Source: Microbacterium natoriense (lineage in GTDB: Bacteria; Actinomycetota; Actinomycetes; Actinomycetales; Microbacteriaceae). From it: a DNA stretch of 64,000 nucleotides. The stretch lies in contig NZ_JAUSXV010000001.1 of the NCBI RefSeq assembly GCF_030816295.1, positions 868,001-932,000 on the forward strand. The letters run 5' to 3'. Below the pieces are notes generated by a model. It did no database searches, was not told where the DNA came from, and saw only the letters and a list, made by a program, of their open reading frames with translations. A program made the position numbers and the translations under genes. Within the stretch, counting starts at the first letter, position 1. Each line of letters starts with the position of its first letter. Below, piece after piece: positions 1 through 64,000 of the stretch.

Positions 1-276
1 GGCGACGGGGCCGTCGTCTTCGGAGCGCACGACGATCCCCGGAAGCTTCTGTGTGTTGCCCGCGTCGCTGATCGTGCGATTGGGCGCGTCGGACAGCTGC
101 GCGACCAGGTCGCCGTTCTCGTCGATGGACAGATCGAGGCGCGCGCGGAACGGCGGTCGCCCTGCCGTCAGCGTCTGCCGAGCGGCGGCCGCGGCTCCCG
201 GGAACCTTCCCGATTCGGCCAGGCGCGCAAGCAGATAGGAGGGGATGATTCCGGGGGATCCTGCGTGGCTGCTCAT
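1..276 (-). CDS. M4-family (protealysin-like) metallopeptidase, N-terminal part
   Basis: The ATG is at 276 on the minus strand and the frame stays open to the left edge, so only the first 92 codons are visible. Residues 8-16 (PGIIPSYLL) match the short propeptide motif of protealysin-type M4 peptidases. The later stretch TISDAGNTQKLPGIVVRSE matches the segment that precedes the thermolysin-fold catalytic domain. The HExxH zinc site lies outside the window. Members with this short propeptide usually lack a classical signal peptide, and none is visible here. In known genomes such genes are often followed by the M4 inhibitor emfourin; that would lie beyond the left edge and cannot be checked. 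The gene is divergent from the zinc lipoprotein genes. Confidence 0.75.
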   Translation of the reverse strand, partial: MSSHAGSPGIIPSYLLARLAESGRFPGAAAAARQTLTAGRPPFRARLDLSIDENGDLVAQLSDAPNRTISDAGNTQKLPGIVVRSEDDGPVA

Positions 277-387
277 GCCTCGACGATACGCCGGGCCGCC
301 GACGTTCGCGCCTGCGGCCACGCGGGCATCCCTCGACGGGCAGCGACCTCAGAGCCCGGCGAAAGAGGCGAAGAACATGCTTCTGAT

Positions 388-416
388 TTGATATTGAGAA
401 TCGTTATCAATAAAGT
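388..416 (+). promoter_or_regulatory. Promoter with embedded Zur-like zinc box
   Basis: TTGATA (388-393) and TAAAGT (411-416) are separated by 17 nt, a good -35/-10 pair. The spacer holds TGAGAATCGTTATCA (395-409), which matches the actinobacterial Zur consensus TGAnAATnATTnTCA at all but one position. The GTG of the downstream gene begins 8 nt after the -10 element and has no Shine-Dalgarno, so transcription probably starts at the start codon (leaderless). A repressor bound here would block RNA polymerase directly, so the zinc lipoprotein genes should be expressed when zinc is scarce. Confidence 0.75.
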
Positions 417-424
417 GGCGTCCT

Positions 425-1606
425 GTGACCACGACCTTCCGCCGCCGCGCCGCGGCGCTCCTCGCGACCACGTTCCTCGCCTGCGCCGTGGTCGGGTGCG
501 CGGCATCCGAAAGGCCGGAGATCGCCGCGACCGCACTCGACGGCGACGGCGTTGACGGCGGCGGAGCGGCAGAGGTCGCCGAGCCGGCGCGAGCGCTGAT
601 CATCGCGGACGAGCGCGGCGGGCTCACCCTCCTCGACCTCGCCACCGAAGATAGCCAGGTCATCGCCGAAGCGCAGTCCGAGCGGGTCGCAGACGTCGAG
701 GGGACCGGACGCTTCATCTACGTCGTGCGCGAGGGCGCCGTCGAGGTCGTCGACTCGGGGCGGTGGACCATGCCGCACGGCGATCATTCGCACTACTTCC
801 GCGGTGAACCGCGAACCGTCGGGGCGGTCGACGGCGACGGTCAGGCGCTCATCGGGGTCGGTGCGGATGCGACCGTCATCCGCTTCGAGGACGAGGCGGC
901 CGTCCTCGAGCACGAGCCGCTGGGCGAGGGCGCCGTCGATCCGGCACGCTCCGCGATCGACGGCGGGGGACCGGCGATCGTCGTCGCCGGTCACCTTCTC
1001 ACCGCGACGGATGCCGGAATCGCAGGGGTCGACGCCTCCACTGTTCCGTGCCAGGCGGCGAGCGACGTCGACCTCACGCGCGTCGGGACGGTGTTCGCGT
1101 GCGCCGAAGGCGCCGTGCTCGTCAGCCGCGAGGTCGACGGCACGGTGTCATCCGAGTCGATCCCCTACCCGGCAGGCGTCGCCGCCCCTGCGCTCACGCT
1201 GTCAGGGAGACCCGACCGGCCCGATCTCGCCGGCGTCTCGGTCGATGGCGGCGCCTGGCTGCTCGATGTGCGCGAGCGCGCCTGGACTCTTCTCCCCTCG
1301 GACGTGCCCCTCGTCGACGCTGCCGCGATCGGCGACGATGACGCGCGCACCGCCGTGATCGCATCCGACGGGTCCGTGCGGATTCTCGCCGCCGACGGGG
1401 CCGTGCTCGCCCGCACCGATCCGCTCCTCGCCGATGCCCTCGCGGACCCCGCGCTGAGCGAGCGGCTGCAGCTGCTCGTCGACGGCGATCACGCCTACGT
1501 CTCCGATCCCGCCACGGGGTCCGTGCACGAGATCGACCTCGACGACGGCTTGGTCACCCGCACGTTCGCTGACCTGCACCCCTGGGCCGTCGAGCTCGTC
1601 GGCTGA
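425..1606 (+). CDS. AztD-like zinc-binding lipoprotein (first copy)
   Basis: A 393-residue secreted lipoprotein with a GTG start and a signal peptide ending in the lipobox VVGC, so Cys25 would be lipidated. The body is a repetitive beta-propeller-like sequence related to AztD, the extracytoplasmic zinc chaperone of the AztABC importer. A His cluster at residues 118-123 (MPHGDHSHYF, His118/121/123) is the probable metal site, and a Cys pair further on (VPCQAAS and VFACAEG) corresponds to the conserved Cys pair of the family. The Zur-like promoter immediately upstream supports a zinc role. It precedes a second paralog by 57 nt. No aztABC transporter genes are adjacent. It is more divergent from typical AztD than the next gene, so a different metal-related role is possible. 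Confidence 0.7.
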   Translation: MTTTFRRRAAALLATTFLACAVVGCAASERPEIAATALDGDGVDGGGAAEVAEPARALIIADERGGLTLLDLATEDSQVIAEAQSERVADVEGTGRFIYVVREGAVEVVDSGRWTMPHGDHSHYFRGEPRTVGAVDGDGQALIGVGADATVIRFEDEAAVLEHEPLGEGAVDPARSAIDGGGPAIVVAGHLLTATDAGIAGVDASTVPCQAASDVDLTRVGTVFACAEGAVLVSREVDGTVSSESIPYPAGVAAPALTLSGRPDRPDLAGVSVDGGAWLLDVRERAWTLLPSDVPLVDAAAIGDDDARTAVIASDGSVRILAADGAVLARTDPLLADALADPALSERLQLLVDGDHAYVSDPATGSVHEIDLDDGLVTRTFADLHPWAVELVG

Positions 1607-1663
1607 CGGACACACGCAGCCCCAGAAGCATCCCCGAAAGCACCAAGAGAAAGAGAGAACATC

Positions 1664-2875
1664 ATGTTCCGTCCTGTCCGACATCGTCTCGCGGCCGGCG
1701 CCGGCGTCGCGCTCGCTGCGGTGACCCTCGCAGGATGCGCGGGCGCCAGCGCCCCGGCATCCGCGCCCGCCCCTGAATCCGAGAGCGCCGCCCTCGATGG
1801 CGGCACTCGAGTCGCGATCGCCTACGACGGCGGAGTCCTCGTGCTCGACGGCGAGACCCTCGAGCCGGTGGGCGAGGCCGACCTGCCCGGCTACCTCCGC
1901 GTGAGCACTGCGGGCGACGCCGACGGACACGTCTTCGTCACCACCGACGGCGGATTCCACGTGCTCGACACGGGTATCGCGTCGGGAGAGGTCGCGTTCA
2001 CCGGCGAGGTTTTCGACGCTGCGACGCCCGGACACGTCACCCCCCACGCCGGGCGCACCGCGCTCTTCGACGACGCCACCGGCGACGTGCGCATCTTCGA
2101 CACCGACGCGATCGGCACCGGCGAACTCCCCCCGTTCGACACACTGTCCTCTGACGCAGCGCATCACGGTGTCGCGATCGAGCTGTCCGACGGCACCAGC
2201 CTGTCGACCATCGGCACCTCCGAGTCGCGCAGCGGTGTGCGCCACCTCGACGCCGACGGCACCGAGGTCGCGCGCAACGAGACCTGCCCCGCCGTGCACG
2301 GCGAGGGCGCGGTGAAGGACGAGGCCGTCGTGTTCGGCTGCGAAGACGGCGTGCTGCTGTTCTCGGACGGAGCGTTCACCAAGCTCGACGCCCCCGACGA
2401 GTTCGGCCGCACCGGCAACGCCTACGTGACCGACACGAGCCCCATCGCGGTCGGCGACTACAAGACCGACCCCGACGCCGAGGGCTACCTGCTCTCAGCG
2501 CTGACGCTCGTCGACACCGAGGCGCAGACCCTGTCGGTCGTCCAGCTCCCCGAGGGCGTCGAGTACACCTGGCGCGGAGTCGGCCGCGACGAGCACGACG
2601 GCATCGTGCTGCTCAGCGCCGACGGTTCGCTGTACTCGCTCGACGAGACCGGCGCCGTGCAGGATTCCTGGCCTGTCATCGAGCCGTGGGAGAGCCCGGT
2701 GGAGTGGCAGAACCCGCACCCTGGGCTGAAGGTCGTCGGCGACATCGCGTACGTGAGCGAGCCGGCGGCGAACAGCATCCACGCCGTCGACCTGCACTCC
2801 GGCGAGATCATCGCCTCGCAGGAGCTCGACGAGGTGCCCGGCGAGTTCGTCGTGGTCGGAGCGGTCGAGCACTGA
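1664..2875 (+). CDS. aztD: Zinc metallochaperone AztD
   Basis: A 403-residue lipoprotein with an ATG start after a GAGAG-type ribosome site. The lipobox is LAGC with Cys25. The sequence shows AztD hallmarks: the GHVTPHAGRTALFDDATGD segment, ETCPAVHGEG and VVFGCEDGVLLF with a Cys pair, and a C-terminal VSEPAANSIHAVDL repeat of a propeller blade. AztD hands zinc to the AztC solute-binding protein outside the membrane. It lies 57 nt after its paralog and probably shares the Zur-controlled promoter. Two tandem AztD-like genes without aztABC suggest they supply a zinc importer encoded elsewhere. Confidence 0.82.
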   Translation: MFRPVRHRLAAGAGVALAAVTLAGCAGASAPASAPAPESESAALDGGTRVAIAYDGGVLVLDGETLEPVGEADLPGYLRVSTAGDADGHVFVTTDGGFHVLDTGIASGEVAFTGEVFDAATPGHVTPHAGRTALFDDATGDVRIFDTDAIGTGELPPFDTLSSDAAHHGVAIELSDGTSLSTIGTSESRSGVRHLDADGTEVARNETCPAVHGEGAVKDEAVVFGCEDGVLLFSDGAFTKLDAPDEFGRTGNAYVTDTSPIAVGDYKTDPDAEGYLLSALTLVDTEAQTLSVVQLPEGVEYTWRGVGRDEHDGIVLLSADGSLYSLDETGAVQDSWPVIEPWESPVEWQNPHPGLKVVGDIAYVSEPAANSIHAVDLHSGEIIASQELDEVPGEFVVVGAVEH

Positions 2876-2946
2876 GGTGAGCGCATGAGGCGGGTCCGGT
2901 TCCCCCGGGCCCGTCTTCGGCGTGCCGGGGGCGCTGCTCGCCGAGC

Positions 2947-3092
2947 ATTCCGGTCGCAGTTCGTGCCGGGTGGGCGGCTGCGCGCGGCGTTCCGGTCGCA
3001 CTTGGTGCCGCCGGAATCGATCCGAGGCGGCACGAATCGCGACCGGAAGCGAACGACGGATTCCGGAGGCAGCGCGAACTGCAACCGGAACG
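2947..3092. repeat. Nested inverted repeat of four about 22-bp half elements
   Basis: Four copies of a half element beginning TTCCGGTCGCA and ending near GTGCC lie here: two forward (about 2948-2968 and 2990-3012) and two reversed (3026-3048 and 3072-3092). The inner pair can form a long stem and the outer pair encloses it. The element sits between the converging 3' ends of aztD and the next minus-strand gene, so it could end transcription from both sides, although no T-run follows. Confidence 0.7.
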
Positions 3093-3145
3093 GGACGGCG
3101 GATGCTCGGGCGGGAGCCTGCGGCCGGCCGCGGATGCGGCCCGGG

Positions 3146-3583
3146 TCAGTCATACTCGACACCGACCACGGTCGTGCGGACTCCGCCCGACTCGTATTGC
3201 ACCGGCATCCCGGGGTGGGCGACCGAGAACCAGAAGGTGCCGTCCTCGGTGTCGTAGCGAAGGCACTCGACCTCGCCGAGCGGGATCGACAGGGTCTCGC
3301 TCGAGACCGAGGTCGTCTCGGCGTCGAACGCTGCGTGCTGCTGCAGCTCGAGCCAGGTCACCTGGTTCGCCGACAGGTCGGATCGGTCGTCGTTCGACCA
3401 GCGCTCGAGCGTGGCGCCCTCGGCATCCGTCTCGCTGAACCTGTTGTATCGGGACGATGCCGTTCCATCAGGGAGGTCGATGCGGATGCTGATGGTCTTG
3501 CCTCGTCCGGTCGCATCGCGGATCTCGGCTGCCGTGAACGGAGTCGGCAGAAGCCCCGGGCCGAGGATGTGCGGGTCGATCAT
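3146..3583 (-). CDS. Hypothetical protein
   Basis: A 145-residue acidic protein read from the ATG at 3583 (MIDPHILGPG); an in-frame GTG at 3598 would add five residues. A GGTGG lies about 12 nt before the ATG. No signal peptide or membrane segment is visible. It begins with a prediction of a short alpha/beta domain rich in Asp and Thr and ends in VVGVEYD. I do not recognise the family. It stands alone between the repeat element and the SDR gene, transcribed towards aztD. Confidence 0.6.
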   Translation of the reverse strand: MIDPHILGPGLLPTPFTAAEIRDATGRGKTISIRIDLPDGTASSRYNRFSETDAEGATLERWSNDDRSDLSANQVTWLELQQHAAFDAETTSVSSETLSIPLGEVECLRYDTEDGTFWFSVAHPGMPVQYESGGVRTTVVGVEYD

Positions 3584-3761
3584 GCGACCATTGTCCACCC
3601 GCGCCCGCGCGACGCTGCTCCCTGCATGTTCGGGAGGAGTTCTCGCGTTCGGGAGGAGGCGCGCGAGGCATTCCTCAGCCCGAGCGAGCGTTCGCCGCCC
3701 GAGCGCGTGCGTCAGGCGACGGCGCCTGCAGCCGACGCGGGCCGACCCTCAGGACTCTCGC

Positions 3762-3767
3762 GTAAAA
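3762..3767 (+). promoter_or_regulatory. -10 element of a probable leaderless promoter
   Basis: TAAAAT stands out in very GC-rich DNA and ends 8 nt before the ATG at 3776. There is no Shine-Dalgarno between them and no clear -35. This spacing is what leaderless actinobacterial transcripts show. Confidence 0.55.
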
Positions 3768-3775
3768 TCGGCGCA

Positions 3776-5314
3776 ATGACCGACACCGCACCCTTCGACG
3801 AGCTCAGAGGCCCAGAGGGGGCCGATCTGGGTGCCGGCGTCGACCCCGACGATCTCGCCACCACGCTGCGCGTCCTCTCCGAACTGCACGAGATCGACAA
3901 CGAGCATCCCGACTTCATCGCCGTCCGCCACGCCACCGCCGCGATGTTCAAGGCTGTCAAGCGCGTGCGTCGCAAGGAGATCCGCGACGCGATCGCCGAG
4001 GCGGACAAGGCCGTCGTCGCCCGCACGGCGACAGGGGCGCCCGACCGCATCGACGACGAGACCCGCGGGAACGACCTCGCCTCGAGCGTCGTCGACGCAC
4101 CGATCGCGGGCGAGCTGATCAAACCGCGCAACTGCTACATCTGCAAGCAGCCGTACACGCTCGTCGACGCGTTCTACCACCAGCTCTGCCCCGACTGCGC
4201 CCGGTTCAGCCATGGCAAGCGCAACGCCCGCACCGACCTCACCGGCAAGCGCGCCCTGCTCACGGGCGGCCGCGCGAAGATCGGCATGCACATCGCGCTC
4301 CGCCTGCTCCGTGACGGCGCGCACACCACGATCACGACGCGCTTCCCACGGGATGCCGTCCGCCGTTTCTCGGCGCTGCCCGACTCGGGCGACTGGCTGC
4401 ACCGCCTCCGCGTGGTCGGCATCGACCTGCGGGACCCTGCGCAGGTGATCGGCCTCGCCGACTCCGTCGCGGCCCAGGGGCCGCTCGACATCCTCATCAA
4501 CAACGCCGCGCAGACCGTTCGGCGCTCGCCGGGTGCGTACTCGCTGCTGGCGGATGCTGAGCTGCAGCCGCTACCCGACGGACCGCTGCCCGAGATGGAG
4601 ACCTTCGGGCACACGAACGACCAGCATCCGCAGGCGCTGCAGGCGTCGGTCGACGCGCATCCGCTGCTGTCGGTCGCAGCCCTCGGCGGCACGGTCGCCG
4701 AGCAGGGTGGGCAGGCGCTCACGGCCGAAGACCTCGCCCGGCTCGCCATGGCACCGGGGTCGTCGTCGCTCGAGAAGCACGCCGACGGCACTGCGATCGA
4801 CGCCGGAGGTCTCGTGCCCGACGTCAACCGCGTGAACAGTTGGGTGCAATCGGTCGACCAGGTCGACCCGCTCGAGATGCTCGAGGTGCAGCTGTGCAAC
4901 ACCACGGCTCCCTTCCTGCTCATCAGCCGCTTGCGTCCGTCGATGGCGGCATCCGCATCGCACCGCAAGTACGTGGTCAACGTCTCGGCGATGGAGGGGC
5001 AGTTCTCCCGCCGGTACAAGGGCCCCGGCCACCCGCACACGAACATGGCGAAGGCCGCGCTGAACATGCTCACGCGCACCAGCGCCGGCGAGATGCTCGA
5101 GACCGACGGCATCCTGATGACCGCCGTCGACACCGGCTGGATCACCGACGAGCGTCCGCACTTCACCAAAGTGCGCTTGGCCGAGGAGGGTTTCCACGCC
5201 CCGCTCGACCTCGTCGACGGCGCAGCCCGCGTGTACGACCCGATCGTGCGCGGCGAGGCCGGCGAAGACGTGCACGGTGTGTTCCTGAAGGACTACGAGC
5301 CCAGCCCCTGGTGA
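3776..5314 (+). CDS. SDR-family oxidoreductase with N-terminal zinc-ribbon region
   Basis: A 512-residue protein. The first 110 residues are helical and charged, followed by a CxxC-x14-CxxC pair (CYIC and CPDC) that looks like a zinc ribbon. The Rossmann fold then starts with LLTGGRAKIGMHIALRLL, followed by ILINNAAQT, the usual cofactor-side motif. The catalytic Ser is in NVSAMEG, but the usual YxxxK reads TNMAK, so Thr replaces the catalytic Tyr. A longer insertion (about residues 255-345) separates the NNAA motif from the Ser. The substrate is unknown. The start was chosen at 3776 because of the -10 element 8 nt upstream; the open frame further upstream crosses the repeat element and is not plausible as coding. 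Confidence 0.75.
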   Translation: MTDTAPFDELRGPEGADLGAGVDPDDLATTLRVLSELHEIDNEHPDFIAVRHATAAMFKAVKRVRRKEIRDAIAEADKAVVARTATGAPDRIDDETRGNDLASSVVDAPIAGELIKPRNCYICKQPYTLVDAFYHQLCPDCARFSHGKRNARTDLTGKRALLTGGRAKIGMHIALRLLRDGAHTTITTRFPRDAVRRFSALPDSGDWLHRLRVVGIDLRDPAQVIGLADSVAAQGPLDILINNAAQTVRRSPGAYSLLADAELQPLPDGPLPEMETFGHTNDQHPQALQASVDAHPLLSVAALGGTVAEQGGQALTAEDLARLAMAPGSSSLEKHADGTAIDAGGLVPDVNRVNSWVQSVDQVDPLEMLEVQLCNTTAPFLLISRLRPSMAASASHRKYVVNVSAMEGQFSRRYKGPGHPHTNMAKAALNMLTRTSAGEMLETDGILMTAVDTGWITDERPHFTKVRLAEEGFHAPLDLVDGAARVYDPIVRGEAGEDVHGVFLKDYEPSPW

Positions 5315-5362
5315 GTCCGGCCGTCTAACCGCGGCGCATCCGGCGGAGCATCCAGGGACGAA

Positions 5363-5860
5363 CTACGGATGCCGGGACTGCACGACGCGCACGGTCACTC
5401 CGGCGATCACGAGAAGCAGACCGGGGATCGCGAGGAGGACGGCGCCGACGACCGTGAAGAACGTCACCACCGGTCCGACCGTGAACCGGCCGTCCGTGAC
5501 GGGCCCGTTGCACGTGATCGTGCCGGGGCCGGCAACCCCCACCGAGAAGCTTCCCTGGGAGTCCCACGCCTCGGGCAGCACCAGGCCTTGCTGTGTCATG
5601 TCGGGCCTCAGCTGCAGCACACCACCCCCGGGGAACGTGCCGGAACACTCGATCTCGCTCCACTGATCGGAGGGTGTGACGTAGATCGCGTGGTCGCCCT
5701 CCGTCAGCTCGACGGTGAGATCCTCGCCGAAGGCGGCGGGCGGCGCGAGCCGGAATCCCGGGCTGAACGCGATCGCGGCGGCGCTGAGCAGGACGAGCGC
5801 GCCGAGCGCGAGCAGAATCCACCAGGCGCGGCGTGGTCGTCGTGCCCGGGGGATCGTCAT
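5363..5860 (-). CDS. Small two-TM membrane protein
   Basis: A 165-residue protein with a basic N-terminus, a first membrane helix at about 13-32 (WWILLALGALVLLSAAAIAF) and a second near the C-terminus at about 132-160. The segment between them would lie outside and contains two Cys that could pair (IECSGTF and ITCNGPV). Its start overlaps the stop of the HxlR gene by 4 nt (5857-5860), so the two are co-transcribed. I do not recognise the family. Confidence 0.75.
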   Translation of the reverse strand: MTIPRARRPRRAWWILLALGALVLLSAAAIAFSPGFRLAPPAAFGEDLTVELTEGDHAIYVTPSDQWSEIECSGTFPGGGVLQLRPDMTQQGLVLPEAWDSQGSFSVGVAGPGTITCNGPVTDGRFTVGPVVTFFTVVGAVLLAIPGLLLVIAGVTVRVVQSRHP

Positions 5861-6195
5861 CGCGCGCGGATCTCGAGGTTTTCGGCGGCCCAGGTGCCGA
5901 GCTGGTCGAGGATCGGCAGCAGCCCCCGGCCGCTCGCCGTGAGGGAGTAGGAGACCGCGACAGGAGGCCCGGCGTCGACCGTGCGGACCACGAGTCCGGT
6001 ATCAGCGAGCTCGGCGAGCCGATCGGACAGCACGGTGTCGCTGATTCCGGCGACCGCGCGGCGCAGCGCGACGAAGGTCGAAGGGCCTCCGCCGAGCGAC
6101 GAGATGATCATGCCGTTCCAGCGTTTGCCGAGCACGCTGAAGGCGAGTGTGACTGCGGCGTCGCACACATGCACTTCTTCGTCGATCTCGGCCAT
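5857..6195 (-). CDS. HxlR-family transcriptional regulator
   Basis: A 112-residue winged-helix protein. The features are a Cys near the N-terminus (VHVCDAAV), the family motif LGKRWNGMII, the recognition region SDTVLSDRLAELADTGLVVR and the wing ending in YSLTASGRGLLPIL. HxlR regulators usually sense electrophiles or quinones through such a Cys. It is divergent from the azoreductase-like gene (75 nt between starts), the common arrangement in which the regulator controls the reductase. Confidence 0.9.
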   Translation of the reverse strand: MAEIDEEVHVCDAAVTLAFSVLGKRWNGMIISSLGGGPSTFVALRRAVAGISDTVLSDRLAELADTGLVVRTVDAGPPVAVSYSLTASGRGLLPILDQLGTWAAENLEIRAR

Positions 6196-6270
6196 GCCTC
6201 CATCCTACCTGTGCTACGTTAACCGCTGTTGCTAAGAAAAACAGAGCGACTACGAAATCGAAAGGTTGAC

Positions 6271-6927
6271 ATGACCCTGTTCCGCCTGGATGCCAGCATC
6301 CTTCCCGCGTCGTCCGCCAGCCGCGCACTCGCCGACCTCGTCGAGGCCGAGTGGACGGCATCCCACCCCGACTCGACCGTCACCCGCCGCGACCTCGCCG
6401 CCGACCCGGTGCCGGCCACGACATGGGCGGATGCCGTCACCGGAGGCTTCGTCGAGGCCGAGCACCGCACGCCCGCGCAGAACGATGCGCGAGCCCTCGC
6501 GACCGCCTTCGCGGATGAGCTCATCGGCGCAGACGCCCTGCTGTTCGCCGTGCCGCTCTACAACTACGGCGTCTCGCAGCACTTCAAGACCTGGTTCGAC
6601 CTCGCCTACACCGACCCGCGCATCGACCCGAGCGGCACCGCCCTCCGTGGCAAGCCCGCGACGCTGGTGACCGTGCTCGGCGGCAACTACGCCCCGGGCA
6701 CGCCCAAGGAGGGCTGGGATCATTCGACCGGGTGGCTCCGCCGCGTCCTCGAAGACGTCTGGGGGCTCGACCTGCGCGTCGTGCAGCGCCCGTTCACACT
6801 GGTGGGCGTGAACCCGGCTCTCGATGCCTTCACCGACACCGCACAGGAACTCAAGGCTGCCGCCGAGAACGACGCCGTCGCCTACGGGCGCGAGATCGCG
6901 GCCCTGCGCGGTTCGCAGGTGGCCTGA
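6271..6927 (+). CDS. azoR: FMN-dependent NADH-azoreductase / quinone reductase
   Basis: A 218-residue flavodoxin-fold enzyme. The N-terminal FRLDASILPASSASRALAD is the phosphate-binding region of FMN, and VPLYNYGVSQHFKTWFDL is the typical AzoR flavin-contact motif. VTVLGGNYAPGT corresponds to the second flavin loop. The family reduces quinones and azo compounds with NADH. The ATG at 6271 was chosen because GAAAGG lies 8 nt upstream. The divergent HxlR regulator probably controls it. Confidence 0.85.
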   Translation: MTLFRLDASILPASSASRALADLVEAEWTASHPDSTVTRRDLAADPVPATTWADAVTGGFVEAEHRTPAQNDARALATAFADELIGADALLFAVPLYNYGVSQHFKTWFDLAYTDPRIDPSGTALRGKPATLVTVLGGNYAPGTPKEGWDHSTGWLRRVLEDVWGLDLRVVQRPFTLVGVNPALDAFTDTAQELKAAAENDAVAYGREIAALRGSQVA

Positions 6928-6949
6928 CCTCAGCGGGGCACGGTGCGCC

Positions 6950-7372
6950 TCAGTTGATGATCTCGGCGTGCTCGTCGTCGCGGATCGCGGCCAGCCGATC
7001 GCGCCACGTCTGCAGCGCCTCCGGCGTGAGGCGGGTCCAGTCGGTGACCTCCTCGACGATGCGCAGAGGGTCGGCGCTGCGATACGACCGGGTGGGATTA
7101 CCGGGGAACTTCTTGTCGGTCACGTTCGGATCGTTCTCGAACGGACCGGTCGGCTCCACGAGATACACCCGGGGTTCACCGTCGCCGGCGGCCAGTTCGG
7201 CCGCGAGCCCCGCGCCATCGCGCAGAGCCGTGAAGTAGATGTGGTTCATGACGACCTCGGGCCGGTAGTTCGACCGGAAGCCCGCTGTCAGCAGGTCGCC
7301 CGGTGCGAGTTCGGCCTTCGTGCCGTGGAAGAACGGTCCTTCGTCCAGTGCATCATCCAGTGCATCGCTCAC
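6950..7372 (-). CDS. arr: NAD+--rifampin ADP-ribosyltransferase (Arr)
   Basis: A 140-residue protein that covers the whole Arr family. The signature EPTGPFENDPNVTDKKFPGN is intact. By offset to Mycobacterium smegmatis Arr (His19, Tyr49, Asp84), the catalytic-site residues correspond to His16 (FFHGTK), Tyr46 (HIYFTA) and Asp81. Arr transfers ADP-ribose to the 23-hydroxyl of rifampin and inactivates it. The start is a GTG at 7372, 9 nt after the vanS stop, with no strong ribosome site. The position makes it the third gene of a vanR-vanS-arr transcript. Substrate range has to be inferred from the family. Confidence 0.92.
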   Translation of the reverse strand: MSDALDDALDEGPFFHGTKAELAPGDLLTAGFRSNYRPEVVMNHIYFTALRDGAGLAAELAAGDGEPRVYLVEPTGPFENDPNVTDKKFPGNPTRSYRSADPLRIVEEVTDWTRLTPEALQTWRDRLAAIRDDEHAEIIN

Positions 7373-7381
7373 CGCGACAGC

Positions 7382-8492
7382 CTAGGCCGAGGCGGCGGGC
7401 GCGTACAGACCCGGGTGCGGATGCGGCAGCCACACCGTGACGTTGAGACCGCCGCCGACCCGGGGTGTGAGCACGAGCGACCCCTCGTGCGCCTGCGCGA
7501 TGCGCTGCACGATCGCGAGGCCCAGCCCGGCGCCGGCGTGGTCGTCGTCGTGGGTGCGGGCGACACCCCGCTGGAAGGGCTCGGCGAGGGTGGCGACGAG
7601 CGCGGGGGAGAGCGTGGGGCCGGTGTTCTCGACCACGACCGCCACGGCCTGATCGAGGGAGTGGGTGCGCACCGTCACGGCGCCGCTCTCGGACACGTTG
7701 TGCACGATCGCGTTGTGCACGAGGTTGGTGATCAACTGCTGGAGCAGTGACGCGTTGCCGACCGCGTGAGCCGCGTCTCCGCCGACGTCGATCGTCACCG
7801 CCCGCTTGTCGGCGAGCGGGAGCAGGGACTCCACGGCCTCCTCCGCGAGCAGAGACAGGTCGACGCTCTCGCGCGTGAACGCCCTGCGATCGGCGCGGCT
7901 GAGCAGCAGCAGCGCCTCGGTGAGCTCGATCGCCCGGGCGTTCACCTCCTGCAGGCGGTCGATCAGCGCGTCCACGTCGCGCTCGGGATCGACGCGGGCG
8001 ACCTCGAGCACGGTCTGCGAGATGGCCAGGGGCGTGCGCAGCTCGTGCGAGGCGTTCGCCGCGAAGCGCTGCTGCTCGGCCATGTTCTGCTCGAGCTGGT
8101 CGAGCATCGAGTCGAACACGTCGGCGAGGTCGCGGAACTCGTCGCGTGGTCCCTCCAGCGCGACGCGGTGCGAGAGCGAACCCTGGGCGGCGAGCTGGGC
8201 GGCGTAGCCGATGCGGTTGAGCGGCGCCAGCATCCGCCCCGCGAGCCACCATCCGCCCGCCCAGCCGATGACGATGAGCACGATCAGCACCATGGCCGCC
8301 ACGGGTCCGAACGCCCGCAACAGGTCGGAGCGATTGGGGATGAACGTGTCGGGGAGGAGCTGAGGGATCTGGACGTCGGGCACGTAGCGCAACAGGAAGA
8401 AGCCGACCACCGCGAGAAGCAGCACTCCCGACACCACCACGATGCCCGCATAGCTCAGGGTGAGCTTCATGCGTGCGGTCATGCCGCGGCGC

Positions 8493-8500
<8 letters not shown>
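7382..8500 (-). CDS. vanS: VanS-like sensor histidine kinase
   Basis: A kinase of about 372 residues with two membrane helices (KLTLSYAGIVVVSGVLLLAV and the pair-member around AAMVLIVLIVIGWAGGWWLA), a HAMP linker, the H-box NASHELRTPLAIS, the N-box TNLVHNAIVHN and the G-box GAGLGLAIVQRI. The extracellular loop is only about 35 residues, as in VanS kinases of actinomycetes. I chose the ATG at 8500, which overlaps the vanR stop by 8 nt with GGAG 10 nt upstream; in-frame ATGs at 8506 and 8530 are possible. It should phosphorylate the VanR-like regulator. The VanS name rests on neighbourhood and architecture. Confidence 0.82.
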
Positions 8501-9164
<664 letters not shown>

Positions 9165-9252
9165 GGGTTCCGAGCATACGCACCCGGGCATATCGGGAGT
9201 GTATGAAAAAGCGCATACGCCGTCGCAACACGCTCCCTTCTTCACTGGAAGC
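9165..9252. promoter_or_regulatory. Divergent vanR/vanY control region with repeated GCATACGC
   Basis: GCATACGC occurs at 9174-9181 and again at 9213-9220, 39 bp apart in the same orientation. Between them lies GTATG (9201-9205), which pairs with the second repeat. These are the only AT-rich patches in the region. They are candidates for VanR binding sites that control both directions; I see no confident -35/-10 pair. Confidence 0.45.
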
Positions 9253-9867
9253 ATGAACAACAGCCGCGCACTCAGACAGCGACGCGTCACCGCCACGATC
9301 GGTCTCTCGCTGCTCGCCGCGATCGTGATCACTTCGATCATCCTGATCGGCCAGCAGACGTCATCGCCCGCCTCCGCGACCGTCGGAGCTCCGCTCAGCG
9401 ACGGGCAGGTCGGCGAAGACGACGGCAAGATCGACGAAGCCGACCGGATCTCGGTGTTCGCCGAGACCCCGGCGGTCTCGAACCTCGACCCCGCGCTGCT
9501 CGCCGCCGTGCGGAACGCCGCGACCGCTGCCGAGCAGGACGGCGTGCGCCTGCACGTCAACAGCGGCTGGCGGTCGGCCGAGTATCAGGAGGAGCTGCTG
9601 GCGGACGCCGTCGAACGGTACGGCTCGGCGGAGGAGGCGTCGCGCTGGGTCGCGACGCCCGAGCGCTCGGAGCACGTCTCGGGAGACGCGGTCGACCTCG
9701 GCCCCGTGGCCGGGCAGGACTGGCTCTCGCGCAACGGCGCCGAGTACGGCCTCTGCCAGATCTACGGCAACGAGCCCTGGCACTTCGAGCTGCGTCCGAG
9801 TGCACCCGCGAACGGCTGTCCGCCCATGTACGACGACCCCACTGCCGACCCGAGGACCCAGCGATGA
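9253..9867 (+). CDS. vanY: VanY-type D-alanyl-D-alanine carboxypeptidase
   Basis: A 204-residue protein. A single N-terminal membrane anchor at residues 17-32 places the catalytic domain outside. The zinc ligands of the VanY/VanX/DacB fold are visible: SEHVSGDAVDLG gives His141 and Asp148, and EPWHFEL gives His177. The family removes the terminal D-Ala from peptidoglycan pentapeptides. The ATG at 9253 follows GGAAG. Its stop overlaps the alanine racemase start by 4 nt, so the four genes 9253-13056 form one coupled operon. Confidence 0.9.
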   Translation: MNNSRALRQRRVTATIGLSLLAAIVITSIILIGQQTSSPASATVGAPLSDGQVGEDDGKIDEADRISVFAETPAVSNLDPALLAAVRNAATAAEQDGVRLHVNSGWRSAEYQEELLADAVERYGSAEEASRWVATPERSEHVSGDAVDLGPVAGQDWLSRNGAEYGLCQIYGNEPWHFELRPSAPANGCPPMYDDPTADPRTQR

Positions 9868-10979
9868 CCCTTCTGCTCGCCCCGCGCCTGTCACGCCTGC
9901 ACGCGCCCACGCTCACCACGCTCCCCTCGGCGATCGCGGCCAACGTCGAGCGCGTGCGCTCGACCACCGACGCGCGCATCATGGCCGTCGTGAAAGCCGA
10001 CGGTTACGGCCACGGGGCGGTGGCCGTCGCGACCGCGGCCGTCGCCGCAGGCGCCGAATGGCTGGGGGTGACGGATGCGGCGGACGCGGCAGAGCTGCGA
10101 GACGCGGGCCTCGACGTGCCGATCCTGGCCTGGTTGAACCCGGCCGGTGTCGACGCCGTGCAGGTCTCCCGCGATCGTGTCGACGTCGCCGTGGGTTCGG
10201 TCGAGGAGCTGCGACAGCTCGCGGCCGACGCGATGACGCCCGTCCGCGTGCACCTGCACATGGACACCGGGATGTCGCGCGGTGGGTGCCCGGTCGAAGA
10301 CTGGGCCGAGCTGCTGAGGGTGGCGCGCGCGGCTCAGGGGCGCATCGAGGTCGTCGGCGTGATGGGCCATCTGCCCCGTGCCGACGAGGCCGATCCCCGC
10401 GCGAACACGGCGGCGGTGCTGAGGATGCGGCATGCGCGCGACGCCGTGCTGCGTGCAGGCTACGGGCCGCTGCTCGTGCATCTGGGGGCGACCGCCGGCG
10501 CGCTCACCGACCCATCGACGCACTTCGACCTCGTCCGGGTGGGGGCGGGGCTCGTGGGGATCGACCCATCCGGCACGGTCTCGCTCGACGGGGCGTCGAG
10601 ACTGACGGCATCCGTCGTGCACTCGTCGCTGGTGCGGGCGGGCACCTCGGTCGGGTACGGAGAAACATACGTCACGCGGCATGAGACCAATCTCAGCGTG
10701 ATCGGCGTCGGCTACGCGGACGGGATTCCGCGGGAGCTGTCGGAGGGGGCGGGTGTCGAGATCGGGGGGTCTCGGCATCCGATCGTCGGAAGGGTGTCGA
10801 TGGATCAGATCGTCGTCGACACCGGAGACCGGGCGTTCCCGCGGGGAGCGACCGCGACCTTGTTCGGGCCGGAGGGCGGCGCCGTGCCCAGCGTGCAGGA
10901 ATGGGCACGCTGGGCGCAGACGATCCCGCACACGATCGTGACGGGCATCGGCCCGCGCGTGCAGAGGAGCAGAGCATGA
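9864..10979 (+). CDS. Alanine (or serine) racemase, VanT racemase-domain-like
   Basis: A 371-residue fold-type III PLP racemase. Lys44 in AVVKADGYGHG binds PLP, and Tyr265 in SVGYGETY is the second catalytic base. The substrate-side residues GVGYADGIPR and GRVSMDQ are in place. It makes a D-amino acid from the L form for the ligase encoded next. VanT enzymes of VanC/E/G clusters carry this domain fused to an acyltransferase-3-like membrane domain; here that partner is a separate gene two positions downstream. It starts 4 nt before the vanY stop and ends overlapping the ligase start. Alanine versus serine preference cannot be read from the sequence by eye. Confidence 0.9.
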   Translation: MTLLLAPRLSRLHAPTLTTLPSAIAANVERVRSTTDARIMAVVKADGYGHGAVAVATAAVAAGAEWLGVTDAADAAELRDAGLDVPILAWLNPAGVDAVQVSRDRVDVAVGSVEELRQLAADAMTPVRVHLHMDTGMSRGGCPVEDWAELLRVARAAQGRIEVVGVMGHLPRADEADPRANTAAVLRMRHARDAVLRAGYGPLLVHLGATAGALTDPSTHFDLVRVGAGLVGIDPSGTVSLDGASRLTASVVHSSLVRAGTSVGYGETYVTRHETNLSVIGVGYADGIPRELSEGAGVEIGGSRHPIVGRVSMDQIVVDTGDRAFPRGATATLFGPEGGAVPSVQEWARWAQTIPHTIVTGIGPRVQRSRA

Positions 10980-12004
10980 GGGTGCTGGTCATCGGCGGAG
11001 GACGGAACTCGGAGCACGAGGTCTCTCTCGCCTCGGCCGCGGCTGTCTCGGAGGCGTTGCGTGCAACCGATCACGATGTGCGGACAGTGACGATCGGGAG
11101 GGACGGGGTGTGGGATGCCGCGCCGGACGCCTCCCCGGCCGGGTCACTGGCTGCGGCGATGCCGCTGCTGGCCTGGGCCGACGTCGTGTTCCCCGCCGTG
11201 CACGGCGCACTCGGGGAGGACGGCGCGCTCGCCGCGCTGTGCGCATTGGCGGACGTACCCGTGGTGGGGTCGGGGCCTCGGGCTGGCGCGATCGGGATGG
11301 ACAAGCACGCGACGAAGCTCGTCGCGAGAGACGCGGGCATCGCGACTGCGCCGGGCTTCGTGATCTCCTCCTCGGCGATCGGCGACGTGGAGTTCGAGGC
11401 GCCGGTCGTCGTCAAGCCCGTCTCGGCGGGATCGAGCTACGGCGTGAGCCTGGTGCGCGAGCCGGGAGAACTTCTCGAGGCCCTGCGCACGGCCGCCCGA
11501 TTCGACGACCGGATCCTGATCGAGGAGGTCATGCAGGGGAGGGAGATCGACGTGGCGGTGATCCGCGAAGCGGGCGGCGTGCGCTGGGCGGCTCCGCCGC
11601 TGGAGATCCACGCGGCTGGCTTGTTCGACACGGCGATGAAGTACGACGGCAGCGCACGCTTCACCGTGCCCGCTGCGTTGACGGCGGCCGAGACCGGGAT
11701 GCTGTCGCGCGCCGCGGTGACGATGTTCGATGCCCTCGGCTGCGCCGGTGTCGCACGCATGGACTTCTTCCTCGCCGACGCGGGGCCGGTGCTGAACGAG
11801 GTCAACACGATGCCGGGACTCACCGCGGCGTCGCAGGCGCCGCGCATGTTCGCTGCGGCCGGGGTGTCGTACCCCGAGCTCATGGACAGGCTCGTGCGCG
11901 CGGCGGTCTCGACGACCGGGGAGCTCCGGTCGTCGAGCGAGCGGGTGCCGGCGAGCGAGACGAGGCGCGGTGCCCGCGCGCACGCAGCCGGTGCGCGGCG
12001 GTGA
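10976..12004 (+). CDS. D-alanine--D-alanine (or D-serine) ligase
   Basis: A 342-residue ATP-grasp ligase. GGGRNSEHEVSL carries catalytic Glu15, VVVKPVSAGSSYGVSLV is the ATP-binding lid with the conserved Ser pair, and ARMDFFL and LNEVNTMPGLT hold the metal-binding acids. The omega loop contains Lys222-Tyr223 (AMKYDG), as in D-Ala-D-Ala and D-Ala-D-Ser ligases and unlike the loop of VanA/VanB D-lactate ligases. The last 30 residues are a low-complexity Arg/Ala tail. It is coupled by 4-nt overlaps to the racemase and to the membrane protein. A cluster-borne ligase beside a VanRS pair suggests an altered or inducible terminus rather than the housekeeping Ddl. Confidence 0.88.
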   Translation: MRVLVIGGGRNSEHEVSLASAAAVSEALRATDHDVRTVTIGRDGVWDAAPDASPAGSLAAAMPLLAWADVVFPAVHGALGEDGALAALCALADVPVVGSGPRAGAIGMDKHATKLVARDAGIATAPGFVISSSAIGDVEFEAPVVVKPVSAGSSYGVSLVREPGELLEALRTAARFDDRILIEEVMQGREIDVAVIREAGGVRWAAPPLEIHAAGLFDTAMKYDGSARFTVPAALTAAETGMLSRAAVTMFDALGCAGVARMDFFLADAGPVLNEVNTMPGLTAASQAPRMFAAAGVSYPELMDRLVRAAVSTTGELRSSSERVPASETRRGARAHAAGARR

Positions 12005-13056
12005 CCACGAAGGTTCGCGAGGGCTGGCCCGACGTCGCGAAGGGTGTGTGCATCATCCTCGTGGTGCTGTGGCACGTCGTCACGAAGCAGGCGATCGACA
12101 TGCCGGGCGCCGGTGCGGTCACAGATGTCTGGTCGACGGTGAACGCGCAGCTGCTTCCGTTGCGGATGCCGTTGTTCTTCCTGATCTCGGGAATGTTCGC
12201 CGTACGCGCCGTGACCGCGATCGACGGAGCGAGCTGGCGGCGCCGATCAGCGCGTCTCGCTTCGGTGTACGTCATCTGGGTGCTCATCCAGACCTTCGTG
12301 CTCGCACTGACCCCCGACTTCGACACTGCCAGGGCGTCGGATGCCGGCGAACTGCTGGCGCAGCTGACCGTCAGCCCGACGAACCTCTGGTACCTCCTCG
12401 CCCTCGCCGCGTACCTCCTCATCGCCCGGCTGACACGGCAGGTGCCGACGCCGGTGCTGCTGCCCATCGCCTTCGTCGCGTCGGCGGCCGCGGCATCCGG
12501 AGTCCTGCCCGACCTCGGCAACCTCTGGCAGGTGGTGCAGAACCTGTTCTTCTTCCTCGCGGGGATGCGTCTTCGAGGCGCGGTCGAGGCGTTCGCGAGG
12601 AGCTCGCGGCCATCGCACCCGTTCATGCTCGGAGCGGCATATGCCGTGTGCGCCGCCGCCGTCGGCGTACTCGGCATGAGGCAATGGCCGGGCGTGTGGC
12701 CGATGCTGTCGGTGGTCGCAGTGGCCTTCGGAGTGGCGACGTGCGCCGTGCTCGATCGGCGCGCCGGAGCGATCGCCCGACCCTTGAGGTGGGTCGGACG
12801 GCGAACGCTGCCGATCTATGTGCTGCACATGATCCCGCTCGCACTGATCGACGCGGGTATCCGTGCGACGGGTATCCGCACGACGCCGGTGATCGAGGCG
12901 GTGCAGCCGCTGGTGCTGACGTCGATCGTGATCGCGATCTGCCTGGGCGTGCACGCGGTGCTGCGGCGTTGCGGCCTCGGTGTGCTGTTCGATCCTCTGC
13001 CGCTGGCCGACCGCCTGCGCGGACGACGACGAGCGGTGAGAGCGATCCAGACGTGA
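12001..13056 (+). CDS. Acyltransferase-3-family membrane protein (VanT membrane-domain-like)
   Basis: A 351-residue integral membrane protein with about ten helices. The start is a GTG that overlaps the ligase stop (12001-12004). The first helix carries the family His in GVCIILVVLWHVV, followed by PLFFLISGMFAVRA, and LPIYVLHMIPLAL matches the conserved late motif of PF01757. The N-terminal half of VanT racemases belongs to this superfamily and is thought to bring the L-amino acid to the racemase; here it is a stand-alone last gene. Acyl transfer to a wall or envelope component is the alternative. Confidence 0.82.
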   Translation: MTTKVREGWPDVAKGVCIILVVLWHVVTKQAIDMPGAGAVTDVWSTVNAQLLPLRMPLFFLISGMFAVRAVTAIDGASWRRRSARLASVYVIWVLIQTFVLALTPDFDTARASDAGELLAQLTVSPTNLWYLLALAAYLLIARLTRQVPTPVLLPIAFVASAAAASGVLPDLGNLWQVVQNLFFFLAGMRLRGAVEAFARSSRPSHPFMLGAAYAVCAAAVGVLGMRQWPGVWPMLSVVAVAFGVATCAVLDRRAGAIARPLRWVGRRTLPIYVLHMIPLALIDAGIRATGIRTTPVIEAVQPLVLTSIVIAICLGVHAVLRRCGLGVLFDPLPLADRLRGRRRAVRAIQT

Positions 13057-13235
13057 CGACGGGGCGCGGATGTCCGGCGTGGCAGGCTCAGCGGCCATCG
13101 GCAGAAACGTAATCGGGCGGAAACACGAGACCCCTGCGACCGAAATCTCCATCGCCTACCGTCTGGAACAGCGCAGTTCACGAGGCATCATGCTGCGCCT
13201 GTCCACCCGATCGTCTGCACCCTGGAGCACAGCAC

Positions 13236-14315
13236 ATGACCTCACTTCTCTCTCGGCGCGCGTTGCGCGTCCTCTCCGCGGCCTTTGCTGCGACCATCGC
13301 CGCCACTGCGCTCGCGGGGTGCGCATCAGGCGCAGACCCGGCTACGGCCGGCTCCTCGGCGGACTCGGATGCCGGTCTCGGAGACCTGACCGTCCAGCTC
13401 AGCTGGGTGAAGAACGAGGAGTTCTCGGGTGAGTTCTTCGCGGACTCGAAGGGCTATTACACCGACGCCGGACTCGGCACGGTGACTCTGGTGCCCGGAC
13501 CTTCGACCGGCGCGGCGGAGCTCATCTCCGGCAGTGCGGATGTCGCGCTCTCGGATGCCGTCTCGATCGGTTCGGTCGTGGCATCAGAAGGCGCTCCGCT
13601 CAAGATCATCGCCACGACCTATCAGAAGAACCCGTTCACCGTGCTGTCGCTGGCGGGCGGCGCCGACATCGCCACGCCGAAGGATCTGATCGGCAAGAAG
13701 ATCGGCGTGCAGGACTCCAACAGCGCGCTGTTCAAGGCTCTGCTCGCAGCCAACGGCATCGACGAGTCCGAGCTGACCATCGTGCCGGTCCAGTACGACC
13801 CGGCGCCCCTGATCAGCGGCGAGGTCGACGGTTTCATCGCCTATCTCACGAACGAGTCGATCACGGTCGCGGCCTCCGGCACCGAGGTCACGAACCTCCC
13901 GTTCGCCGACAACGGCCTGCCGTTCGTCGCCGAGACCGTGACGGTGACAGATGACGCGATCAAGAACGACCGCGAGAAGCTCAAGGCCTTCCTGGTCGCA
14001 GAGATCAAGGGCTGGACGGACGCCGTGAACGATCCCGCTGCCGGGGCGGACCTCGCCGTGAGCGAATACGGCAAGGACCTCGACCTCAACCTCGACAACT
14101 CCATCGCCGGCGCGACCGTGCAGGCCGAGCAGCTCGTGGTCTCGGACGAGACGGCCGAGAACGGCCTGTTCACGATCTCGGACGCCCTCCAGAAGGAGAC
14201 GATCAAGAGCCTGGCCGGTGCCGGCATCACGCTGAAGGCGTCGGATCTGTTCGACATGTCGCTCCTGGATGAGGTCTACAAGGAGAACCCCGAGCTGATC
14301 GCATACGCGGGCTGA
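13236..14315 (+). CDS. NMT1/THI5-family ABC substrate-binding lipoprotein
   Basis: A 359-residue lipoprotein with a signal peptide ending in the lipobox ALAGC. The mature part starts [20 protein letters not shown], typical of the ThiY/SsuA/NrtA group, with KGYYTDAGL and the ligand-side [10 protein letters not shown]. It is the first gene of a four-gene importer (13236-16920). This group binds pyrimidine precursors such as HMP, riboflavin, sulfonates or nitrate. I looked for a TPP-type leader in the 179 nt upstream and did not see one, so thiamine is not supported. Confidence 0.85.
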
Positions 14316-14328
14316 TCGGAGCTCGACC

Positions 14329-15171
14329 ATGACGCAGCCGATCCTCACGACGGATGCCGTGCAGTCCGGTTCTCAGGGCGATGTCCTGGGAACCGGACTG
14401 CAGATCTCGGGATTGAACAAGGTGTTCGCCTCAGGGCGCAAGAGCGTCGCCGCGCTGGCCGACGCGAATCTGCACACCGAGCAGGGTTCGTTCCTGTCGC
14501 TGCTGGGACCGTCGGGATGCGGCAAGTCCACGATCCTGCGGATCCTCGCGGGCCTCGAGACCCCGACCAGCGGCACGACCCGCGTCGACGGCAAGAGCCC
14601 GAAGGAGCTCCGCGCCGAGAGCGGGCTCGGCATCGCGTTCCAGGACTCGGCGCTGCTTCCGTGGCGCAGCGTGGTCAGCAACATCCGGTTGCCGTTCGAG
14701 ATCGCGGGGCTCCCGGTCGACAAGGACTACGTCGCGGAGATGATCGCGCTCGTAGGTCTTCAGGGCTTCGAGAAGGCCAAGCCCTCGCAGCTCTCGGGCG
14801 GTATGCGACAGCGCGTCTCGATCGCCCGATCGCTGATCCTCAAGCCGGAGGTGCTGCTGTTCGACGAGCCGTTCGGCGCGCTGGACGACATGACCCGGCA
14901 GAAGCTCAATCTCGAACTGCTGCGCATCTGGACCGAGAAGCCCGCGACGACCCTGCTGGTCACGCACGGCATCTCGGAGGCGATCTTCCTCTCGGACTAC
15001 GTAGCGGTGATGAGCCCGCGACCCGGTCGCGTCAAGAAGGTGCTCAAGATCGACCTGCCGCGTCCGCGGACACCCGAGATGCTGCGGACCCCCGAGTTCC
15101 ACGCGTATGTGGACGAGGCGTCCGAACTGCTGTTCGGCGAGGGAGGAGCCGCCGCGGATGACCACCACTGA
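14329..15171 (+). CDS. ABC transporter ATPase (NMT1/SsuB/ThiZ type)
   Basis: A 280-residue nucleotide-binding subunit. [11 protein letters not shown] is Walker [16 protein letters not shown] is the signature, [13 protein letters not shown] is Walker B with the D-loop, and the switch His is in [15 protein letters not shown]. The first 25 residues precede the usual start of the fold. It lies 13 nt after the binding-protein gene and its stop overlaps the first permease start by 14 nt. Confidence 0.92.
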
Positions 15172-16039
15172 GAGGGTGCAGGCGGACGGCTCGGCCGAGT
15201 CGCAGCGCGGGGGCGCGCCTGGCGCGCTTCGACGAGGCCGGCCGGTGCGGTGGCAGAGCATCGCGCTTCCCGCCTGGCTCGCCGGACTCATCGGCGGCGT
15301 CGGAATCATCATCCTGTGGTGGGTGATCGCTGCGGTGTACGTCGCGCCGACCGGTGCGCGCCCGATCCCCACACCGTTCGAGGTCGTGGCGAGTTACGCC
15401 GAGAGCGGCTGGGAGTTCTACTGGCGCAACTTCTCGGTCACGTTGGCAGAGGCCGGGATCGGGTACCTCTGGGGCAACGGCATCGCGTTGATCCTCGCGG
15501 GCATCGTGCTCGTCGTCCCCCGCCTCGAGGGTGTCGCCATGCAGCTCGCGATCATCACCTACTGCATCCCGATCGTCGCGGTGGGGATGCTGGCCATCGT
15601 GATGATCCCGTTCCCCAAGCCTGGCGAGCCCAGCGGTACGGCCGTGCTGCTCGCCGCGCTCTCGGTGTTCTTCACCACGGTCGTGGGGGCGCTTCTGGGG
15701 TTGAAATCGGCCGATCGCACGAGCCTCGACCTGATCGCAGTGTACGGCGGGGGCCGTCTCGCGCAGCTGGTCAAAGTGCGTCTCATCGCGGCGCTGCCGG
15801 CGATTCTCGGCGCCCTGCAGATCGCCGTCCCCGCCGCCTTCCTCGGTGCCGTGCTCGGGGAGTTCTTCGGCAAGATCGAGACCGGCGTCGGCATCGCCAT
15901 GACTCTGGCCCAGCAGGGTTCGAACGCCCCCGTGGTGTGGGCTCTCGCGCTCGCCAGCGGGGCTGTCGCGCTCGTCGGCTTCGCCCTGGTCGGAGCCATT
16001 GCGCGCGCCGTCGCGCCGTGGTCGAAAGGAGCAGCATGA
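15158..16039 (+). CDS. ABC transporter permease 1
   Basis: A 293-residue inner-membrane protein of the BPD_transp_1 family with six or so helices. The coupling-helix region reads [26 protein letters not shown], split here by the family EAA-loop pattern. The ATG at 15158 is inside the ATPase 3' end and is preceded by GGAGG. The stop overlaps the next permease start (ATGA). Confidence 0.88.
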
Positions 16040-16920
16040 CCACGCTGACCGCAGCTCAGGAGCAGCAGCGGGCCTCGCCGGATCGCAGCGATTTGAGCCG
16101 AGACGTCCGCCGCGCGGCTGCGCGCGGGGTGCTCAGCGCCCTGGGCGGGAGTCTGCTGACGTTCGCGCTCACTCTCGTGACCGTCGTCGTGCTCTGGGTG
16201 GGGGTGCTGGCGATCTTCCGCATCTCGCCGCTCATCGCCAAAGGGCCTGTCGACGTGTGGAACTTCTTCGTCACCGTGCCGGCCGCGGAGGCCAATCGCG
16301 CGCTCATCGCGGGCAACCTCGCCGTGACTCTCGGTCATGCGTTCATCGGGTTCGTCGCCGGCCTGGTGGTCGCCGTCATCGGCGCAGGAGTGTTCCAGCT
16401 CAGCAAGGGGATCGAGCACGCGCTGATGCCGCTCGCGATGCTGCTGCGGTCGGTGCCGCTCATCGCGATGGCGCCGGTCATCATCATGATCTTCCAGCGC
16501 GGCTGGCTGACGATCGCGGTCATCGGAGGCATCGTCGTGCTGTTCCCGGCGCTCGTGAACATCTCCCTGGGGTTCAGGTCGGCCCCGCCGCAGATGAACG
16601 ACCTCGTCGAGGTCTACGGCGGCGGAGCCTGGTCGAAGCTCCGCAAGGTCGCGATGCCCTCCTCGCTGCCGGCGTTCTTCGCCGCCGTGCGCATCTCGGT
16701 GCCCGGCGCCATCACGGGGGCGCTGCTCGCAGAGTGGCTCGCCGTCGGCGGCGGCATCGGCGGGTCCATCGGTGGATTCGTGCCGCAGGCGCAGTTCACC
16801 GCCCTCTGGGCGTCGGTCGTCGCCGTCACCGCGGCTTCTCTCGTCCTATACAACGTCGTCCAGATCGCTGAAGACGTCGTGCTCGCGCGCATGGGCATGC
16901 ATTCGCAGAAGAGCGTGTAG
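16036..16920 (+). CDS. ABC transporter permease 2
   Basis: A 294-residue permease of the same family as its upstream neighbour. The coupling helix is DLVEVYGGGAWSKLRKVAMP. Two different permeases suggest a heterodimeric channel, which is less usual in the ThiXYZ/SsuABC group where one permease forms a homodimer. It is the last gene of the importer and converges on the deaminase gene with a 9-nt gap. Confidence 0.88.
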   Translation: MTTLTAAQEQQRASPDRSDLSRDVRRAAARGVLSALGGSLLTFALTLVTVVVLWVGVLAIFRISPLIAKGPVDVWNFFVTVPAAEANRALIAGNLAVTLGHAFIGFVAGLVVAVIGAGVFQLSKGIEHALMPLAMLLRSVPLIAMAPVIIMIFQRGWLTIAVIGGIVVLFPALVNISLGFRSAPPQMNDLVEVYGGGAWSKLRKVAMPSSLPAFFAAVRISVPGAITGALLAEWLAVGGGIGGSIGGFVPQAQFTALWASVVAVTAASLVLYNVVQIAEDVVLARMGMHSQKSV

Positions 16921-16929
16921 AGGGAGCGT

Positions 16930-17520
16930 CTACTCGACTGCTCCCCGCGCGTTGTAGACGACGGAATCGCTCGCGCCGTAGGCGCGGTACACCGCGACGG
17001 CATCGTCATGACCGACGCCGATGGTCACGCGGATGCCGCGGTCCTCGAACTGCTGCGCCCAGTCCTCGACGACCGGTCCCTCGTCGAATCCGGTGAGTTC
17101 TTCGAGCAGAGCGCCCTCGCCGGCGACGACGAGCGAGCGGACGCCGCTCCACATCGTCGCGCCGTAGCACTGCACGCACGGCCGCCAGTTGACGATCAGC
17201 GAGAGGTCGGCGCCGTCGGCGCCGAGATCCCAGCGGCCGAGCGCCCGCTGCGCCAGGCTCAATGCCGTGACCTCGGCGTGAGCGGCGGTCAGGCCGGAGC
17301 TCAGCACGACGTTGACCCCGACCGACACGAGCTCTCCGCTCGCCTCGTCGACGACGATCGCGGCGAACGGCCCGCCGTTGCCGGCTCGCCAGTTGCGATC
17401 GGCGAGGTCGTTGACGAGCCGCATCCGCTCTTCGACGGAGGGCAGCCGCCGAGGCACATCGGGAAGCTCGTCGATCAGCCAGTCAGGCAAGGAAGCCGCG
17501 AAAGCGGTGGCGAGTTGCAT
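16930..17520 (-). CDS. Nucleoside/nucleobase deaminase (CDA superfamily)
   Basis: A 196-residue zinc deaminase. The catalytic HAEV (AAHAEVTALSLAQ) and PCVQCYGAT give His, Glu and the two Cys ligands. The closest groups are guanine deaminase and the broad nucleoside deaminases. It differs from TadA in its extended N-terminus (about 35 residues). It converges with the importer, so a shared substrate class such as a pyrimidine or purine is possible but not shown. Confidence 0.85.
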   Translation of the reverse strand: MQLATAFAASLPDWLIDELPDVPRRLPSVEERMRLVNDLADRNWRAGNGGPFAAIVVDEASGELVSVGVNVVLSSGLTAAHAEVTALSLAQRALGRWDLGADGADLSLIVNWRPCVQCYGATMWSGVRSLVVAGEGALLEELTGFDEGPVVEDWAQQFEDRGIRVTIGVGHDDAVAVYRAYGASDSVVYNARGAVE

Positions 17521-17622
17521 TGTCGGACTCCTCCTGGTCGGGGCTGGCCTTCACGCTAGTCCCGCCGTGTTTCGGCAGTGCTACGCGCTCGCTCGGCCCG
17601 GACCGCTACGCGAGCCGGAGGG

Positions 17623-20175
17623 TCACAGCTGCCCGACTCCCGTCACGGTGACGATCGCGGCACCCTCCTCATCGGATGCAGCGAGGTCGACGGTCGCCGA
17701 GATGCGCCAGTCGTGATCGCCGGCGGGGTCGTCGATGATCTGATGCACGGTCCACGCGGTGGCGCCCTGGGTGATCAGCAGCAGCTGCGAGCTGCGGGCG
17801 TCGGGACCTGTGAGGATCTCGTCGTGCTCGGCGAAGTACGCGTCGAGCGCGGCATCCCACCCCGCGGCCCCGAACGACGGATCGAGATCGGCGAGAGCAT
17901 CCACGTCCTCGCGGGCGGCGAGCTGCACGCGGCGGAACAGCTCGTTGCGCACCAGGATGCGGAACGCGCGCACGTTGGACGTGAGGCGCTTGGGGGCGGG
18001 CGGGACGATCGGCTCGTCGGAACGCGCTGGGTCCCTGAGCTTGTCGAAGGGCAGGGACCCAGCTCCCGACACGAGCTCCTCCCATTCGTCGAGGAGGCTC
18101 GAGTCGACCTGACGCACGAGTTCGCCCAGCCATTCGATGAGGTCGCGCAGATCGTCGTTCTTGAGTTCTTCAGGGATCGTCTGCGAGGCGGCCCGATACG
18201 CGTCGGAGAGGTAGCGCAGCACCACGCCCTCGGAGCGGGCGATCTTGTAGTACGCGACATATTCCCCGAACGACATGGCCCGCTCGTACATGTCGCGCAC
18301 GACCGACTTGGGGTGCAGTTCGAAGTCGCGGATCCAGGGCTGGGCGGCGCTGAAGGTCTCGAACGCCGCGCCGAGCAGCTCGTCGAGGGGCTTCGGATAG
18401 GTGATCTGCTCGAGCAGCTCCATGCGCTCGTCGTACTCGATGCCCTCGCGCTTCATCTCGGCCACGGCCTCGCCGCGGGCGAGGAACTCCTGCTGGCCCA
18501 GCACCGCGCGCGGATCGTCGAGGGTCGACTCGACGATCGAGACCATGTCGAGGGCGAATCCGGCCGAGTCGGGATCGAGCAGATCGAAGGCCGCCAGAGC
18601 GAACGGCGACAGCGGCTGGTTCAGCGCGAAGTTCGGCTGCAGGTCGACCGTGAGGCGGATCTCGAAGCGTTTCGTCTCGGTCGCTCCGCTCGCTCGCTCA
18701 ACGACCGGAACCTGCTCCACGACCCCGGATTCGAGAAGAGTGCGGTAGATGCCGAGCGCCCGCAGGGCGAGTTCGCGCTGACGCGCACGCGGCTCGTGGT
18801 TGTCGTAGATGAGCGAGCGCATGTTGCCGAACACGTCGCCGCCGCGGGCGATCACGTTGAGCATCATCGCGCTGGTGATCTGCATGTGCGAGGTGAGGGT
18901 CTCGGGCACCGCATCGATCAGCTTGCGGAACGACGGCTCGCCCCACGACACGAAGCCGTCAGGGGCCTTCTTGCGGATCAGTTTGCGCTTCTTCTTGGGG
19001 TCGTCGCCGGCCTTCTTGATGGCCGCCGCGTTCTCGGTCTCGTGCTCTGGAGCCTGCGCGACCACGGTGCCGGCGGTGTCGTAGCCCGCGCGGCCCGCTC
19101 GCCCGGCGATCTGGTGGAACTCCCGCGCGTTGAGCTGACGCATCCGCGTGCCGTCGAACTTCGTCAGCGCCGTGAGCAGCACCGTGCGGATCGGCACGTT
19201 GATGCCGACGCCAAGCGTGTCGGTGCCGCAGATGACCCGCAGCAGCCCGCGCTGGGCGAGCTGTTCGACCAGTCGCCGGTACTTCGGCAGCATGCCCGCG
19301 TGATGCACGCCGATGCCCGCGCGCAGGAATCGCGAGAGCGTCTTGCCGAAGGCGGTGGTGAACCGGAACTCTGCGATCAGCGCCGCGATCTGATCGCGCT
19401 GCTCGCGCGTGGCGATCTTCGTGCTCGACAGCGCCTGCGCGCGCTCCATGGCGGCGGCCTGCGAGAAGTGCACGACGTAGATCGGCGCCTGGCCGGTGCG
19501 CAGCAGGTCTTCGACGGTCTCGTGGATCGGCGTGAGCTCGTAGAAGTAGTGCAGGGGCACCGGGCGTTCGACGCCCGTGACGGATGCCGTGTCCCGCCCG
19601 GTGCGCCGCGTGAGGTCGGCGGCGAGTTCGGTGACGTCGCCGAGTGTGGCCGACATGAGGATGAACTGCGCCCGCGTCAGCTCGAGCAGCGGCACCTGCC
19701 ACGCCCAGCCGCGATCGGGGTCGGCGTAGAAGTGGAACTCGTCCATCACGACCTGGCCCACATCGGCATCCGCGCCCTTGCGCAGCGCCAGGTTCGCGAG
19801 GATCTCGGCGGTGCAGCAGATGATCGGAGCGTCGGCGTTCACGGACGAATCCCCCGTGATCATGCCCACGTTCGCTGCTCCGAAGATGTCGACGAGCGCG
19901 AAGAACTTCTCGCTCACGAGCGCCTTGATCGGAGCGGTGTAGTAGCTGCGGCGGCCGTCGATCATCGCGGCGAAGTGCGCGGCGACGGCCACGAGCGACT
20001 TTCCGGTGCCGGTAGGGGTCGACAGGATGAGGTTGTTGCCGGAGACGATCTCGATGACCGCTTCGTCCTGTGCCGCGTACAGGCTGATGCCCGTGGCCTC
20101 CGCCCACTCGACGAACGCCAGATAGACGGCATCCGCATCGGAGCCGTCAGGCAGGGAGGTGTGGTCGAGGAGCAT
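17623..20175 (-). CDS. Ski2-like DEAD/DEAH helicase with DUF3516 C-terminus
   Basis: An 850-residue superfamily-2 helicase. STPTGTGKSLVAVAA is motif I, VMDEFHFYAD is motif II (DEFH), LMSATLGD is motif III, and HQIAGRAGRAGYD is motif VI. The rest matches the long DUF3516 extension of actinobacterial RNA helicases. Two short dispersed repeats are read in frame: residues encoding GSLPFDKLRDPARSDE (repeat at 18026-18063) and VVERASGATETKRFE (repeat at 18668-18708). It starts at an ATG at 20175, 85 nt downstream of deoD on the same strand. Confidence 0.92.
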   Translation of the reverse strand: MLLDHTSLPDGSDADAVYLAFVEWAEATGISLYAAQDEAVIEIVSGNNLILSTPTGTGKSLVAVAAHFAAMIDGRRSYYTAPIKALVSEKFFALVDIFGAANVGMITGDSSVNADAPIICCTAEILANLALRKGADADVGQVVMDEFHFYADPDRGWAWQVPLLELTRAQFILMSATLGDVTELAADLTRRTGRDTASVTGVERPVPLHYFYELTPIHETVEDLLRTGQAPIYVVHFSQAAAMERAQALSSTKIATREQRDQIAALIAEFRFTTAFGKTLSRFLRAGIGVHHAGMLPKYRRLVEQLAQRGLLRVICGTDTLGVGINVPIRTVLLTALTKFDGTRMRQLNAREFHQIAGRAGRAGYDTAGTVVAQAPEHETENAAAIKKAGDDPKKKRKLIRKKAPDGFVSWGEPSFRKLIDAVPETLTSHMQITSAMMLNVIARGGDVFGNMRSLIYDNHEPRARQRELALRALGIYRTLLESGVVEQVPVVERASGATETKRFEIRLTVDLQPNFALNQPLSPFALAAFDLLDPDSAGFALDMVSIVESTLDDPRAVLGQQEFLARGEAVAEMKREGIEYDERMELLEQITYPKPLDELLGAAFETFSAAQPWIRDFELHPKSVVRDMYERAMSFGEYVAYYKIARSEGVVLRYLSDAYRAASQTIPEELKNDDLRDLIEWLGELVRQVDSSLLDEWEELVSGAGSLPFDKLRDPARSDEPIVPPAPKRLTSNVRAFRILVRNELFRRVQLAAREDVDALADLDPSFGAAGWDAALDAYFAEHDEILTGPDARSSQLLLITQGATAWTVHQIIDDPAGDHDWRISATVDLAASDEEGAAIVTVTGVGQL
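18026..18063. repeat. Dispersed palindromic repeat inside the helicase gene
   Basis: Perfect 12-bp arms GCTGGGTCCCTG (18026-18037) and CAGGGACCCAGC (18052-18063) flank a 14-bp spacer that reads AGCTTGTCGAAGGG. Related copies occur at 54211-54233, 54880-54902 and 56998-57022. It is translated in frame as part of the helicase, between the helicase core and the end of DUF3516. Confidence 0.8.
18668..18708. repeat. Second dispersed repeat type inside the helicase gene
   Basis: The segment CGTTTCGTCTCGG followed by CGCTCGCTCAACGACCGG recurs between ganS and ganP (44272-44300). Here it is translated in frame as VVERASGATETKRFE. It lacks the palindromic arms of the ganS-ganP copy. Confidence 0.7.
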
Positions 20176-20260
20176 CCTTCGATCATCCCTTATGCCCGGT
20201 TCCGTGCCGGCATCCGTCCTGACCTCGGCGTGAACCGCGAGAGCGGAAGGGGTGTGCAGC

Positions 20261-20974
20261 TCAGACCGCTGTCGCCGCCTGCAGGGCGATGCGGATCATG
20301 TCGCCGAAGGTCTGCTCGCGCTCCTGCGCGGTCGTCTCCTCGCCGGTGATGATGTGATCGGAGACGGTGCAGATGCTCAGCGCCCGTCGGCCGTAGTACG
20401 CCGCGAGTGTGTAGAGCCCGCTCGTCTCCATCTCGACGCCGAGCACCCCGTGCTGCACGAACGGCTCGGTCAGCTCGGGTCGTGTGCTGTAGAACTGGTC
20501 GCTCGAGAACAGCAGTCCCACGTGCACGGCGGACTCGAGCGGTTCGGACTCGCTCGCCTCGACCGCGGCCCGCAGTAGCGGGAAGTCGGCGACGGGGGCG
20601 TAGTCGAGTCCGTGGAACCGCACGCGGTTGATGCCCGAGTCGGTGCATGCGCCGTTGGCGATGATGATGTCGCGCACCTTCAGCTTCTCCGTCAGCGCGC
20701 CGCATGAGCCGACCCTGACGATGGTCTGCACATCGTAGGAGTCGAACAGCTCGTTCGCGTAGATCGCCATCGACGGCTGGCCCATGCCAGAGCCCTGCAC
20801 CGAGACCCGGTGGCCGTTCCAGGTGCCGGTGAAGCCCAGCATCCCCCGCGTCTGCGTGTACAGCTCGGCGTCCTCGAGGAACGTCTCCGCGATCCACCGG
20901 GCCCGCAGCGGGTCACCGGGGAAGAGGACGATGGGGGCGATCTGGCCGGGCTCTGCGGCGATGTGCGTGCTCAT
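20261..20974 (-). CDS. deoD: Purine-nucleoside phosphorylase, DeoD type
   Basis: A 237-residue hexameric-type enzyme that splits purine nucleosides with phosphate into base and ribose-1-phosphate. LFPGDPLRARWIAE is the phosphate-binding start, GMGQPSMAIYANEL and RVGSCGAL are the nucleoside site, GVEMETSGLY binds ribose, and the base-contacting acid is in VSDHI. The ATG at 20974 was chosen because the family starts at about this length. It is divergent from putP. Confidence 0.93.
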   Translation of the reverse strand: MSTHIAAEPGQIAPIVLFPGDPLRARWIAETFLEDAELYTQTRGMLGFTGTWNGHRVSVQGSGMGQPSMAIYANELFDSYDVQTIVRVGSCGALTEKLKVRDIIIANGACTDSGINRVRFHGLDYAPVADFPLLRAAVEASESEPLESAVHVGLLFSSDQFYSTRPELTEPFVQHGVLGVEMETSGLYTLAAYYGRRALSICTVSDHIITGEETTAQEREQTFGDMIRIALQAATAV

Positions 20975-21093
20975 GGCCTCAGCGTAGCCAGCGCCTGTGC
21001 ACGCCGCGCCGCGCAGAGGGTTGGCGCCGGCATCCGTCTCTGACACCATCGGAGCACGGATGCGGTGACCTGCGCCGCACAGGAGGGACGACG

Positions 21094-22608
21094 ATGTCCG
21101 ATCAGATCTTCATGTACGTGGCGCTCGGCGTGTACTTCGCCGGGATGCTCCTCATCGGCTACATCGCGTTCAAGCGCACGGACGATCACGAGGACTACAT
21201 GCTCGGCGGGCGCAACCTGCCGCCGTGGGTCGCGGCGATCAGCGCGGGTGCGGCCGACATGTCGGGGTGGCTGGTGATGGGCCTTCCCGGCGCCATCTAC
21301 GCCGCAGGTCTCATCGAGGCGTGGATCGCGATCGGTCTCACGATCGGCGCCTACCTGAACTGGCGTCTGGTCGCGCCCCGCCTACGGGCGTACACCGAGG
21401 TCTCGCGCAACTCGATCACGATTCCGAGCTACTTCGAGAACCGTCTCCGCGACTCGACCCGCTCGCTCCGGGTGGCCTCAGGCCTCATCATCCTGGTCTT
21501 CTTCACGCTCTACATCTCCTCGGGCATGGTCGCCGCCGGTGTCTTCTTCGAGAGCTCCTTCAACGGCGACTACATGTTCGGGATGCTCCTGGTCGGCGCG
21601 ATCACGCTGCTGTACACGCTGTTCGGCGGATTCCTCGGTGCGTCTCTCACGGATGTCGTCCAGGGCCTGATGATGGTCATCGCGCTCGTCGTGGTCCCGG
21701 TCGCGGCCGTGATCGCGATCGGCGGACTGGGCGAGACGAGCACGCTCATCGCCGACACCGCGGGTGCCGGACACCTCTCGCTGCTCGGGGGCACCGCCGT
21801 CACCGGCGGGACGATCCTCGCGATCGTGTCGGCGCTGGCCTGGGGGCTCGGCTACTTCGGTCAGCCGCACATCATCGTGCGCTTCATGGCGTTGCGCACC
21901 CCGCAGGAGGCGAAGAGCGCTCGCCGCATCGGCATCTCGTGGATGGTGGTGTCGATGCTGGGCGCCGTCGTGTCGGGCCTCGTCGGCATCGCGTACATGG
22001 CGCAGCGCGGCATCGAGCTCGACAATCCCGAGACGGTCGTGCTGCTGATGTCGCAGACTCTCCTGCATCCGTTCGTGGCCGGCCTCGTTCTCGCCGCTGT
22101 GCTCGCGGCGATCATGAGCACGGTCTCGAGCCAGCTCGTGGTGTGCTCGTCCGCCCTCGTCGAAGACCTCTACAAGGTGGCGCGCAAGACGCCTCCCTCG
22201 CAGAAGCGGCTCGTGCTGATGGGGCGGCTCGCGGTGCTCGTCGTCGCGATCGTGGCGATCGTCCTCGCGATCAGCCCGAACGACTCGATCCTCGGACTCG
22301 TGTCGTTCGCCTGGGCGGGCTTCGGCGCCGCGTTCGGCCCGATCATCCTGCTGAGCCTGTTCTGGCGCAAGCTCACCAACTGGGGCGCGCTCGCCGGCAT
22401 GTTCGTCGGCGCTGCGACGGTGTTCATCTGGAAGGCGCTGAACACCGGGCTGTACGAACTGCTCCCCGCGTTCGTGCTCGCGTTCGTGGCGGCGATCGTG
22501 GTCAGCCTGCTCACCTACAAGCACAACGAAGAGATCCAGCAGGAGTTCACCGACACCGGAGCGATGCTCGCCGTGCCCCGGCCGCACGCGGTCGGCGACA
22601 CCCCGTGA
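21094..22608 (+). CDS. putP: Sodium/proline symporter PutP
   Basis: A 504-residue SSS-family transporter with 13 helices. DMSGWLVMGLPGAIYAAGLIE matches PutP helices 2 and 3 that form the sodium and proline sites (shown in part), and LAAIMSTVSSQLVVCSSAL carries the conserved Ser/Thr of sodium site 2. It imports L-proline with sodium. The ribosome site AGGAGGG precedes the ATG. No putA is adjacent, and it stands alone. Confidence 0.93.
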   Translation: MSDQIFMYVALGVYFAGMLLIGYIAFKRTDDHEDYMLGGRNLPPWVAAISAGAADMSGWLVMGLPGAIYAAGLIEAWIAIGLTIGAYLNWRLVAPRLRAYTEVSRNSITIPSYFENRLRDSTRSLRVASGLIILVFFTLYISSGMVAAGVFFESSFNGDYMFGMLLVGAITLLYTLFGGFLGASLTDVVQGLMMVIALVVVPVAAVIAIGGLGETSTLIADTAGAGHLSLLGGTAVTGGTILAIVSALAWGLGYFGQPHIIVRFMALRTPQEAKSARRIGISWMVVSMLGAVVSGLVGIAYMAQRGIELDNPETVVLLMSQTLLHPFVAGLVLAAVLAAIMSTVSSQLVVCSSALVEDLYKVARKTPPSQKRLVLMGRLAVLVVAIVAIVLAISPNDSILGLVSFAWAGFGAAFGPIILLSLFWRKLTNWGALAGMFVGAATVFIWKALNTGLYELLPAFVLAFVAAIVVSLLTYKHNEEIQQEFTDTGAMLAVPRPHAVGDTP

Positions 22609-22618
22609 GCGCCTCGGC

Positions 22619-23275
22619 TCAGCCCTGGCGACGCACGATCTCGCCGATCCACGCGGGTGCGAACGGCGAGGTGCAGCCGGGCGCGGTCGGATAGTCGGCG
22701 AGCACCTGCAGGCGCTCGCCGATGTCGAGAGCCCTGGCCCTCAGGCCCGGGTGGTGGATGCCGATGGTCGCGAGCGTCTCGTTCATGGCCCACTGCTTGC
22801 GTGATGGAGAATCTTTCATGTCCCGCTCGATCTCGTCGAGAAGGGCGTCGAGGTCGAGCCCCGTGGGAGACTTCGCGACGCGCACCGACGTCAGCGACCA
22901 GCCCGCCGCAGCGACGGTGTCGTCCCGATCGCCCATCCATCCCTCGCGCAGCTCTTCGGCGAGCGGCGTCTTCTTCAGCACGTAGTTCACGAACCAGTCG
23001 TTGACCTTGGGCGGCTGCGGTTCGCGAAGCATCTCGTCGAGATCGGATGCCTCGAACTGCCGCGGAGAGCAGATCAGCAGAGCCAGCAGCCGTGCCGGTG
23101 TCTCACCGGTCGCCCACAGCTCTCGAGCCAGCTCGGGTGAGGTCTTGATCTTCTTCGCCAGCGTTCGGAGCCTGGCGAGGTTCATGCCGTGATCGTCGCC
23201 GCGCTTCTCGTTCGCCGCCCGCACCTTCGGGTCCTCGAGCGCGGCGAGCTCGGCCAGGGCTTCTTCGAGCGTCAT
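22619..23275 (-). CDS. DNA alkylation repair protein (AlkD/HEAT-like)
   Basis: A 218-residue all-helical protein with HEAT-like repeats. Typical AlkD-family segments are GMNLARLRTLAKKIKTSPEL, ELWATGETPARLLALLI and DWFVNYVLKKTPLAEEL. Such proteins remove bulky or cationic alkylated bases. The conserved Asp/Trp of AlkD could be represented in WMGDRDDTVAAAGW, but this needs alignment. It converges with putP (10-nt gap). Confidence 0.8.
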   Translation of the reverse strand: MTLEEALAELAALEDPKVRAANEKRGDDHGMNLARLRTLAKKIKTSPELARELWATGETPARLLALLICSPRQFEASDLDEMLREPQPPKVNDWFVNYVLKKTPLAEELREGWMGDRDDTVAAAGWSLTSVRVAKSPTGLDLDALLDEIERDMKDSPSRKQWAMNETLATIGIHHPGLRARALDIGERLQVLADYPTAPGCTSPFAPAWIGEIVRRQG

Positions 23276-23422
23276 CCGTCCAGGCTATTCGTCTCGGGTC
23301 GCATGGACGGCTTTTCTGCGCATGAATAGCCTGACCTGCGCGATTCGAACGGCCGCCCGCACGAGACGTGGGAGGGTTGCGTGTGAGGGAGGGCGCATAA
23401 GCGTCATGTGGAGGGGTTCGCA

Positions 23423-24868
23423 GTGAACAGGTTCTTTCAGAGGTCCGTCGGACTGGCGGTGATCTTCATCGTGCTTCTGGGCGCGGGGCTGCTGGTCTGG
23501 GGCATCGTCGTCACCGATCCGCCGGCCCTGTGGGACCCGGTGCATCTGACGCTCGCCGGCATCTGGCAGCTGATGTACAGCGCCGAGCTGCCGAACCTCG
23601 GGGTCATGGCGGCGGCTCTCGGGCTTGCGCTGCTGATGGTGCTCTTCGTGGTGATCAGCGAACGCGTAGTCGCCAGCCGCTATCGCAAGGCCGGCACCGA
23701 GGTCACCAAACTCACTCTCGCGCCGCGCACGGTGATGGAGCGCACGCGCGGCGTGTTCGCGGGCGAGGCGACCGTGACGGTCCTGATCCCGGCTCACAAC
23801 GAGGAGAAGTCGATCCCCGCGACCCTCGTCTCGCTCATGCAGCAGAGCACACCGCCCGATCGCATCCTCGTCGTGGCAGACAACTGCACCGACCGCACGG
23901 TGCAGGTCGCCAAGGAACACGGCGTCGACGTCTTCCAGACGGTCGGCAACACGCACAAGAAGGGCGGCGCGCTGAACCAGGCGCTGCAGGACCTGCTGCC
24001 GACGCTCGGCGACAACGACACCGTGATGGTGATGGACGCCGACAGCCAGATCGGCGACGACTTCCTCACCGAGGCGATCCGGCGGTTCACCGAAGACCGT
24101 GCGCTGATGGCCGTGGGCGGACTGTTCGAGGGCGAAGACGGGCACGGGCTGCTCGGTCAGTTCCAGCGCAACGAGTACATCCGCTACCAGCGGGAGATCC
24201 GCCGCAGGAAGGGGCGCGTGTTCGTGCTCACCGGCACGGCATCCGTGTTCCGCGCCTCAGCCCTGCGCGCGGTCGCCGAGGCGCGCGGCAGCCAACTCCC
24301 GGGCATCAAAGGCGAGGTGTACGACACCTTCGCCCTCACCGAGGACAACGAGCTCACGATCGCGCTCAAGTCGCTCGGGGCCCTGACGATCTCACCTGTC
24401 GCGTGCACGGTCGTCACCGAGCTGATGCCGGGGTGGCGGATGCTGTGGGCTCAGCGCCTGCGCTGGCAGCGCGGCGCTCTCGAGAATCTCGGCGAGTACG
24501 GGTTGACCCCGCAGACGCTGCGGTACTGGGCGCAGCAGATCGCGATCGGCTACGGCGTGCTGGCGCTGTTCAGCTACTTCGCGCTGATCCTGCTCATGAT
24601 CCTCGCGATGGACACCTGGGTGTGGTTCCCGTTCTGGCTCGGCATCGGTGTGCTGTTCGCGATCGAGCGCACCGTGACGGCGTGGAAGGGCGGCTGGCGA
24701 GCGCGCCTCGTCGCCGTGCTCATCTTCCCCGAGCTGATCTACGACTGCTTCCTGAACCTCGCATTCCTCAAGGGCGTGTTCGAGATCGCCTTCGGCCGCA
24801 GGGCCACCTGGAAGCACGTGGATCACGGCGGGGCGCCAGCCGACGCCGCGAAGGAGGTCTCCTCATGA
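23423..24868 (+). CDS. Family 2 glycosyltransferase (processive polysaccharide synthase type)
   Basis: A 481-residue membrane enzyme. Two N-terminal helices precede the GT-A domain: VLIPAHNEEKSIPAT, the DxD in VMDADSQIG, the acceptor TEDNEL and the QRLRWQRG motif. Three or more helices follow (about 350-440). This is the layout of BcsA and PgaC-like synthases. I chose the GTG at 23423 since GGAGGGG lies 7-13 nt upstream. Its stop overlaps the small gene by 4 nt (24865-24868). No PilZ domain is visible. The c-di-GMP genes next door suggest control by that signal. Confidence 0.88.
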   Translation: MNRFFQRSVGLAVIFIVLLGAGLLVWGIVVTDPPALWDPVHLTLAGIWQLMYSAELPNLGVMAAALGLALLMVLFVVISERVVASRYRKAGTEVTKLTLAPRTVMERTRGVFAGEATVTVLIPAHNEEKSIPATLVSLMQQSTPPDRILVVADNCTDRTVQVAKEHGVDVFQTVGNTHKKGGALNQALQDLLPTLGDNDTVMVMDADSQIGDDFLTEAIRRFTEDRALMAVGGLFEGEDGHGLLGQFQRNEYIRYQREIRRRKGRVFVLTGTASVFRASALRAVAEARGSQLPGIKGEVYDTFALTEDNELTIALKSLGALTISPVACTVVTELMPGWRMLWAQRLRWQRGALENLGEYGLTPQTLRYWAQQIAIGYGVLALFSYFALILLMILAMDTWVWFPFWLGIGVLFAIERTVTAWKGGWRARLVAVLIFPELIYDCFLNLAFLKGVFEIAFGRRATWKHVDHGGAPADAAKEVSS

Positions 24869-25074
24869 TGGTCGGAACCGGCATCCTGCTGCCCGAGGCA
24901 TGGCTGCAGACCGAGTGGTTCAGCGTGCTGGCGACGTTCGTCGCGATCAACACCCTGATCTACGTCGTGCTCGGTGTGATCAAGATCATCCCGAAGTTCC
25001 GCCTGCGCCGCTCGTACAGCGGCGCGAGCAGGAGGTCAGAGACCAGGAGCATCCACCCCGATGCTCCGGTGTAG
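24865..25074 (+). CDS. Small single-TM protein coupled to the glycosyltransferase
   Basis: A 69-residue protein with one hydrophobic helix at about 18-40 (FSVLATFVAINTLIYVVLGV) and a basic Arg-rich tail. Its ATG overlaps the glycosyltransferase stop and AAGGAGG lies 7 nt upstream, which supports real translation. Its last 39 nt overlap the 3' end of the EAL gene on the other strand. It may be an accessory subunit of the synthase. Confidence 0.75.
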   Translation: MMVGTGILLPEAWLQTEWFSVLATFVAINTLIYVVLGVIKIIPKFRLRRSYSGASRRSETRSIHPDAPV

Positions 25075-25785
25075 ATCGGCGAGCAGCTCGCCGATCTGAG
25101 AGGCCGAGGCGGGGTAGCCGAGATGGTAGCCCTGGGCGTAGTCCGAGCCGAGCTCGCGTGCACGCTCTACCTGCTCCGCATCGGACACGCCCTCGACCAG
25201 CACGCTCGCTCCGGCGGAGCGGGCCGCGGCCAGAAGGGCGGCGAGCCGGGTCTTCGCGTCGTCGTCGTCGGCGACCTGCCAGAACAGTGCGCGATCGATC
25301 TTCACGACGTCCGGTTGGAGAACCGCGATCCGTCCCTCGTCAGCACACACAGCGCCCGCGTCGTCGACGAGAAGGCTGCCGCCGAGGCTGGTCACCCTCT
25401 CGCGGACGGCGCTCAGGTCGGCTGTCGTGGCGCCCTCGTAGATCTCCAGCCCCCACGGGCGGGTGAGATCCCGCAGCATGTCGGCCAGCTCCGGGCGCAG
25501 CATCGTCGCCCCGGAGGCGTTGAAGGTGACCGACATCCCGGCGGGAAGCTCGCTCATCGCCTCGATCGCCTGCTCGATCAGGAGAAGCTCGAGCTCTGCT
25601 CTGATGCCCATCGATCCGGCCCGGTCGAGGTGGAGGGGCGGAGGCGCCCCGTCTTCGAAGCGGGCGAGCGCCTCGAACCCCACGACGCGCCATTCTCGGA
25701 GGTTCACGATCGTCTGGAAGACGATGTTCGCGCGGGGGAACTCGGCGAGGATCCCTGCAGCGTCTGCGCGCCCGCGACTTGTCAC
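25036..25785 (-). CDS. EAL-domain c-di-GMP phosphodiesterase
   Basis: A 249-residue stand-alone EAL protein. The catalytic residues visible are EAL at 38-40 (GFEALARF), Asn in TFNASG, Glu in LEIYEG, Asp in LVDDAG, Lys in VKIDR and Glu in LVEGVSD, so it is probably active and splits c-di-GMP to pGpG. The usual DDFG reads DDAG. The start is a GTG at 25785. It is divergent from the GGDEF gene and converges on the small protein. Confidence 0.88.
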   Translation of the reverse strand: MTSRGRADAAGILAEFPRANIVFQTIVNLREWRVVGFEALARFEDGAPPPLHLDRAGSMGIRAELELLLIEQAIEAMSELPAGMSVTFNASGATMLRPELADMLRDLTRPWGLEIYEGATTADLSAVRERVTSLGGSLLVDDAGAVCADEGRIAVLQPDVVKIDRALFWQVADDDDAKTRLAALLAAARSAGASVLVEGVSDAEQVERARELGSDYAQGYHLGYPASASQIGELLADLHRSIGVDAPGL

Positions 25786-25857
25786 GGTTCACCTTATACC
25801 CCGCGGCGTGAGCGCTCCGAGTAGGCTGGACGAGAGGCGCGCACCTGGGGAGGATGC

Positions 25858-26862
25858 ATGGTCGTTCAGGACATCAGAGCATCCGACGCGGAGGATCTCC
25901 GCTGGTTGCGCTTCGGCTGGCTTCGCTCGATCAGAGAGCGCACGTCGACGTTCTCGGTCGTCACGGCGACTCTGCTGCTCTACTTCGGAGCGCTCGGGAT
26001 CTTCGAGCTGTCCGAAGACGACCTGACCGTGTTCGAGCGGGCGTTGTCCGGGGGGACCACCCTCGCGTGCTTCGTGGTGTTCGCGATGGTCGCGTTCTTC
26101 GGCGTCGAACTGCGACCGTGGGTCGGGTTCGCGCTGGTCGCCGCTCACGTGCTGGTGTCGATCTACTACCTCGGGTTCTCGGATGAGAGGCAGAACGCGA
26201 TCGCGGCGTTCCAGGAGCTGCCGATCATGGCCATGTACTTCTCATGGTTCTACGGGGCCAGGATCGCGCGCGTCGGCGTCCTGTTGATCCTCGTGTCGGT
26301 GGGGGCCGCGACCGGGTTCGGATCCTTCACGGGTGTCGGCGCGCTTCTCGGACCGGTCAACATGCTCGCCGCCGGACTGTTCACGTGGATGTGTCTCGAG
26401 GCGGGGATCTTCATGCGTCACCGCATCCGTCTCGAATCGCACTCCGACGAGCTGACCGGTGTGCTCAACCGCCGCGGTTTCGAGGCGAAGATCACGGCCG
26501 AGATCCGTCGCGCGGTGCGTCACGATCGCCCGCTCAGCGTCGCGGTGCTCGATCTCGACAAGTTCAAGGACGTGAACGACGAGGCCGGCCACGCCGCCGG
26601 CGACTACGTGCTGCGCGCGGTCTCGTCGCACTGGATGTCGCTGTCTCGCTCGACCGACCTCGTCGGGCGGCTGGGCGGCGACGAGTTCGCCATGCTCATG
26701 CCCGAGACGGATGCCGACGAGGCGCGCGCATTGATGATCAGGCTGCGCGAGTTCACGCCGCATCCGTGGTCGTGGGGTGTCGCCCAGGTGCGCCCGGACG
26801 ACACGGCTGCGTCCGTCATCGCCCGCGCCGACGCGGCCATGTACGACGACAAGCGCCGCTGA
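25858..26862 (+). CDS. Membrane GGDEF diguanylate cyclase
   Basis: A 334-residue protein. About five N-terminal membrane helices (roughly 30-190) form a sensor region of unknown ligand, followed by a GGDEF domain with DELTGVLNRRGF, DLDKFKDVND and GGDEF at residues 273-277. RSTD five residues upstream of GGDEF is an intact inhibitory I-site. It makes c-di-GMP from two GTP. With the divergent EAL gene it forms a synthesis/degradation pair beside the polysaccharide synthase. Confidence 0.93.
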   Translation: MVVQDIRASDAEDLRWLRFGWLRSIRERTSTFSVVTATLLLYFGALGIFELSEDDLTVFERALSGGTTLACFVVFAMVAFFGVELRPWVGFALVAAHVLVSIYYLGFSDERQNAIAAFQELPIMAMYFSWFYGARIARVGVLLILVSVGAATGFGSFTGVGALLGPVNMLAAGLFTWMCLEAGIFMRHRIRLESHSDELTGVLNRRGFEAKITAEIRRAVRHDRPLSVAVLDLDKFKDVNDEAGHAAGDYVLRAVSSHWMSLSRSTDLVGRLGGDEFAMLMPETDADEARALMIRLREFTPHPWSWGVAQVRPDDTAASVIARADAAMYDDKRR

Positions 26863-26874
26863 GCGCTGTCGGGC

Positions 26875-27909
26875 TCAGTCTTCGTCGACGAGCTCACCGC
26901 GGATGCGCCGCAGATCCTCCATGAGCGATCCGATCAGGATCCAATGACCGGATGCCGGAGGCTTCACCACGAGCGGCGCGGTCAGGGCCGGGATCACCGA
27001 GGTGAGAGTGTCGGGTTCGGGGGCGACGTCGGCGATCTGCACCGCGAGGCGGACGTCGTGGCCGGCGCGGCGAAGCTGCTCGGCGATCGCGGTGACGGCG
27101 GGCTCCAGCCCGATCGAGTCGTCGTAGTGGTCGAAATAGGCGCGGGTCATGCCGATCGTCTGCGTGACGATCGGCGACAGCCGCTCGAGGAGCGCGCGCA
27201 TCTCGCGCAGATCTTCGCGGTGCGCCGAGCGCCGAGGGTTGAGCGTGAGCGACTCCTCTCCGGCCGCGATGGATGCCGCGGCGGCATCCTTCATCGGGCG
27301 CAGCAGACGCACCTCGACCATCAGCTCCTGCAGGCGCTGCGGCGTCTGCGGTTCGGGGAGCGCGGCGGCGAGACGATCGAGGCTCGCGGCCAGTTCGGCG
27401 CCGAGCAGCCCGAGGTCGCGCCGGGCGGGGCCAGTGAGAACCGGCGGCACGATCAGCGCGTTCACGACGATGCCGATGACGACGCCGATCAGGGTCTCGA
27501 CGATGCGCGCCAAGGCGTAGTCGGGTGTCGAGCCCAGCGCCAGCACCAGCATCGCCGAGATCGCGACCTGGTTGCCGGTGCCCGGGGTCGCGCGGAACAC
27601 CCAGGCGATGAGCATCGCCACCACGATCGCGAGCAGCACGATCCAGCTCGGCGTGCCGAGCAGGAGTCCCAGGGACACCGCGATGACGACCCCGACGATC
27701 ACGCCGATGCTGCGCTCGAGTGCCTTCGACAGAGACTGGTTCACGCTCGGCTGCACGACGAGCAGGGCTGCGATCGCCGCGAACACCGGCAGTTGACCAG
27801 GCACCACCCAGCCGGCGAGCAGCCAGGCCGCGATCGTCGCCGCAGCCGACTTCACGACCTGCAGCAGCGGAGAGCGCCTGGAGGCGCGGATCGCGGCGGG
27901 AATGCGCAT
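26875..27909 (-). CDS. FUSC-family membrane protein (aromatic acid exporter-like)
   Basis: A 344-residue protein. Six or so helices in the first 170 residues include the FUSC signature PVFAAIAALLVVQPSVNQSLSKALERSIG, shown here only as a family match near residues 42-70, and IGVVIGIVVNALIVPP. The C-terminal half is soluble and helical. The family exports aromatic acids or related compounds. It converges with the GGDEF gene (12-nt gap). Confidence 0.85.
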   Translation of the reverse strand: MRIPAAIRASRRSPLLQVVKSAAATIAAWLLAGWVVPGQLPVFAAIAALLVVQPSVNQSLSKALERSIGVIVGVVIAVSLGLLLGTPSWIVLLAIVVAMLIAWVFRATPGTGNQVAISAMLVLALGSTPDYALARIVETLIGVVIGIVVNALIVPPVLTGPARRDLGLLGAELAASLDRLAAALPEPQTPQRLQELMVEVRLLRPMKDAAAASIAAGEESLTLNPRRSAHREDLREMRALLERLSPIVTQTIGMTRAYFDHYDDSIGLEPAVTAIAEQLRRAGHDVRLAVQIADVAPEPDTLTSVIPALTAPLVVKPPASGHWILIGSLMEDLRRIRGELVDED

Positions 27910-27947
27910 GGCTCAACGGTACTCGGGCGGCGGCATCCGCCCCGGCG

Positions 27948-28034
27948 CGTCCCGTCCGTCGGCTCAGCTTCCGTCTGCATGCCCAGAACCCGGCTTTCGA
28001 CCTGCGGACGGAATCTGAGCCTGCAGGCGGGACG
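27948..28034. repeat. Imperfect inverted repeat with 31-nt arms between divergent genes
   Basis: The arms at 27948-27978 and 28004-28034 agree at about 25 of 31 positions; GGCTCAG and TTCCGTC are the best-conserved parts. The 25-nt loop lies between. The element fills most of the 173-nt gap between the FUSC and DUF998 genes. It may be a mobile palindromic element or a control site. Confidence 0.6.
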
Positions 28035-28082
28035 GAGAGAGCGCGCTGGTCGGAGAACTCCGGGCATGCTTCGATGGGAGGC

Positions 28083-29150
28083 ATGGACGACCGGGAGCAG
28101 CAGGCGGGGCGACTGCAGAACGAGACCGAGGCCGTCTGGGCGACGGTCGGGTCGTTCGTCCTGGGCGCCGTGACCGGCATCCTGCTGCTCATCGGCGACC
28201 CGCGGCCGCTGACGGGGCCGCAGTCGCTCGCGATCCCGGTGGCCGCCGTGGGTGGAGTGGTCGCGGCATCCGCCTTCGTCGTCAGCACCGTGCGGCATCA
28301 CAGGGGCGAGACAGTGCCGATGCCCCGGTGGCAGAGCGTGATCTCGAACCTGTCGGCGATCGCTCTGACGGTCGTGTTCGCCGCGATCACCGCGATGGGA
28401 GCGCTGCTCGCCCTGCAGATCCTCGCCATCGGTCTGCAGGGGTTGCAGCTGGGAGCGGTGGGCGGCGGCGTGCTGGCGGGGGTCGTCGCCGCCGTGGGAG
28501 GGCGCTTCGCATACGGTGCAGGGATCGGCCTGCGTACGGCGGATCTCGCCGGCATCCTGTTCGGATTCCTCGCCCTCGGCACTCTGTTCGCGATGTCGAC
28601 GGCCGCCGACCCCCGTTGGTGGGAGCACAACTTCTCGACACTCGGTGGAGGAGCGGGCGCGTGGGCGTTCAACGGCACGCTCGTCGTCGCCGGTCTCATC
28701 ATCGCCACCGTGGGCTCGTACGTCGGCCGAGATCTGCACCGGATGCTGGGCGACGACGCTCTGCCCCGTATCGCGCCGATCGTCGTGCTCTGGGCGCTCA
28801 CGGGCGCGGCGCTCGCCGCGATCGGCCTCCTGCCGCTCGAGCGGGTGCCTGTCGCGCACAACATCGTCGCCCTCGGCGCGCTCGCGCTCTTCGTGCTGGC
28901 GGCCGTCACGACGGCACGGGTGTTCCCCGGTTCGCCCCGAGCGCTGGTGATCACGACGATCGGGCTGATCGCCCTCGTCGGAGTCTCGGTCATGCTGTGC
29001 TTCGCCATCGGGCTGTTCGGGGTCACGGCGCTCGAGGTGATCGTGATCGGGCTCGGGATGCTGTGGATGCTGACGCTCGTGCGCGTGCTCGCGGTGCTCG
29101 CGCCGTCGCAATCGCGTCCCTCCGCCCGCATGAATGTCCTGCGTCTCTGA
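28083..29150 (+). CDS. DUF998-type multi-pass membrane protein
   Basis: A 355-residue protein with about ten helices. The central motif WWEHNFSTLGGGAGAWAFNG resembles the conserved stretch of DUF998 proteins (HxxSxxG). The ATG at 28083 follows GGGAGG. There is no assigned function for the family in bacteria. It stands alone, divergent from FUSC. Confidence 0.75.
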   Translation: MDDREQQAGRLQNETEAVWATVGSFVLGAVTGILLLIGDPRPLTGPQSLAIPVAAVGGVVAASAFVVSTVRHHRGETVPMPRWQSVISNLSAIALTVVFAAITAMGALLALQILAIGLQGLQLGAVGGGVLAGVVAAVGGRFAYGAGIGLRTADLAGILFGFLALGTLFAMSTAADPRWWEHNFSTLGGGAGAWAFNGTLVVAGLIIATVGSYVGRDLHRMLGDDALPRIAPIVVLWALTGAALAAIGLLPLERVPVAHNIVALGALALFVLAAVTTARVFPGSPRALVITTIGLIALVGVSVMLCFAIGLFGVTALEVIVIGLGMLWMLTLVRVLAVLAPSQSRPSARMNVLRL

Positions 29151-29172
29151 TCGCTGCACCAGCGTGCGGGGT

Positions 29173-29232
29173 CGAGTGCACGGCCTGTCGCCGAGTGCAC
29201 GACACGTCGGCACCGATCTGCCGTGCACTCGG
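29173..29232. repeat. GTGCACTCG inverted repeats in an intergenic stretch
   Basis: CGAGTGCACGGC (29174-29185) and CCGAGTGCAC (29191-29200) face GCCGTGCACTCGG (29220-29232). Either left copy can pair with the right copy. The stretch follows the DUF998 gene. No T-run follows, so terminator function is only possible. Confidence 0.5.
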
Positions 29233-29351
29233 CGAGTTCACGTGCAGTCGACGCGCAGATAGGGAGCCAGCGCGCGAGAGATAGGGAAGGTGTCGGATGC
29301 CGGCGGGCCGCCTCAGAGCGGAATGTAGGGGTACCGGAGAAGGAGAACCCC

Positions 29352-29573
29352 ATGTACGAGCACCCGTATTACCAGTACACCCGTTTCGAGCAGGACGAGC
29401 TGGCGCGCCGAGCCGAGCTGCAGCGCTTCATCGCCGAGCACTCGGATCAGATCGTGGCCAGGCCGGAGGGTCCGATCGGACGGATGCTGCGCCGCATCGG
29501 CGCCGCGTTCGGACGCCGCAGCGGTCGTGCCGCGCAGCGGCAGACACCGTGCGAACCGGCCGTCGCCCGTTGA
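29352..29573 (+). CDS. Small hypothetical protein
   Basis: A 73-residue protein starting MYEHPYYQYTRFEQDELARR. GGAGAA lies 7 nt before the ATG. The N-terminus is Tyr-rich, the middle is an acidic-basic helix and the end is Arg-rich. There is no membrane segment. It precedes the LuxR-ATPase gene by 173 nt and may be in one transcript with it. The family is not recognised. Confidence 0.6.
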   Translation: MYEHPYYQYTRFEQDELARRAELQRFIAEHSDQIVARPEGPIGRMLRRIGAAFGRRSGRAAQRQTPCEPAVAR

Positions 29574-29601
29574 CCCTGGCTGCCTTGCCCGCGAACGGGG
29601 T

Positions 29602-29635
29602 CGTTCCCGCGACCGACATCGTTCCCGCGACCGAC
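29602..29635. repeat. Tandem 18-bp repeat
   Basis: CGTTCCCGCGACCGAC occurs at 29602-29617 and 29620-29635. A partial inverted copy follows (CGTTCGCGGGACCG). In the frame of the LuxR gene this encodes VPATD twice, so the repeat might belong to an N-terminal extension if translation started upstream of 29747. Confidence 0.55.
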
Positions 29636-29746
29636 GCCGTTCGCGGGACCGCTGTCGCGCGGTCGACGCGAGCCGCAGCATCCGTCGCCACGGGACCGAC
29701 CACGCCGCAGACCCCCGATGTCGGCGCGGGGTGGCACGATGAGAGC

Positions 29747-32635
29747 ATGCCTCCGTTCGCGCCCAGCGCTCCGATGGTCGGTCGCGACTCCGACCTCGCT
29801 CGCGCGCACGCGCTGTTCGAGCGTGCGAGCGAAGGAACGCCCACTGCGCTGCTGATCGAGGGCGAGGCGGGCATCGGCAAGTCCCGATTGCTGCGCGAGT
29901 TCGCCGACGACATCGCGAATCGCGCCGACATCCATGTCGGCTGGTGCCTCGACCTCGGCGCGGCTCGTTCGCCCTACGGTCCCCTCACCGGCATCCTGCG
30001 GTCGATCGTGCAGACCCTCGGCGACGATAGAGTCCGCGACGCCGTCGGTTCGGGTGTCGATGCGCTGGCCATGCTGCTCCCCGATCTCGCCCCTCAGGCC
30101 GATCGTGCGAGCACCAGTCCCGAGCGCCTGCGCGACGCGATCGCGAGCCTGATCGAGTGCGCCGCCGAGCGTGCTCCGCAGGTCCTCGTGGTCGAAGACC
30201 TGCACTGGGCCGACGAGTCCACGCTGGCCATCCTGTCTTTCCTGCTCCGTGCACTGGGCCGGGGGCGCATCATGCTGCTGCTGACCTCTCGATCCGACGA
30301 TGTGCGCCGCGGCGACGCCGTGAGCCGCTTCATCGGCGAGGCCACTCGGGCGCGCCTGCTCGAGCGCGAGGCCCTCGAGCGGCTCGACATCGACGCCGTG
30401 CGCGAGATCGCCGAGCAGGTGACCGGGCACGCCCTCAGCCAGGGCGCGCTCGAGCGCATCTACGACCGTGCCGAAGGGGTGCCGTTCTTCGTCGAGGAGA
30501 TCGCCTGCTGCTCCACGGCTCCGATCCCCGACGGGCTCCGCGATCTCCTGCTCGCCCGGTTCGATCGACTCGGCGACGACGCCCGAAGGGTCGTGCAGGT
30601 CGCGTCGGGCGCAGAGCGTCCGCTCACGCATCCGCTGCTCGAGCGGCTCGTCGGCTTCGCGGATGAGCGGCTCGACGAAGCCATGCGTGAGGCTACGCGC
30701 AGCGGCATCCTCGTCGTCATCGACGACGGCTACCGGTTCCGGCACGCGCTGCTGCGAGAGGCGGTTCACGACGACCTGCTGCCCGGCGAGCGCTCTCGCC
30801 TGCACCGCACGTACGCCGAGACCCTCGAAGCGCTGTGCGACGGCAGCGACTCCGCCGACGCGGCAGCCCTCGCCTATCACTGGCAGCTCGCACAGGACGA
30901 CCGCAAGGCCCTGTCCGCGGCGGTCGACGCGATGCTCCATGCGAAGGCGCGCTTCGCGTTCGCCAGCGCCGCGCGCTTCGGAGAGCTCGCGCTCGGAGTG
31001 TGGTCGCAGGTGTCCGATCCCGAGCATGCCGCCGGCATCGCCCGACTCGATCTGCTGCTCGTCCTGGGGTCGATCCTGCGCAACGCCGGCGACGGCGAAC
31101 GTGCGCTCGCCGTGGTGACGCTTGCTCTGTCCGAACTCGACCCGGCGACCGTCGACCCGCGCCTGCACGCCCGCCTGCTGCGCGACAAGGCCTACTACAC
31201 GATGAACCTCGGCCGTCCAGGCGCCATCCCGCTGCTGCACGAGTCTCTGGCGATCCTCGACGAACGCGTCGACGACGACCGCCTGCGCGCCACTGTTCTC
31301 AACAACCTCGCCAGCCGATACATGATCGCCGGCGAGCTCGATCGGTCCTATGAGCTGGGCGTCGAAGCAGGTGCATTCGCCGCTCGCGCCGGTTCGGACG
31401 ACGAGTCGTCCATCGCGGCCAACGTGCGTGCGGCCTCTCGCGCCCACCGGGGAGACCTCGCCGAGGGCATCCGAGAGTACGAGCAGGCGCGCGCGCTCGC
31501 CAGAGGGTCGACGGCCGATCTGCGGTATCGCGTCAACTACTCCGACCTGCTGACCCTGCTCGGCCGCTATCGCGAGGCCGTCGCGCTCGCGGAAGACGGG
31601 CTGGCGCGCTCGCGTCGATTCGGCGTCGAGCGCACCTCGGGGTCGGTGATGACTCAGAACATGGCGGTCCCACTGCTCGAACTCGGCGAGATCGAGCGCG
31701 TGGAGGAGATGCTCGCACGCGAGCTCTCGCAGAACACGCTGCGGGTGTTCCGCATGTACACGACCATGACGCGCGTGCGGCTGCTGTCGTGGCGCGGGAG
31801 GCACGAGGAGGCCGCCGAGCTCCTGCGGGAATCGCTGCCGGCATTCCGTGAGACGGGGACCGTCGAACGTCAGATCTGGTACGACATCGTCGTGATGACG
31901 GTGGCGGTGGCCGAGAGCAGCGGCGATCTCGAGGGCGCGCTCGCAGCGATCGTGCAGATGCTCGCCGACGAAGGCCCGCGGCTGCTCCACCAGCGCCGGC
32001 TGCTGCTGCAGTCGGGATGGATCATCGCCCAGCTGCGCGCGCAGGGGGTCGAGGTCGCTCAGGCGGTCGAGGCGATCCGCGCCGCATGGCGGGCCCAGCA
32101 TCCGCAGCTTCAGGGCGACACTTGGGAGAGCATCCTCTTCGCACTGCTCGACCCGACCGTGCAGCGGCTCGAAGCGGCGCTGTCCGTCGCCGACGGCGAC
32201 GACGTACCGGTCACGTTCCGCTCGGTCCTGCGCCTGGAACTCGCCCGCTTGCGGGTGCGGGAGGGCGACAGGGCGACGGCGGGTCGGCTGCTGGCAGAGG
32301 CCGCCGTGCACGCGGAGCGCATCGGTCACGAGCAGCTCCGTCGCGAAGTCAGCGGGTTCATGGCATCCGCCGGGCTCGGCGCGCACGAATCGTCGGATGC
32401 CGATGCGCTCACCGCCCGCGAACGCCAGGTGCTGGATCTGATCGCCGAGGGCCTCAGCAATCGGCAGATCGGCGAGCGGCTGTTCATCAGCGTGAAGACC
32501 GTGAGCGTGCACGTCTCCGCCGTGCTGCGCAAACTCGGTGTCAGCACGCGCACCGAAGCCGCCGTCGCGGCGCAGCGAACAGCTGTCGAGCGGAGTGCTC
32601 CTCGGACCGACGACGGCGTTCGTCTCGTCGGATGA
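29747..32635 (+). CDS. LuxR-family regulator with AAA ATPase domain (LAL type)
   Basis: A 962-residue regulator. Walker A is EGEAGIGKSRLL (about 38-49), Walker B is VLVVEDLHWADES, and a long helical TPR-like region follows. The C-terminus is a LuxR helix-turn-helix: LTARERQVLDLIAEGLSNRQ, then IGERLFISVKTVSVHV and LRKLGVSTRTEA. Such LAL regulators use ATP and a ligand to switch target genes. The frame is open further upstream, but the ATG at 29747 (MPPFAPSAPMVGRD) is the first good start before the family begins. Its target is unknown; it may act on neighbouring genes. Confidence 0.88.
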   Translation: MPPFAPSAPMVGRDSDLARAHALFERASEGTPTALLIEGEAGIGKSRLLREFADDIANRADIHVGWCLDLGAARSPYGPLTGILRSIVQTLGDDRVRDAVGSGVDALAMLLPDLAPQADRASTSPERLRDAIASLIECAAERAPQVLVVEDLHWADESTLAILSFLLRALGRGRIMLLLTSRSDDVRRGDAVSRFIGEATRARLLEREALERLDIDAVREIAEQVTGHALSQGALERIYDRAEGVPFFVEEIACCSTAPIPDGLRDLLLARFDRLGDDARRVVQVASGAERPLTHPLLERLVGFADERLDEAMREATRSGILVVIDDGYRFRHALLREAVHDDLLPGERSRLHRTYAETLEALCDGSDSADAAALAYHWQLAQDDRKALSAAVDAMLHAKARFAFASAARFGELALGVWSQVSDPEHAAGIARLDLLLVLGSILRNAGDGERALAVVTLALSELDPATVDPRLHARLLRDKAYYTMNLGRPGAIPLLHESLAILDERVDDDRLRATVLNNLASRYMIAGELDRSYELGVEAGAFAARAGSDDESSIAANVRAASRAHRGDLAEGIREYEQARALARGSTADLRYRVNYSDLLTLLGRYREAVALAEDGLARSRRFGVERTSGSVMTQNMAVPLLELGEIERVEEMLARELSQNTLRVFRMYTTMTRVRLLSWRGRHEEAAELLRESLPAFRETGTVERQIWYDIVVMTVAVAESSGDLEGALAAIVQMLADEGPRLLHQRRLLLQSGWIIAQLRAQGVEVAQAVEAIRAAWRAQHPQLQGDTWESILFALLDPTVQRLEAALSVADGDDVPVTFRSVLRLELARLRVREGDRATAGRLLAEAAVHAERIGHEQLRREVSGFMASAGLGAHESSDADALTARERQVLDLIAEGLSNRQIGERLFISVKTVSVHVSAVLRKLGVSTRTEAAVAAQRTAVERSAPRTDDGVRLVG

Positions 32636-32646
32636 GGACACCGATG

Positions 32647-32675
32647 TTCTCGTTGTCAGCCAGCCGTGGTACGGT
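32647..32675 (+). promoter_or_regulatory. Possible cold-shock gene promoter
   Basis: TTCTCG (32647-32652) and TACGGT (32670-32675) are 17 nt apart. A start near 32682 would leave a leader of about 70 nt before the ATG, which is common for cold-shock mRNAs. The -35 match is weak. Confidence 0.4.
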
Positions 32676-32751
32676 GACCGAGTACGCGTGTCGAAAGTTC
32701 CGACACGGTGCAGATCGCGAAAGCGGTCATTTCAACAGAAAGTAGAAACAC

Positions 32752-32955
32752 ATGGCCACTGGCACTGTGAAATGGTTCAACGCGGAGAAGGGCTTCGGCT
32801 TCATCGCTCCTGATGACGGCTCGGACGACCTCTTCGCCCACTACTCGGCAATCGCCGGCTCCGGTTTCAAGGAGCTCCGCGAGAACCAGAAGGTCGAATT
32901 CGACGCTGAGCGTGGCCCCAAGGGCATGCAGGCGGCGAACATCCGCGCTCTCTGA
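32752..32955 (+). CDS. Cold-shock protein (CspA family)
   Basis: A 67-residue single-domain protein. [20 protein letters not shown] contains RNP1, and DLFAHYSAI contains RNP2 (usually VFVH). It binds single-stranded RNA or DNA as an RNA chaperone. It has its own leader and a strong terminator, so it is a single-gene transcript. Confidence 0.95.
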
Positions 32956-32973
32956 GCGCGCGCTGACTTCCTG

Positions 32974-33003
32974 ACCGGCCGGACCCTTCGGGGTCCGGCC
33001 GGT
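32974..33003 (+). terminator. Strong Rho-independent terminator after the cold-shock gene
   Basis: Perfect 13-bp GC-rich arms (32974-32986 and 32991-33003) enclose a TTCG tetraloop. A weak T-containing stretch (TCTGCGTTT) follows. Confidence 0.88.
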
Positions 33004-33106
33004 TCTGCGTTTCCGGGAGGGATGTCGCACGATCCGAATCGTGTGCGAACGCCCGGTCGGCTCGGGCGTCATCCGCCCGCGATCTCCAGAGGGTCGAGCA
33101 ACAGGG

Positions 33107-33149
33107 TTAGGGTCACCTAAGGCCCGTGTGTTAGGTTAGGCCAGGCTTA
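33107..33149 (+). promoter_or_regulatory. Two DtxR/IdeR-like iron boxes
   Basis: TTAGGGTCACCTAA (33107-33120) is a near-perfect palindrome. TTAGGTTAGGCCAGGCTTA (33131-33149) matches the 19-bp iron-box consensus TTAGGTTAGGCTAACCTAA at 14-15 positions. Both lie just upstream of the siderophore-binding protein gene. An iron-loaded DtxR/IdeR repressor would shut the operon when iron is plentiful. Confidence 0.8.
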
Positions 33150-33211
33150 CCAAAGCCTCGGTGCAGCGTCGCGCCACGTCCCCCTGACTCAAGAACCCGA
33201 AGGGAACGCTC

Positions 33212-34258
33212 GTGCGTATCTCCCGTGTCCTCGCGCTCGGCGCAGCCGCAGCTCTCGCCCTCAGCCTCAGCGCCTGCGCGACCCCGTCCGCCGACAGCGA
33301 TGCAGCCGGTGCGGCATCGGCCTCCGAGACCGCAGGCGTCGTGCCCGACGGCACGTTCCCCGTCACGATCGAGCACGTCTACGGCGAGACCACGATCCAG
33401 AAGCAGCCCGAGCGGGTCGCGACCGTTGCCTGGTCCAACCAGGAAGTGCCGCTCGCTCTCGGGATCGTGCCGGTCGGCATGGCGAAGGTCACCTGGGGAG
33501 ACGACGACGGCGACGGAATCCTGCCCTGGGTCGAGGACAAGCTCGACGAACTCGGCGGTGACACTCCAGTGCTGTTCGATGAGACCGACGGCATCGACTT
33601 CGAGGCCGTCGCCGACACCAAGCCCGACGTGATCCTCGCCTCCTACTCCGGCCTCTCGCAGGAGGAGTACGACACGCTGTCCAAGATCGCACCGGTCGTG
33701 GCCTATCCAGATGTCAAGTGGGGAACGTCGATCGACGACATGATCGCGATGAACTCGAAGGCGATCGGCCTGTCGACGTCGGGTGAGAAGCTGATCGACG
33801 ACCTGCAGGCAGAGGCGGATGCCGCGCTCGCCGCGCACAGCGTGCTGGCCGACAAGAAGCTGCTGTTCTCGTACATCGACCCGTCCGACCTCAGCCAGAT
33901 CGGCTTCTACAACGCGATCGACACCCGTCCCGGTTACCTGCACGACAACCTCGGCCTGCCTTTCCCCGCGATCGTGGAGGAGAGCGCCGACAGCACCGAG
34001 TTCTACCAGGCGGTGAGCTCGGAGGAAGCCGACAAGTTCAGCGACGTCGACGTCTTCGTGGTGTACGGCGACGAGTCGGTCATCCCCGTGCTGCAGGCCG
34101 ACCCGCTGCTGTCGAAGATCCCCGCGATCGCCGAGGGCCGCATCGCGACACTGGGCGAAGCCACCCCGCTCGCGGCCTCCGCCAACCCTTCGCCGCTGTC
34201 GATCGGCTGGGGCCTCGACGACTACCTGGCTGCGCTGGCCGCTCCGCTCGCCGGCTGA
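33212..34258 (+). CDS. Iron-siderophore ABC substrate-binding lipoprotein
   Basis: A 348-residue FecB/FepB-type lipoprotein. The signal peptide ends in the lipobox SLSAC. The mature part has FPVTIEHVYGETTIQKQPER and the segment KPDVILASYSGLSQEEYDTL that defines cluster A-8 binding proteins. The GTG at 33212 follows GAAGGGA. It starts the operon 33212-38202. Confidence 0.92.
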   Translation: MRISRVLALGAAAALALSLSACATPSADSDAAGAASASETAGVVPDGTFPVTIEHVYGETTIQKQPERVATVAWSNQEVPLALGIVPVGMAKVTWGDDDGDGILPWVEDKLDELGGDTPVLFDETDGIDFEAVADTKPDVILASYSGLSQEEYDTLSKIAPVVAYPDVKWGTSIDDMIAMNSKAIGLSTSGEKLIDDLQAEADAALAAHSVLADKKLLFSYIDPSDLSQIGFYNAIDTRPGYLHDNLGLPFPAIVEESADSTEFYQAVSSEEADKFSDVDVFVVYGDESVIPVLQADPLLSKIPAIAEGRIATLGEATPLAASANPSPLSIGWGLDDYLAALAAPLAG

Positions 34259-34266
34259 ACCGGGCA

Positions 34267-35310
34267 GTGACCGCTGCGACAGCATTCGCACCGGGCGCCG
34301 CACGTCTGCGGCGCCCGGTCGCGGTGCGCACCCTCTGGCTTCTCGCAGGGGTCGGCCTGATCGCCCTGCTGAGCATCCTCTCGGTGTCCTTCGGCGTGCG
34401 CGCCGTGTCGCTCGCCGACATCGTCTCGGCGCTCTCCGGGCATGACGACACGATCGCGCAGGCGGCGATCATCAAGCGCGTCCCCCGCACGGTGCTCGCG
34501 ATCCTCGTCGGCTCGGCGCTCGCTCTCGCCGGTGCGACCATGCAGGCGGTCACCCGCAACCCCATCGCCGACCCCGGAATCCTCGGTGTCTCCAGCGGCG
34601 CCGCTCTCGCGGTGGCCGCCGGCATCGCCTTCCTGGGCCTCACCGACGCCTACGGGCAGATGGCGCTCGCCATCGGCGGCGCCGCGCTCGCCGCCACCTT
34701 CGTCTACACGGTCGGCTCTCTCGGACGCGGGGGTGCGACTCCGCTGAAGCTGGCGCTCGCGGGGGCGGCGACCTCCGCCGCCTTCGCCTCTCTCATCAGC
34801 GCGATCATGCTGCCTCGAGTCGATCTGCTGCAGTCGTTCCAGTCGTGGCAGGTCGGCGGGGTGGGTGGCGCGGAATGGCCGCGCATCGCCGTCACCGCAC
34901 CGGTGCTCGCGATCGGCGCGCTCATCTGCTTCGCGAGCTCTCGCGGCATGAACTCCCTCGCCCTCGGCGACGACATGGCCGCCGGCCTCGGCGAGCACGT
35001 GTTCCGCACCCGGCTCGTCTCCGCGTTGGGAGCGGTCATCCTGGCGGGCGCCGCGACCGCCGTCGCCGGACCGATCGGGTTCGTCGGACTCGTCATCCCG
35101 CACGTATGCCGGATGCTGATCGGAACCGATCACCGCTGGCTGCTGCCCTTCTCGGCTCTCGCAGGCGCCGCGCTGCTGCTGGCGAGCGACATCGTGGGCC
35201 GGACCATCGCGCCGTCCTCCGAGGAGATCCAGGTCGGCATCGTGACCGCGGTGATCGGCGCTCCGTTCTTCATCTGGATCGTGCGTCGGCAGAAGGTGCG
35301 CGAGCTGTGA
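34267..35310 (+). CDS. FecCD-family iron-siderophore permease 1
   Basis: A 347-residue permease with about ten helices. RVPRTVLAILVGSALALAGA and RNPIADPGILGVSSGAAL are the FecCD signatures, and GFVGLVIPHVCRMLIGTDHR is the ATPase-contact region. The GTG start is 8 nt after the binding-protein gene. The stop overlaps the next permease. Confidence 0.92.
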   Translation: MTAATAFAPGAARLRRPVAVRTLWLLAGVGLIALLSILSVSFGVRAVSLADIVSALSGHDDTIAQAAIIKRVPRTVLAILVGSALALAGATMQAVTRNPIADPGILGVSSGAALAVAAGIAFLGLTDAYGQMALAIGGAALAATFVYTVGSLGRGGATPLKLALAGAATSAAFASLISAIMLPRVDLLQSFQSWQVGGVGGAEWPRIAVTAPVLAIGALICFASSRGMNSLALGDDMAAGLGEHVFRTRLVSALGAVILAGAATAVAGPIGFVGLVIPHVCRMLIGTDHRWLLPFSALAGAALLLASDIVGRTIAPSSEEIQVGIVTAVIGAPFFIWIVRRQKVREL

Positions 35311-36461
35311 CCCTTCGATCCCCGCGCACCACTCCAGGCATCGCTCCGCGCTACCCGGAGCCTCCGGGGCGCGTGGGCCCGACTCAGGGACCCAGGGCTC
35401 GAGAGGCCCAGGGCATCGGCGGCGTCCGTGACCGTGACCGCGTCGCGGCCATCATCGCCGGTCGCAGGGCACGGCAGCGCCGTCACGCGATCGCCTCGAT
35501 CATGCTCGGCGTCGTGCTGGTGATCCTCTTCCTCGGCGCGCTCATGTTCGGCAACACCTTCTACGCACCCGACGAGGTGTTCCGCGTGATCGCGGGCCAG
35601 ACCGTTCCCGGGGCCTCCTTCACCGTCGGCGAGCTGCGACTGCCGCGAGCCGTGCTCGCCGTGCTCGCAGGCCTCGCGTTCGGCATCGCGGGTGTCTGCT
35701 TCCAGACGCTGCTGCGCAACCCGCTGGCCTCGCCTGACATCATCGGGATCTCCGACGGCGCGGGCGCCGCGGCCGTGATCGGCATCGTCGTGCTGTCGCT
35801 GAACGGCCCCGTCGTCTCTGCGCTCGCCCTGGTCGGCGCCCTGGTGACGGCCGCCCTCATCTACATCCTCTCGAGCAAGAACGGTTTCGCCGGCACGCGT
35901 CTGATCCTGATCGGCATCGGGATCGCGGCGATGCTGCAGAGCGTGATCTCCTACGTGCTCTCCCGCGCCGCGAACTGGGACATCCAGACGGCGATGCAGT
36001 GGCTCACCGGAAGCCTCAACAACGCGTCATGGGAGCGGGTGATCCCTCTCGCGATCGCGGCCGGGGTCGTCGTGCCCGTGATGCTGCTGCAGGGGCGAGG
36101 GCTCGGAGCCATGCAGCTCGGCGACGACTCGGCATCCGGTCTCGGGGTGCGGGTGAACCTCACCCGCATCCTGTTCATCCTGGGCGCCGTCGCGCTGCTC
36201 GCCTTCGCGACCGCCGCGACCGGACCGATCGCGTTCGTCGCCTTCATGGCGGGGCCCATCGCCGCCCGCCTCACCGGCCCCGGCGCGAACCTGCTGCTGC
36301 CGAGCGCCCTCGTCGGCGCGGTGCTCGTGCTCGGGGGCGACCTGATCGGCCAGTTCGCGTTCGGCGAGCGCTACCCGGTCGGCGTCATCACCGGCGTGCT
36401 CGGCGCTCCGTATCTCATCTACCTGCTCATCCGCACCAATCGCTCGGGAGGCTCTCTGTGA
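35307..36461 (+). CDS. FecCD-family iron-siderophore permease 2
   Basis: A 384-residue permease. The GTG at 35307 overlaps the previous stop (GTGA). RLPRAVLAVLAGLAFGIAG and RNPLASPDIIGISDGAGAAA are the FecCD motifs. The first 55 residues are an unusual Pro/Arg-rich cytoplasmic extension (PRTTPGIAPRYPEPPGR). It forms a heterodimer with permease 1. Confidence 0.9.
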   Translation: MTLRSPRTTPGIAPRYPEPPGRVGPTQGPRAREAQGIGGVRDRDRVAAIIAGRRARQRRHAIASIMLGVVLVILFLGALMFGNTFYAPDEVFRVIAGQTVPGASFTVGELRLPRAVLAVLAGLAFGIAGVCFQTLLRNPLASPDIIGISDGAGAAAVIGIVVLSLNGPVVSALALVGALVTAALIYILSSKNGFAGTRLILIGIGIAAMLQSVISYVLSRAANWDIQTAMQWLTGSLNNASWERVIPLAIAAGVVVPVMLLQGRGLGAMQLGDDSASGLGVRVNLTRILFILGAVALLAFATAATGPIAFVAFMAGPIAARLTGPGANLLLPSALVGAVLVLGGDLIGQFAFGERYPVGVITGVLGAPYLIYLLIRTNRSGGSL

Positions 36462-37259
36462 CCGAGGCGCATACTCTGACGGCCGAGGCCGTCACTCTCG
36501 CCTACGGCGACGCGTACGGTCATCGACGGGCTCGACCTGAAGATCGCGCCCGGCCGCATCACGACGATCGTGGGTGCGAACGGGTGCGGCAAGTCGACGC
36601 TGCTGAGGTCGCTGGCTCGACTGCTGTCGCCGACCGCCGGTCAGATCGTGCTCGACGGCAAGTCGGTGCATGCGCGTCCGAGCAAGGAGGTCGCGCGCGT
36701 GCTCGGCCTGCTGCCGCAGTCGCCGGTCGCCCCGGAGGGCATCGCGGTCGCCGATCTGGTGGGCCGGGGGCGGCATCCGCACCAGAAGATGCTCTCGCGC
36801 TGGACGGCGCACGACTACGAGGTGGTCGCCGACGCACTCGCCGCGACCGGCACGACGGATCTGGCCGATCGCAGCGTCGACGAGCTCTCGGGAGGGCAGC
36901 GTCAGCGCGTCTGGATCGCGATGGCCCTGGCGCAGGAGACCGACATCCTGCTGCTCGACGAACCGACCACGTTCCTCGACGTCGCACACCAGGTCGAGGT
37001 CCTCGATCTTCTCACCGACCTCAGCGTCGCCCGCGGCACCACGATCGTGATGGTGCTGCACGATCTGAACCTGGCCGCGCGCTATGCCGACGAGATCGTC
37101 GCGATGAAGAACGGCCGGGTGCACGCCGCCGGCGCCCCGAGCGACGTCGTCACCGCAGAACTGGTCGAGGAGGTCTTCGGCCTCGCCAACCACGTCACCA
37201 CAGACCCGGTCTCAGGAAAGCCGCTGGTCACACCTATCGGGAGGCACCATGTCCGCTGA
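36458..37259 (+). pseudogene. Iron-siderophore ABC ATPase (FecE type) with a +1 frameshift
   Basis: The reading frame starts with a GTG at 36458 (VTEAHTLTAEAVTLAYGD) and then breaks. After GGCGAC (36506-36511) one extra G near 36512 shifts the frame; removing it restores RTVIDGLDLKIAPGRITTIVG. The remaining frame carries Walker A (GANGCGKST), the signature LSGGQRQRVWIAMAL, Walker B LLLDEPTTFLD and the switch His in VLHDLNLAARYADE. A start inside the Walker A region would lack the N-terminal strands. The overlap with both neighbours is preserved. It is either a sequencing or assembly error or a recent inactivation. Confidence 0.85.
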
Positions 37260-38202
37260 GACCACCACCAAGGCCCGCCCGACCTACGTGCTCGCGCTCA
37301 CCGAGGTCCGGGCCGTCGAGAGGCTGTCGCCGAACTTCGTCCGCGTCACTTTCGGCGGAGAAGACCTCGACGAGTTCGGCACTGTCGGCGACGTCTTCGA
37401 TGCCCGCATCAAGATCGTCTTCCCGCCCGAGCCCTACGCGATCCCCGCGATCGACCGGGAGTCCGACGACTGGTGGGGCTCGTATCTCGCGGTGCCCGAG
37501 GAGGAGCGCGGATCGATGCGCACCTACTCGGTGCGCGAGCTCAGAACGGCGGATGCCGGCACCGAACTGGTCGTCGACTTCGTGCTGCACCTGCAGCCGG
37601 GCCTCACCGGACCCGCGTCGCTGTGGGCGAGCACCGCGCAGGTCGGCCAGCCCGTGTTCATCGTGGGACCTCGCCGAGGAGTCCCCGCCGCTGAGCACGG
37701 AGGCGCCGAGTACGCACCGGGCGCGGCCCGATCGGTGCTGCTCGCAGGAGACGAGACGGCGGCTCCGGCCATCGCCCGCATCCTCGAAGATGCTCCGCGT
37801 GACCTGCGCGGCACCGCGTTCATCGAGGTGCCGACAGCATCCGACGTCCTCGACATCGAGGCGCCCGCCGGGGTCGAGGTGACCTGGCTGCCGCGCCTCG
37901 CCGATGCCCCGCACGGCTCCGCCCTCATCCCGGCCGTGCTCGCCTACCTCGGTGACGTCGATGCGGCGATCGAGGTGCGCGATCTCGAGGGCGAGGATCT
38001 GCTCTGGGAGACTCCCGACTACTCGGGACTCGGCGAGGAGATCGCGCCCGCATCGGCGTCGGTGGAGCGGTACTTCTGGATCGCGGGGGAGAGCGGCGTC
38101 GTGACGACTCTGCGTCGGCACCTCGTGAAGGATCTCGGCATCGACCGCGCGCAGGTCGCGTTCATGGGGTACTGGCGCCGCGGCGTCGCCATGCGCGGCT
38201 GA
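37249..38202 (+). CDS. Siderophore-interacting protein (ferric-siderophore reductase)
   Basis: A 317-residue FAD-dependent reductase. MRTYSVRELR is the FAD-binding motif, LLAGDETAAPAIARIL binds the NAD(P)H side and GYWRRGVAM is the typical C-terminus. It reduces ferric siderophores in the cytoplasm to release iron. The ATG overlaps the ATPase 3' end by 11 nt, and it ends the operon. Confidence 0.92.
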   Translation: MSAETTTKARPTYVLALTEVRAVERLSPNFVRVTFGGEDLDEFGTVGDVFDARIKIVFPPEPYAIPAIDRESDDWWGSYLAVPEEERGSMRTYSVRELRTADAGTELVVDFVLHLQPGLTGPASLWASTAQVGQPVFIVGPRRGVPAAEHGGAEYAPGAARSVLLAGDETAAPAIARILEDAPRDLRGTAFIEVPTASDVLDIEAPAGVEVTWLPRLADAPHGSALIPAVLAYLGDVDAAIEVRDLEGEDLLWETPDYSGLGEEIAPASASVERYFWIAGESGVVTTLRRHLVKDLGIDRAQVAFMGYWRRGVAMRG

Positions 38203-38281
38203 TCGCTCTGCGGTCGGGCGGGGGCTCTCACCTCGTGCCCGCATCGGCAGCAGGAGCTCCGTCAGCCGGCTCCCTTGACGA

Positions 38282-38782
38282 TCAGTCCGTGGGCTGCGTC
38301 GCGGGTGCCCATCCCTCGTCCGCGCTGATCCTCGCTGAGATCCTCCGGCTGATGGTGGAGAGCTGGCGCGCCTGGGCGGTCGTCACGCTGCTGAAGACCA
38401 ACTGGCGCACGAGTGCATGGTGTGCGGGCGTCGATTCCACGATCTTGTCGTGTCCGGCCGGAGTGAGCTCGCCCAAGGTGAATCGACCGTCGGTCGGATC
38501 GGTCCTCCGCTGCACCCATCCTTTCGCCTCGAGCCGGGAGACGGCACGCGACAGCCTGGAGAGAGTGCAGCTGGCATAGCCCGCGAGGATGCTGAGACGC
38601 AGGGAGCGATGCGGGGCAGAGTCGAGCGCGAACATGATGCCGTGCTCGAAATGGGTGAGTCCACTGTCGCGCTGCAATTGGGCGTCCAGCGCGGTCGGGA
38701 GCCGTTCGAGCAGCGTCGCCACCGAAGCCCACGTCTCCAGCTCGTCGGGGCTCAGAGGCTCGTCGATCGCGGACTCGGGCAT
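38282..38782 (-). CDS. MarR-family transcriptional regulator
   Basis: A 166-residue winged-helix protein. The helix-turn-helix is SILAGYASCTLSRLSRAVSR, and the wing with WVQRRTDPTDGRFTLGELTPAG follows. It is divergent from the SDR gene with two palindromic sites between them. Confidence 0.9.
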   Translation of the reverse strand: MPESAIDEPLSPDELETWASVATLLERLPTALDAQLQRDSGLTHFEHGIMFALDSAPHRSLRLSILAGYASCTLSRLSRAVSRLEAKGWVQRRTDPTDGRFTLGELTPAGHDKIVESTPAHHALVRQLVFSSVTTAQARQLSTISRRISARISADEGWAPATQPTD

Positions 38783-38814
38783 GCCACCACTCTACCTCAC
38801 GTCGCACGAACTTG

Positions 38815-38862
38815 ACTTGCTCAGGAAAGTTGAATCTCGTAGTGTGACTTGCCTAAGCAAGT
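38815..38862. promoter_or_regulatory. Two MarR-type operators
   Basis: ACTTGCCTAAGCAAGT (38847-38862) has perfect 6-bp arms. ACTTGCTCAGGAAAGT (38815-38830) is a weaker copy. Their centres are 32 bp apart, three helical turns. The sites lie between the MarR and SDR genes and should control one or both. Confidence 0.7.
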
Positions 38863-38898
38863 GAAACTGCGCTGAACAGGCGCCGGCGAGGAGTAGTA

Positions 38899-39690
38899 GT
38901 GGATCTGCAGTTGCAGGACAAGAGGGCGTTCATCAGCGGCTCGACTCAGGGAATCGGATACGCCATCGCGGCAGCGCTCGCCGCGGAGGGGGCGGCGGTG
39001 ACGCTCAACGGGCGTGATGCGCGACGAGTCGAGGGTGCCGTCGAGCGCCTGCGATCGGAGTGCCCCGACGCTCGCGTATCGGGGTGCGCCGCCGACTTCT
39101 CGAAGGCAGCCGACGTCGAGGTCCTCGCGGAGGCGATCGGAGACATCGACATCCTCGTGAACAATGTCGGCCTCTTCGGTCTCGCCGAATTCGAATCGAT
39201 CACGGATGACGACTGGGCGCGATACTTCGAGGTCAACGTGATGAGCGGTGTCCGCCTGTCCCGCGCGGTACTGACCGCGATGCGGGAGCGCGGCTGGGGC
39301 CGCATCGTCTTCATCAGCAGCGAGTCCGGCGTCAACGTGCCGGCAGACATGATCCACTACGGCATGACGAAGGCGGCGATGCTCGCGGTCGGCAACGGCT
39401 TGGCGAAGCTCACGCGGGGCACGGCGGTCACTGTCAACACTGTGCTCGGCGGGCCCACGTACTCGGACGGAGTGGCGGCTTCGATCGCCGCAGTCGCCGA
39501 ATCTCAGTCCCTGCCTGCGGAGGCGATGAAGCAGGCCATCATCGGTCAGAACCAGACCACGTTGCTTGAGCGATTCATCGATCCGACCGAGATCGCCCAC
39601 CTCGTCACGTACCTGGCGAGTCCGCTCTCCTCGGCGACGAACGGCGCTGCACTGCGCGCAGACGGGGGAGTGCTCACCGCGATCCTGTGA
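38899..39690 (+). CDS. SDR-family oxidoreductase
   Basis: A 263-residue classical SDR. ISGSTQGIGYAIAAAL is the cofactor glycine motif, ILVNNVGLFG the NNAG equivalent, FISSESGVN holds the catalytic Ser and HYGMTKAAM the YxxxK. The start is a GTG at 38899 after GGCGAGGAG. The substrate is not evident. It is probably regulated by the divergent MarR protein. Confidence 0.9.
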   Translation: MDLQLQDKRAFISGSTQGIGYAIAAALAAEGAAVTLNGRDARRVEGAVERLRSECPDARVSGCAADFSKAADVEVLAEAIGDIDILVNNVGLFGLAEFESITDDDWARYFEVNVMSGVRLSRAVLTAMRERGWGRIVFISSESGVNVPADMIHYGMTKAAMLAVGNGLAKLTRGTAVTVNTVLGGPTYSDGVAASIAAVAESQSLPAEAMKQAIIGQNQTTLLERFIDPTEIAHLVTYLASPLSSATNGAALRADGGVLTAIL

Positions 39691-39735
39691 GTGCCGTGGG
39701 TGGCGGCGCCAGGTTCTCGGCGTGCACAGCGAGCG

Positions 39736-40743
39736 CTATGCGCTGTCGCGCACCACCAACTCGGTATCGAGGATGACCGAGCGAGGGGCGGCGCCGGCGA
39801 TGACCTCGAGCAGCACCTCGACCATCTGCGCGCTGATCTGCTCCCAGGGCTGACGCATCGTCGTGATCGGCGGTTCGTGGGTCGCGGCGAGACCGGAGTC
39901 GTCGAAGCCGGCAACGGCGATGTCATCGGGCACGCGCAGTCCTGCGCGCCGCACGGCGGCGATCGCGCCGGCCGCCATCCGGTCGTTCGCGGCGAAGACC
40001 GCGTCGACGTCGTGACCCAGCATCCGCGTCATGGCCGCCTGGCCCGATTCGAAGGAGTAATCCCCGACTTCGACCAGTGACGGGTCGAACGATGAACCGA
40101 GCGCCTCGCGGAACCCGATCAGGCGGTATCGACCGCCCGGGGTGTCGTCGGGTCCGGTGATCATCCCGATTCGTTCGTGCCCCTGATCACGGAGATAGGC
40201 GGCGATCGAGCGCGCCGAGACGATCTCGTCGACGGAGATCGTCGACACCTCGCCTTCGTGCCCGAGCGGGATGCCGCAGCTCACGGTGGGGATTCCGGCA
40301 TCGATCAACTGAGTGAGCAGAGGGTCCGCCTCGTGCGAGGAGATCAGCATCACTCCGTCGACGTGGCCTGCACTGAGGAAGTGCGTGACGCTCTCGCGTT
40401 CGGCCGGCGTGCTGGCGACGAGCAGCACGAGCGTCATCGACCGCTGGGCCAGCACGGCGGCGGCACCGCGCAGCAGCAGAGCGAACGTCGGGTCGTCGAA
40501 GAGGAGCTGGTGCGGCTCGGTGAGCAGGAAGGCAAGGGAGCCCGCCCGCCCGGTCGCGAGGCTGCGCGCGTGGTGGTTCGCGGTGTAGCCGCTGGCGGCG
40601 ATCGCGTCCTCCACCGCCTTGCGGGCGTCAGGGGAGACCCAGTGCCCGCCGTTGATCACTCGCGAGACCGTGCTGCGGGATACGCCCGAGAGCGCGGCGA
40701 TCTGGCGGATCGTCGGCTTGCGCTTCGCGGTGGCATCACTCAT
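39736..40743 (-). CDS. LacI-family repressor of the galactan locus
   Basis: A 335-residue regulator. TIRQIAALSGVSRSTVSRVI is the LacI helix-turn-helix and VSPDARKAVEDAIAASGY is the hinge region. The effector domain ends in LDTELVVRDSA. It is divergent from ganA, with three matching operators between. Galactose or a galacto-oligosaccharide is the likely inducer, by context. Confidence 0.9.
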   Translation of the reverse strand: MSDATAKRKPTIRQIAALSGVSRSTVSRVINGGHWVSPDARKAVEDAIAASGYTANHHARSLATGRAGSLAFLLTEPHQLLFDDPTFALLLRGAAAVLAQRSMTLVLLVASTPAERESVTHFLSAGHVDGVMLISSHEADPLLTQLIDAGIPTVSCGIPLGHEGEVSTISVDEIVSARSIAAYLRDQGHERIGMITGPDDTPGGRYRLIGFREALGSSFDPSLVEVGDYSFESGQAAMTRMLGHDVDAVFAANDRMAAGAIAAVRRAGLRVPDDIAVAGFDDSGLAATHEPPITTMRQPWEQISAQMVEVLLEVIAGAAPRSVILDTELVVRDSA

Positions 40744-40786
40744 CGGAGCGACTCTACTCGACAGCGTCCGCTCAATGCATCAATAG

Positions 40787-40896
40787 CTGGGACCGGTCTC
40801 AGTTCGGTAACGGAGATTGCGTGGCCAGGAGTCTCTGAGGTAGAACTGAGACCGGTCCCAGGGTGTGTCAGAAAGCCCTGTTAAGACCGGTCCCAG
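40787..40896. promoter_or_regulatory. Three LacI-type operators centred on ACCGGT
   Basis: CTGGGACCGGTCTCAG (40787-40802) is the exact reverse complement of CTGAGACCGGTCCCAG (40846-40861). TTAAGACCGGTCCCAG (40881-40896) differs from the latter at two positions. The centres are 59 and 35 bp apart. They lie between the LacI gene and ganA, so looping or cooperative repression is possible. Confidence 0.85.
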
Positions 40897-40944
40897 TGCG
40901 AATGCGGCGAGGGACTGCACGATTCGACCCGATGGAGTGACGAG

Positions 40945-42945
40945 ATGACGAACGCCTGGCCCGACCTCGAGGGCATCGCCTACGGCGGCGACTACAACCC
41001 CGAGCAGTGGTCGCGCGAGACCTGGCGCGAGGACGTCGCGCTGATGCGCGAGGCCGGCGTGAACCTCGTCAGCGTCGGCATCTTCTCGTGGGCGCTCATC
41101 GAGGTCGCCGAGGGCGAGTTCGACTTCTCCTGGCTCGACGAGCTGCTCGACCTGCTGAACGAGAACGGCATCCACGTCGACCTCGGCACTCCGACCGCAT
41201 CGCCGCCCGCCTGGTTCTTCGCCGCCTACCCCGAGTCGCGCGTCATCGACCGCGAGGGCCGTGTGATGGGCTTCGGTTCGCGTGGCATGGTCTCGCACTC
41301 CTCGCCCGCATACCGGGAGGCGATCGTGCGGATCGCGGATGCTCTCGCGACCCGCTATGCGTCGCACCCCGCCGTGGTTCTCTGGCACATCCACAACGAG
41401 TACGGCGTGCCCGTGGGCGAGGACTACTCTCCGGCATCCGTCGCCGCCTTCCGCGACTGGCTTCAGGAGAAGTACGCGACCCTCGATGCGCTCAATGCCG
41501 CCTGGGGCACGGCCTTCTGGGGGCAGCACTACACCGCGTGGGAGCACATCGACGCCCCCGCGATCGCACCGAGCGTCGTGAACCCGGCGCAGCGTCTCGA
41601 CTTCGCGCGCTTCACCGATCACCAGCTGCGCGAGTGCTTCATCGCCGAGCGCGAGGCCATCCGCGCGCATGCTGCGCAGCCCATCACCACGAACTTCATG
41701 GCGAACCAGAGCTGGACCACCGATCTGTGGGCCTGGGGCCGCGAGGTCGACATCGTCTCCGATGATCACTACCTGTGGGCCGCCGACGAGGACGCGCACA
41801 TCGGGCTCGCGATCGCCGCCGACCTCAGTCGCTCGGTCGGCGGGGGCAAGCCGTGGATCCTCATGGAGCACTCCACGTCGGCCGTGAACTGGCAGCCTCG
41901 CAACATCGCCAAGCGCCGCGGCGAGATGAAGCGCAACTCGCTCACCCACCTCGGCCGTGGCGCCGACGGCATCCTGTTCTTCCAGTGGCGGGCCGGGCGC
42001 TCGGGCGCCGAGAAGTTCCACTCCGCGATGCTGCCGCACGCCGGCCGCGACTCCCGGGTGTTCCGAGAGGTCACCGCGCTCGGCGCCGACCTCTCGGCCC
42101 TCGCCGAAGTACAGGGCTCGACGGTCGAGGCCGAGGTCGCCGTGCTGTGGGACTTCGAGTCGTTCTGGGCGCAGGATCTCGAGTGGCGGCCCTCTGAGGA
42201 CGTCTCGCACGCCGCTCAAGTCCGGCGCTTCTACGAGCAGCTCTGGCGCGACGGCATCACGGTGGACTTCGCACTCCCCGGCCACGACCTCTCGAAGTAC
42301 AAGCTCGTGGTCGCTCCTGCGCAGTATCTGCTCACTCAGGCGGATGCCGCCAATCTCACCGCCTACGTCGAGAACGGCGGCACCCTGCTCGTCTCGTTCT
42401 TCTCGGCGATCGTCGATGAGAACGACGCCGTGCACGCGGGCGGATTCGCGGCTCCCCTGCGCGATGCGCTCGGCCTGACGGTCGAGGAGTTCCTGCCGCT
42501 GCGTGAGGGGGAGAGCCACAGGCTCGACTGGGACGGCCACGACGACGTCGTCAGCGACGTCTGGCAGGAGGACATCGCGCTCGCCGGAGCCGAGGTCGTC
42601 GCGAACTTCGGCGGAGGTCCCGGAGAGCGCGGGCCCGCCATCACCCGCCACCGCCACGGGGCCGGCACCGGCTGGTACGTCGGCACGCGACTGGATGCCG
42701 CTGGCATGCGCGGGCTGTTCCGCGAGGTCTACGCCGGCGCCGGCCTCACTGCATCCGGACTCCCCGAGGGCCTCGAGGTCATCACCCGCAAGGGTGACGG
42801 TGCGGTCTACCGCATCGCCGTCAACCACGGGACGGATGCTGTCGCCCTCCCCGCCGTCGGCACCGAACTGCTCTCCGGGGCGGCGGTCGACGGATCGTTC
42901 ACCATCGCGGCTGGCGGCGTCGCCGTCATCCGCTCCACCGACTGA
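40945..42945 (+). CDS. ganA: GH42 beta-galactosidase
   Basis: A 666-residue enzyme. GIAYGGDYNPEQW is the family start, the acid/base is Glu152 in WHIHNEYG and the nucleophile is Glu308 in WILMEHSTS. The trimerisation domain (about 400-610) and a small C-terminal beta domain follow. No signal peptide, so it acts in the cytoplasm on beta-1,4-galacto-oligosaccharides imported by ganSPQ. The ATG follows GGAGTGACGAG. It is the first gene of the LacI-controlled group. Confidence 0.93.
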   Translation: MTNAWPDLEGIAYGGDYNPEQWSRETWREDVALMREAGVNLVSVGIFSWALIEVAEGEFDFSWLDELLDLLNENGIHVDLGTPTASPPAWFFAAYPESRVIDREGRVMGFGSRGMVSHSSPAYREAIVRIADALATRYASHPAVVLWHIHNEYGVPVGEDYSPASVAAFRDWLQEKYATLDALNAAWGTAFWGQHYTAWEHIDAPAIAPSVVNPAQRLDFARFTDHQLRECFIAEREAIRAHAAQPITTNFMANQSWTTDLWAWGREVDIVSDDHYLWAADEDAHIGLAIAADLSRSVGGGKPWILMEHSTSAVNWQPRNIAKRRGEMKRNSLTHLGRGADGILFFQWRAGRSGAEKFHSAMLPHAGRDSRVFREVTALGADLSALAEVQGSTVEAEVAVLWDFESFWAQDLEWRPSEDVSHAAQVRRFYEQLWRDGITVDFALPGHDLSKYKLVVAPAQYLLTQADAANLTAYVENGGTLLVSFFSAIVDENDAVHAGGFAAPLRDALGLTVEEFLPLREGESHRLDWDGHDDVVSDVWQEDIALAGAEVVANFGGGPGERGPAITRHRHGAGTGWYVGTRLDAAGMRGLFREVYAGAGLTASGLPEGLEVITRKGDGAVYRIAVNHGTDAVALPAVGTELLSGAAVDGSFTIAAGGVAVIRSTD

Positions 42946-42978
42946 CCCACCCCTCACCCCCAACAGAGAAGGAAACGC

Positions 42979-44205
42979 ATGCGCAAGCACATCGGAGTCG
43001 GCGCACTCGCACTGACGGCAGCCGTCGTCCTGGCGGGCTGCTCCGCAGGCACCACTGAGAACGACAAGTCCGACGAGTCGGGCAGTGGTGCCGAACTCGT
43101 CATCTGGACCGACGCGGAACGCGAAGGCGCGATCACCGACGCGGCGGAGGCCTTCGAGGAGGAGACCGGCGCCAAGGTCACCCTCGTGCAGAAGAACTTC
43201 GAAGACCTGCGCAACGACTTCATCGCCCAGGTGCCCACAGGTGAGGGCCCCGACATCACCGTCGGCGCGCACGACTGGCTGGGAGCCCTCGTCGCCGCCG
43301 GCGTGGTCGACACGATCGACCTCGGCGACAAGGCGAGCGAGTTCGAGCAGGTCGCCCTCGACGCCATGACCTACGACGGCCAGCTGTACGCACTGCCGTA
43401 CTCGCTCGAGACCATCGCGCTCGTGCAGAACGTCGACCTCGTCGGCGCCGAGGCGCCTGCGACGTGGGACGACATGATCGCCAAGGGTCTGGCTGCCGGC
43501 ACCGAGCGCCCGTTCGTCATCAACACCGCCGGTGAGACCGGAGACGGGTACACGATGTACGGCCTGCAGACGTCGTTCGGCGCGCCGGTCTTCGTGCAGG
43601 ACGACAGCGGTTCGTACACGACCGAGGTCGGCATGGGCGGGGCTGCAGGCGAGGCGTTCGCGAGCTGGCTCGGTGCGAACGGCGCCAACGGCACCGGCTA
43701 CATCTCGACCACGATCGACTACGACATCAACAACGAGCTGTTCGCCTCGGGCAAGGCGCCGTACACGATCCAGGGGCCGTGGGCGATCAGCTCCTTCGAG
43801 GGCGTGAACGTCGCGGTCAACCCGATTCCGTCCGCCGGTGGTGAGACTGCGGCGCCGTTCGTGGGCGTGCAGGGCTTCTACCTCTCGAGCAAGAGCAAGA
43901 ACGCACTGCTCGCGCAGGAGTTCCTGACGAACTACCTCGGCACGGAAGACGCGCAGCGCGCCCTCTACGAGGCCGACCCTCGCATTCCCGCGTGGAAGAC
44001 GCTCGCCGAAGACGTCTCCTCAGACCCGGTCACCGCCGGTTTCGTCGCCTCGGCCAAGAACGGCGTGCCTATGCCGTCGATCCCCGAGATGGGTTCGGTG
44101 TGGGATCTGTGGAACGCCGCCCAGGCCCAGATCATCAGCGGCGCGGACCCGGTGTCGACATGGAACACCATGGTGGCCGACCTCGAGAAGACGCTCCAGG
44201 GCTGA
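42979..44205 (+). CDS. ganS: Galacto-oligosaccharide ABC substrate-binding lipoprotein
   Basis: A 408-residue MalE-type binding protein. The signal peptide ends in the lipobox LAGC. The mature part starts ELVIWTDAEREGAITDAAEA, with the family segments YALPYSLETIALVQN and FVGVQGFYLSSKSKN. GGAAACGC precedes the ATG. It binds galactan-derived oligosaccharides by context (GH42 and GH53 neighbours). Confidence 0.88.
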   Translation: MRKHIGVGALALTAAVVLAGCSAGTTENDKSDESGSGAELVIWTDAEREGAITDAAEAFEEETGAKVTLVQKNFEDLRNDFIAQVPTGEGPDITVGAHDWLGALVAAGVVDTIDLGDKASEFEQVALDAMTYDGQLYALPYSLETIALVQNVDLVGAEAPATWDDMIAKGLAAGTERPFVINTAGETGDGYTMYGLQTSFGAPVFVQDDSGSYTTEVGMGGAAGEAFASWLGANGANGTGYISTTIDYDINNELFASGKAPYTIQGPWAISSFEGVNVAVNPIPSAGGETAAPFVGVQGFYLSSKSKNALLAQEFLTNYLGTEDAQRALYEADPRIPAWKTLAEDVSSDPVTAGFVASAKNGVPMPSIPEMGSVWDLWNAAQAQIISGADPVSTWNTMVADLEKTLQG

Positions 44206-44250
44206 GCCGACCTCGCACACCCGGCCGCCCCGCCACGGAAAGAAGCGACC

Positions 44251-44300
44251 GAGACGAAACGCGCACGCGCACGCGTTTCGTCTCGCTCGCTCAACGACCG
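44251..44300. repeat. Dispersed repeat with a hairpin between ganS and ganP
   Basis: Arms GAGACGAAACGCG (44251-44263) and CGCGTTTCGTCTC (44272-44284) are perfect, with an 8-nt loop. CGCTCGCTCAACGACCG follows directly, the same pair of motifs found inside the helicase gene at 18668-18708. A short partial copy (CGCTCAACGATCGG) follows at about 44306-44319. It could lower expression of the downstream permeases relative to ganS. Confidence 0.75.
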
Positions 44301-44335
44301 CCGTTCGCTCAACGATCGGAACAGACAGGACTGAG

Positions 44336-45939
44336 ATGTCGACGACAGCACCACCGGCGAAGAAGCCGACTCGGGAATCCCACGCCCGCAGCATCCGCGG
44401 GCTGGGCGGCGGATTCCTCCTCAAGCTCGCCCTGATGGCACTCGTGAACGCCTTCGGCATCATGACCGTGATCTCGGCGTGGAGCGCTCAGTCGTGGATT
44501 GTTCTCGGCGTCGTGGTGCTGCTGATCGTCATCGCCGACTGGGTGTACTTCACCCGCAGGGCGCTGCCGCTGAAGTACCTCCTTCCGGGGCTGATCTTCC
44601 TGCTCGTCTTCCAGGTGTTCATCTTCGGATACACCGCCTACATCGCTTTCACGAACTACGGCACCGGCCACGTCGGCACGCAGGAGCAGGCGGTCGAAGC
44701 CGCTCTGATCCAGGGCGAGCGGCGCATCGACGACTCGCCGGACTACCCGCTGGCGGTGGTCGAACGCGGCGACGAGCTCGGCTTCGCGATCGTCGACGAA
44801 GACGGCGATGTGCGAGTCGGATCCGCCACGCAGCCCCTGGCTCCGGCATCCGGCGCCGAAGTCGGCACGACGGGCGCTCCCAGCGAGGTGCCGGGGTGGA
44901 CCGTCATCCCGCGCGCGACCGTGCTCACCGACGCCGCTCTCGGCGAGGAGATCAAGCAGCTGCGGGTGCCGGTCTCGGACGATCCGAACGACGGTTCGAT
45001 CCGCACGCGCGAGGGGTCGACGGGCGCGGTCTACGAGCCGACTCTTGTGTGGGATGCCGAGGCGCAGACCATCACCGATACGCAGACCGGCATGGTCTAC
45101 ACCGCGACCGACCTCGGCGCGTTCGTCGCCGAGGACGGTACGGCGCTACCCACCGGCTGGGCGGTCAACGTCGGCTTCGCGAACTTCCTGAAGCTGTTCA
45201 CCGACTCTTCGCTCGCAGGAACCCTGCTGAGTGTGACGGTCTGGACGTTCGCCTTCGCGATCCTGTCAGTCGTGCTGAGCTTCGCCGCGGGGCTCGGGCT
45301 CGCGATCGTCTACAACGATCCTCGGGTCAAGGGACGCCGCATCCTCCGGGCTCTGTTCATCCTGCCGTACGCCTTCCCGGCGTTCATGGCTGCCCTGCTG
45401 TTCCGCGGCATGTTCAACGCCGAGTTCGGGGTCATCAACGATCTCCTCTTCTTCGGGGCGCACGTGAACTGGCTCGGCGACCCGTGGCTGACCCGCGCGG
45501 CGGTGATCCTCGTCAACGTGTGGCTCAGCTACCCGTACTGGTGCCTGGTGTGCACGGGCGCACTGCAGTCGCTCCCGGGCGAGACCCTCGAGGCGGCCGA
45601 GATCGACGGCGCGAACAAATGGCAGCGCTTCCGTTCGATCTCGCTGCCCCTGCTGCTCGTATCGACCGCGCCGCTGCTGATCTCGTCGTTCGCGGTCGCG
45701 TTCAACAATTTCACCGTGATCTACACCTTCAACAACGGCGGCCCCGCGATCCAGGGTGCGCCCTATGCGCTGGGCTCGACCGACATCCTCGTGTCGGCGA
45801 TCTACGACGTGTCGGGTGTCTCGGGAGGTGCGGCCGACTACGGCCTCGCCAGCGCGCTGTCGATCATCGCCTTCATCGTCGTCGGAGTCATCTCAGCGCT
45901 GAGCTTCCGACAGACCCGCAAGCTCGAGGAGTACCAGTG

Positions 45940-45940
<1 letters not shown>
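44336..45940 (+). CDS. ganP: Galacto-oligosaccharide ABC permease, MalF type
   Basis: A 534-residue permease. Two early helices, a third helix and then a large extracytoplasmic loop (about residues 105-285), as in MalF, precede the permease core. ALQSLPGETLEAAEIDGANK is the coupling motif. The long loop probably contacts the binding protein. The ATG follows a weak site. The stop touches the ganQ start. Confidence 0.9.
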
Positions 45941-49258
<3,318 letters not shown>

Positions 49259-49293
49259 CGGCCGGGAGCCGCCCTACGGCATCCGCTCTACCT

Positions 49294-49368
49294 GAGAACA
49301 GGTCAACCGCACGAGATCAGGACGGAATCCGCAGATTCATCCTGATCTCGCGCGGTTGACCTGTTCTC
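49294..49368. repeat. Inverted repeat, AGGTCAACCGC family, copy 1
   Basis: Arms of 29 nt at 49294-49322 and 49340-49368 match at 28 of 29 positions and start GAGAACAGGTCAACCGC. The 17-nt loop is at 49323-49339. It sits between the converging ends of ganB and the hydrolase gene. A second copy lies at 50930-51008. Confidence 0.9.
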
Positions 49369-49387
49369 GCGACGTGATGTCAGCGTG

Positions 49388-50306
<919 letters not shown>

Positions 50307-50326
50307 ATGTCAAGTACACTGATGAC

Positions 50327-50887
50327 ATGACCGAGGAAGATGCACGGGAGCGGGTGCTCGCCGCCGCCGAGGAGCTCTACTACCGCAAGGGTTTCGCGGC
50401 CGTGGGCATGGATGAGCTGCGGACGGCCGCCGGCGTGTCGCTGCGCAGGCTGTACGCCCTGTTCCCCGCGAAGAACGACATCGTGGCCGCCGTGCTGCAG
50501 CGCAGGCACCAGCAGTGGGAGTCTGCACTGTCGGCAGCGGTGGCGGATGCCGGAGCCGATCCCCGCGACCGGCTGCTGGCCGTGTACCGCTACCTCGAGG
50601 ACTGGTTCTGCGCCGGCGACTTCCGCGGCTGCGCCTTCATCAACGCGTTCGGCGAGCTCGGCGGCACGAACCCCGAGGTCGCGGCGATCGTGCGCGAGCA
50701 CAAGGCGTCTTTCCAGAAGTACATGGCGGTCCTCGTCGCCGAGATCGGAGCGCCGGCGTCGCTCGCCGCGCAGCTCTCGATCCTCGCGGAGGGAGCGCAG
50801 AGCACAGCAGCCATCTCCGCCGACCCGCAGGTCGCGGTGCAGGCGCGCAGCGCCGCCGAGGTGCTCATCGACGCTGCGATGGCGTAG
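50327..50887 (+). CDS. TetR-family repressor
   Basis: A 186-residue regulator. The helix-turn-helix is GMDELRTAAGVSLRRLYALF, followed by the all-helical ligand domain with GDFRGCAFINAFGELGG, a segment common in TetR proteins that regulate dehydrogenases or haloperoxidases. It probably binds the twin palindromes upstream and represses itself and the hydrolase gene. Confidence 0.92.
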   Translation: MTEEDARERVLAAAEELYYRKGFAAVGMDELRTAAGVSLRRLYALFPAKNDIVAAVLQRRHQQWESALSAAVADAGADPRDRLLAVYRYLEDWFCAGDFRGCAFINAFGELGGTNPEVAAIVREHKASFQKYMAVLVAEIGAPASLAAQLSILAEGAQSTAAISADPQVAVQARSAAEVLIDAAMA

Positions 50888-50929
50888 CCGAGGCATCCGC
50901 TCGCGGCATCCGCCCCGCTCCCTCTCAGC

Positions 50930-51008
50930 GCGAGAACAGGTCAACCGCGCCAGGTCAGGACGATTCGGCGGGTTCCCTCCTGCTCTCGCGTGGTTGACCT
51001 ATCGCGAG
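50930..51008. repeat. Inverted repeat, AGGTCAACCGC family, copy 2
   Basis: The left arm (50930-50960) starts GCGAGAACAGGTCAACCGC and is nearly the same as in the copy at 49294. The right arm (50978-51008) contains TGGTTGACCT. The pairing is less perfect. It sits between the converging ends of the TetR gene and kdpE. Confidence 0.85.
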
Positions 51009-51022
51009 GAGGGCGGAACGGC

Positions 51023-51694
51023 TCAGAGGACGAGCCGGTAACCCATCCCCGACTCGGTGAGCAGGTGAACCGGTTCGCTCGGCGACTGTTCGAGCTTCTT
51101 CCGCAGCTGCGACATGTACAGCCGCAGGTAACCCGAGTCCGACACCTGCTCGCTGCCCCAGATCTCCTTCAGCAGGTCCTGCCGGGTGACCAGGGCGCCG
51201 GGATGCCGTGAGAGATGCTCGAGCATGCGCCACTCCGTCGGAGTCAGATGAACCCGTGATCCGCCGCGCGTCACGGTCTTCGCGGCCAGATCGACGAGCA
51301 CGTCGCCGAAGGCGACGGTCGACTCTCCTCCCACCGGCACGGAACGACGCGACAGGGCGCGGAGGCGTGCGAGCAGCTCGTCGACCTGGAAGGGCTTCGT
51401 GACGAAGTCGTCGGCGCCGGCATCCAGCGCTTCGACCTTGTCTGCCGACCCCGTGCGACCGGAGACCACGATGATCGGCACGGTGGTCCATCCGCGCAGG
51501 GCCTGGATCACCTCGATGCCGTCGAGTCGGGGCATTCCGAGGTCGAGCATGATGATGTCGGGATGGGTCTGCGCGGCTGTCGCGATGGCCGCCGCGCCAT
51601 CCGGCGCGACCACGACGTCGTAGCCGTGCGCCGACAGGGTGATGCGCAGGGCGCGCACCATCTGAGGATCGTCGTCGGCGATCAGGAGCTTCAT
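51023..51694 (-). CDS. kdpE: Response regulator KdpE
   Basis: A 223-residue OmpR-type regulator. MKLLIADDDPQMVRALR starts the receiver domain, the phosphorylated Asp is in DIIMLDLGMPRLDG and the Lys is in DDFVTKPFQVDEL. The winged helix ends ESGMGYRLVL. It is the last gene of the kdp group and overlaps kdpD by 4 nt. It should activate kdp transcription under potassium limitation. Confidence 0.93.
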   Translation of the reverse strand: MKLLIADDDPQMVRALRITLSAHGYDVVVAPDGAAAIATAAQTHPDIIMLDLGMPRLDGIEVIQALRGWTTVPIIVVSGRTGSADKVEALDAGADDFVTKPFQVDELLARLRALSRRSVPVGGESTVAFGDVLVDLAAKTVTRGGSRVHLTPTEWRMLEHLSRHPGALVTRQDLLKEIWGSEQVSDSGYLRLYMSQLRKKLEQSPSEPVHLLTESGMGYRLVL

Positions 51695-54264
51695 TCCGCC
51701 TCCGGCTCGGTGGACCCTGTGGCAAGGGGCAGGGATATGACCATCGTGAGTCCGCCGCCAGGCGTGTCCTCGGGTGTCAGGCTACCGCCCATGCCGACGG
51801 TGAACCCGCGCGACAGAGCCAGCCCCAGTCCCAGACCGGTCGTGTTGTCGGTGTCGCCGTACCGCTGGAAGGGCTGGAACATCTCGTCGTGCCGCTCCAC
51901 AGGAACGCCTTCGCCTCGGTCGATGATCCTGATCTCCGCGTGGTCGCCGAGCGCGCTCGTCGAGATGATCACGCGCGATCCTTCAGGCGCGTGCCGGTGG
52001 GCGTTGGCCAGCACGTTCACGATCACCCGCTGCAGCAGGACCGGGTCGGCGTGGACGGAGGGCAGATCGGGATCGAACACGAGATCGACGTCCGCCGGGC
52101 CGAGACCCAGCTCGTCGACGGCTGCGAGGATCGTGCCCGCGGCATCCATCCGCACGGCCGACACCGCGAGCACGCCGGCCTGCACGCGACTGACGTCGAG
52201 CAGATCCGTGACCAGGGTCGACAGGGTGGCCAGGCTCTCGTCGGCGGTCGCGAGGAGTTCGTCGCGGTCGGATGCCGACAGCCCGTGCGCGGCGCGCAGC
52301 CCGCCGATCGCCGCGACGGCCGAGGCCAGAGGGCGACGCAGGTCGTGACTGACAGCCGAGAGGAGGGCGCTGCGCACCTGATCGGTCTCGGCCAGCGCTT
52401 CGGCTTCGAGCGCCGTCGCGCGCAGATCGGTGTGCTCCAGCGCGGCGGAGAGCTGCGCGACGATCGCGTCGAGCAGGCGGCGTTCCGGGCCGTCGAGAGG
52501 TTCGCCGTTCAGCTCGAGCAGGGCGCGGGGAGCGCCGGTGAGCGAGACGCCGACCGGCACAGTGGTGGCGCGCCCGTCGGCGACGGGTTCGCCGTCGCTC
52601 GCGAGCAGCTCTCCTTCCGGCGACAGCAGGCGAACGCCGCTGAGGCCGAACGCCTCGCGCGTGCGACTGACCAGGGCCAGCACGGCGTTGTCGCCTCGCA
52701 GAACGTTGCCGGCCACCGCGGCCAGCAGCTCGGCCTCCGCCGCCGCTCTCTGCGCTGTGCGGGCCCTGCGGGCCGCCTGGTCGACGATGAGGCTCACGAG
52801 GATCGCGATGACGACGTAGAGCGCGAGCGCGAGGGCGTGCAGCGGGTGAGCCACGGTGATCGTGAACAGCGGAGCGACGAAGAGGAAATCCAGCGTGATG
52901 CCCGAGAGCACCGCGGCGAACACGGCAGGGCGCAGTCCGCCGACCAGCGACACGACGACCACGAGCAGCTGGTACGCGAGCACCTCTGCGGTGATGGACT
53001 CCGGACTGCGGTATGTGAACATCAGCCACGACAGGAGCGGCCCGAAGATCAGCGCGGTCGCGAACCCGAGGACTTCGCGCCGCCATCCGAGCGCGCCCCC
53101 CTTGAGGCGGGGCAGGACGACGCGTCCGCCTGCGGCCGCGTGCGTCACGATGTGCACGTCGATGTCGCCAGAGCGTCGGATGATCTCCGAGCCGATGCCG
53201 GGACCGGTGAGGGCGGCGGTGAGGCGGCTGCGGCGGCTCACTCCGATCACGAGCTGGGTGGCGTCTGCCCCCTGCGCGAATTCGACCAGGGTGCCCGGGA
53301 TGTCGTCGCCGATGATCTGGTGGAAACTGCCGCCGAGCGACTCTACGAGCGATCGCTGAGCCGCGAGGGCTCCCGGTGTCTCATCGCGCAGACCGTCCTG
53401 CGCGCTGACGTGCACGGCGAGCAGTTCGCCGCCCGCCGATCGGGCGGCGATCCGCGCTCCGCGGCGCAGCAGCGTCTCGCCCTCCGGACCGCCGGTGAGC
53501 GCGACGACCACGCGCTCGCGCGCCTGCCAGGTTCCTTCGATGCCCTGTTCCGCCCGGTAGGTGCGCAGGGCGCTGTCGACCTCGTCGGCGAGCCAGAGCA
53601 GGGCGAGCTCGCGGAGGGCGGTGAGGTTTCCCAGACGGAAGTAGTTCGACAGCGCCGCGTCGATGCGCTCGGCCGGGTACACGAGACCCGCGGAGAGGCG
53701 GTCTCTGAGCGACTGCGGAGCGAGATCGACCACCTCGATCTCGTCGGCGCCTCTGACCACGGCATCCGGCAGCGTCTCCTGCTGTGCGATGCCGGTGATC
53801 TTCTCGACGACGGCGTGCAGCGACTCGATGTGCTGCACGTTCACGGTCGTGATGACGTCGATGCCCGCCTCGAGGAGCTCGTCGACGTCCTGCCAGCGCT
53901 TCGGATGCCGTGAGCCGGGGATGTTGGTGTGGGCGAGCTCGTCGACGAGGGCGATCTCGGGCGATCGCTCGAGCACGGCGTCCGGGTCGAGCTCGCTCAA
54001 CTCGACGCCCCTGTGCACGGAGAGGCGTCGAGGGACCTCGGGAATGCCGATCGTCTCAGCCAGGGTCGCGGCGCGGCCGTGCGTCTCGACGACGGCGATC
54101 ACGACGTCGCGGCCCTCCTGCAGCAGTCGGCGGCCCTCTGCGAGCATCTCGAAGGTCTTGCCGACTCCCGGCGCCGCCCCGAGCAGCACACGCAGGCGCC
54201 CGCGGCGCCTGGGTCCCTGAGCCGATCGAAGGGTCTGCTCCTGGCCCGTCCGCTCTGGGGTCAT
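51691..54264 (-). CDS. kdpD: Sensor kinase KdpD
   Basis: An 857-residue sensor. The N-terminal KdpD domain has GAAPGVGKTFEML (Walker A-like), ALVDELAHTNIPGSRH and a USP-like domain (VALTGGPEGETLLRRG onward). Four membrane helices (about 390-500), a GAF-like region and the kinase core follow: H-box AVSHDLRRPLASAVAAIGG, N-box VNVLANAHRHAPEG and G-box GLGLGLALSRG. Residues 12-17 (LRSAQG) come from a dispersed repeat at 54211-54233. It overlaps kdpC and kdpE by 4 nt each. Confidence 0.94.
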   Translation of the reverse strand: MTPERTGQEQTLRSAQGPRRRGRLRVLLGAAPGVGKTFEMLAEGRRLLQEGRDVVIAVVETHGRAATLAETIGIPEVPRRLSVHRGVELSELDPDAVLERSPEIALVDELAHTNIPGSRHPKRWQDVDELLEAGIDVITTVNVQHIESLHAVVEKITGIAQQETLPDAVVRGADEIEVVDLAPQSLRDRLSAGLVYPAERIDAALSNYFRLGNLTALRELALLWLADEVDSALRTYRAEQGIEGTWQARERVVVALTGGPEGETLLRRGARIAARSAGGELLAVHVSAQDGLRDETPGALAAQRSLVESLGGSFHQIIGDDIPGTLVEFAQGADATQLVIGVSRRSRLTAALTGPGIGSEIIRRSGDIDVHIVTHAAAGGRVVLPRLKGGALGWRREVLGFATALIFGPLLSWLMFTYRSPESITAEVLAYQLLVVVVSLVGGLRPAVFAAVLSGITLDFLFVAPLFTITVAHPLHALALALYVVIAILVSLIVDQAARRARTAQRAAAEAELLAAVAGNVLRGDNAVLALVSRTREAFGLSGVRLLSPEGELLASDGEPVADGRATTVPVGVSLTGAPRALLELNGEPLDGPERRLLDAIVAQLSAALEHTDLRATALEAEALAETDQVRSALLSAVSHDLRRPLASAVAAIGGLRAAHGLSASDRDELLATADESLATLSTLVTDLLDVSRVQAGVLAVSAVRMDAAGTILAAVDELGLGPADVDLVFDPDLPSVHADPVLLQRVIVNVLANAHRHAPEGSRVIISTSALGDHAEIRIIDRGEGVPVERHDEMFQPFQRYGDTDNTTGLGLGLALSRGFTVGMGGSLTPEDTPGGGLTMVISLPLATGSTEPEAE
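54211..54233. repeat. Dispersed GTCCCTGAG repeat at the start of kdpD
   Basis: GGGTCCCTGAGCCGATCGAA is the same core as the copy inside the helicase gene. It is translated as LRSAQGP near the kdpD N-terminus, ahead of the Walker motif, where an added peptide should be tolerated. Confidence 0.75.
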
Positions 54265-54863
54265 TCGCCCTCCCGGTCATCGAGTGCGAGGTTGAGCTCG
54301 GCGACGTTGATGCGCTCCTCGCCGAGGAATCCCAGATCCCGCCCTTGAATCCTAGACTCCACCAGGTCGCGCACCTCCTGCTCCGGCAGGCCTCGGGCCT
54401 CGGCGACGCGCGGCACCTGCAGCAGCGCGTAGGCGACGCTGATGTGCGGGTCGAGGCCGGAGGCGGATGCCGTCACGGCATCGGCAGGCACCTGCGAGGG
54501 GTCGACGCCCTCTCGCTCGGCGATGGCCGTCTTGCGCTCCTGGATCGCGGTGATGAGGTCAGGGTTCTCGGGACCCAGGTTGCTGCCGCCCGAGCTCGTA
54601 CCGTCGTAGCCGTCTCCGGCCGCCGACGGGCGGGACTGGAAGTACTGCGGCAACGCGTTCCCGTCGGCATCCGTGAACGACTGCCCGATAAGAGAGCTTC
54701 CCTTCTCGTCGGCCAGAGGCGATCCGTTCGCCTGCCACGGCAGCAGCAGCTGGCCGATGCCGGTGACGAGCAGCGTGTAGCCGACCCCCAGGACGAGCGT
54801 GAGCACGAGCATCGCGCGGATCGCGACACCCGTGGTGCGAAGTGTGGTGCGGGTGGAGGACAT
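54261..54863 (-). CDS. kdpC: Potassium-transporting ATPase subunit C
   Basis: A 200-residue subunit with one N-terminal helix (MLVLTLVLGVGYTLLVTGIG) and the family segments NGSPLADEKGSSLIGQSF, DPHISVAYALLQVPRVAEAR and LGEERINVAELNLAL. It stabilises the KdpFABC complex. It lies 39 nt after kdpB. Confidence 0.93.
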   Translation of the reverse strand: MSSTRTTLRTTGVAIRAMLVLTLVLGVGYTLLVTGIGQLLLPWQANGSPLADEKGSSLIGQSFTDADGNALPQYFQSRPSAAGDGYDGTSSGGSNLGPENPDLITAIQERKTAIAEREGVDPSQVPADAVTASASGLDPHISVAYALLQVPRVAEARGLPEQEVRDLVESRIQGRDLGFLGEERINVAELNLALDDREGE

Positions 54864-54879
54864 CGTGATTCTTCTTTCT

Positions 54880-54902
54880 GGGTCGCTGAGCTCGTCGAAG
54901 CG
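54880..54902. repeat. Degenerate dispersed repeat between kdpB and kdpC
   Basis: GGGTCGCTGAGCTCGTCGAAG resembles the GTCCCTGAGCTTGTCGAAGG core with three changes. It fills most of the 39-nt gap and ends at the kdpB stop. Confidence 0.6.
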
Positions 54903-57056
54903 TCAGAAGCCCGGGATGAGGGTGACGACGAGATCGATGATCTTGATGCCGATGAACGGCGCGATCACTCCGCCGAGACCGTAGATCAGCAGGTTGCGCT
55001 GCAATATCTGCGACGCGCTCGCCGGCCGGTACGTCACGCCGCGGAGGGCGAGCGGGATGAGGAACACGATCACGATGGCGTTGAACACGATCGCGCTGGT
55101 CACGGCCGAGGCCGGCGAGTGCAGCTGCATGACGTTGAGGACCGCGAGTCCGGGGAAGACGCCCATGAACATCGCCGGAATGATGGCGAAGTACTTCGCG
55201 ATGTCGTTCGCGAGCGAGAAGGTCGTGAGCGCTCCTCGAGTGATGAGCAGCTGCTTGCCGATGCGCACGATGTCGATGAGCTTGGTCGGATCCGAGTCGA
55301 GGTCGACCATGTTGCCGGCCTCCTTCGCGGCCGACGTGCCCGTGTTCATCGCGACGCCGACGTCCGCCTGTGCGAGCGCCGGAGCATCGTTGGTGCCGTC
55401 GCCGGTCATGGCGACGAGGCGTCCGCCCTCCTGCTCCTTGCGGATGAGTTCGAGCTTGTCCTCGGGCGTGGCCTCGGCGAGGAAATCGTCGACGCCCGCC
55501 TCCTTCGCGATGGCCGCCGCGGTGAGCGGGTTGTCTCCGGTGATCATGACCGTGCGGATTCCCATGCTGCGCAGTTCGTCGAAGCGCTCGCGGAGTCCGT
55601 CCTTCACGATGTCCTTCAGATGCACGACGCCGAGGATGCGGCCGGCGCCGTCGGCGTCCTTGATCGCGACCACGAGGGGCGTGCCGCCGCTGCGGGCGAC
55701 CGCGTCCGTGCGGGTGGTGAGTTCGGCATCCGAGGGTCCGAGCGCGAGCCACGCGCTCACGGCGGAGCCCGCTCCCTTGCGGATCTGCGAGCCGTCGGCG
55801 AGGTCGAGCCCCGACATGCGCGTCTGCGCCGTGAACGGCACGACCACGGCATCCGCCGGTTCCGCGACGCGGATGCCGGCCGAAGCCGCCAGCTCGACGA
55901 TCGATGCGCCCTCGGGTGTGGGGTCGGCGAGAGAGGAGAGCGCCGCGATGCGCAGCAGCTCGTCGCCGTCGACACCCGGCAGAGGCAGCACTTCGTGCGC
56001 ACGGCGGTTGCCGTAGGTGATGGTGCCGGTCTTGTCGAGCAGCAGGGTCGTGACGTCTCCGGCGGCCTCGACCGCGCGCCCCGACATCGCCAGCACGTTT
56101 CGCTGCACCAGGCGGTCCATGCCCGCGATGCCGATCGCCGAGAGCAGGGCGCCGATCGTGGTCGGGATGAGGCAGACCAGCAGGGCGATCAGCACCGGGA
56201 TGCTGACGGGCGACGCCGCGTACGAGGCGATCGGGTTGAGCGCCAGCACGACCACGACGAACACGATCGACAGGCTCGCGAGCAGGATGTTCAGGGCGAT
56301 CTCGTTGGGCGTGCGCTGGCGGCTGGCGCCCTCGACGAGCGCGATCATGCGGTCGACGAAGGTCTCGCCCGGCTTCGACGTGATGCGCACCACGATGCGG
56401 TCCGAGAGCACGCGCGTGCCGCCGGTGACGGCGCTGCGGTCGCCCCCCGATTCGCGGATGACGGGGGCGCTCTCACCGGTGATGGCCGACTCGTCCACGG
56501 TCGCGATGCCGGCGACGATGTCTCCGTCGCCGGGGATGAGCTCTCCGGCCGTGACGATGACGACGTCGTCGCGCTGCAGCCCGGCAGACGACACGTCGAC
56601 GGTCTCGGCGCGCTCGGCCGCGGCATCCGCCGTCTGGTCGTAGCCGACCACCTTGCGGGCCATCGTGCTCGTGCGGGTCTTGCGCAGGCTGGCGGCCTGT
56701 GCCTTGCCGCGTCCCTCCGCGATCGATTCCGCGACGTTCGCGAAAAGCACGGTGAACCACAGCCAGATGGCGATGCCCCACGTGAAGATCGGCGGGACAG
56801 CCGTGCCGCCGGACTCGGCGGGGCCGCCGAGGAACGGCTCGGCGATCGCCAGCGCGGTCGTGAACGCCGCGCCGACCCAGACGAGCAGCATCACGGGATT
56901 GCGGACGAGGGTCGCGGGGTTCAGCTTGCGCAGAGCGCCCGGCATCGCCTCCACGAGCTGCGACCAGCCGAAGGAACGCGGCGACGGAGACACCGAGGAC
57001 CCTTCGACGGGCTCGGGGACCGAGGGGTCAGAAGTGCGAGTGGTCGTGATGGTCAT
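54903..57056 (-). CDS. kdpB: Potassium-transporting ATPase subunit B
   Basis: A 717-residue P-type ATPase. The phosphorylated Asp is in [12 protein letters not shown], the actuator motif is AITGESAPV, and the hinge motif is [20 protein letters not shown]. It drives K+ import by KdpA. Residues 11-19 (PSVPEPVEG) come from a dispersed repeat at 56998-57022. The ATG at 57056 follows directly on the kdpA stop. Confidence 0.94.
56998..57022. repeat. Dispersed repeat at the start of kdpB
   Basis: GACCCTTCGACGGGCTCGGG is the reverse orientation of the GTCCCTGAG family. It is translated as SVPEPVEGS in the non-conserved kdpB N-terminus. Confidence 0.7.
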
Positions 57057-57057
57057 G

Positions 57058-58738
57058 TCAGAAGAGTCCTTCGGCGAGCGGGCCCAGGGTGAGCACCGGG
57101 AAGTAGGTGAGCGCGGTGACGACGACCGTCACGGCGATGAGGAGGCCGACGAACTGCGGACGGTGGGTGGGCAGGGTGCCCGAGGTCTGCGGTACGTGCT
57201 GCTGCGCGGCGAACGAACCGGCCAGAGCCAGCACGAGCACGATCGGCAGGAACCGGCCGAGCAGCATCGCGATGCCCAGTGCGGTGTTGAACCATGGGGT
57301 GTTCGCGGTGAGTCCGGCGAACGCCGAGCCGTTGTTGTTCGCGGCCGAAGTGAAGGCGTAGAGCACCTCGCTCATGCCGTGCACACCGGGGTTCAGGATG
57401 CTGGTCGACTCCACGTCCTCGCGCACGCCGGGGATCGCGAAGCTCAGAGCCGTGCCGGTCAGCACCAGGATCGGGGTGACCAGGATGTACAGGCTGGCGA
57501 GCTTGATCTCCCCTGGGGCCGATCCGCTTGCCGAGGTACTCCGGGGTGCGGCCGACGAGCAGGCCGCCGACGAACACGGCGATGATGGCGAGCACGAGCA
57601 TTCCGTACAATCCGGAGCCGACCCCGCCTGGTGCGACCTCGCCCAGCATCATGTTGAGCATCGGCATCATGCCGCCGAGAGCCGTGTACGAGTCGTGCAT
57701 CGAATTGACGGCGCCGGTCGACGTGAGGGTGCTCGAGGTTGCGAACAAGGTGGATCCGAGGATGCCGAACCGCTGCTCCTTGCCCTCCATGGCGCCGCCC
57801 GCGAGCTGTGGCGCCGTGCCCCGGCCGGCCAGCTCCAGTGCCGAGAGAGCGAGGAGCGAGACGAGGAAGATCGTGCCCATGACGGCGACGATCGCGTAGC
57901 CCTGGCGATCGTCGCCGACGAGCCGGCCGAAGGTGCGGGGAAGGGCGAACGGGATGGCGAGGATGAGCAGGATCTGCAGCAGATTCGTCCATCCGGTCGG
58001 GTTCTCGAACGGGTGCGCGGAGTTCGCGTTGAAGAAGCCGCCGCCGTTCGTTCCGAGGAGCTTGATCGCCTCCTGCGAGGCGACGGGGCCGCCCGGGATC
58101 GACTGGGTGCCGCCCGCCACGGTGGTGATGTCGGTGAAGCCGGCGAAGTTCTGAATGACGCCGCCGGCGATCAGGGCGATAGCGCTGAGCACGGCGATCG
58201 GCAGCAGGATGCGGCCGAGCCCGCGGATCAGGTCGACCCAGAAGTTGCCGAGCGTCGTCGATCCGCGGCGCGCGAAGCCGCGGATGAGGGCGACGGCCAC
58301 GGCGAGACCGACCGCTGCGGAGACGAAGTTCTGCACGGTGAGGCCGGCGAGCTGCACGATGTAGCCCATGGTCTGCTCGGGCGAGTACGACTGCCAGTTC
58401 GTGTTCGCCACGAACGAGGCGGCGGTGTTGAACGCCAGGCCCTCCGGGACCGCGGGCAGGCCGAGCGACTCGGGCAGGAAAGCCTGCAGGCGCTGCAGGC
58501 CGTAGACGAGCAGGAGCCCGACGACCGAGAACGCGAGGATGCTGCGGGCGTAGGCGCGTGAAGTCTGCTCGGATGCGGGGTCGACCCCGATGACGCGGTA
58601 GAGGGCGCGTTCGGCGCGCAGGTCCTTGGGCGTGCTGAACACGTGCGCCATGTAGTCGCCGAGCGGTCGGTACACGAGCACGAGGACGACGATCACGGCG
58701 ACCGCCTGCAGGACGCCGAACCAGATCTCGGCGCCCAT
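57058..58738 (-). pseudogene. kdpA: Potassium-transporting ATPase subunit A with a +1 frameshift
   Basis: The frame from the ATG at 58738 gives normal KdpA: the filter motifs [15 protein letters not shown] and [20 protein letters not shown], and the [13 protein letters not shown] segment. After [10 protein letters not shown] it runs out of frame. One extra C in the CCCC run at 57510-57513 is the likely cause: with three C the frame continues as [20 protein letters not shown], then [13 protein letters not shown], and ends in LGPLAEGLF at 57058. The total length is one nucleotide over a multiple of three. It is either a sequencing or assembly error or a true loss of the last 150 residues. Confidence 0.88.
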
Positions 58739-58824
58739 CAGAACTTCTCCGGGGCGACGAGGGCGACGACGAGGTAGACGACGGCCGCCACGGCGAGAGC
58801 TGCGGCGGCGATCTCGAAGACCAT
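58738..58824 (-). CDS. kdpF: Potassium-transporting ATPase subunit F
   Basis: A 28-residue single-helix peptide, [20 protein letters not shown] and then ALVAPEKF. The PEKF ending is the KdpF hallmark. Its stop overlaps the kdpA start by one base (ATGA overlap). KdpF sits between KdpA and KdpB in the membrane. Confidence 0.9.
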
Positions 58825-58907
58825 CAAAGCCGTTCCACCCCCTTGGCCACGAAGGAGACCAGGGCGAAGAGCGCGAGAGTCAGCGCGATGTAGATGATGT
58901 CGAGCAC
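58824..58907 (-). CDS. Small membrane peptide upstream of kdpF
   Basis: A 27-residue peptide read from a GTG at 58907 (a TTG at 58919 would add four residues): one hydrophobic helix with [20 protein letters not shown] and then KGVERL. The stop shares a base with the kdpF ATG (TGATG). A GGAG lies 13 nt upstream. Peptides of this kind precede kdpF in several actinobacteria by my recollection. Its role is unknown. Confidence 0.6.
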
Positions 58908-59024
58908 GGAGTCGATCAAACTCCGGTCATCACCGTCCGATGGTGATCCTCACGGTTCCCCTACGGCGGGGACCGCGACACATGCGCGATGCTCACGGAC
59001 GCGGACCGAGGAGGCGTTCTCGTA

Positions 59025-59053
59025 CGGATCCGCACCGGACCGGTGCGGATCCG
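59025..59053. repeat. Near-perfect 29-bp palindrome upstream of kdp
   Basis: Arms of 14 bp (CGGATCCGCACCGG and CCGGTGCGGATCCG) flank a single central A. It lies 31 nt after the end of the small gene at 59084 and about 118 nt upstream of the kdp operon. It may end the upstream transcript or bind a regulator such as KdpE. There is no T-run. Confidence 0.75.
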
Positions 59054-59083
59054 ATCGCGAGGCCGCTGCGTCCGGCCTACGGT

Positions 59084-59251
59084 TCACACATGCCGCAGTG
59101 CCTTCGGCGTGAAGTAGGTCACCTCGCCGTCCGCGTCTTCGACACCGAAGATGAACTGCCCCGAGGGCGTGGCGGCGATGTCGATGATCACCCCGCGGGT
59201 GCGGGTGGTCTGGACTTCGTCGCCGGGCCTGAACGTCTCCTTCTTCACCAT
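59084..59251 (-). CDS. Small hypothetical protein
   Basis: A 55-residue protein starting MVKKETFRPGDEVQTTRTRG. The pattern of short beta-strands (GVIIDIAATPSGQFIFGVED) suggests an SH3-like barrel. The ATG at 59251 was chosen; an upstream start at 59311 would add an unlike N-terminus. I do not recognise the family. It is followed by the palindrome and kdp. Confidence 0.65.
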   Translation of the reverse strand: MVKKETFRPGDEVQTTRTRGVIIDIAATPSGQFIFGVEDADGEVTYFTPKALRHV

Positions 59252-59307
59252 GGCCAGAACGTACACCCTCGAAGAGGCCTCCTGAAGCGTGGCGGTGGGG
59301 GCGCGCC

Positions 59308-59907
59308 TCATCCCTCTACGCGGCGCATCTCCTCGGCCAGCGGCGCGTTGGTCTGCGCGAACCGGTGCGTGATCGCCTCGCGCACCTCGGGCGTCTTGTT
59401 CTGGCTGAGCTTCGCTCTGGCGTCGAAGCGGGCGATGCGGATGCGCAGGCCGATCGTCCCCTTCGCGGCGCGACGGGTGCCCTCCTCGTCTTCTGCGAGG
59501 CTGCGCCCGTGCTCCTGATGCGCTTCGAAGTGGTCGGTGAGTCGCGAGAGCATGGCGTAGTTCTCCTGCTCGTCGAGTATCTCGGGGGTGCCGTACAGGT
59601 GAGCCGTGACGTGGTTCCAGGTCGGCACGAGATCGCCGGGCGCGTACAGCGACGGCGAGACGTAGTCGTGCGGGCCCTGGACGATCACGAGGACCTCATG
59701 AGCGCCGAGTTCGTGCAGCTGCTCGTCGGGTCTGCCGAAGTGGCTCACGATGACGATGCCGTCGTCGTCCTCCTCGAGCAACACCGGATAGTGCGAGGCG
59801 ACGAGCCCCGTGCTCGCGGGGGACACGAACGTCGCCCAGGGGTTCTGCCGGATGAGGCGCTTGACCTCGTCGGCGTCGGTCATCAGGTAACGGGGCGTGT
59901 GTCGCAT
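59308..59907 (-). CDS. PaiB-like FMN-binding protein
   Basis: A 199-residue split-barrel protein. NPWATFVSPASTGLVASHYP and PGDLVPTWNHVTAHLYG are PaiB-family signatures (the FMN-binding negative regulator family PF04299), as is the C-terminal KLSQNKTPEVREA. Its biochemical role in actinobacteria is not settled. It overlaps the EamA gene stop by one base, so the two are co-transcribed. Confidence 0.88.
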   Translation of the reverse strand: MRHTPRYLMTDADEVKRLIRQNPWATFVSPASTGLVASHYPVLLEEDDDGIVIVSHFGRPDEQLHELGAHEVLVIVQGPHDYVSPSLYAPGDLVPTWNHVTAHLYGTPEILDEQENYAMLSRLTDHFEAHQEHGRSLAEDEEGTRRAAKGTIGLRIRIARFDARAKLSQNKTPEVREAITHRFAQTNAPLAEEMRRVEG

Positions 59908-60872
59908 CAGGGCTCCTCGGGGGTGCGGATGGGGGTCGTGGTCTTCGGGGCGGTGGTCGTGCGGGTCAGGCGAGTGCGTACGGCGAGGGCCGCGAAGGCG
60001 ATCACGGCGAGGCCGCCGAGAACGGTCGGGACCCCGATCTGCTCGTGCAGCAGGAGGCTGGCCCAGAGGATCGTGATCACCGGCTGCACGAGCTGGACCT
60101 GACTGACCTGGGCCATCGGGCCGATGGCGAGTCCTCGATACCAGGCGAAGAAGCCGAGGAACATGCTGACCACGGCGAGGTAGCCGAAGGCCAGCCACTC
60201 GACGGGCGACGCCGCGGGCGGCTCGATCGACACCGACACCAGGGTCAGCGCGAGCATGACGGGGGCCGCGACGACAAGTGCCCACGAGACGGTCTGCCAT
60301 GCTCCGAGCTCGCGTGCGAGCAGTCCTCCCTCGGCATAGCCGGCGGCTGCGGCGAGCACGGCGCAGAACAGCAGCAGATCTGACCAGTGCAGCGTGGCGA
60401 GGCCGCCGTTCTGCAGCGCCGCGAACATGATCGCCGCGGCGGCTCCGAGACCAGCGAACACCCAGAACGATGCCGCGGGCCTCTCCCTCGTGCGCAGGAC
60501 GACCGCGACGGCGGTCGCTGCGGGGAGCAGCCCGATCACGACCGCGCTGTGCCCGGCGGGCGCCGTGGTCAGTGCGAAGGAGGTGAGCAGGGGGAAGCCG
60601 GCGACGACACCGGCGGCGACGACCGCCAGGCGGACCCACTGCGCGCGGGAGGGCGGATGCTGGCGGGTCGCCGTGAGGGCGATTGTCGCGAGTGCCGCGG
60701 CGATGACCGCGCGCCCGGCGCCGATGAAGAGAGGCGAGAGTCCGCTGACCGCGATACGGGTGAACGGAACCGTGAACGAGAATGCGACGATGCCCAGCAG
60801 GCCCCACCAGAGCCCCGCACGAGGGGATAGCGCTTTCGATCCTTCGAGGATAACGCTACTCTGTTCTTTCAT
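59907..60872 (-). CDS. EamA-family exporter
   Basis: A 321-residue DMT-superfamily transporter with ten helices in two repeats. GLLGIVAFSFTVPFTRIAV starts repeat 1; FGYLAVVSMFLGFFAWYRGL and VSQVQLVQPVITILWASLL are typical of repeat 2. Members export amino acids or metabolites. Its ATG at 60872 overlaps the MocR ATG on the other strand, so it has almost no leader. Confidence 0.88.
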   Translation of the reverse strand: MKEQSSVILEGSKALSPRAGLWWGLLGIVAFSFTVPFTRIAVSGLSPLFIGAGRAVIAAALATIALTATRQHPPSRAQWVRLAVVAAGVVAGFPLLTSFALTTAPAGHSAVVIGLLPAATAVAVVLRTRERPAASFWVFAGLGAAAAIMFAALQNGGLATLHWSDLLLFCAVLAAAAGYAEGGLLARELGAWQTVSWALVVAAPVMLALTLVSVSIEPPAASPVEWLAFGYLAVVSMFLGFFAWYRGLAIGPMAQVSQVQLVQPVITILWASLLLHEQIGVPTVLGGLAVIAFAALAVRTRLTRTTTAPKTTTPIRTPEEP

Positions 60873-60873
60873 G
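60870..60873. promoter_or_regulatory. Shared CATG that forms both start codons
   Basis: The palindrome CATG at 60870-60873 provides the ATG of the EamA gene (minus strand) and of the MocR gene (plus strand). TACTCT (60857-60862) lies 8 nt before the plus ATG and TGCTAT (60881-60886 on the minus strand) 8 nt before the minus ATG. Both genes are therefore probably leaderless, with promoters inside each other's 5' ends. Confidence 0.7.
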
Positions 60874-62277
60874 AGTCAGGATAGCACTGAGCGGATCATC
60901 GCGGGACTGCGCGGGTGGATCGCATCCGCTCCTGCCGGAGCCCGCGTGCCCTCGAATCGCGCGCTGACCGCTGAGTACGGCGCGAGTCCGGTCACCGTGC
61001 AGAAGGCCATGCGCCGACTCGTCGCCTTGGGCCTCATCGAGTCCCGCCCCGGAGTCGGCACGTTCGTCCGCGCCGTGCGCGTGGCCGGCCCCGTCGACTA
61101 CGGATGGCAGACCGGGGCGCTGGGGGCGCCGCCGACCCGCACCTCGGTGCTCTCCTCGACTCAGCGCACCGTGGCGCCCGACGCCATCGGACTGCACTCC
61201 GGCTATCCCGCCGTCGAGATGCTGCCCGAGCGGCTCGTGCGGCAGGCGCTCGCTCGCGCCGCCCGCACGGAGATCGCGTTGACCAGGGCGCCGGCGGCGG
61301 GGATGCCGGAGCTGCAGGCCTGGTTCGCCGCCGAGCTCGGTGCGTCATCCCCTGCCGGCGTGGTTCCCGCGAGCGCGAGGGACGCCCTGATCATCTCCGG
61401 AAGTCAGAGCGGGCTGAGCTCGATCTTCCGCGCCGTCGTCGGGCAGGGGCGTCCGCTGCTCATCGAGTCGCCGACCTACTGGGGTGCGATGCTGGCCGCG
61501 GAGCAAGCGGGGGTCGTGCTCGTGCCGATCCCCTCGGGCTCGCGAGGCCCCGACCCCGACGATGTCGAGCGCGCCTTCGCGCAGACCGGAGCCCGCGCGT
61601 TCTACGCGCAGCCGACCTTCGCGAACCCGACTGGGGCGCAGTGGCCCGCATCCACCTCGCACGCCGTACTCGAGACCGTGCGCCGCCACGGCGCCTTCCT
61701 GATCGAGGACGACTGGGCGCACGATCTCGGGATCGACGGAGAACCGCATCCGATCGCCGCCGTCGACGACGACGGGCACGTGGTGTATCTGCGCTCGCTG
61801 ACCAAGAGCGTGTCGCCGGCGCTGCGGGTCGCCGCGGTGATCGCCAGGGGTCCGGCCCGTGAGCGGATCCTCGCCGATCGCGCCGCGGAGTCGATGTACG
61901 TGAGCGGCCTGCTGCAGGCGGCTGCGCTCGACGTGGTGACCCAACCAGGGTGGCGAACGCATCTGCGCGGATTCCGCGAGCAACTGCGATCTCGCCGCGA
62001 CCTCATGGTGTCGTGCCTGGCGCGGAGCGCCCCGCTCACGACGCTCGAGACCATGCCGGCCGGCGGCCTGAACCTGTGGGTGCGCCTCCCCGAGGGGGTC
62101 GACGTCGTGCAGGTGGTCCGGGACTGCGAACTGAGAGGGCTGATCGTCGCGCCGGGTTCGGAGTGGTTCCCTGCGGAGCCGTCTGGCCCGTACCTGCGAC
62201 TCAACTACGCGAGCGCCGATCCGTCGCGCTTCGCCGAGGCCGCAGGCATCCTGGGCAGCGTGCTGGAAGCATCCTGA
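60871..62277 (+). CDS. MocR-family regulator (GntR helix-turn-helix plus PLP aminotransferase domain)
   Basis: A 468-residue regulator. The winged helix (about 1-70) has RVPSNRALTAEYGASPVTVQ. The type I aminotransferase fold follows, with the PLP Lys in LRSLTKSVSPALRVA and the Asp of IEDDWAHDLG. MocR proteins sense PLP or amino acid adducts and regulate transport or synthesis genes. Here the divergent EamA/PaiB pair is the obvious target. Confidence 0.92.
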   Translation: MSQDSTERIIAGLRGWIASAPAGARVPSNRALTAEYGASPVTVQKAMRRLVALGLIESRPGVGTFVRAVRVAGPVDYGWQTGALGAPPTRTSVLSSTQRTVAPDAIGLHSGYPAVEMLPERLVRQALARAARTEIALTRAPAAGMPELQAWFAAELGASSPAGVVPASARDALIISGSQSGLSSIFRAVVGQGRPLLIESPTYWGAMLAAEQAGVVLVPIPSGSRGPDPDDVERAFAQTGARAFYAQPTFANPTGAQWPASTSHAVLETVRRHGAFLIEDDWAHDLGIDGEPHPIAAVDDDGHVVYLRSLTKSVSPALRVAAVIARGPARERILADRAAESMYVSGLLQAAALDVVTQPGWRTHLRGFREQLRSRRDLMVSCLARSAPLTTLETMPAGGLNLWVRLPEGVDVVQVVRDCELRGLIVAPGSEWFPAEPSGPYLRLNYASADPSRFAEAAGILGSVLEAS

Positions 62278-62375
62278 CCGCCGCTCCGCAACCCGGCCCC
62301 CGGCCTTCGTGCGGCACCTGGTGTCGCTTTCGGCCGCGTATTCCGGCGCGGGGAGGTCACGCCCGCCGGCGCGGT

Positions 62376-64000
62376 TCAGTCCTCGGTCGGCGGGCCCTCG
62401 GGACGGTGCGCGCGGCGTCCGTTCACGACGACGGGGCGCCCGGCGCGCTCCTGACCGGGCAGCGGGCGCGAGCGGCGGCCGTAGATGAGCTCCGACGAAT
62501 CGAGCAGCCACGGCACGAGCGTGATCGACACTCCGTGCACGAGCATGAGCTGGTTCGCCATCCGGCGGGCGCGACGGTTGTGCAGGAAGGTCTCCCACCA
62601 GTGTCCGACGATGTACTGCGGCAGGTAGACGGTGACGACCGACGAACCGTGCTTCTCGCGGTACTGCTTGATGAACTGCGCCACCGGCTGCGCGAAGGAC
62701 CGGTATGGCGATTCGATGATCACCAAGGGGATCGGCATCAGATGATCGGCCCATTCCTTCTGCAGGTCCTCGGCTTCCTCGGCTGAGACGCCGACATGCA
62801 CTGCCAAGGTCTTTCCGTGCTTCGCCGCGACGGCGTATTCGACAGCCTTCACGACCGGCTTCTGCAGCCGGTTCACGAGCACCAGGGCGATGTCGCCCTT
62901 CGCGCCGAAGTGCGTGGTGTCGTCGATTGCGATCTCGTGCTCGACATCGCGGTAGTACCGCTTCACACCCATCATCAGGAACGCAAGGACCGGGATCGCG
63001 AAGAACACGAGATAGGCCCCGTGCGTGAACTTCGTGATCGTCACGATCAGCAGCACCAGCACAGTGAAGACCGCGCCGATGGCGTTGATGATCAGACCCA
63101 CCTTGGCCGAACGGCGGTCGGATGCCGAGGCGCCGTCGATCCCGGCATCCGCGCTGTTCTCGGCGGGCCCGCGAAGAACTCGCCTCCAGTGCCTGACCAT
63201 GCCGATCTGGCCGAGCGAGAACGACACGAAGACGCCGATGATGTAGAGCTGGATGAGTGTTGTCAGTTTGGCCTGGAACACGACCAGCACGATGATCGCG
63301 GCGATGCCCAGCGCGATCATCCCGTTGGAGAACACGAGACGATCTCCGCGCGTGTTGAGCGACTTCGGCGCGTAGCCGTCGCGGGCGAGCACCGAGCCGA
63401 GCAGCGGAAAGCCGTTGAAGGCCGTGTTCGCAGCGAGCAACAGCACGCAGGCGGTTGCTGCCTGCACGATGAAGAACAGGATGCTGCCGCCGCCGAAGGT
63501 CGCGGCGGCCACCTGGGCCATGAGGCTCGGTTGCGGGTTCGTGCAGTCGAAGCCGACGAGATCGCAGGGGTTCTCGGCGTAGTGCACCCCGGTGATGAGG
63601 GCGAGCGCAGTGAGGCCGGCGAACAGGCAGATCGCTATCGAGCCCATCAGCACGAGGGTCGATTGGGCGTTACGGATCTTCGGGGTGCGGAACGCGGGCA
63701 CGCCGTTCGAGACGGCTTCGACGCCGGTGAGGGCGGAGCATCCGCTGGAGAAGGCACGCAGCACGAGAAGGATGACGGCGGCCTGTCCGAGATCTTCAGC
63801 GTGCACGGCGAACTCGGCGCTCGAGGCGACCGGCGCGTCGCCGAGGAACGTCCGGATGAGGCCGGTCACGATCATGAACCCGACCGAACCGATGAAGACG
63901 TAGGTCGGGATGGCGAAGACGAGGGAGGCCTCGCGCACGCCGCGGAGGTTCACGATGATGATGAGGATCACGAAGCCCACCGCGAGCTCGACCCGGAACG
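62376..64000 (-). CDS. KimA-like APC-superfamily permease, C-terminal part
   Basis: The frame continues off the right edge (FRVELAVGFVILIIIVN), leaving 541 codons here. AFSSGCSALTGVEAVSNGVP and AFRTPKIRNAQSTLVLMGS are characteristic of the KimA group, and a cytoplasmic USP-like domain (KGDIALVLVNRLQKPVVKAV onward) forms the C-terminus. Bacillus KimA is a high-affinity K+/H+ symporter regulated by c-di-AMP. Proximity to kdp agrees with potassium transport. Amino-acid transport cannot be excluded. Confidence 0.65.
   Translation of the reverse strand, partial: FRVELAVGFVILIIIVNLRGVREASLVFAIPTYVFIGSVGFMIVTGLIRTFLGDAPVASSAEFAVHAEDLGQAAVILLVLRAFSSGCSALTGVEAVSNGVPAFRTPKIRNAQSTLVLMGSIAICLFAGLTALALITGVHYAENPCDLVGFDCTNPQPSLMAQVAAATFGGGSILFFIVQAATACVLLLAANTAFNGFPLLGSVLARDGYAPKSLNTRGDRLVFSNGMIALGIAAIIVLVVFQAKLTTLIQLYIIGVFVSFSLGQIGMVRHWRRVLRGPAENSADAGIDGASASDRRSAKVGLIINAIGAVFTVLVLLIVTITKFTHGAYLVFFAIPVLAFLMMGVKRYYRDVEHEIAIDDTTHFGAKGDIALVLVNRLQKPVVKAVEYAVAAKHGKTLAVHVGVSAEEAEDLQKEWADHLMPIPLVIIESPYRSFAQPVAQFIKQYREKHGSSVVTVYLPQYIVGHWWETFLHNRRARRMANQLMLVHGVSITLVPWLLDSSELIYGRRSRPLPGQERAGRPVVVNGRRAHRPEGPPTED

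Follow-up and report, generated by a model that had tools for sequence, protein, structure and literature searches.

The window analysed here is the whole stretch of 64,000 nucleotides at bases 868001-932000 of the genome of the soil-type actinobacterium Microbacterium natoriense, which is contained in one contig of 4.19 Mb. It encompasses four consecutive genes, all on the plus strand, for a VanY-type peptidase, a racemase, a ligase and an acyltransferase-3 (AT3) membrane protein and, divergent from these, a VanRS-O-like pair, so that the features of the locus (in window coordinates) are the following.

7382..8530, minus strand: VanS-O-like sensor kinase with HAMP, HisKA and HATPase_c domains (NF033094 VanS-O, 401 bits; cut-off 720)
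8493..9164, minus strand: VanR-O-like response regulator of the OmpR type (NF033118 vanR-O, 433 bits; cut-off 505)
9189..9219, no strand assigned: candidate VanR operator between vanR and vanY, a conserved box of the form TATCG-N3-RYRTAT then CATACG
9253..9867, plus strand: VanY-type D,D-carboxypeptidase (PF02557, 56 bits)
9864..10979, plus strand: Alr-family racemase (PF01168, PF00842)
10976..12004, plus strand: D-Ala-D-X ligase (PF01820, PF07478)
12001..13056, plus strand: AT3 membrane protein of the kind denoted AT3a (PF01757, 104 bits)

Each neighbouring pair among the four plus-strand genes has exactly 4 nt in common, an arrangement noted in a preliminary description of the locus and confirmed here by the coordinates and by family scans of each gene. 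The divergent orientation of the VanRS pair is confirmed as well, with vanR-O and VanS-O being by far the best NCBIfam models for the two proteins although both scores lie under the curated cut-offs. On reading, the VanY sequence has a hydrophobic N-terminal segment and the motifs SEHVSGDAVD and EPWH. The absence of VanX and VanH that was claimed at the outset also holds, inasmuch as PF01427, the VanX family, has no match across the window genome and VanH is absent among the operon genes, to which the search for it was confined. The concern that the operon ligase might be the sole ddl of this organism is removed by a further Ddl in the genome (C1:2498263-2499048; 40% identical to the operon ligase); the genome also encodes a further Alr (C1:1686274), with Tyr at position 354. 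Two other ideas on the locus were dismissed: arr as a member of the system, since it is otherwise found only in L036 and in none of the 80 named loci considered below (not all of these extend far enough for it to be visible), and an anti-phage system, for which PADLOC gave no match with the four operon proteins.

Substrate-determining positions of the racemase and the ligase

In the racemase, the catalytic Lys44 and Tyr265 are retained, whereas the position of Alr Tyr354 is occupied by His356 (codon 10929-10931) and that of the carbamylated Lys129 by His132. In Alr, Tyr354 shows strict conservation and governs specificity; VanT has Asn at this position, the Y354N substitution turns Alr into an Ala/Ser racemase, and Thr and Ala are reported there for lysine and broad-specificity racemases (PMC3485190, PMC5025676). 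The 120 operon loci compared (L036-L047, L055-L134 and L136-L163) include identical rows (L039/L059, L040/L067 and L043/L083) and perhaps genomes counted more than once, and the changes in the racemase and the ligase probably go back to one ancestral event, so the counts are not those of independent events: His is found at the Tyr354 position in 115 of the 115 operon racemases read and Lys129 in 0 of 116, whereas both Tyr354 and Lys129 are present in 30/30 housekeeping Alr (28 from the same genus and two from the same order). The catalytic Lys and Tyr are kept across the operon racemases. Among the 120 racemase homologues listed of 4547, His is present in 118, the other two being outside the reading pattern. 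With respect to Tyr354, then, the operon racemase is not a housekeeping Alr. Neither is it a typical VanT: the scores with the NCBIfam models vanT-CELN (117 bits; cut-off 900) and vanT-G (193 bits; cut-off 460) are low, and the alr model scores higher than either.

The operon ligase has Gln287 (codon 11834-11836) at the second-substrate position, in a column that we take to be that of Leu282 of DdlB and Arg322 of VanC2. An alignment at this pocket, proposed as a check in the preliminary description, sets Gln apart from the Met of other Ddls and from the Arg shared by VanA and VanG, the latter being a D-Ser ligase. Gln is present in 119/120 operon ligases, a count that is biased for the named set because one scan pattern contained SQ, as against Met in 16/16 other Ddls, in whose loci (about 3.5 kb each) no racemase was found; altogether, 18 other Ddl loci were read, the remaining two having His. 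The racemase His count is free of this bias, and so is a survey of the class in which the query was the whole protein, with no motif involved. In this even, class-wide sample, a strong match was obtained in 37/393 genomes, of which 28 were read anew, two are the window genome and G034, and seven are weaker matches without a locus; His and Gln occur together in 28/28 of the loci read.

Curated models do not place the operon ligase in the D-Ala-D-Ser family (D_ala_D_ser_VanG, 209 bits with a cut-off of 495; D_ala_D_ser, 195 bits with a cut-off of 520), and Gln287 departs from the Met or another hydrophobic residue expected at this position in a housekeeping Ddl. The D-Ala-D-Lac (vanHAX) route, already considered unlikely in the preliminary description, is rejected here given the lack of a PF01427 match in the genome and of VanH in the operon and the D_ala_D_lac score of 199 bits against a cut-off of 550. 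The argument against that route from Lys222-Tyr223 in the omega loop (11639-11644) fares differently: the residues were read correctly and do not vary among 14 ligases that were aligned, but in another alignment VanG also keeps Lys-Tyr, so that the pair tells little about the route and is no argument against D-Ser. The predicted structure of the ligase (pLDDT 88.8) matches solved chains of Ddl, VanA and VanG over the whole length in each case, with Ddl being the nearest, so that the substrate is not decided by the fold; this result slightly lowered our confidence in the reading favoured below.

Distribution, co-inheritance and regulation of the gene pair

How widespread is this arrangement? 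The orthologous VanRS-VanY-racemase-ligase block is present in 9/46 genomes of the same genus, with ligase identity of 68-81%. A scan of named genomes yielded at least 583 stretches encoding a relative, ordinary Ddls included, and the best 80 of these come from Microbacterium, Actinomadura, Amycolatopsis, Blastococcus, Allonocardiopsis, Lentzea, Nocardioides, Frankia and others. The racemase-ligase pair has VanR or VanS as a neighbour in 42 of these best 80 and, taken together with the same-genus genomes, this makes the arrangement more than a chance one. A gene for a VanX-like dipeptidase lies directly upstream of the racemase gene in 29 of the best 80 of at least 583, these 29 including no VanRS locus, so that the D,D-peptidase of these sister operons is VanX-like and that of the window operon is VanY. 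The expected metal-site motifs are present in 29/29 of the VanX-like proteins, and those of L101 and L045, which belong to different genomes, score above the PF01427 cut-off and below the NCBIfam VanX cut-off. Next in order, 15 of the best 80 of at least 583 loci encode a sensor kinase that is a relative of the HisKA_3 kinase in L045, in 14 cases with a LuxR-type regulator. Of all the observations, the VanX-like dipeptidases of the sister operons hint most strongly at a product other than D-Ala-D-Ala. Operons of the composition VanX-racemase-ligase-AT3 were not found described in the open-access literature searched, outside of which most subscription papers lie.

The phylogenies of the racemase and the ligase correspond, and the two genes are linked and co-inherited across actinomycete genera. 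Both trees were built by a quick method, the program marking long branches, and the ligase tree is midpoint-rooted; within these bounds, the Gln ligases together with one Arg exception (L093) form a single clade (SH-aLRT 96) in which the VanRS-type loci, along with a few truncated ones, are nested (100), and the 80 operon rows of the racemase tree form one clade (99), with the 45 VanRS-type rows forming another (100). The exception, L093 from Umezawaea, has no racemase within 6 kb, and its ligase has lost Gln287, Tyr223 and Arg261, which we take as joint decay. The reverse pairing, Gln in the racemase and His in the ligase, was read in three loci, all from the window's genus and forming a separate small group, and was encountered in 1/297 genomes of an even sample of the order; the two His-bearing Ddls mentioned above are such reverse pairs. 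Judging from the aligned residues, the racemase and the ligase carry matched changes at the positions that determine their substrates.

The conserved box is probably the VanR operator. Among the 39 regions upstream of vanR (the window and 38 loci), its first half, TATCG-N3-RYRTAT, is present in all 39 and its second half, CATACG, in 30; the latter is missing from nine Actinomadura-type loci, in which vanRS is not divergent. With up to three mismatches (<=3), the box has a single match in the window genome, with 0 for the reversed control, so VanRS probably controls just the vanY-racemase-ligase-AT3 operon; by this pattern, no wider VanR regulon is seen in the window genome.

The AT3 protein was initially regarded as the membrane half of a split VanT. 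This notion finds no support as far as descent is concerned: at E 1, the AT3 protein does not match the VanT model in which the membrane half is covered, the racemase prefers the alr model, and no AT3-racemase fusion is present among the 120 racemase homologues listed of 4547, so that the likeness is one of parts. Furthermore, the AT3 gene is optional, being present in 3/9 of the orthologous same-genus loci (4/10 with the window) and missing from most VanRS-type loci; in the best 80 of at least 583 named loci, the window kind occurs in 14 and a second kind, AT3b, in 20. A search of PDB by sequence gave no relative of the AT3 protein at E 1. The R/K-X10-H and RxxR motifs are essential in acyltransferase-3 proteins (PMC9558356, PMC9833829). 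The window protein has both (K-X10-H in its case), and the former motif is present in 14/14 AT3a and 17/20 AT3b proteins, the latter in all 34 by a loose pattern; hence, the AT3 protein may be a working acyltransferase. For the AT3 half of VanT, the role of which is described as unexplained, serine transport has been proposed (PMC9558356), and the recurrence of AT3 next to the racemase-ligase pair offers separate-gene systems in which this half can be tested alone.

Proposed function and competing explanations

Which terminus, then, would this operon produce? We consider it probable, though well short of assured, that this is an inducible operon making D-Ala-D-X, with D-Ser as the most likely X, and thereby swapping the terminal residue of wall precursors. 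In this scenario, VanS would respond to a signal at the envelope, with a glycopeptide or similar ligand as the probable cue, and VanR would fire the single divergent promoter, so that the gene set is probably switchable; the racemase would convert an L-amino acid, most likely serine, to the D form; the ligase would join D-Ala to D-X, giving D-Ala-D-Ser or another D-Ala-D-X rather than D-Ala-D-Ala; MurF would attach the dipeptide to the precursor; and the membrane-bound VanY would trim the terminal D-Ala from leftover D-Ala-D-Ala precursors. The AT3 protein, where present, would be an accessory involved either in amino acid supply or in acylation of the altered wall. With no VanX encoded, D-Ala-D-Ala would stay available, and the remodelling may therefore be incomplete. 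The route in which the racemase supplies X, put forward in the preliminary description, is supported by the matched substitutions, the other Ddl and the replacement of VanY by a VanX-like enzyme in the sister operons.

His at the Tyr354 position of the racemase and Gln in the ligase match neither the Asn of VanT nor the Arg of VanG and VanA, and X might accordingly be none of Ala, Ser and Lac, a terminus for which we know of no precedent in glycopeptide resistance. Serine is the known precedent for a racemase-ligase-VanX/VanY set, and Gln287 could serve a hydroxyl as Arg does, both of which count against such an unprecedented X. Lysine and broad-specificity racemases also lack Tyr354 and Lys129 (PMC3485190), which fits it. 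We deem it unlikely that a third terminus chemistry of this kind, neither lactate nor serine and possibly acylated by AT3, is spread across Actinomycetes with the His354 racemase and the Gln-pocket ligase. As to the wiring under such a chemistry, VanRS and VanY would serve one branch, and VanX-like enzymes, partly with a LuxR-type two-component system, the others.

About as improbable, in our view, is a backup set for D-Ala-D-Ala, in which the racemase would make D-Ala and the ligase would rebuild the dipeptide, with VanY and VanRS responding to wall stress such as that caused by D-cycloserine. Ligases that make only D-Ala-D-Ala have been linked to the conserved Ser150 and Tyr216 (PMC7691350), the equivalents of which (Ser153/154 and Tyr223) seem to be kept in the operon ligase, and the proximity of the predicted ligase fold to Ddl and the susceptibility of the strain named A20 (see below) point the same way. 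However, this explanation sits poorly with His in place of Tyr354 and the loss of Lys129 throughout the operon racemases and with the near-invariant Gln287, and the VanX-like dipeptidase beside the pair in the sister operons would be futile. A role of the set outside peptidoglycan, in the supply of a small molecule or surface polymer that contains D-Ala and is acylated by AT3, appears highly improbable: two AT3 kinds, most with the acyl-CoA motifs, do stand beside the pair, but VanRS-O-like regulators, VanY and VanX serve wall precursors, and most VanRS-type loci have no AT3.

The favoured D-Ala-D-Ser scenario also has to accommodate an awkward observation on susceptibility. The vancomycin MIC of Microbacterium sp. 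A20 is 0.5 ug/ml, and those of K22 and K2B2, which are similar in size and GC, are 1 and 4 (PMC6336093, Table 3). The operon is present in full in a record listed under the name Microbacterium sp. A20 (L062), strain and record being matched here by name. The MIC thus counts against reduced vancomycin susceptibility, and a role in glycopeptide resistance is at most putative; it may be that the inducer is something other than vancomycin, or that the operon gives no protection from this drug. Vancomycin-resistant Microbacterium has been reported (PMC10701896).

If the D-Ala-D-Ser scenario is correct, remodelling of this type would be widespread in Actinomycetes yet overlooked: among the 120 racemase homologues listed of 4547, the names, where a public source gives one, read alanine racemase. 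The two residues would then be usable as a search signature.

Relationship to known systems

The combination of vanRSY with a racemase and a Ddl has been known since 2021 from Allonocardiopsis, Murinocardiopsis and some Geodermatophilales, and for these loci, described as rare, D-Ala-D-Ser had already been proposed (PMC8698665). The block is the same as that in the window, and the locus of Allonocardiopsis opalescens DSM 45601 (L077) carries the His/Gln pair. In the part consulted, that account lists vanHAX and vanZ arrangements for Micrococcales, not the racemase type, and comes without the residue analysis, the VanX sister operons and the AT3 proteins described here (PMC8698665). As far as our literature searches show, the new elements are the paired residues, the extent of the distribution, the sister operons with a VanX-like enzyme, the repeated presence of AT3, the conserved box and the MIC that fits poorly. 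The pdx operon of Micromonosporales shares with the window VanRS, a Ddl, a dipeptidase and a PLP enzyme acting on amino acids; however, its PLP enzyme is a PALP-like serine-threonine dehydratase as opposed to an Alr-fold racemase, and it has a VanX-like enzyme where the window operon has VanY (PMC8698665).

With the VanO type and the actinomycete vanHAX clusters, the locus has in common VanR and VanS closest to the vanR-O and VanS-O models, and it differs from them in the missing VanX-family match and VanH and in a ligase that the ligase tree places apart from VanA. The enterococcal VanC/E/G/L/N systems share with it a two-component pair, a D,D-peptidase, an Alr-fold racemase changed at Tyr354, a ligase changed at the second-substrate position and, in some cases, an AT3 protein. 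Unlike in those systems, the racemase and the AT3 protein of the window are separate and the racemase scores far below the VanT models, which sets it apart from the membrane-bound serine racemase VanT; the ligase is far below the D-Ser models; His and Gln, residues differing from those of VanT and VanG, replace Asn and Arg; VanRS is nearest to the VanO type; and the window branch has no VanX. Thus, the designation VanC/G-like given in the preliminary description can be kept for the probable mode of working, D-Ala-D-X formation, but not for membership, the ligase and VanT models all being below their cut-offs.

Genes flanking the operon

The following genes lie at the margins of the van-type operon:

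13236-16920, directly downstream of the operon: genes for an NMT1-type binding protein and an ABC ATPase, plus two permease-like frames
6950-7372, same strand as vanS: arr, rifampin ADP-ribosyltransferase (Arr) gene

The downstream genes look like an ordinary ABC importer; a search of 15 relative loci gave no match to its binding protein. The arr gene starts 9 nt past the stop of vanS on the same strand, so that co-transcription of arr with vanRS is possible. This gene is also present in L036, another operon locus, and was not detected in the 80 named loci, some of which are too short to show it.

Other racemase-ligase loci of the genus and Alr-domain matches in the genome

Three loci from the same genus (L048, L049 and L050) encode a small racemase-ligase pair in which the pairing of residues is reversed, with Gln at the Tyr354 position of the racemase and His in the second-substrate column of the ligase; furthermore, Glu occupies the position of Lys129, the carbamylated Lys of Alr, in these racemases. 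No van-type neighbours were noticed among the frames listed. In a genome of this genus, a fused acyltransferase-3 (AT3) gene is found downstream of a racemase-ligase pair:

L046:3920-6229, minus strand: AT3 with a long C-terminal part

From its sequence, this C-terminal part looks like a CapA-type domain. The M. natoriense genome itself contains two closely spaced matches to the Alr C-terminal domain (contig positions C1:2814793-2816201); an alignment of one of them shows Glu in place of Tyr354 and no counterpart of the segment bearing the catalytic Tyr.

A seemingly altered operon in Umezawaea endophytica

The U. endophytica locus (L093) encodes VanRS and two VanY genes, the upstream stretches of which appear similar by eye. 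Key residues of the ligase are lost and no racemase was found in this locus; the operon looks to be decaying or repurposed.
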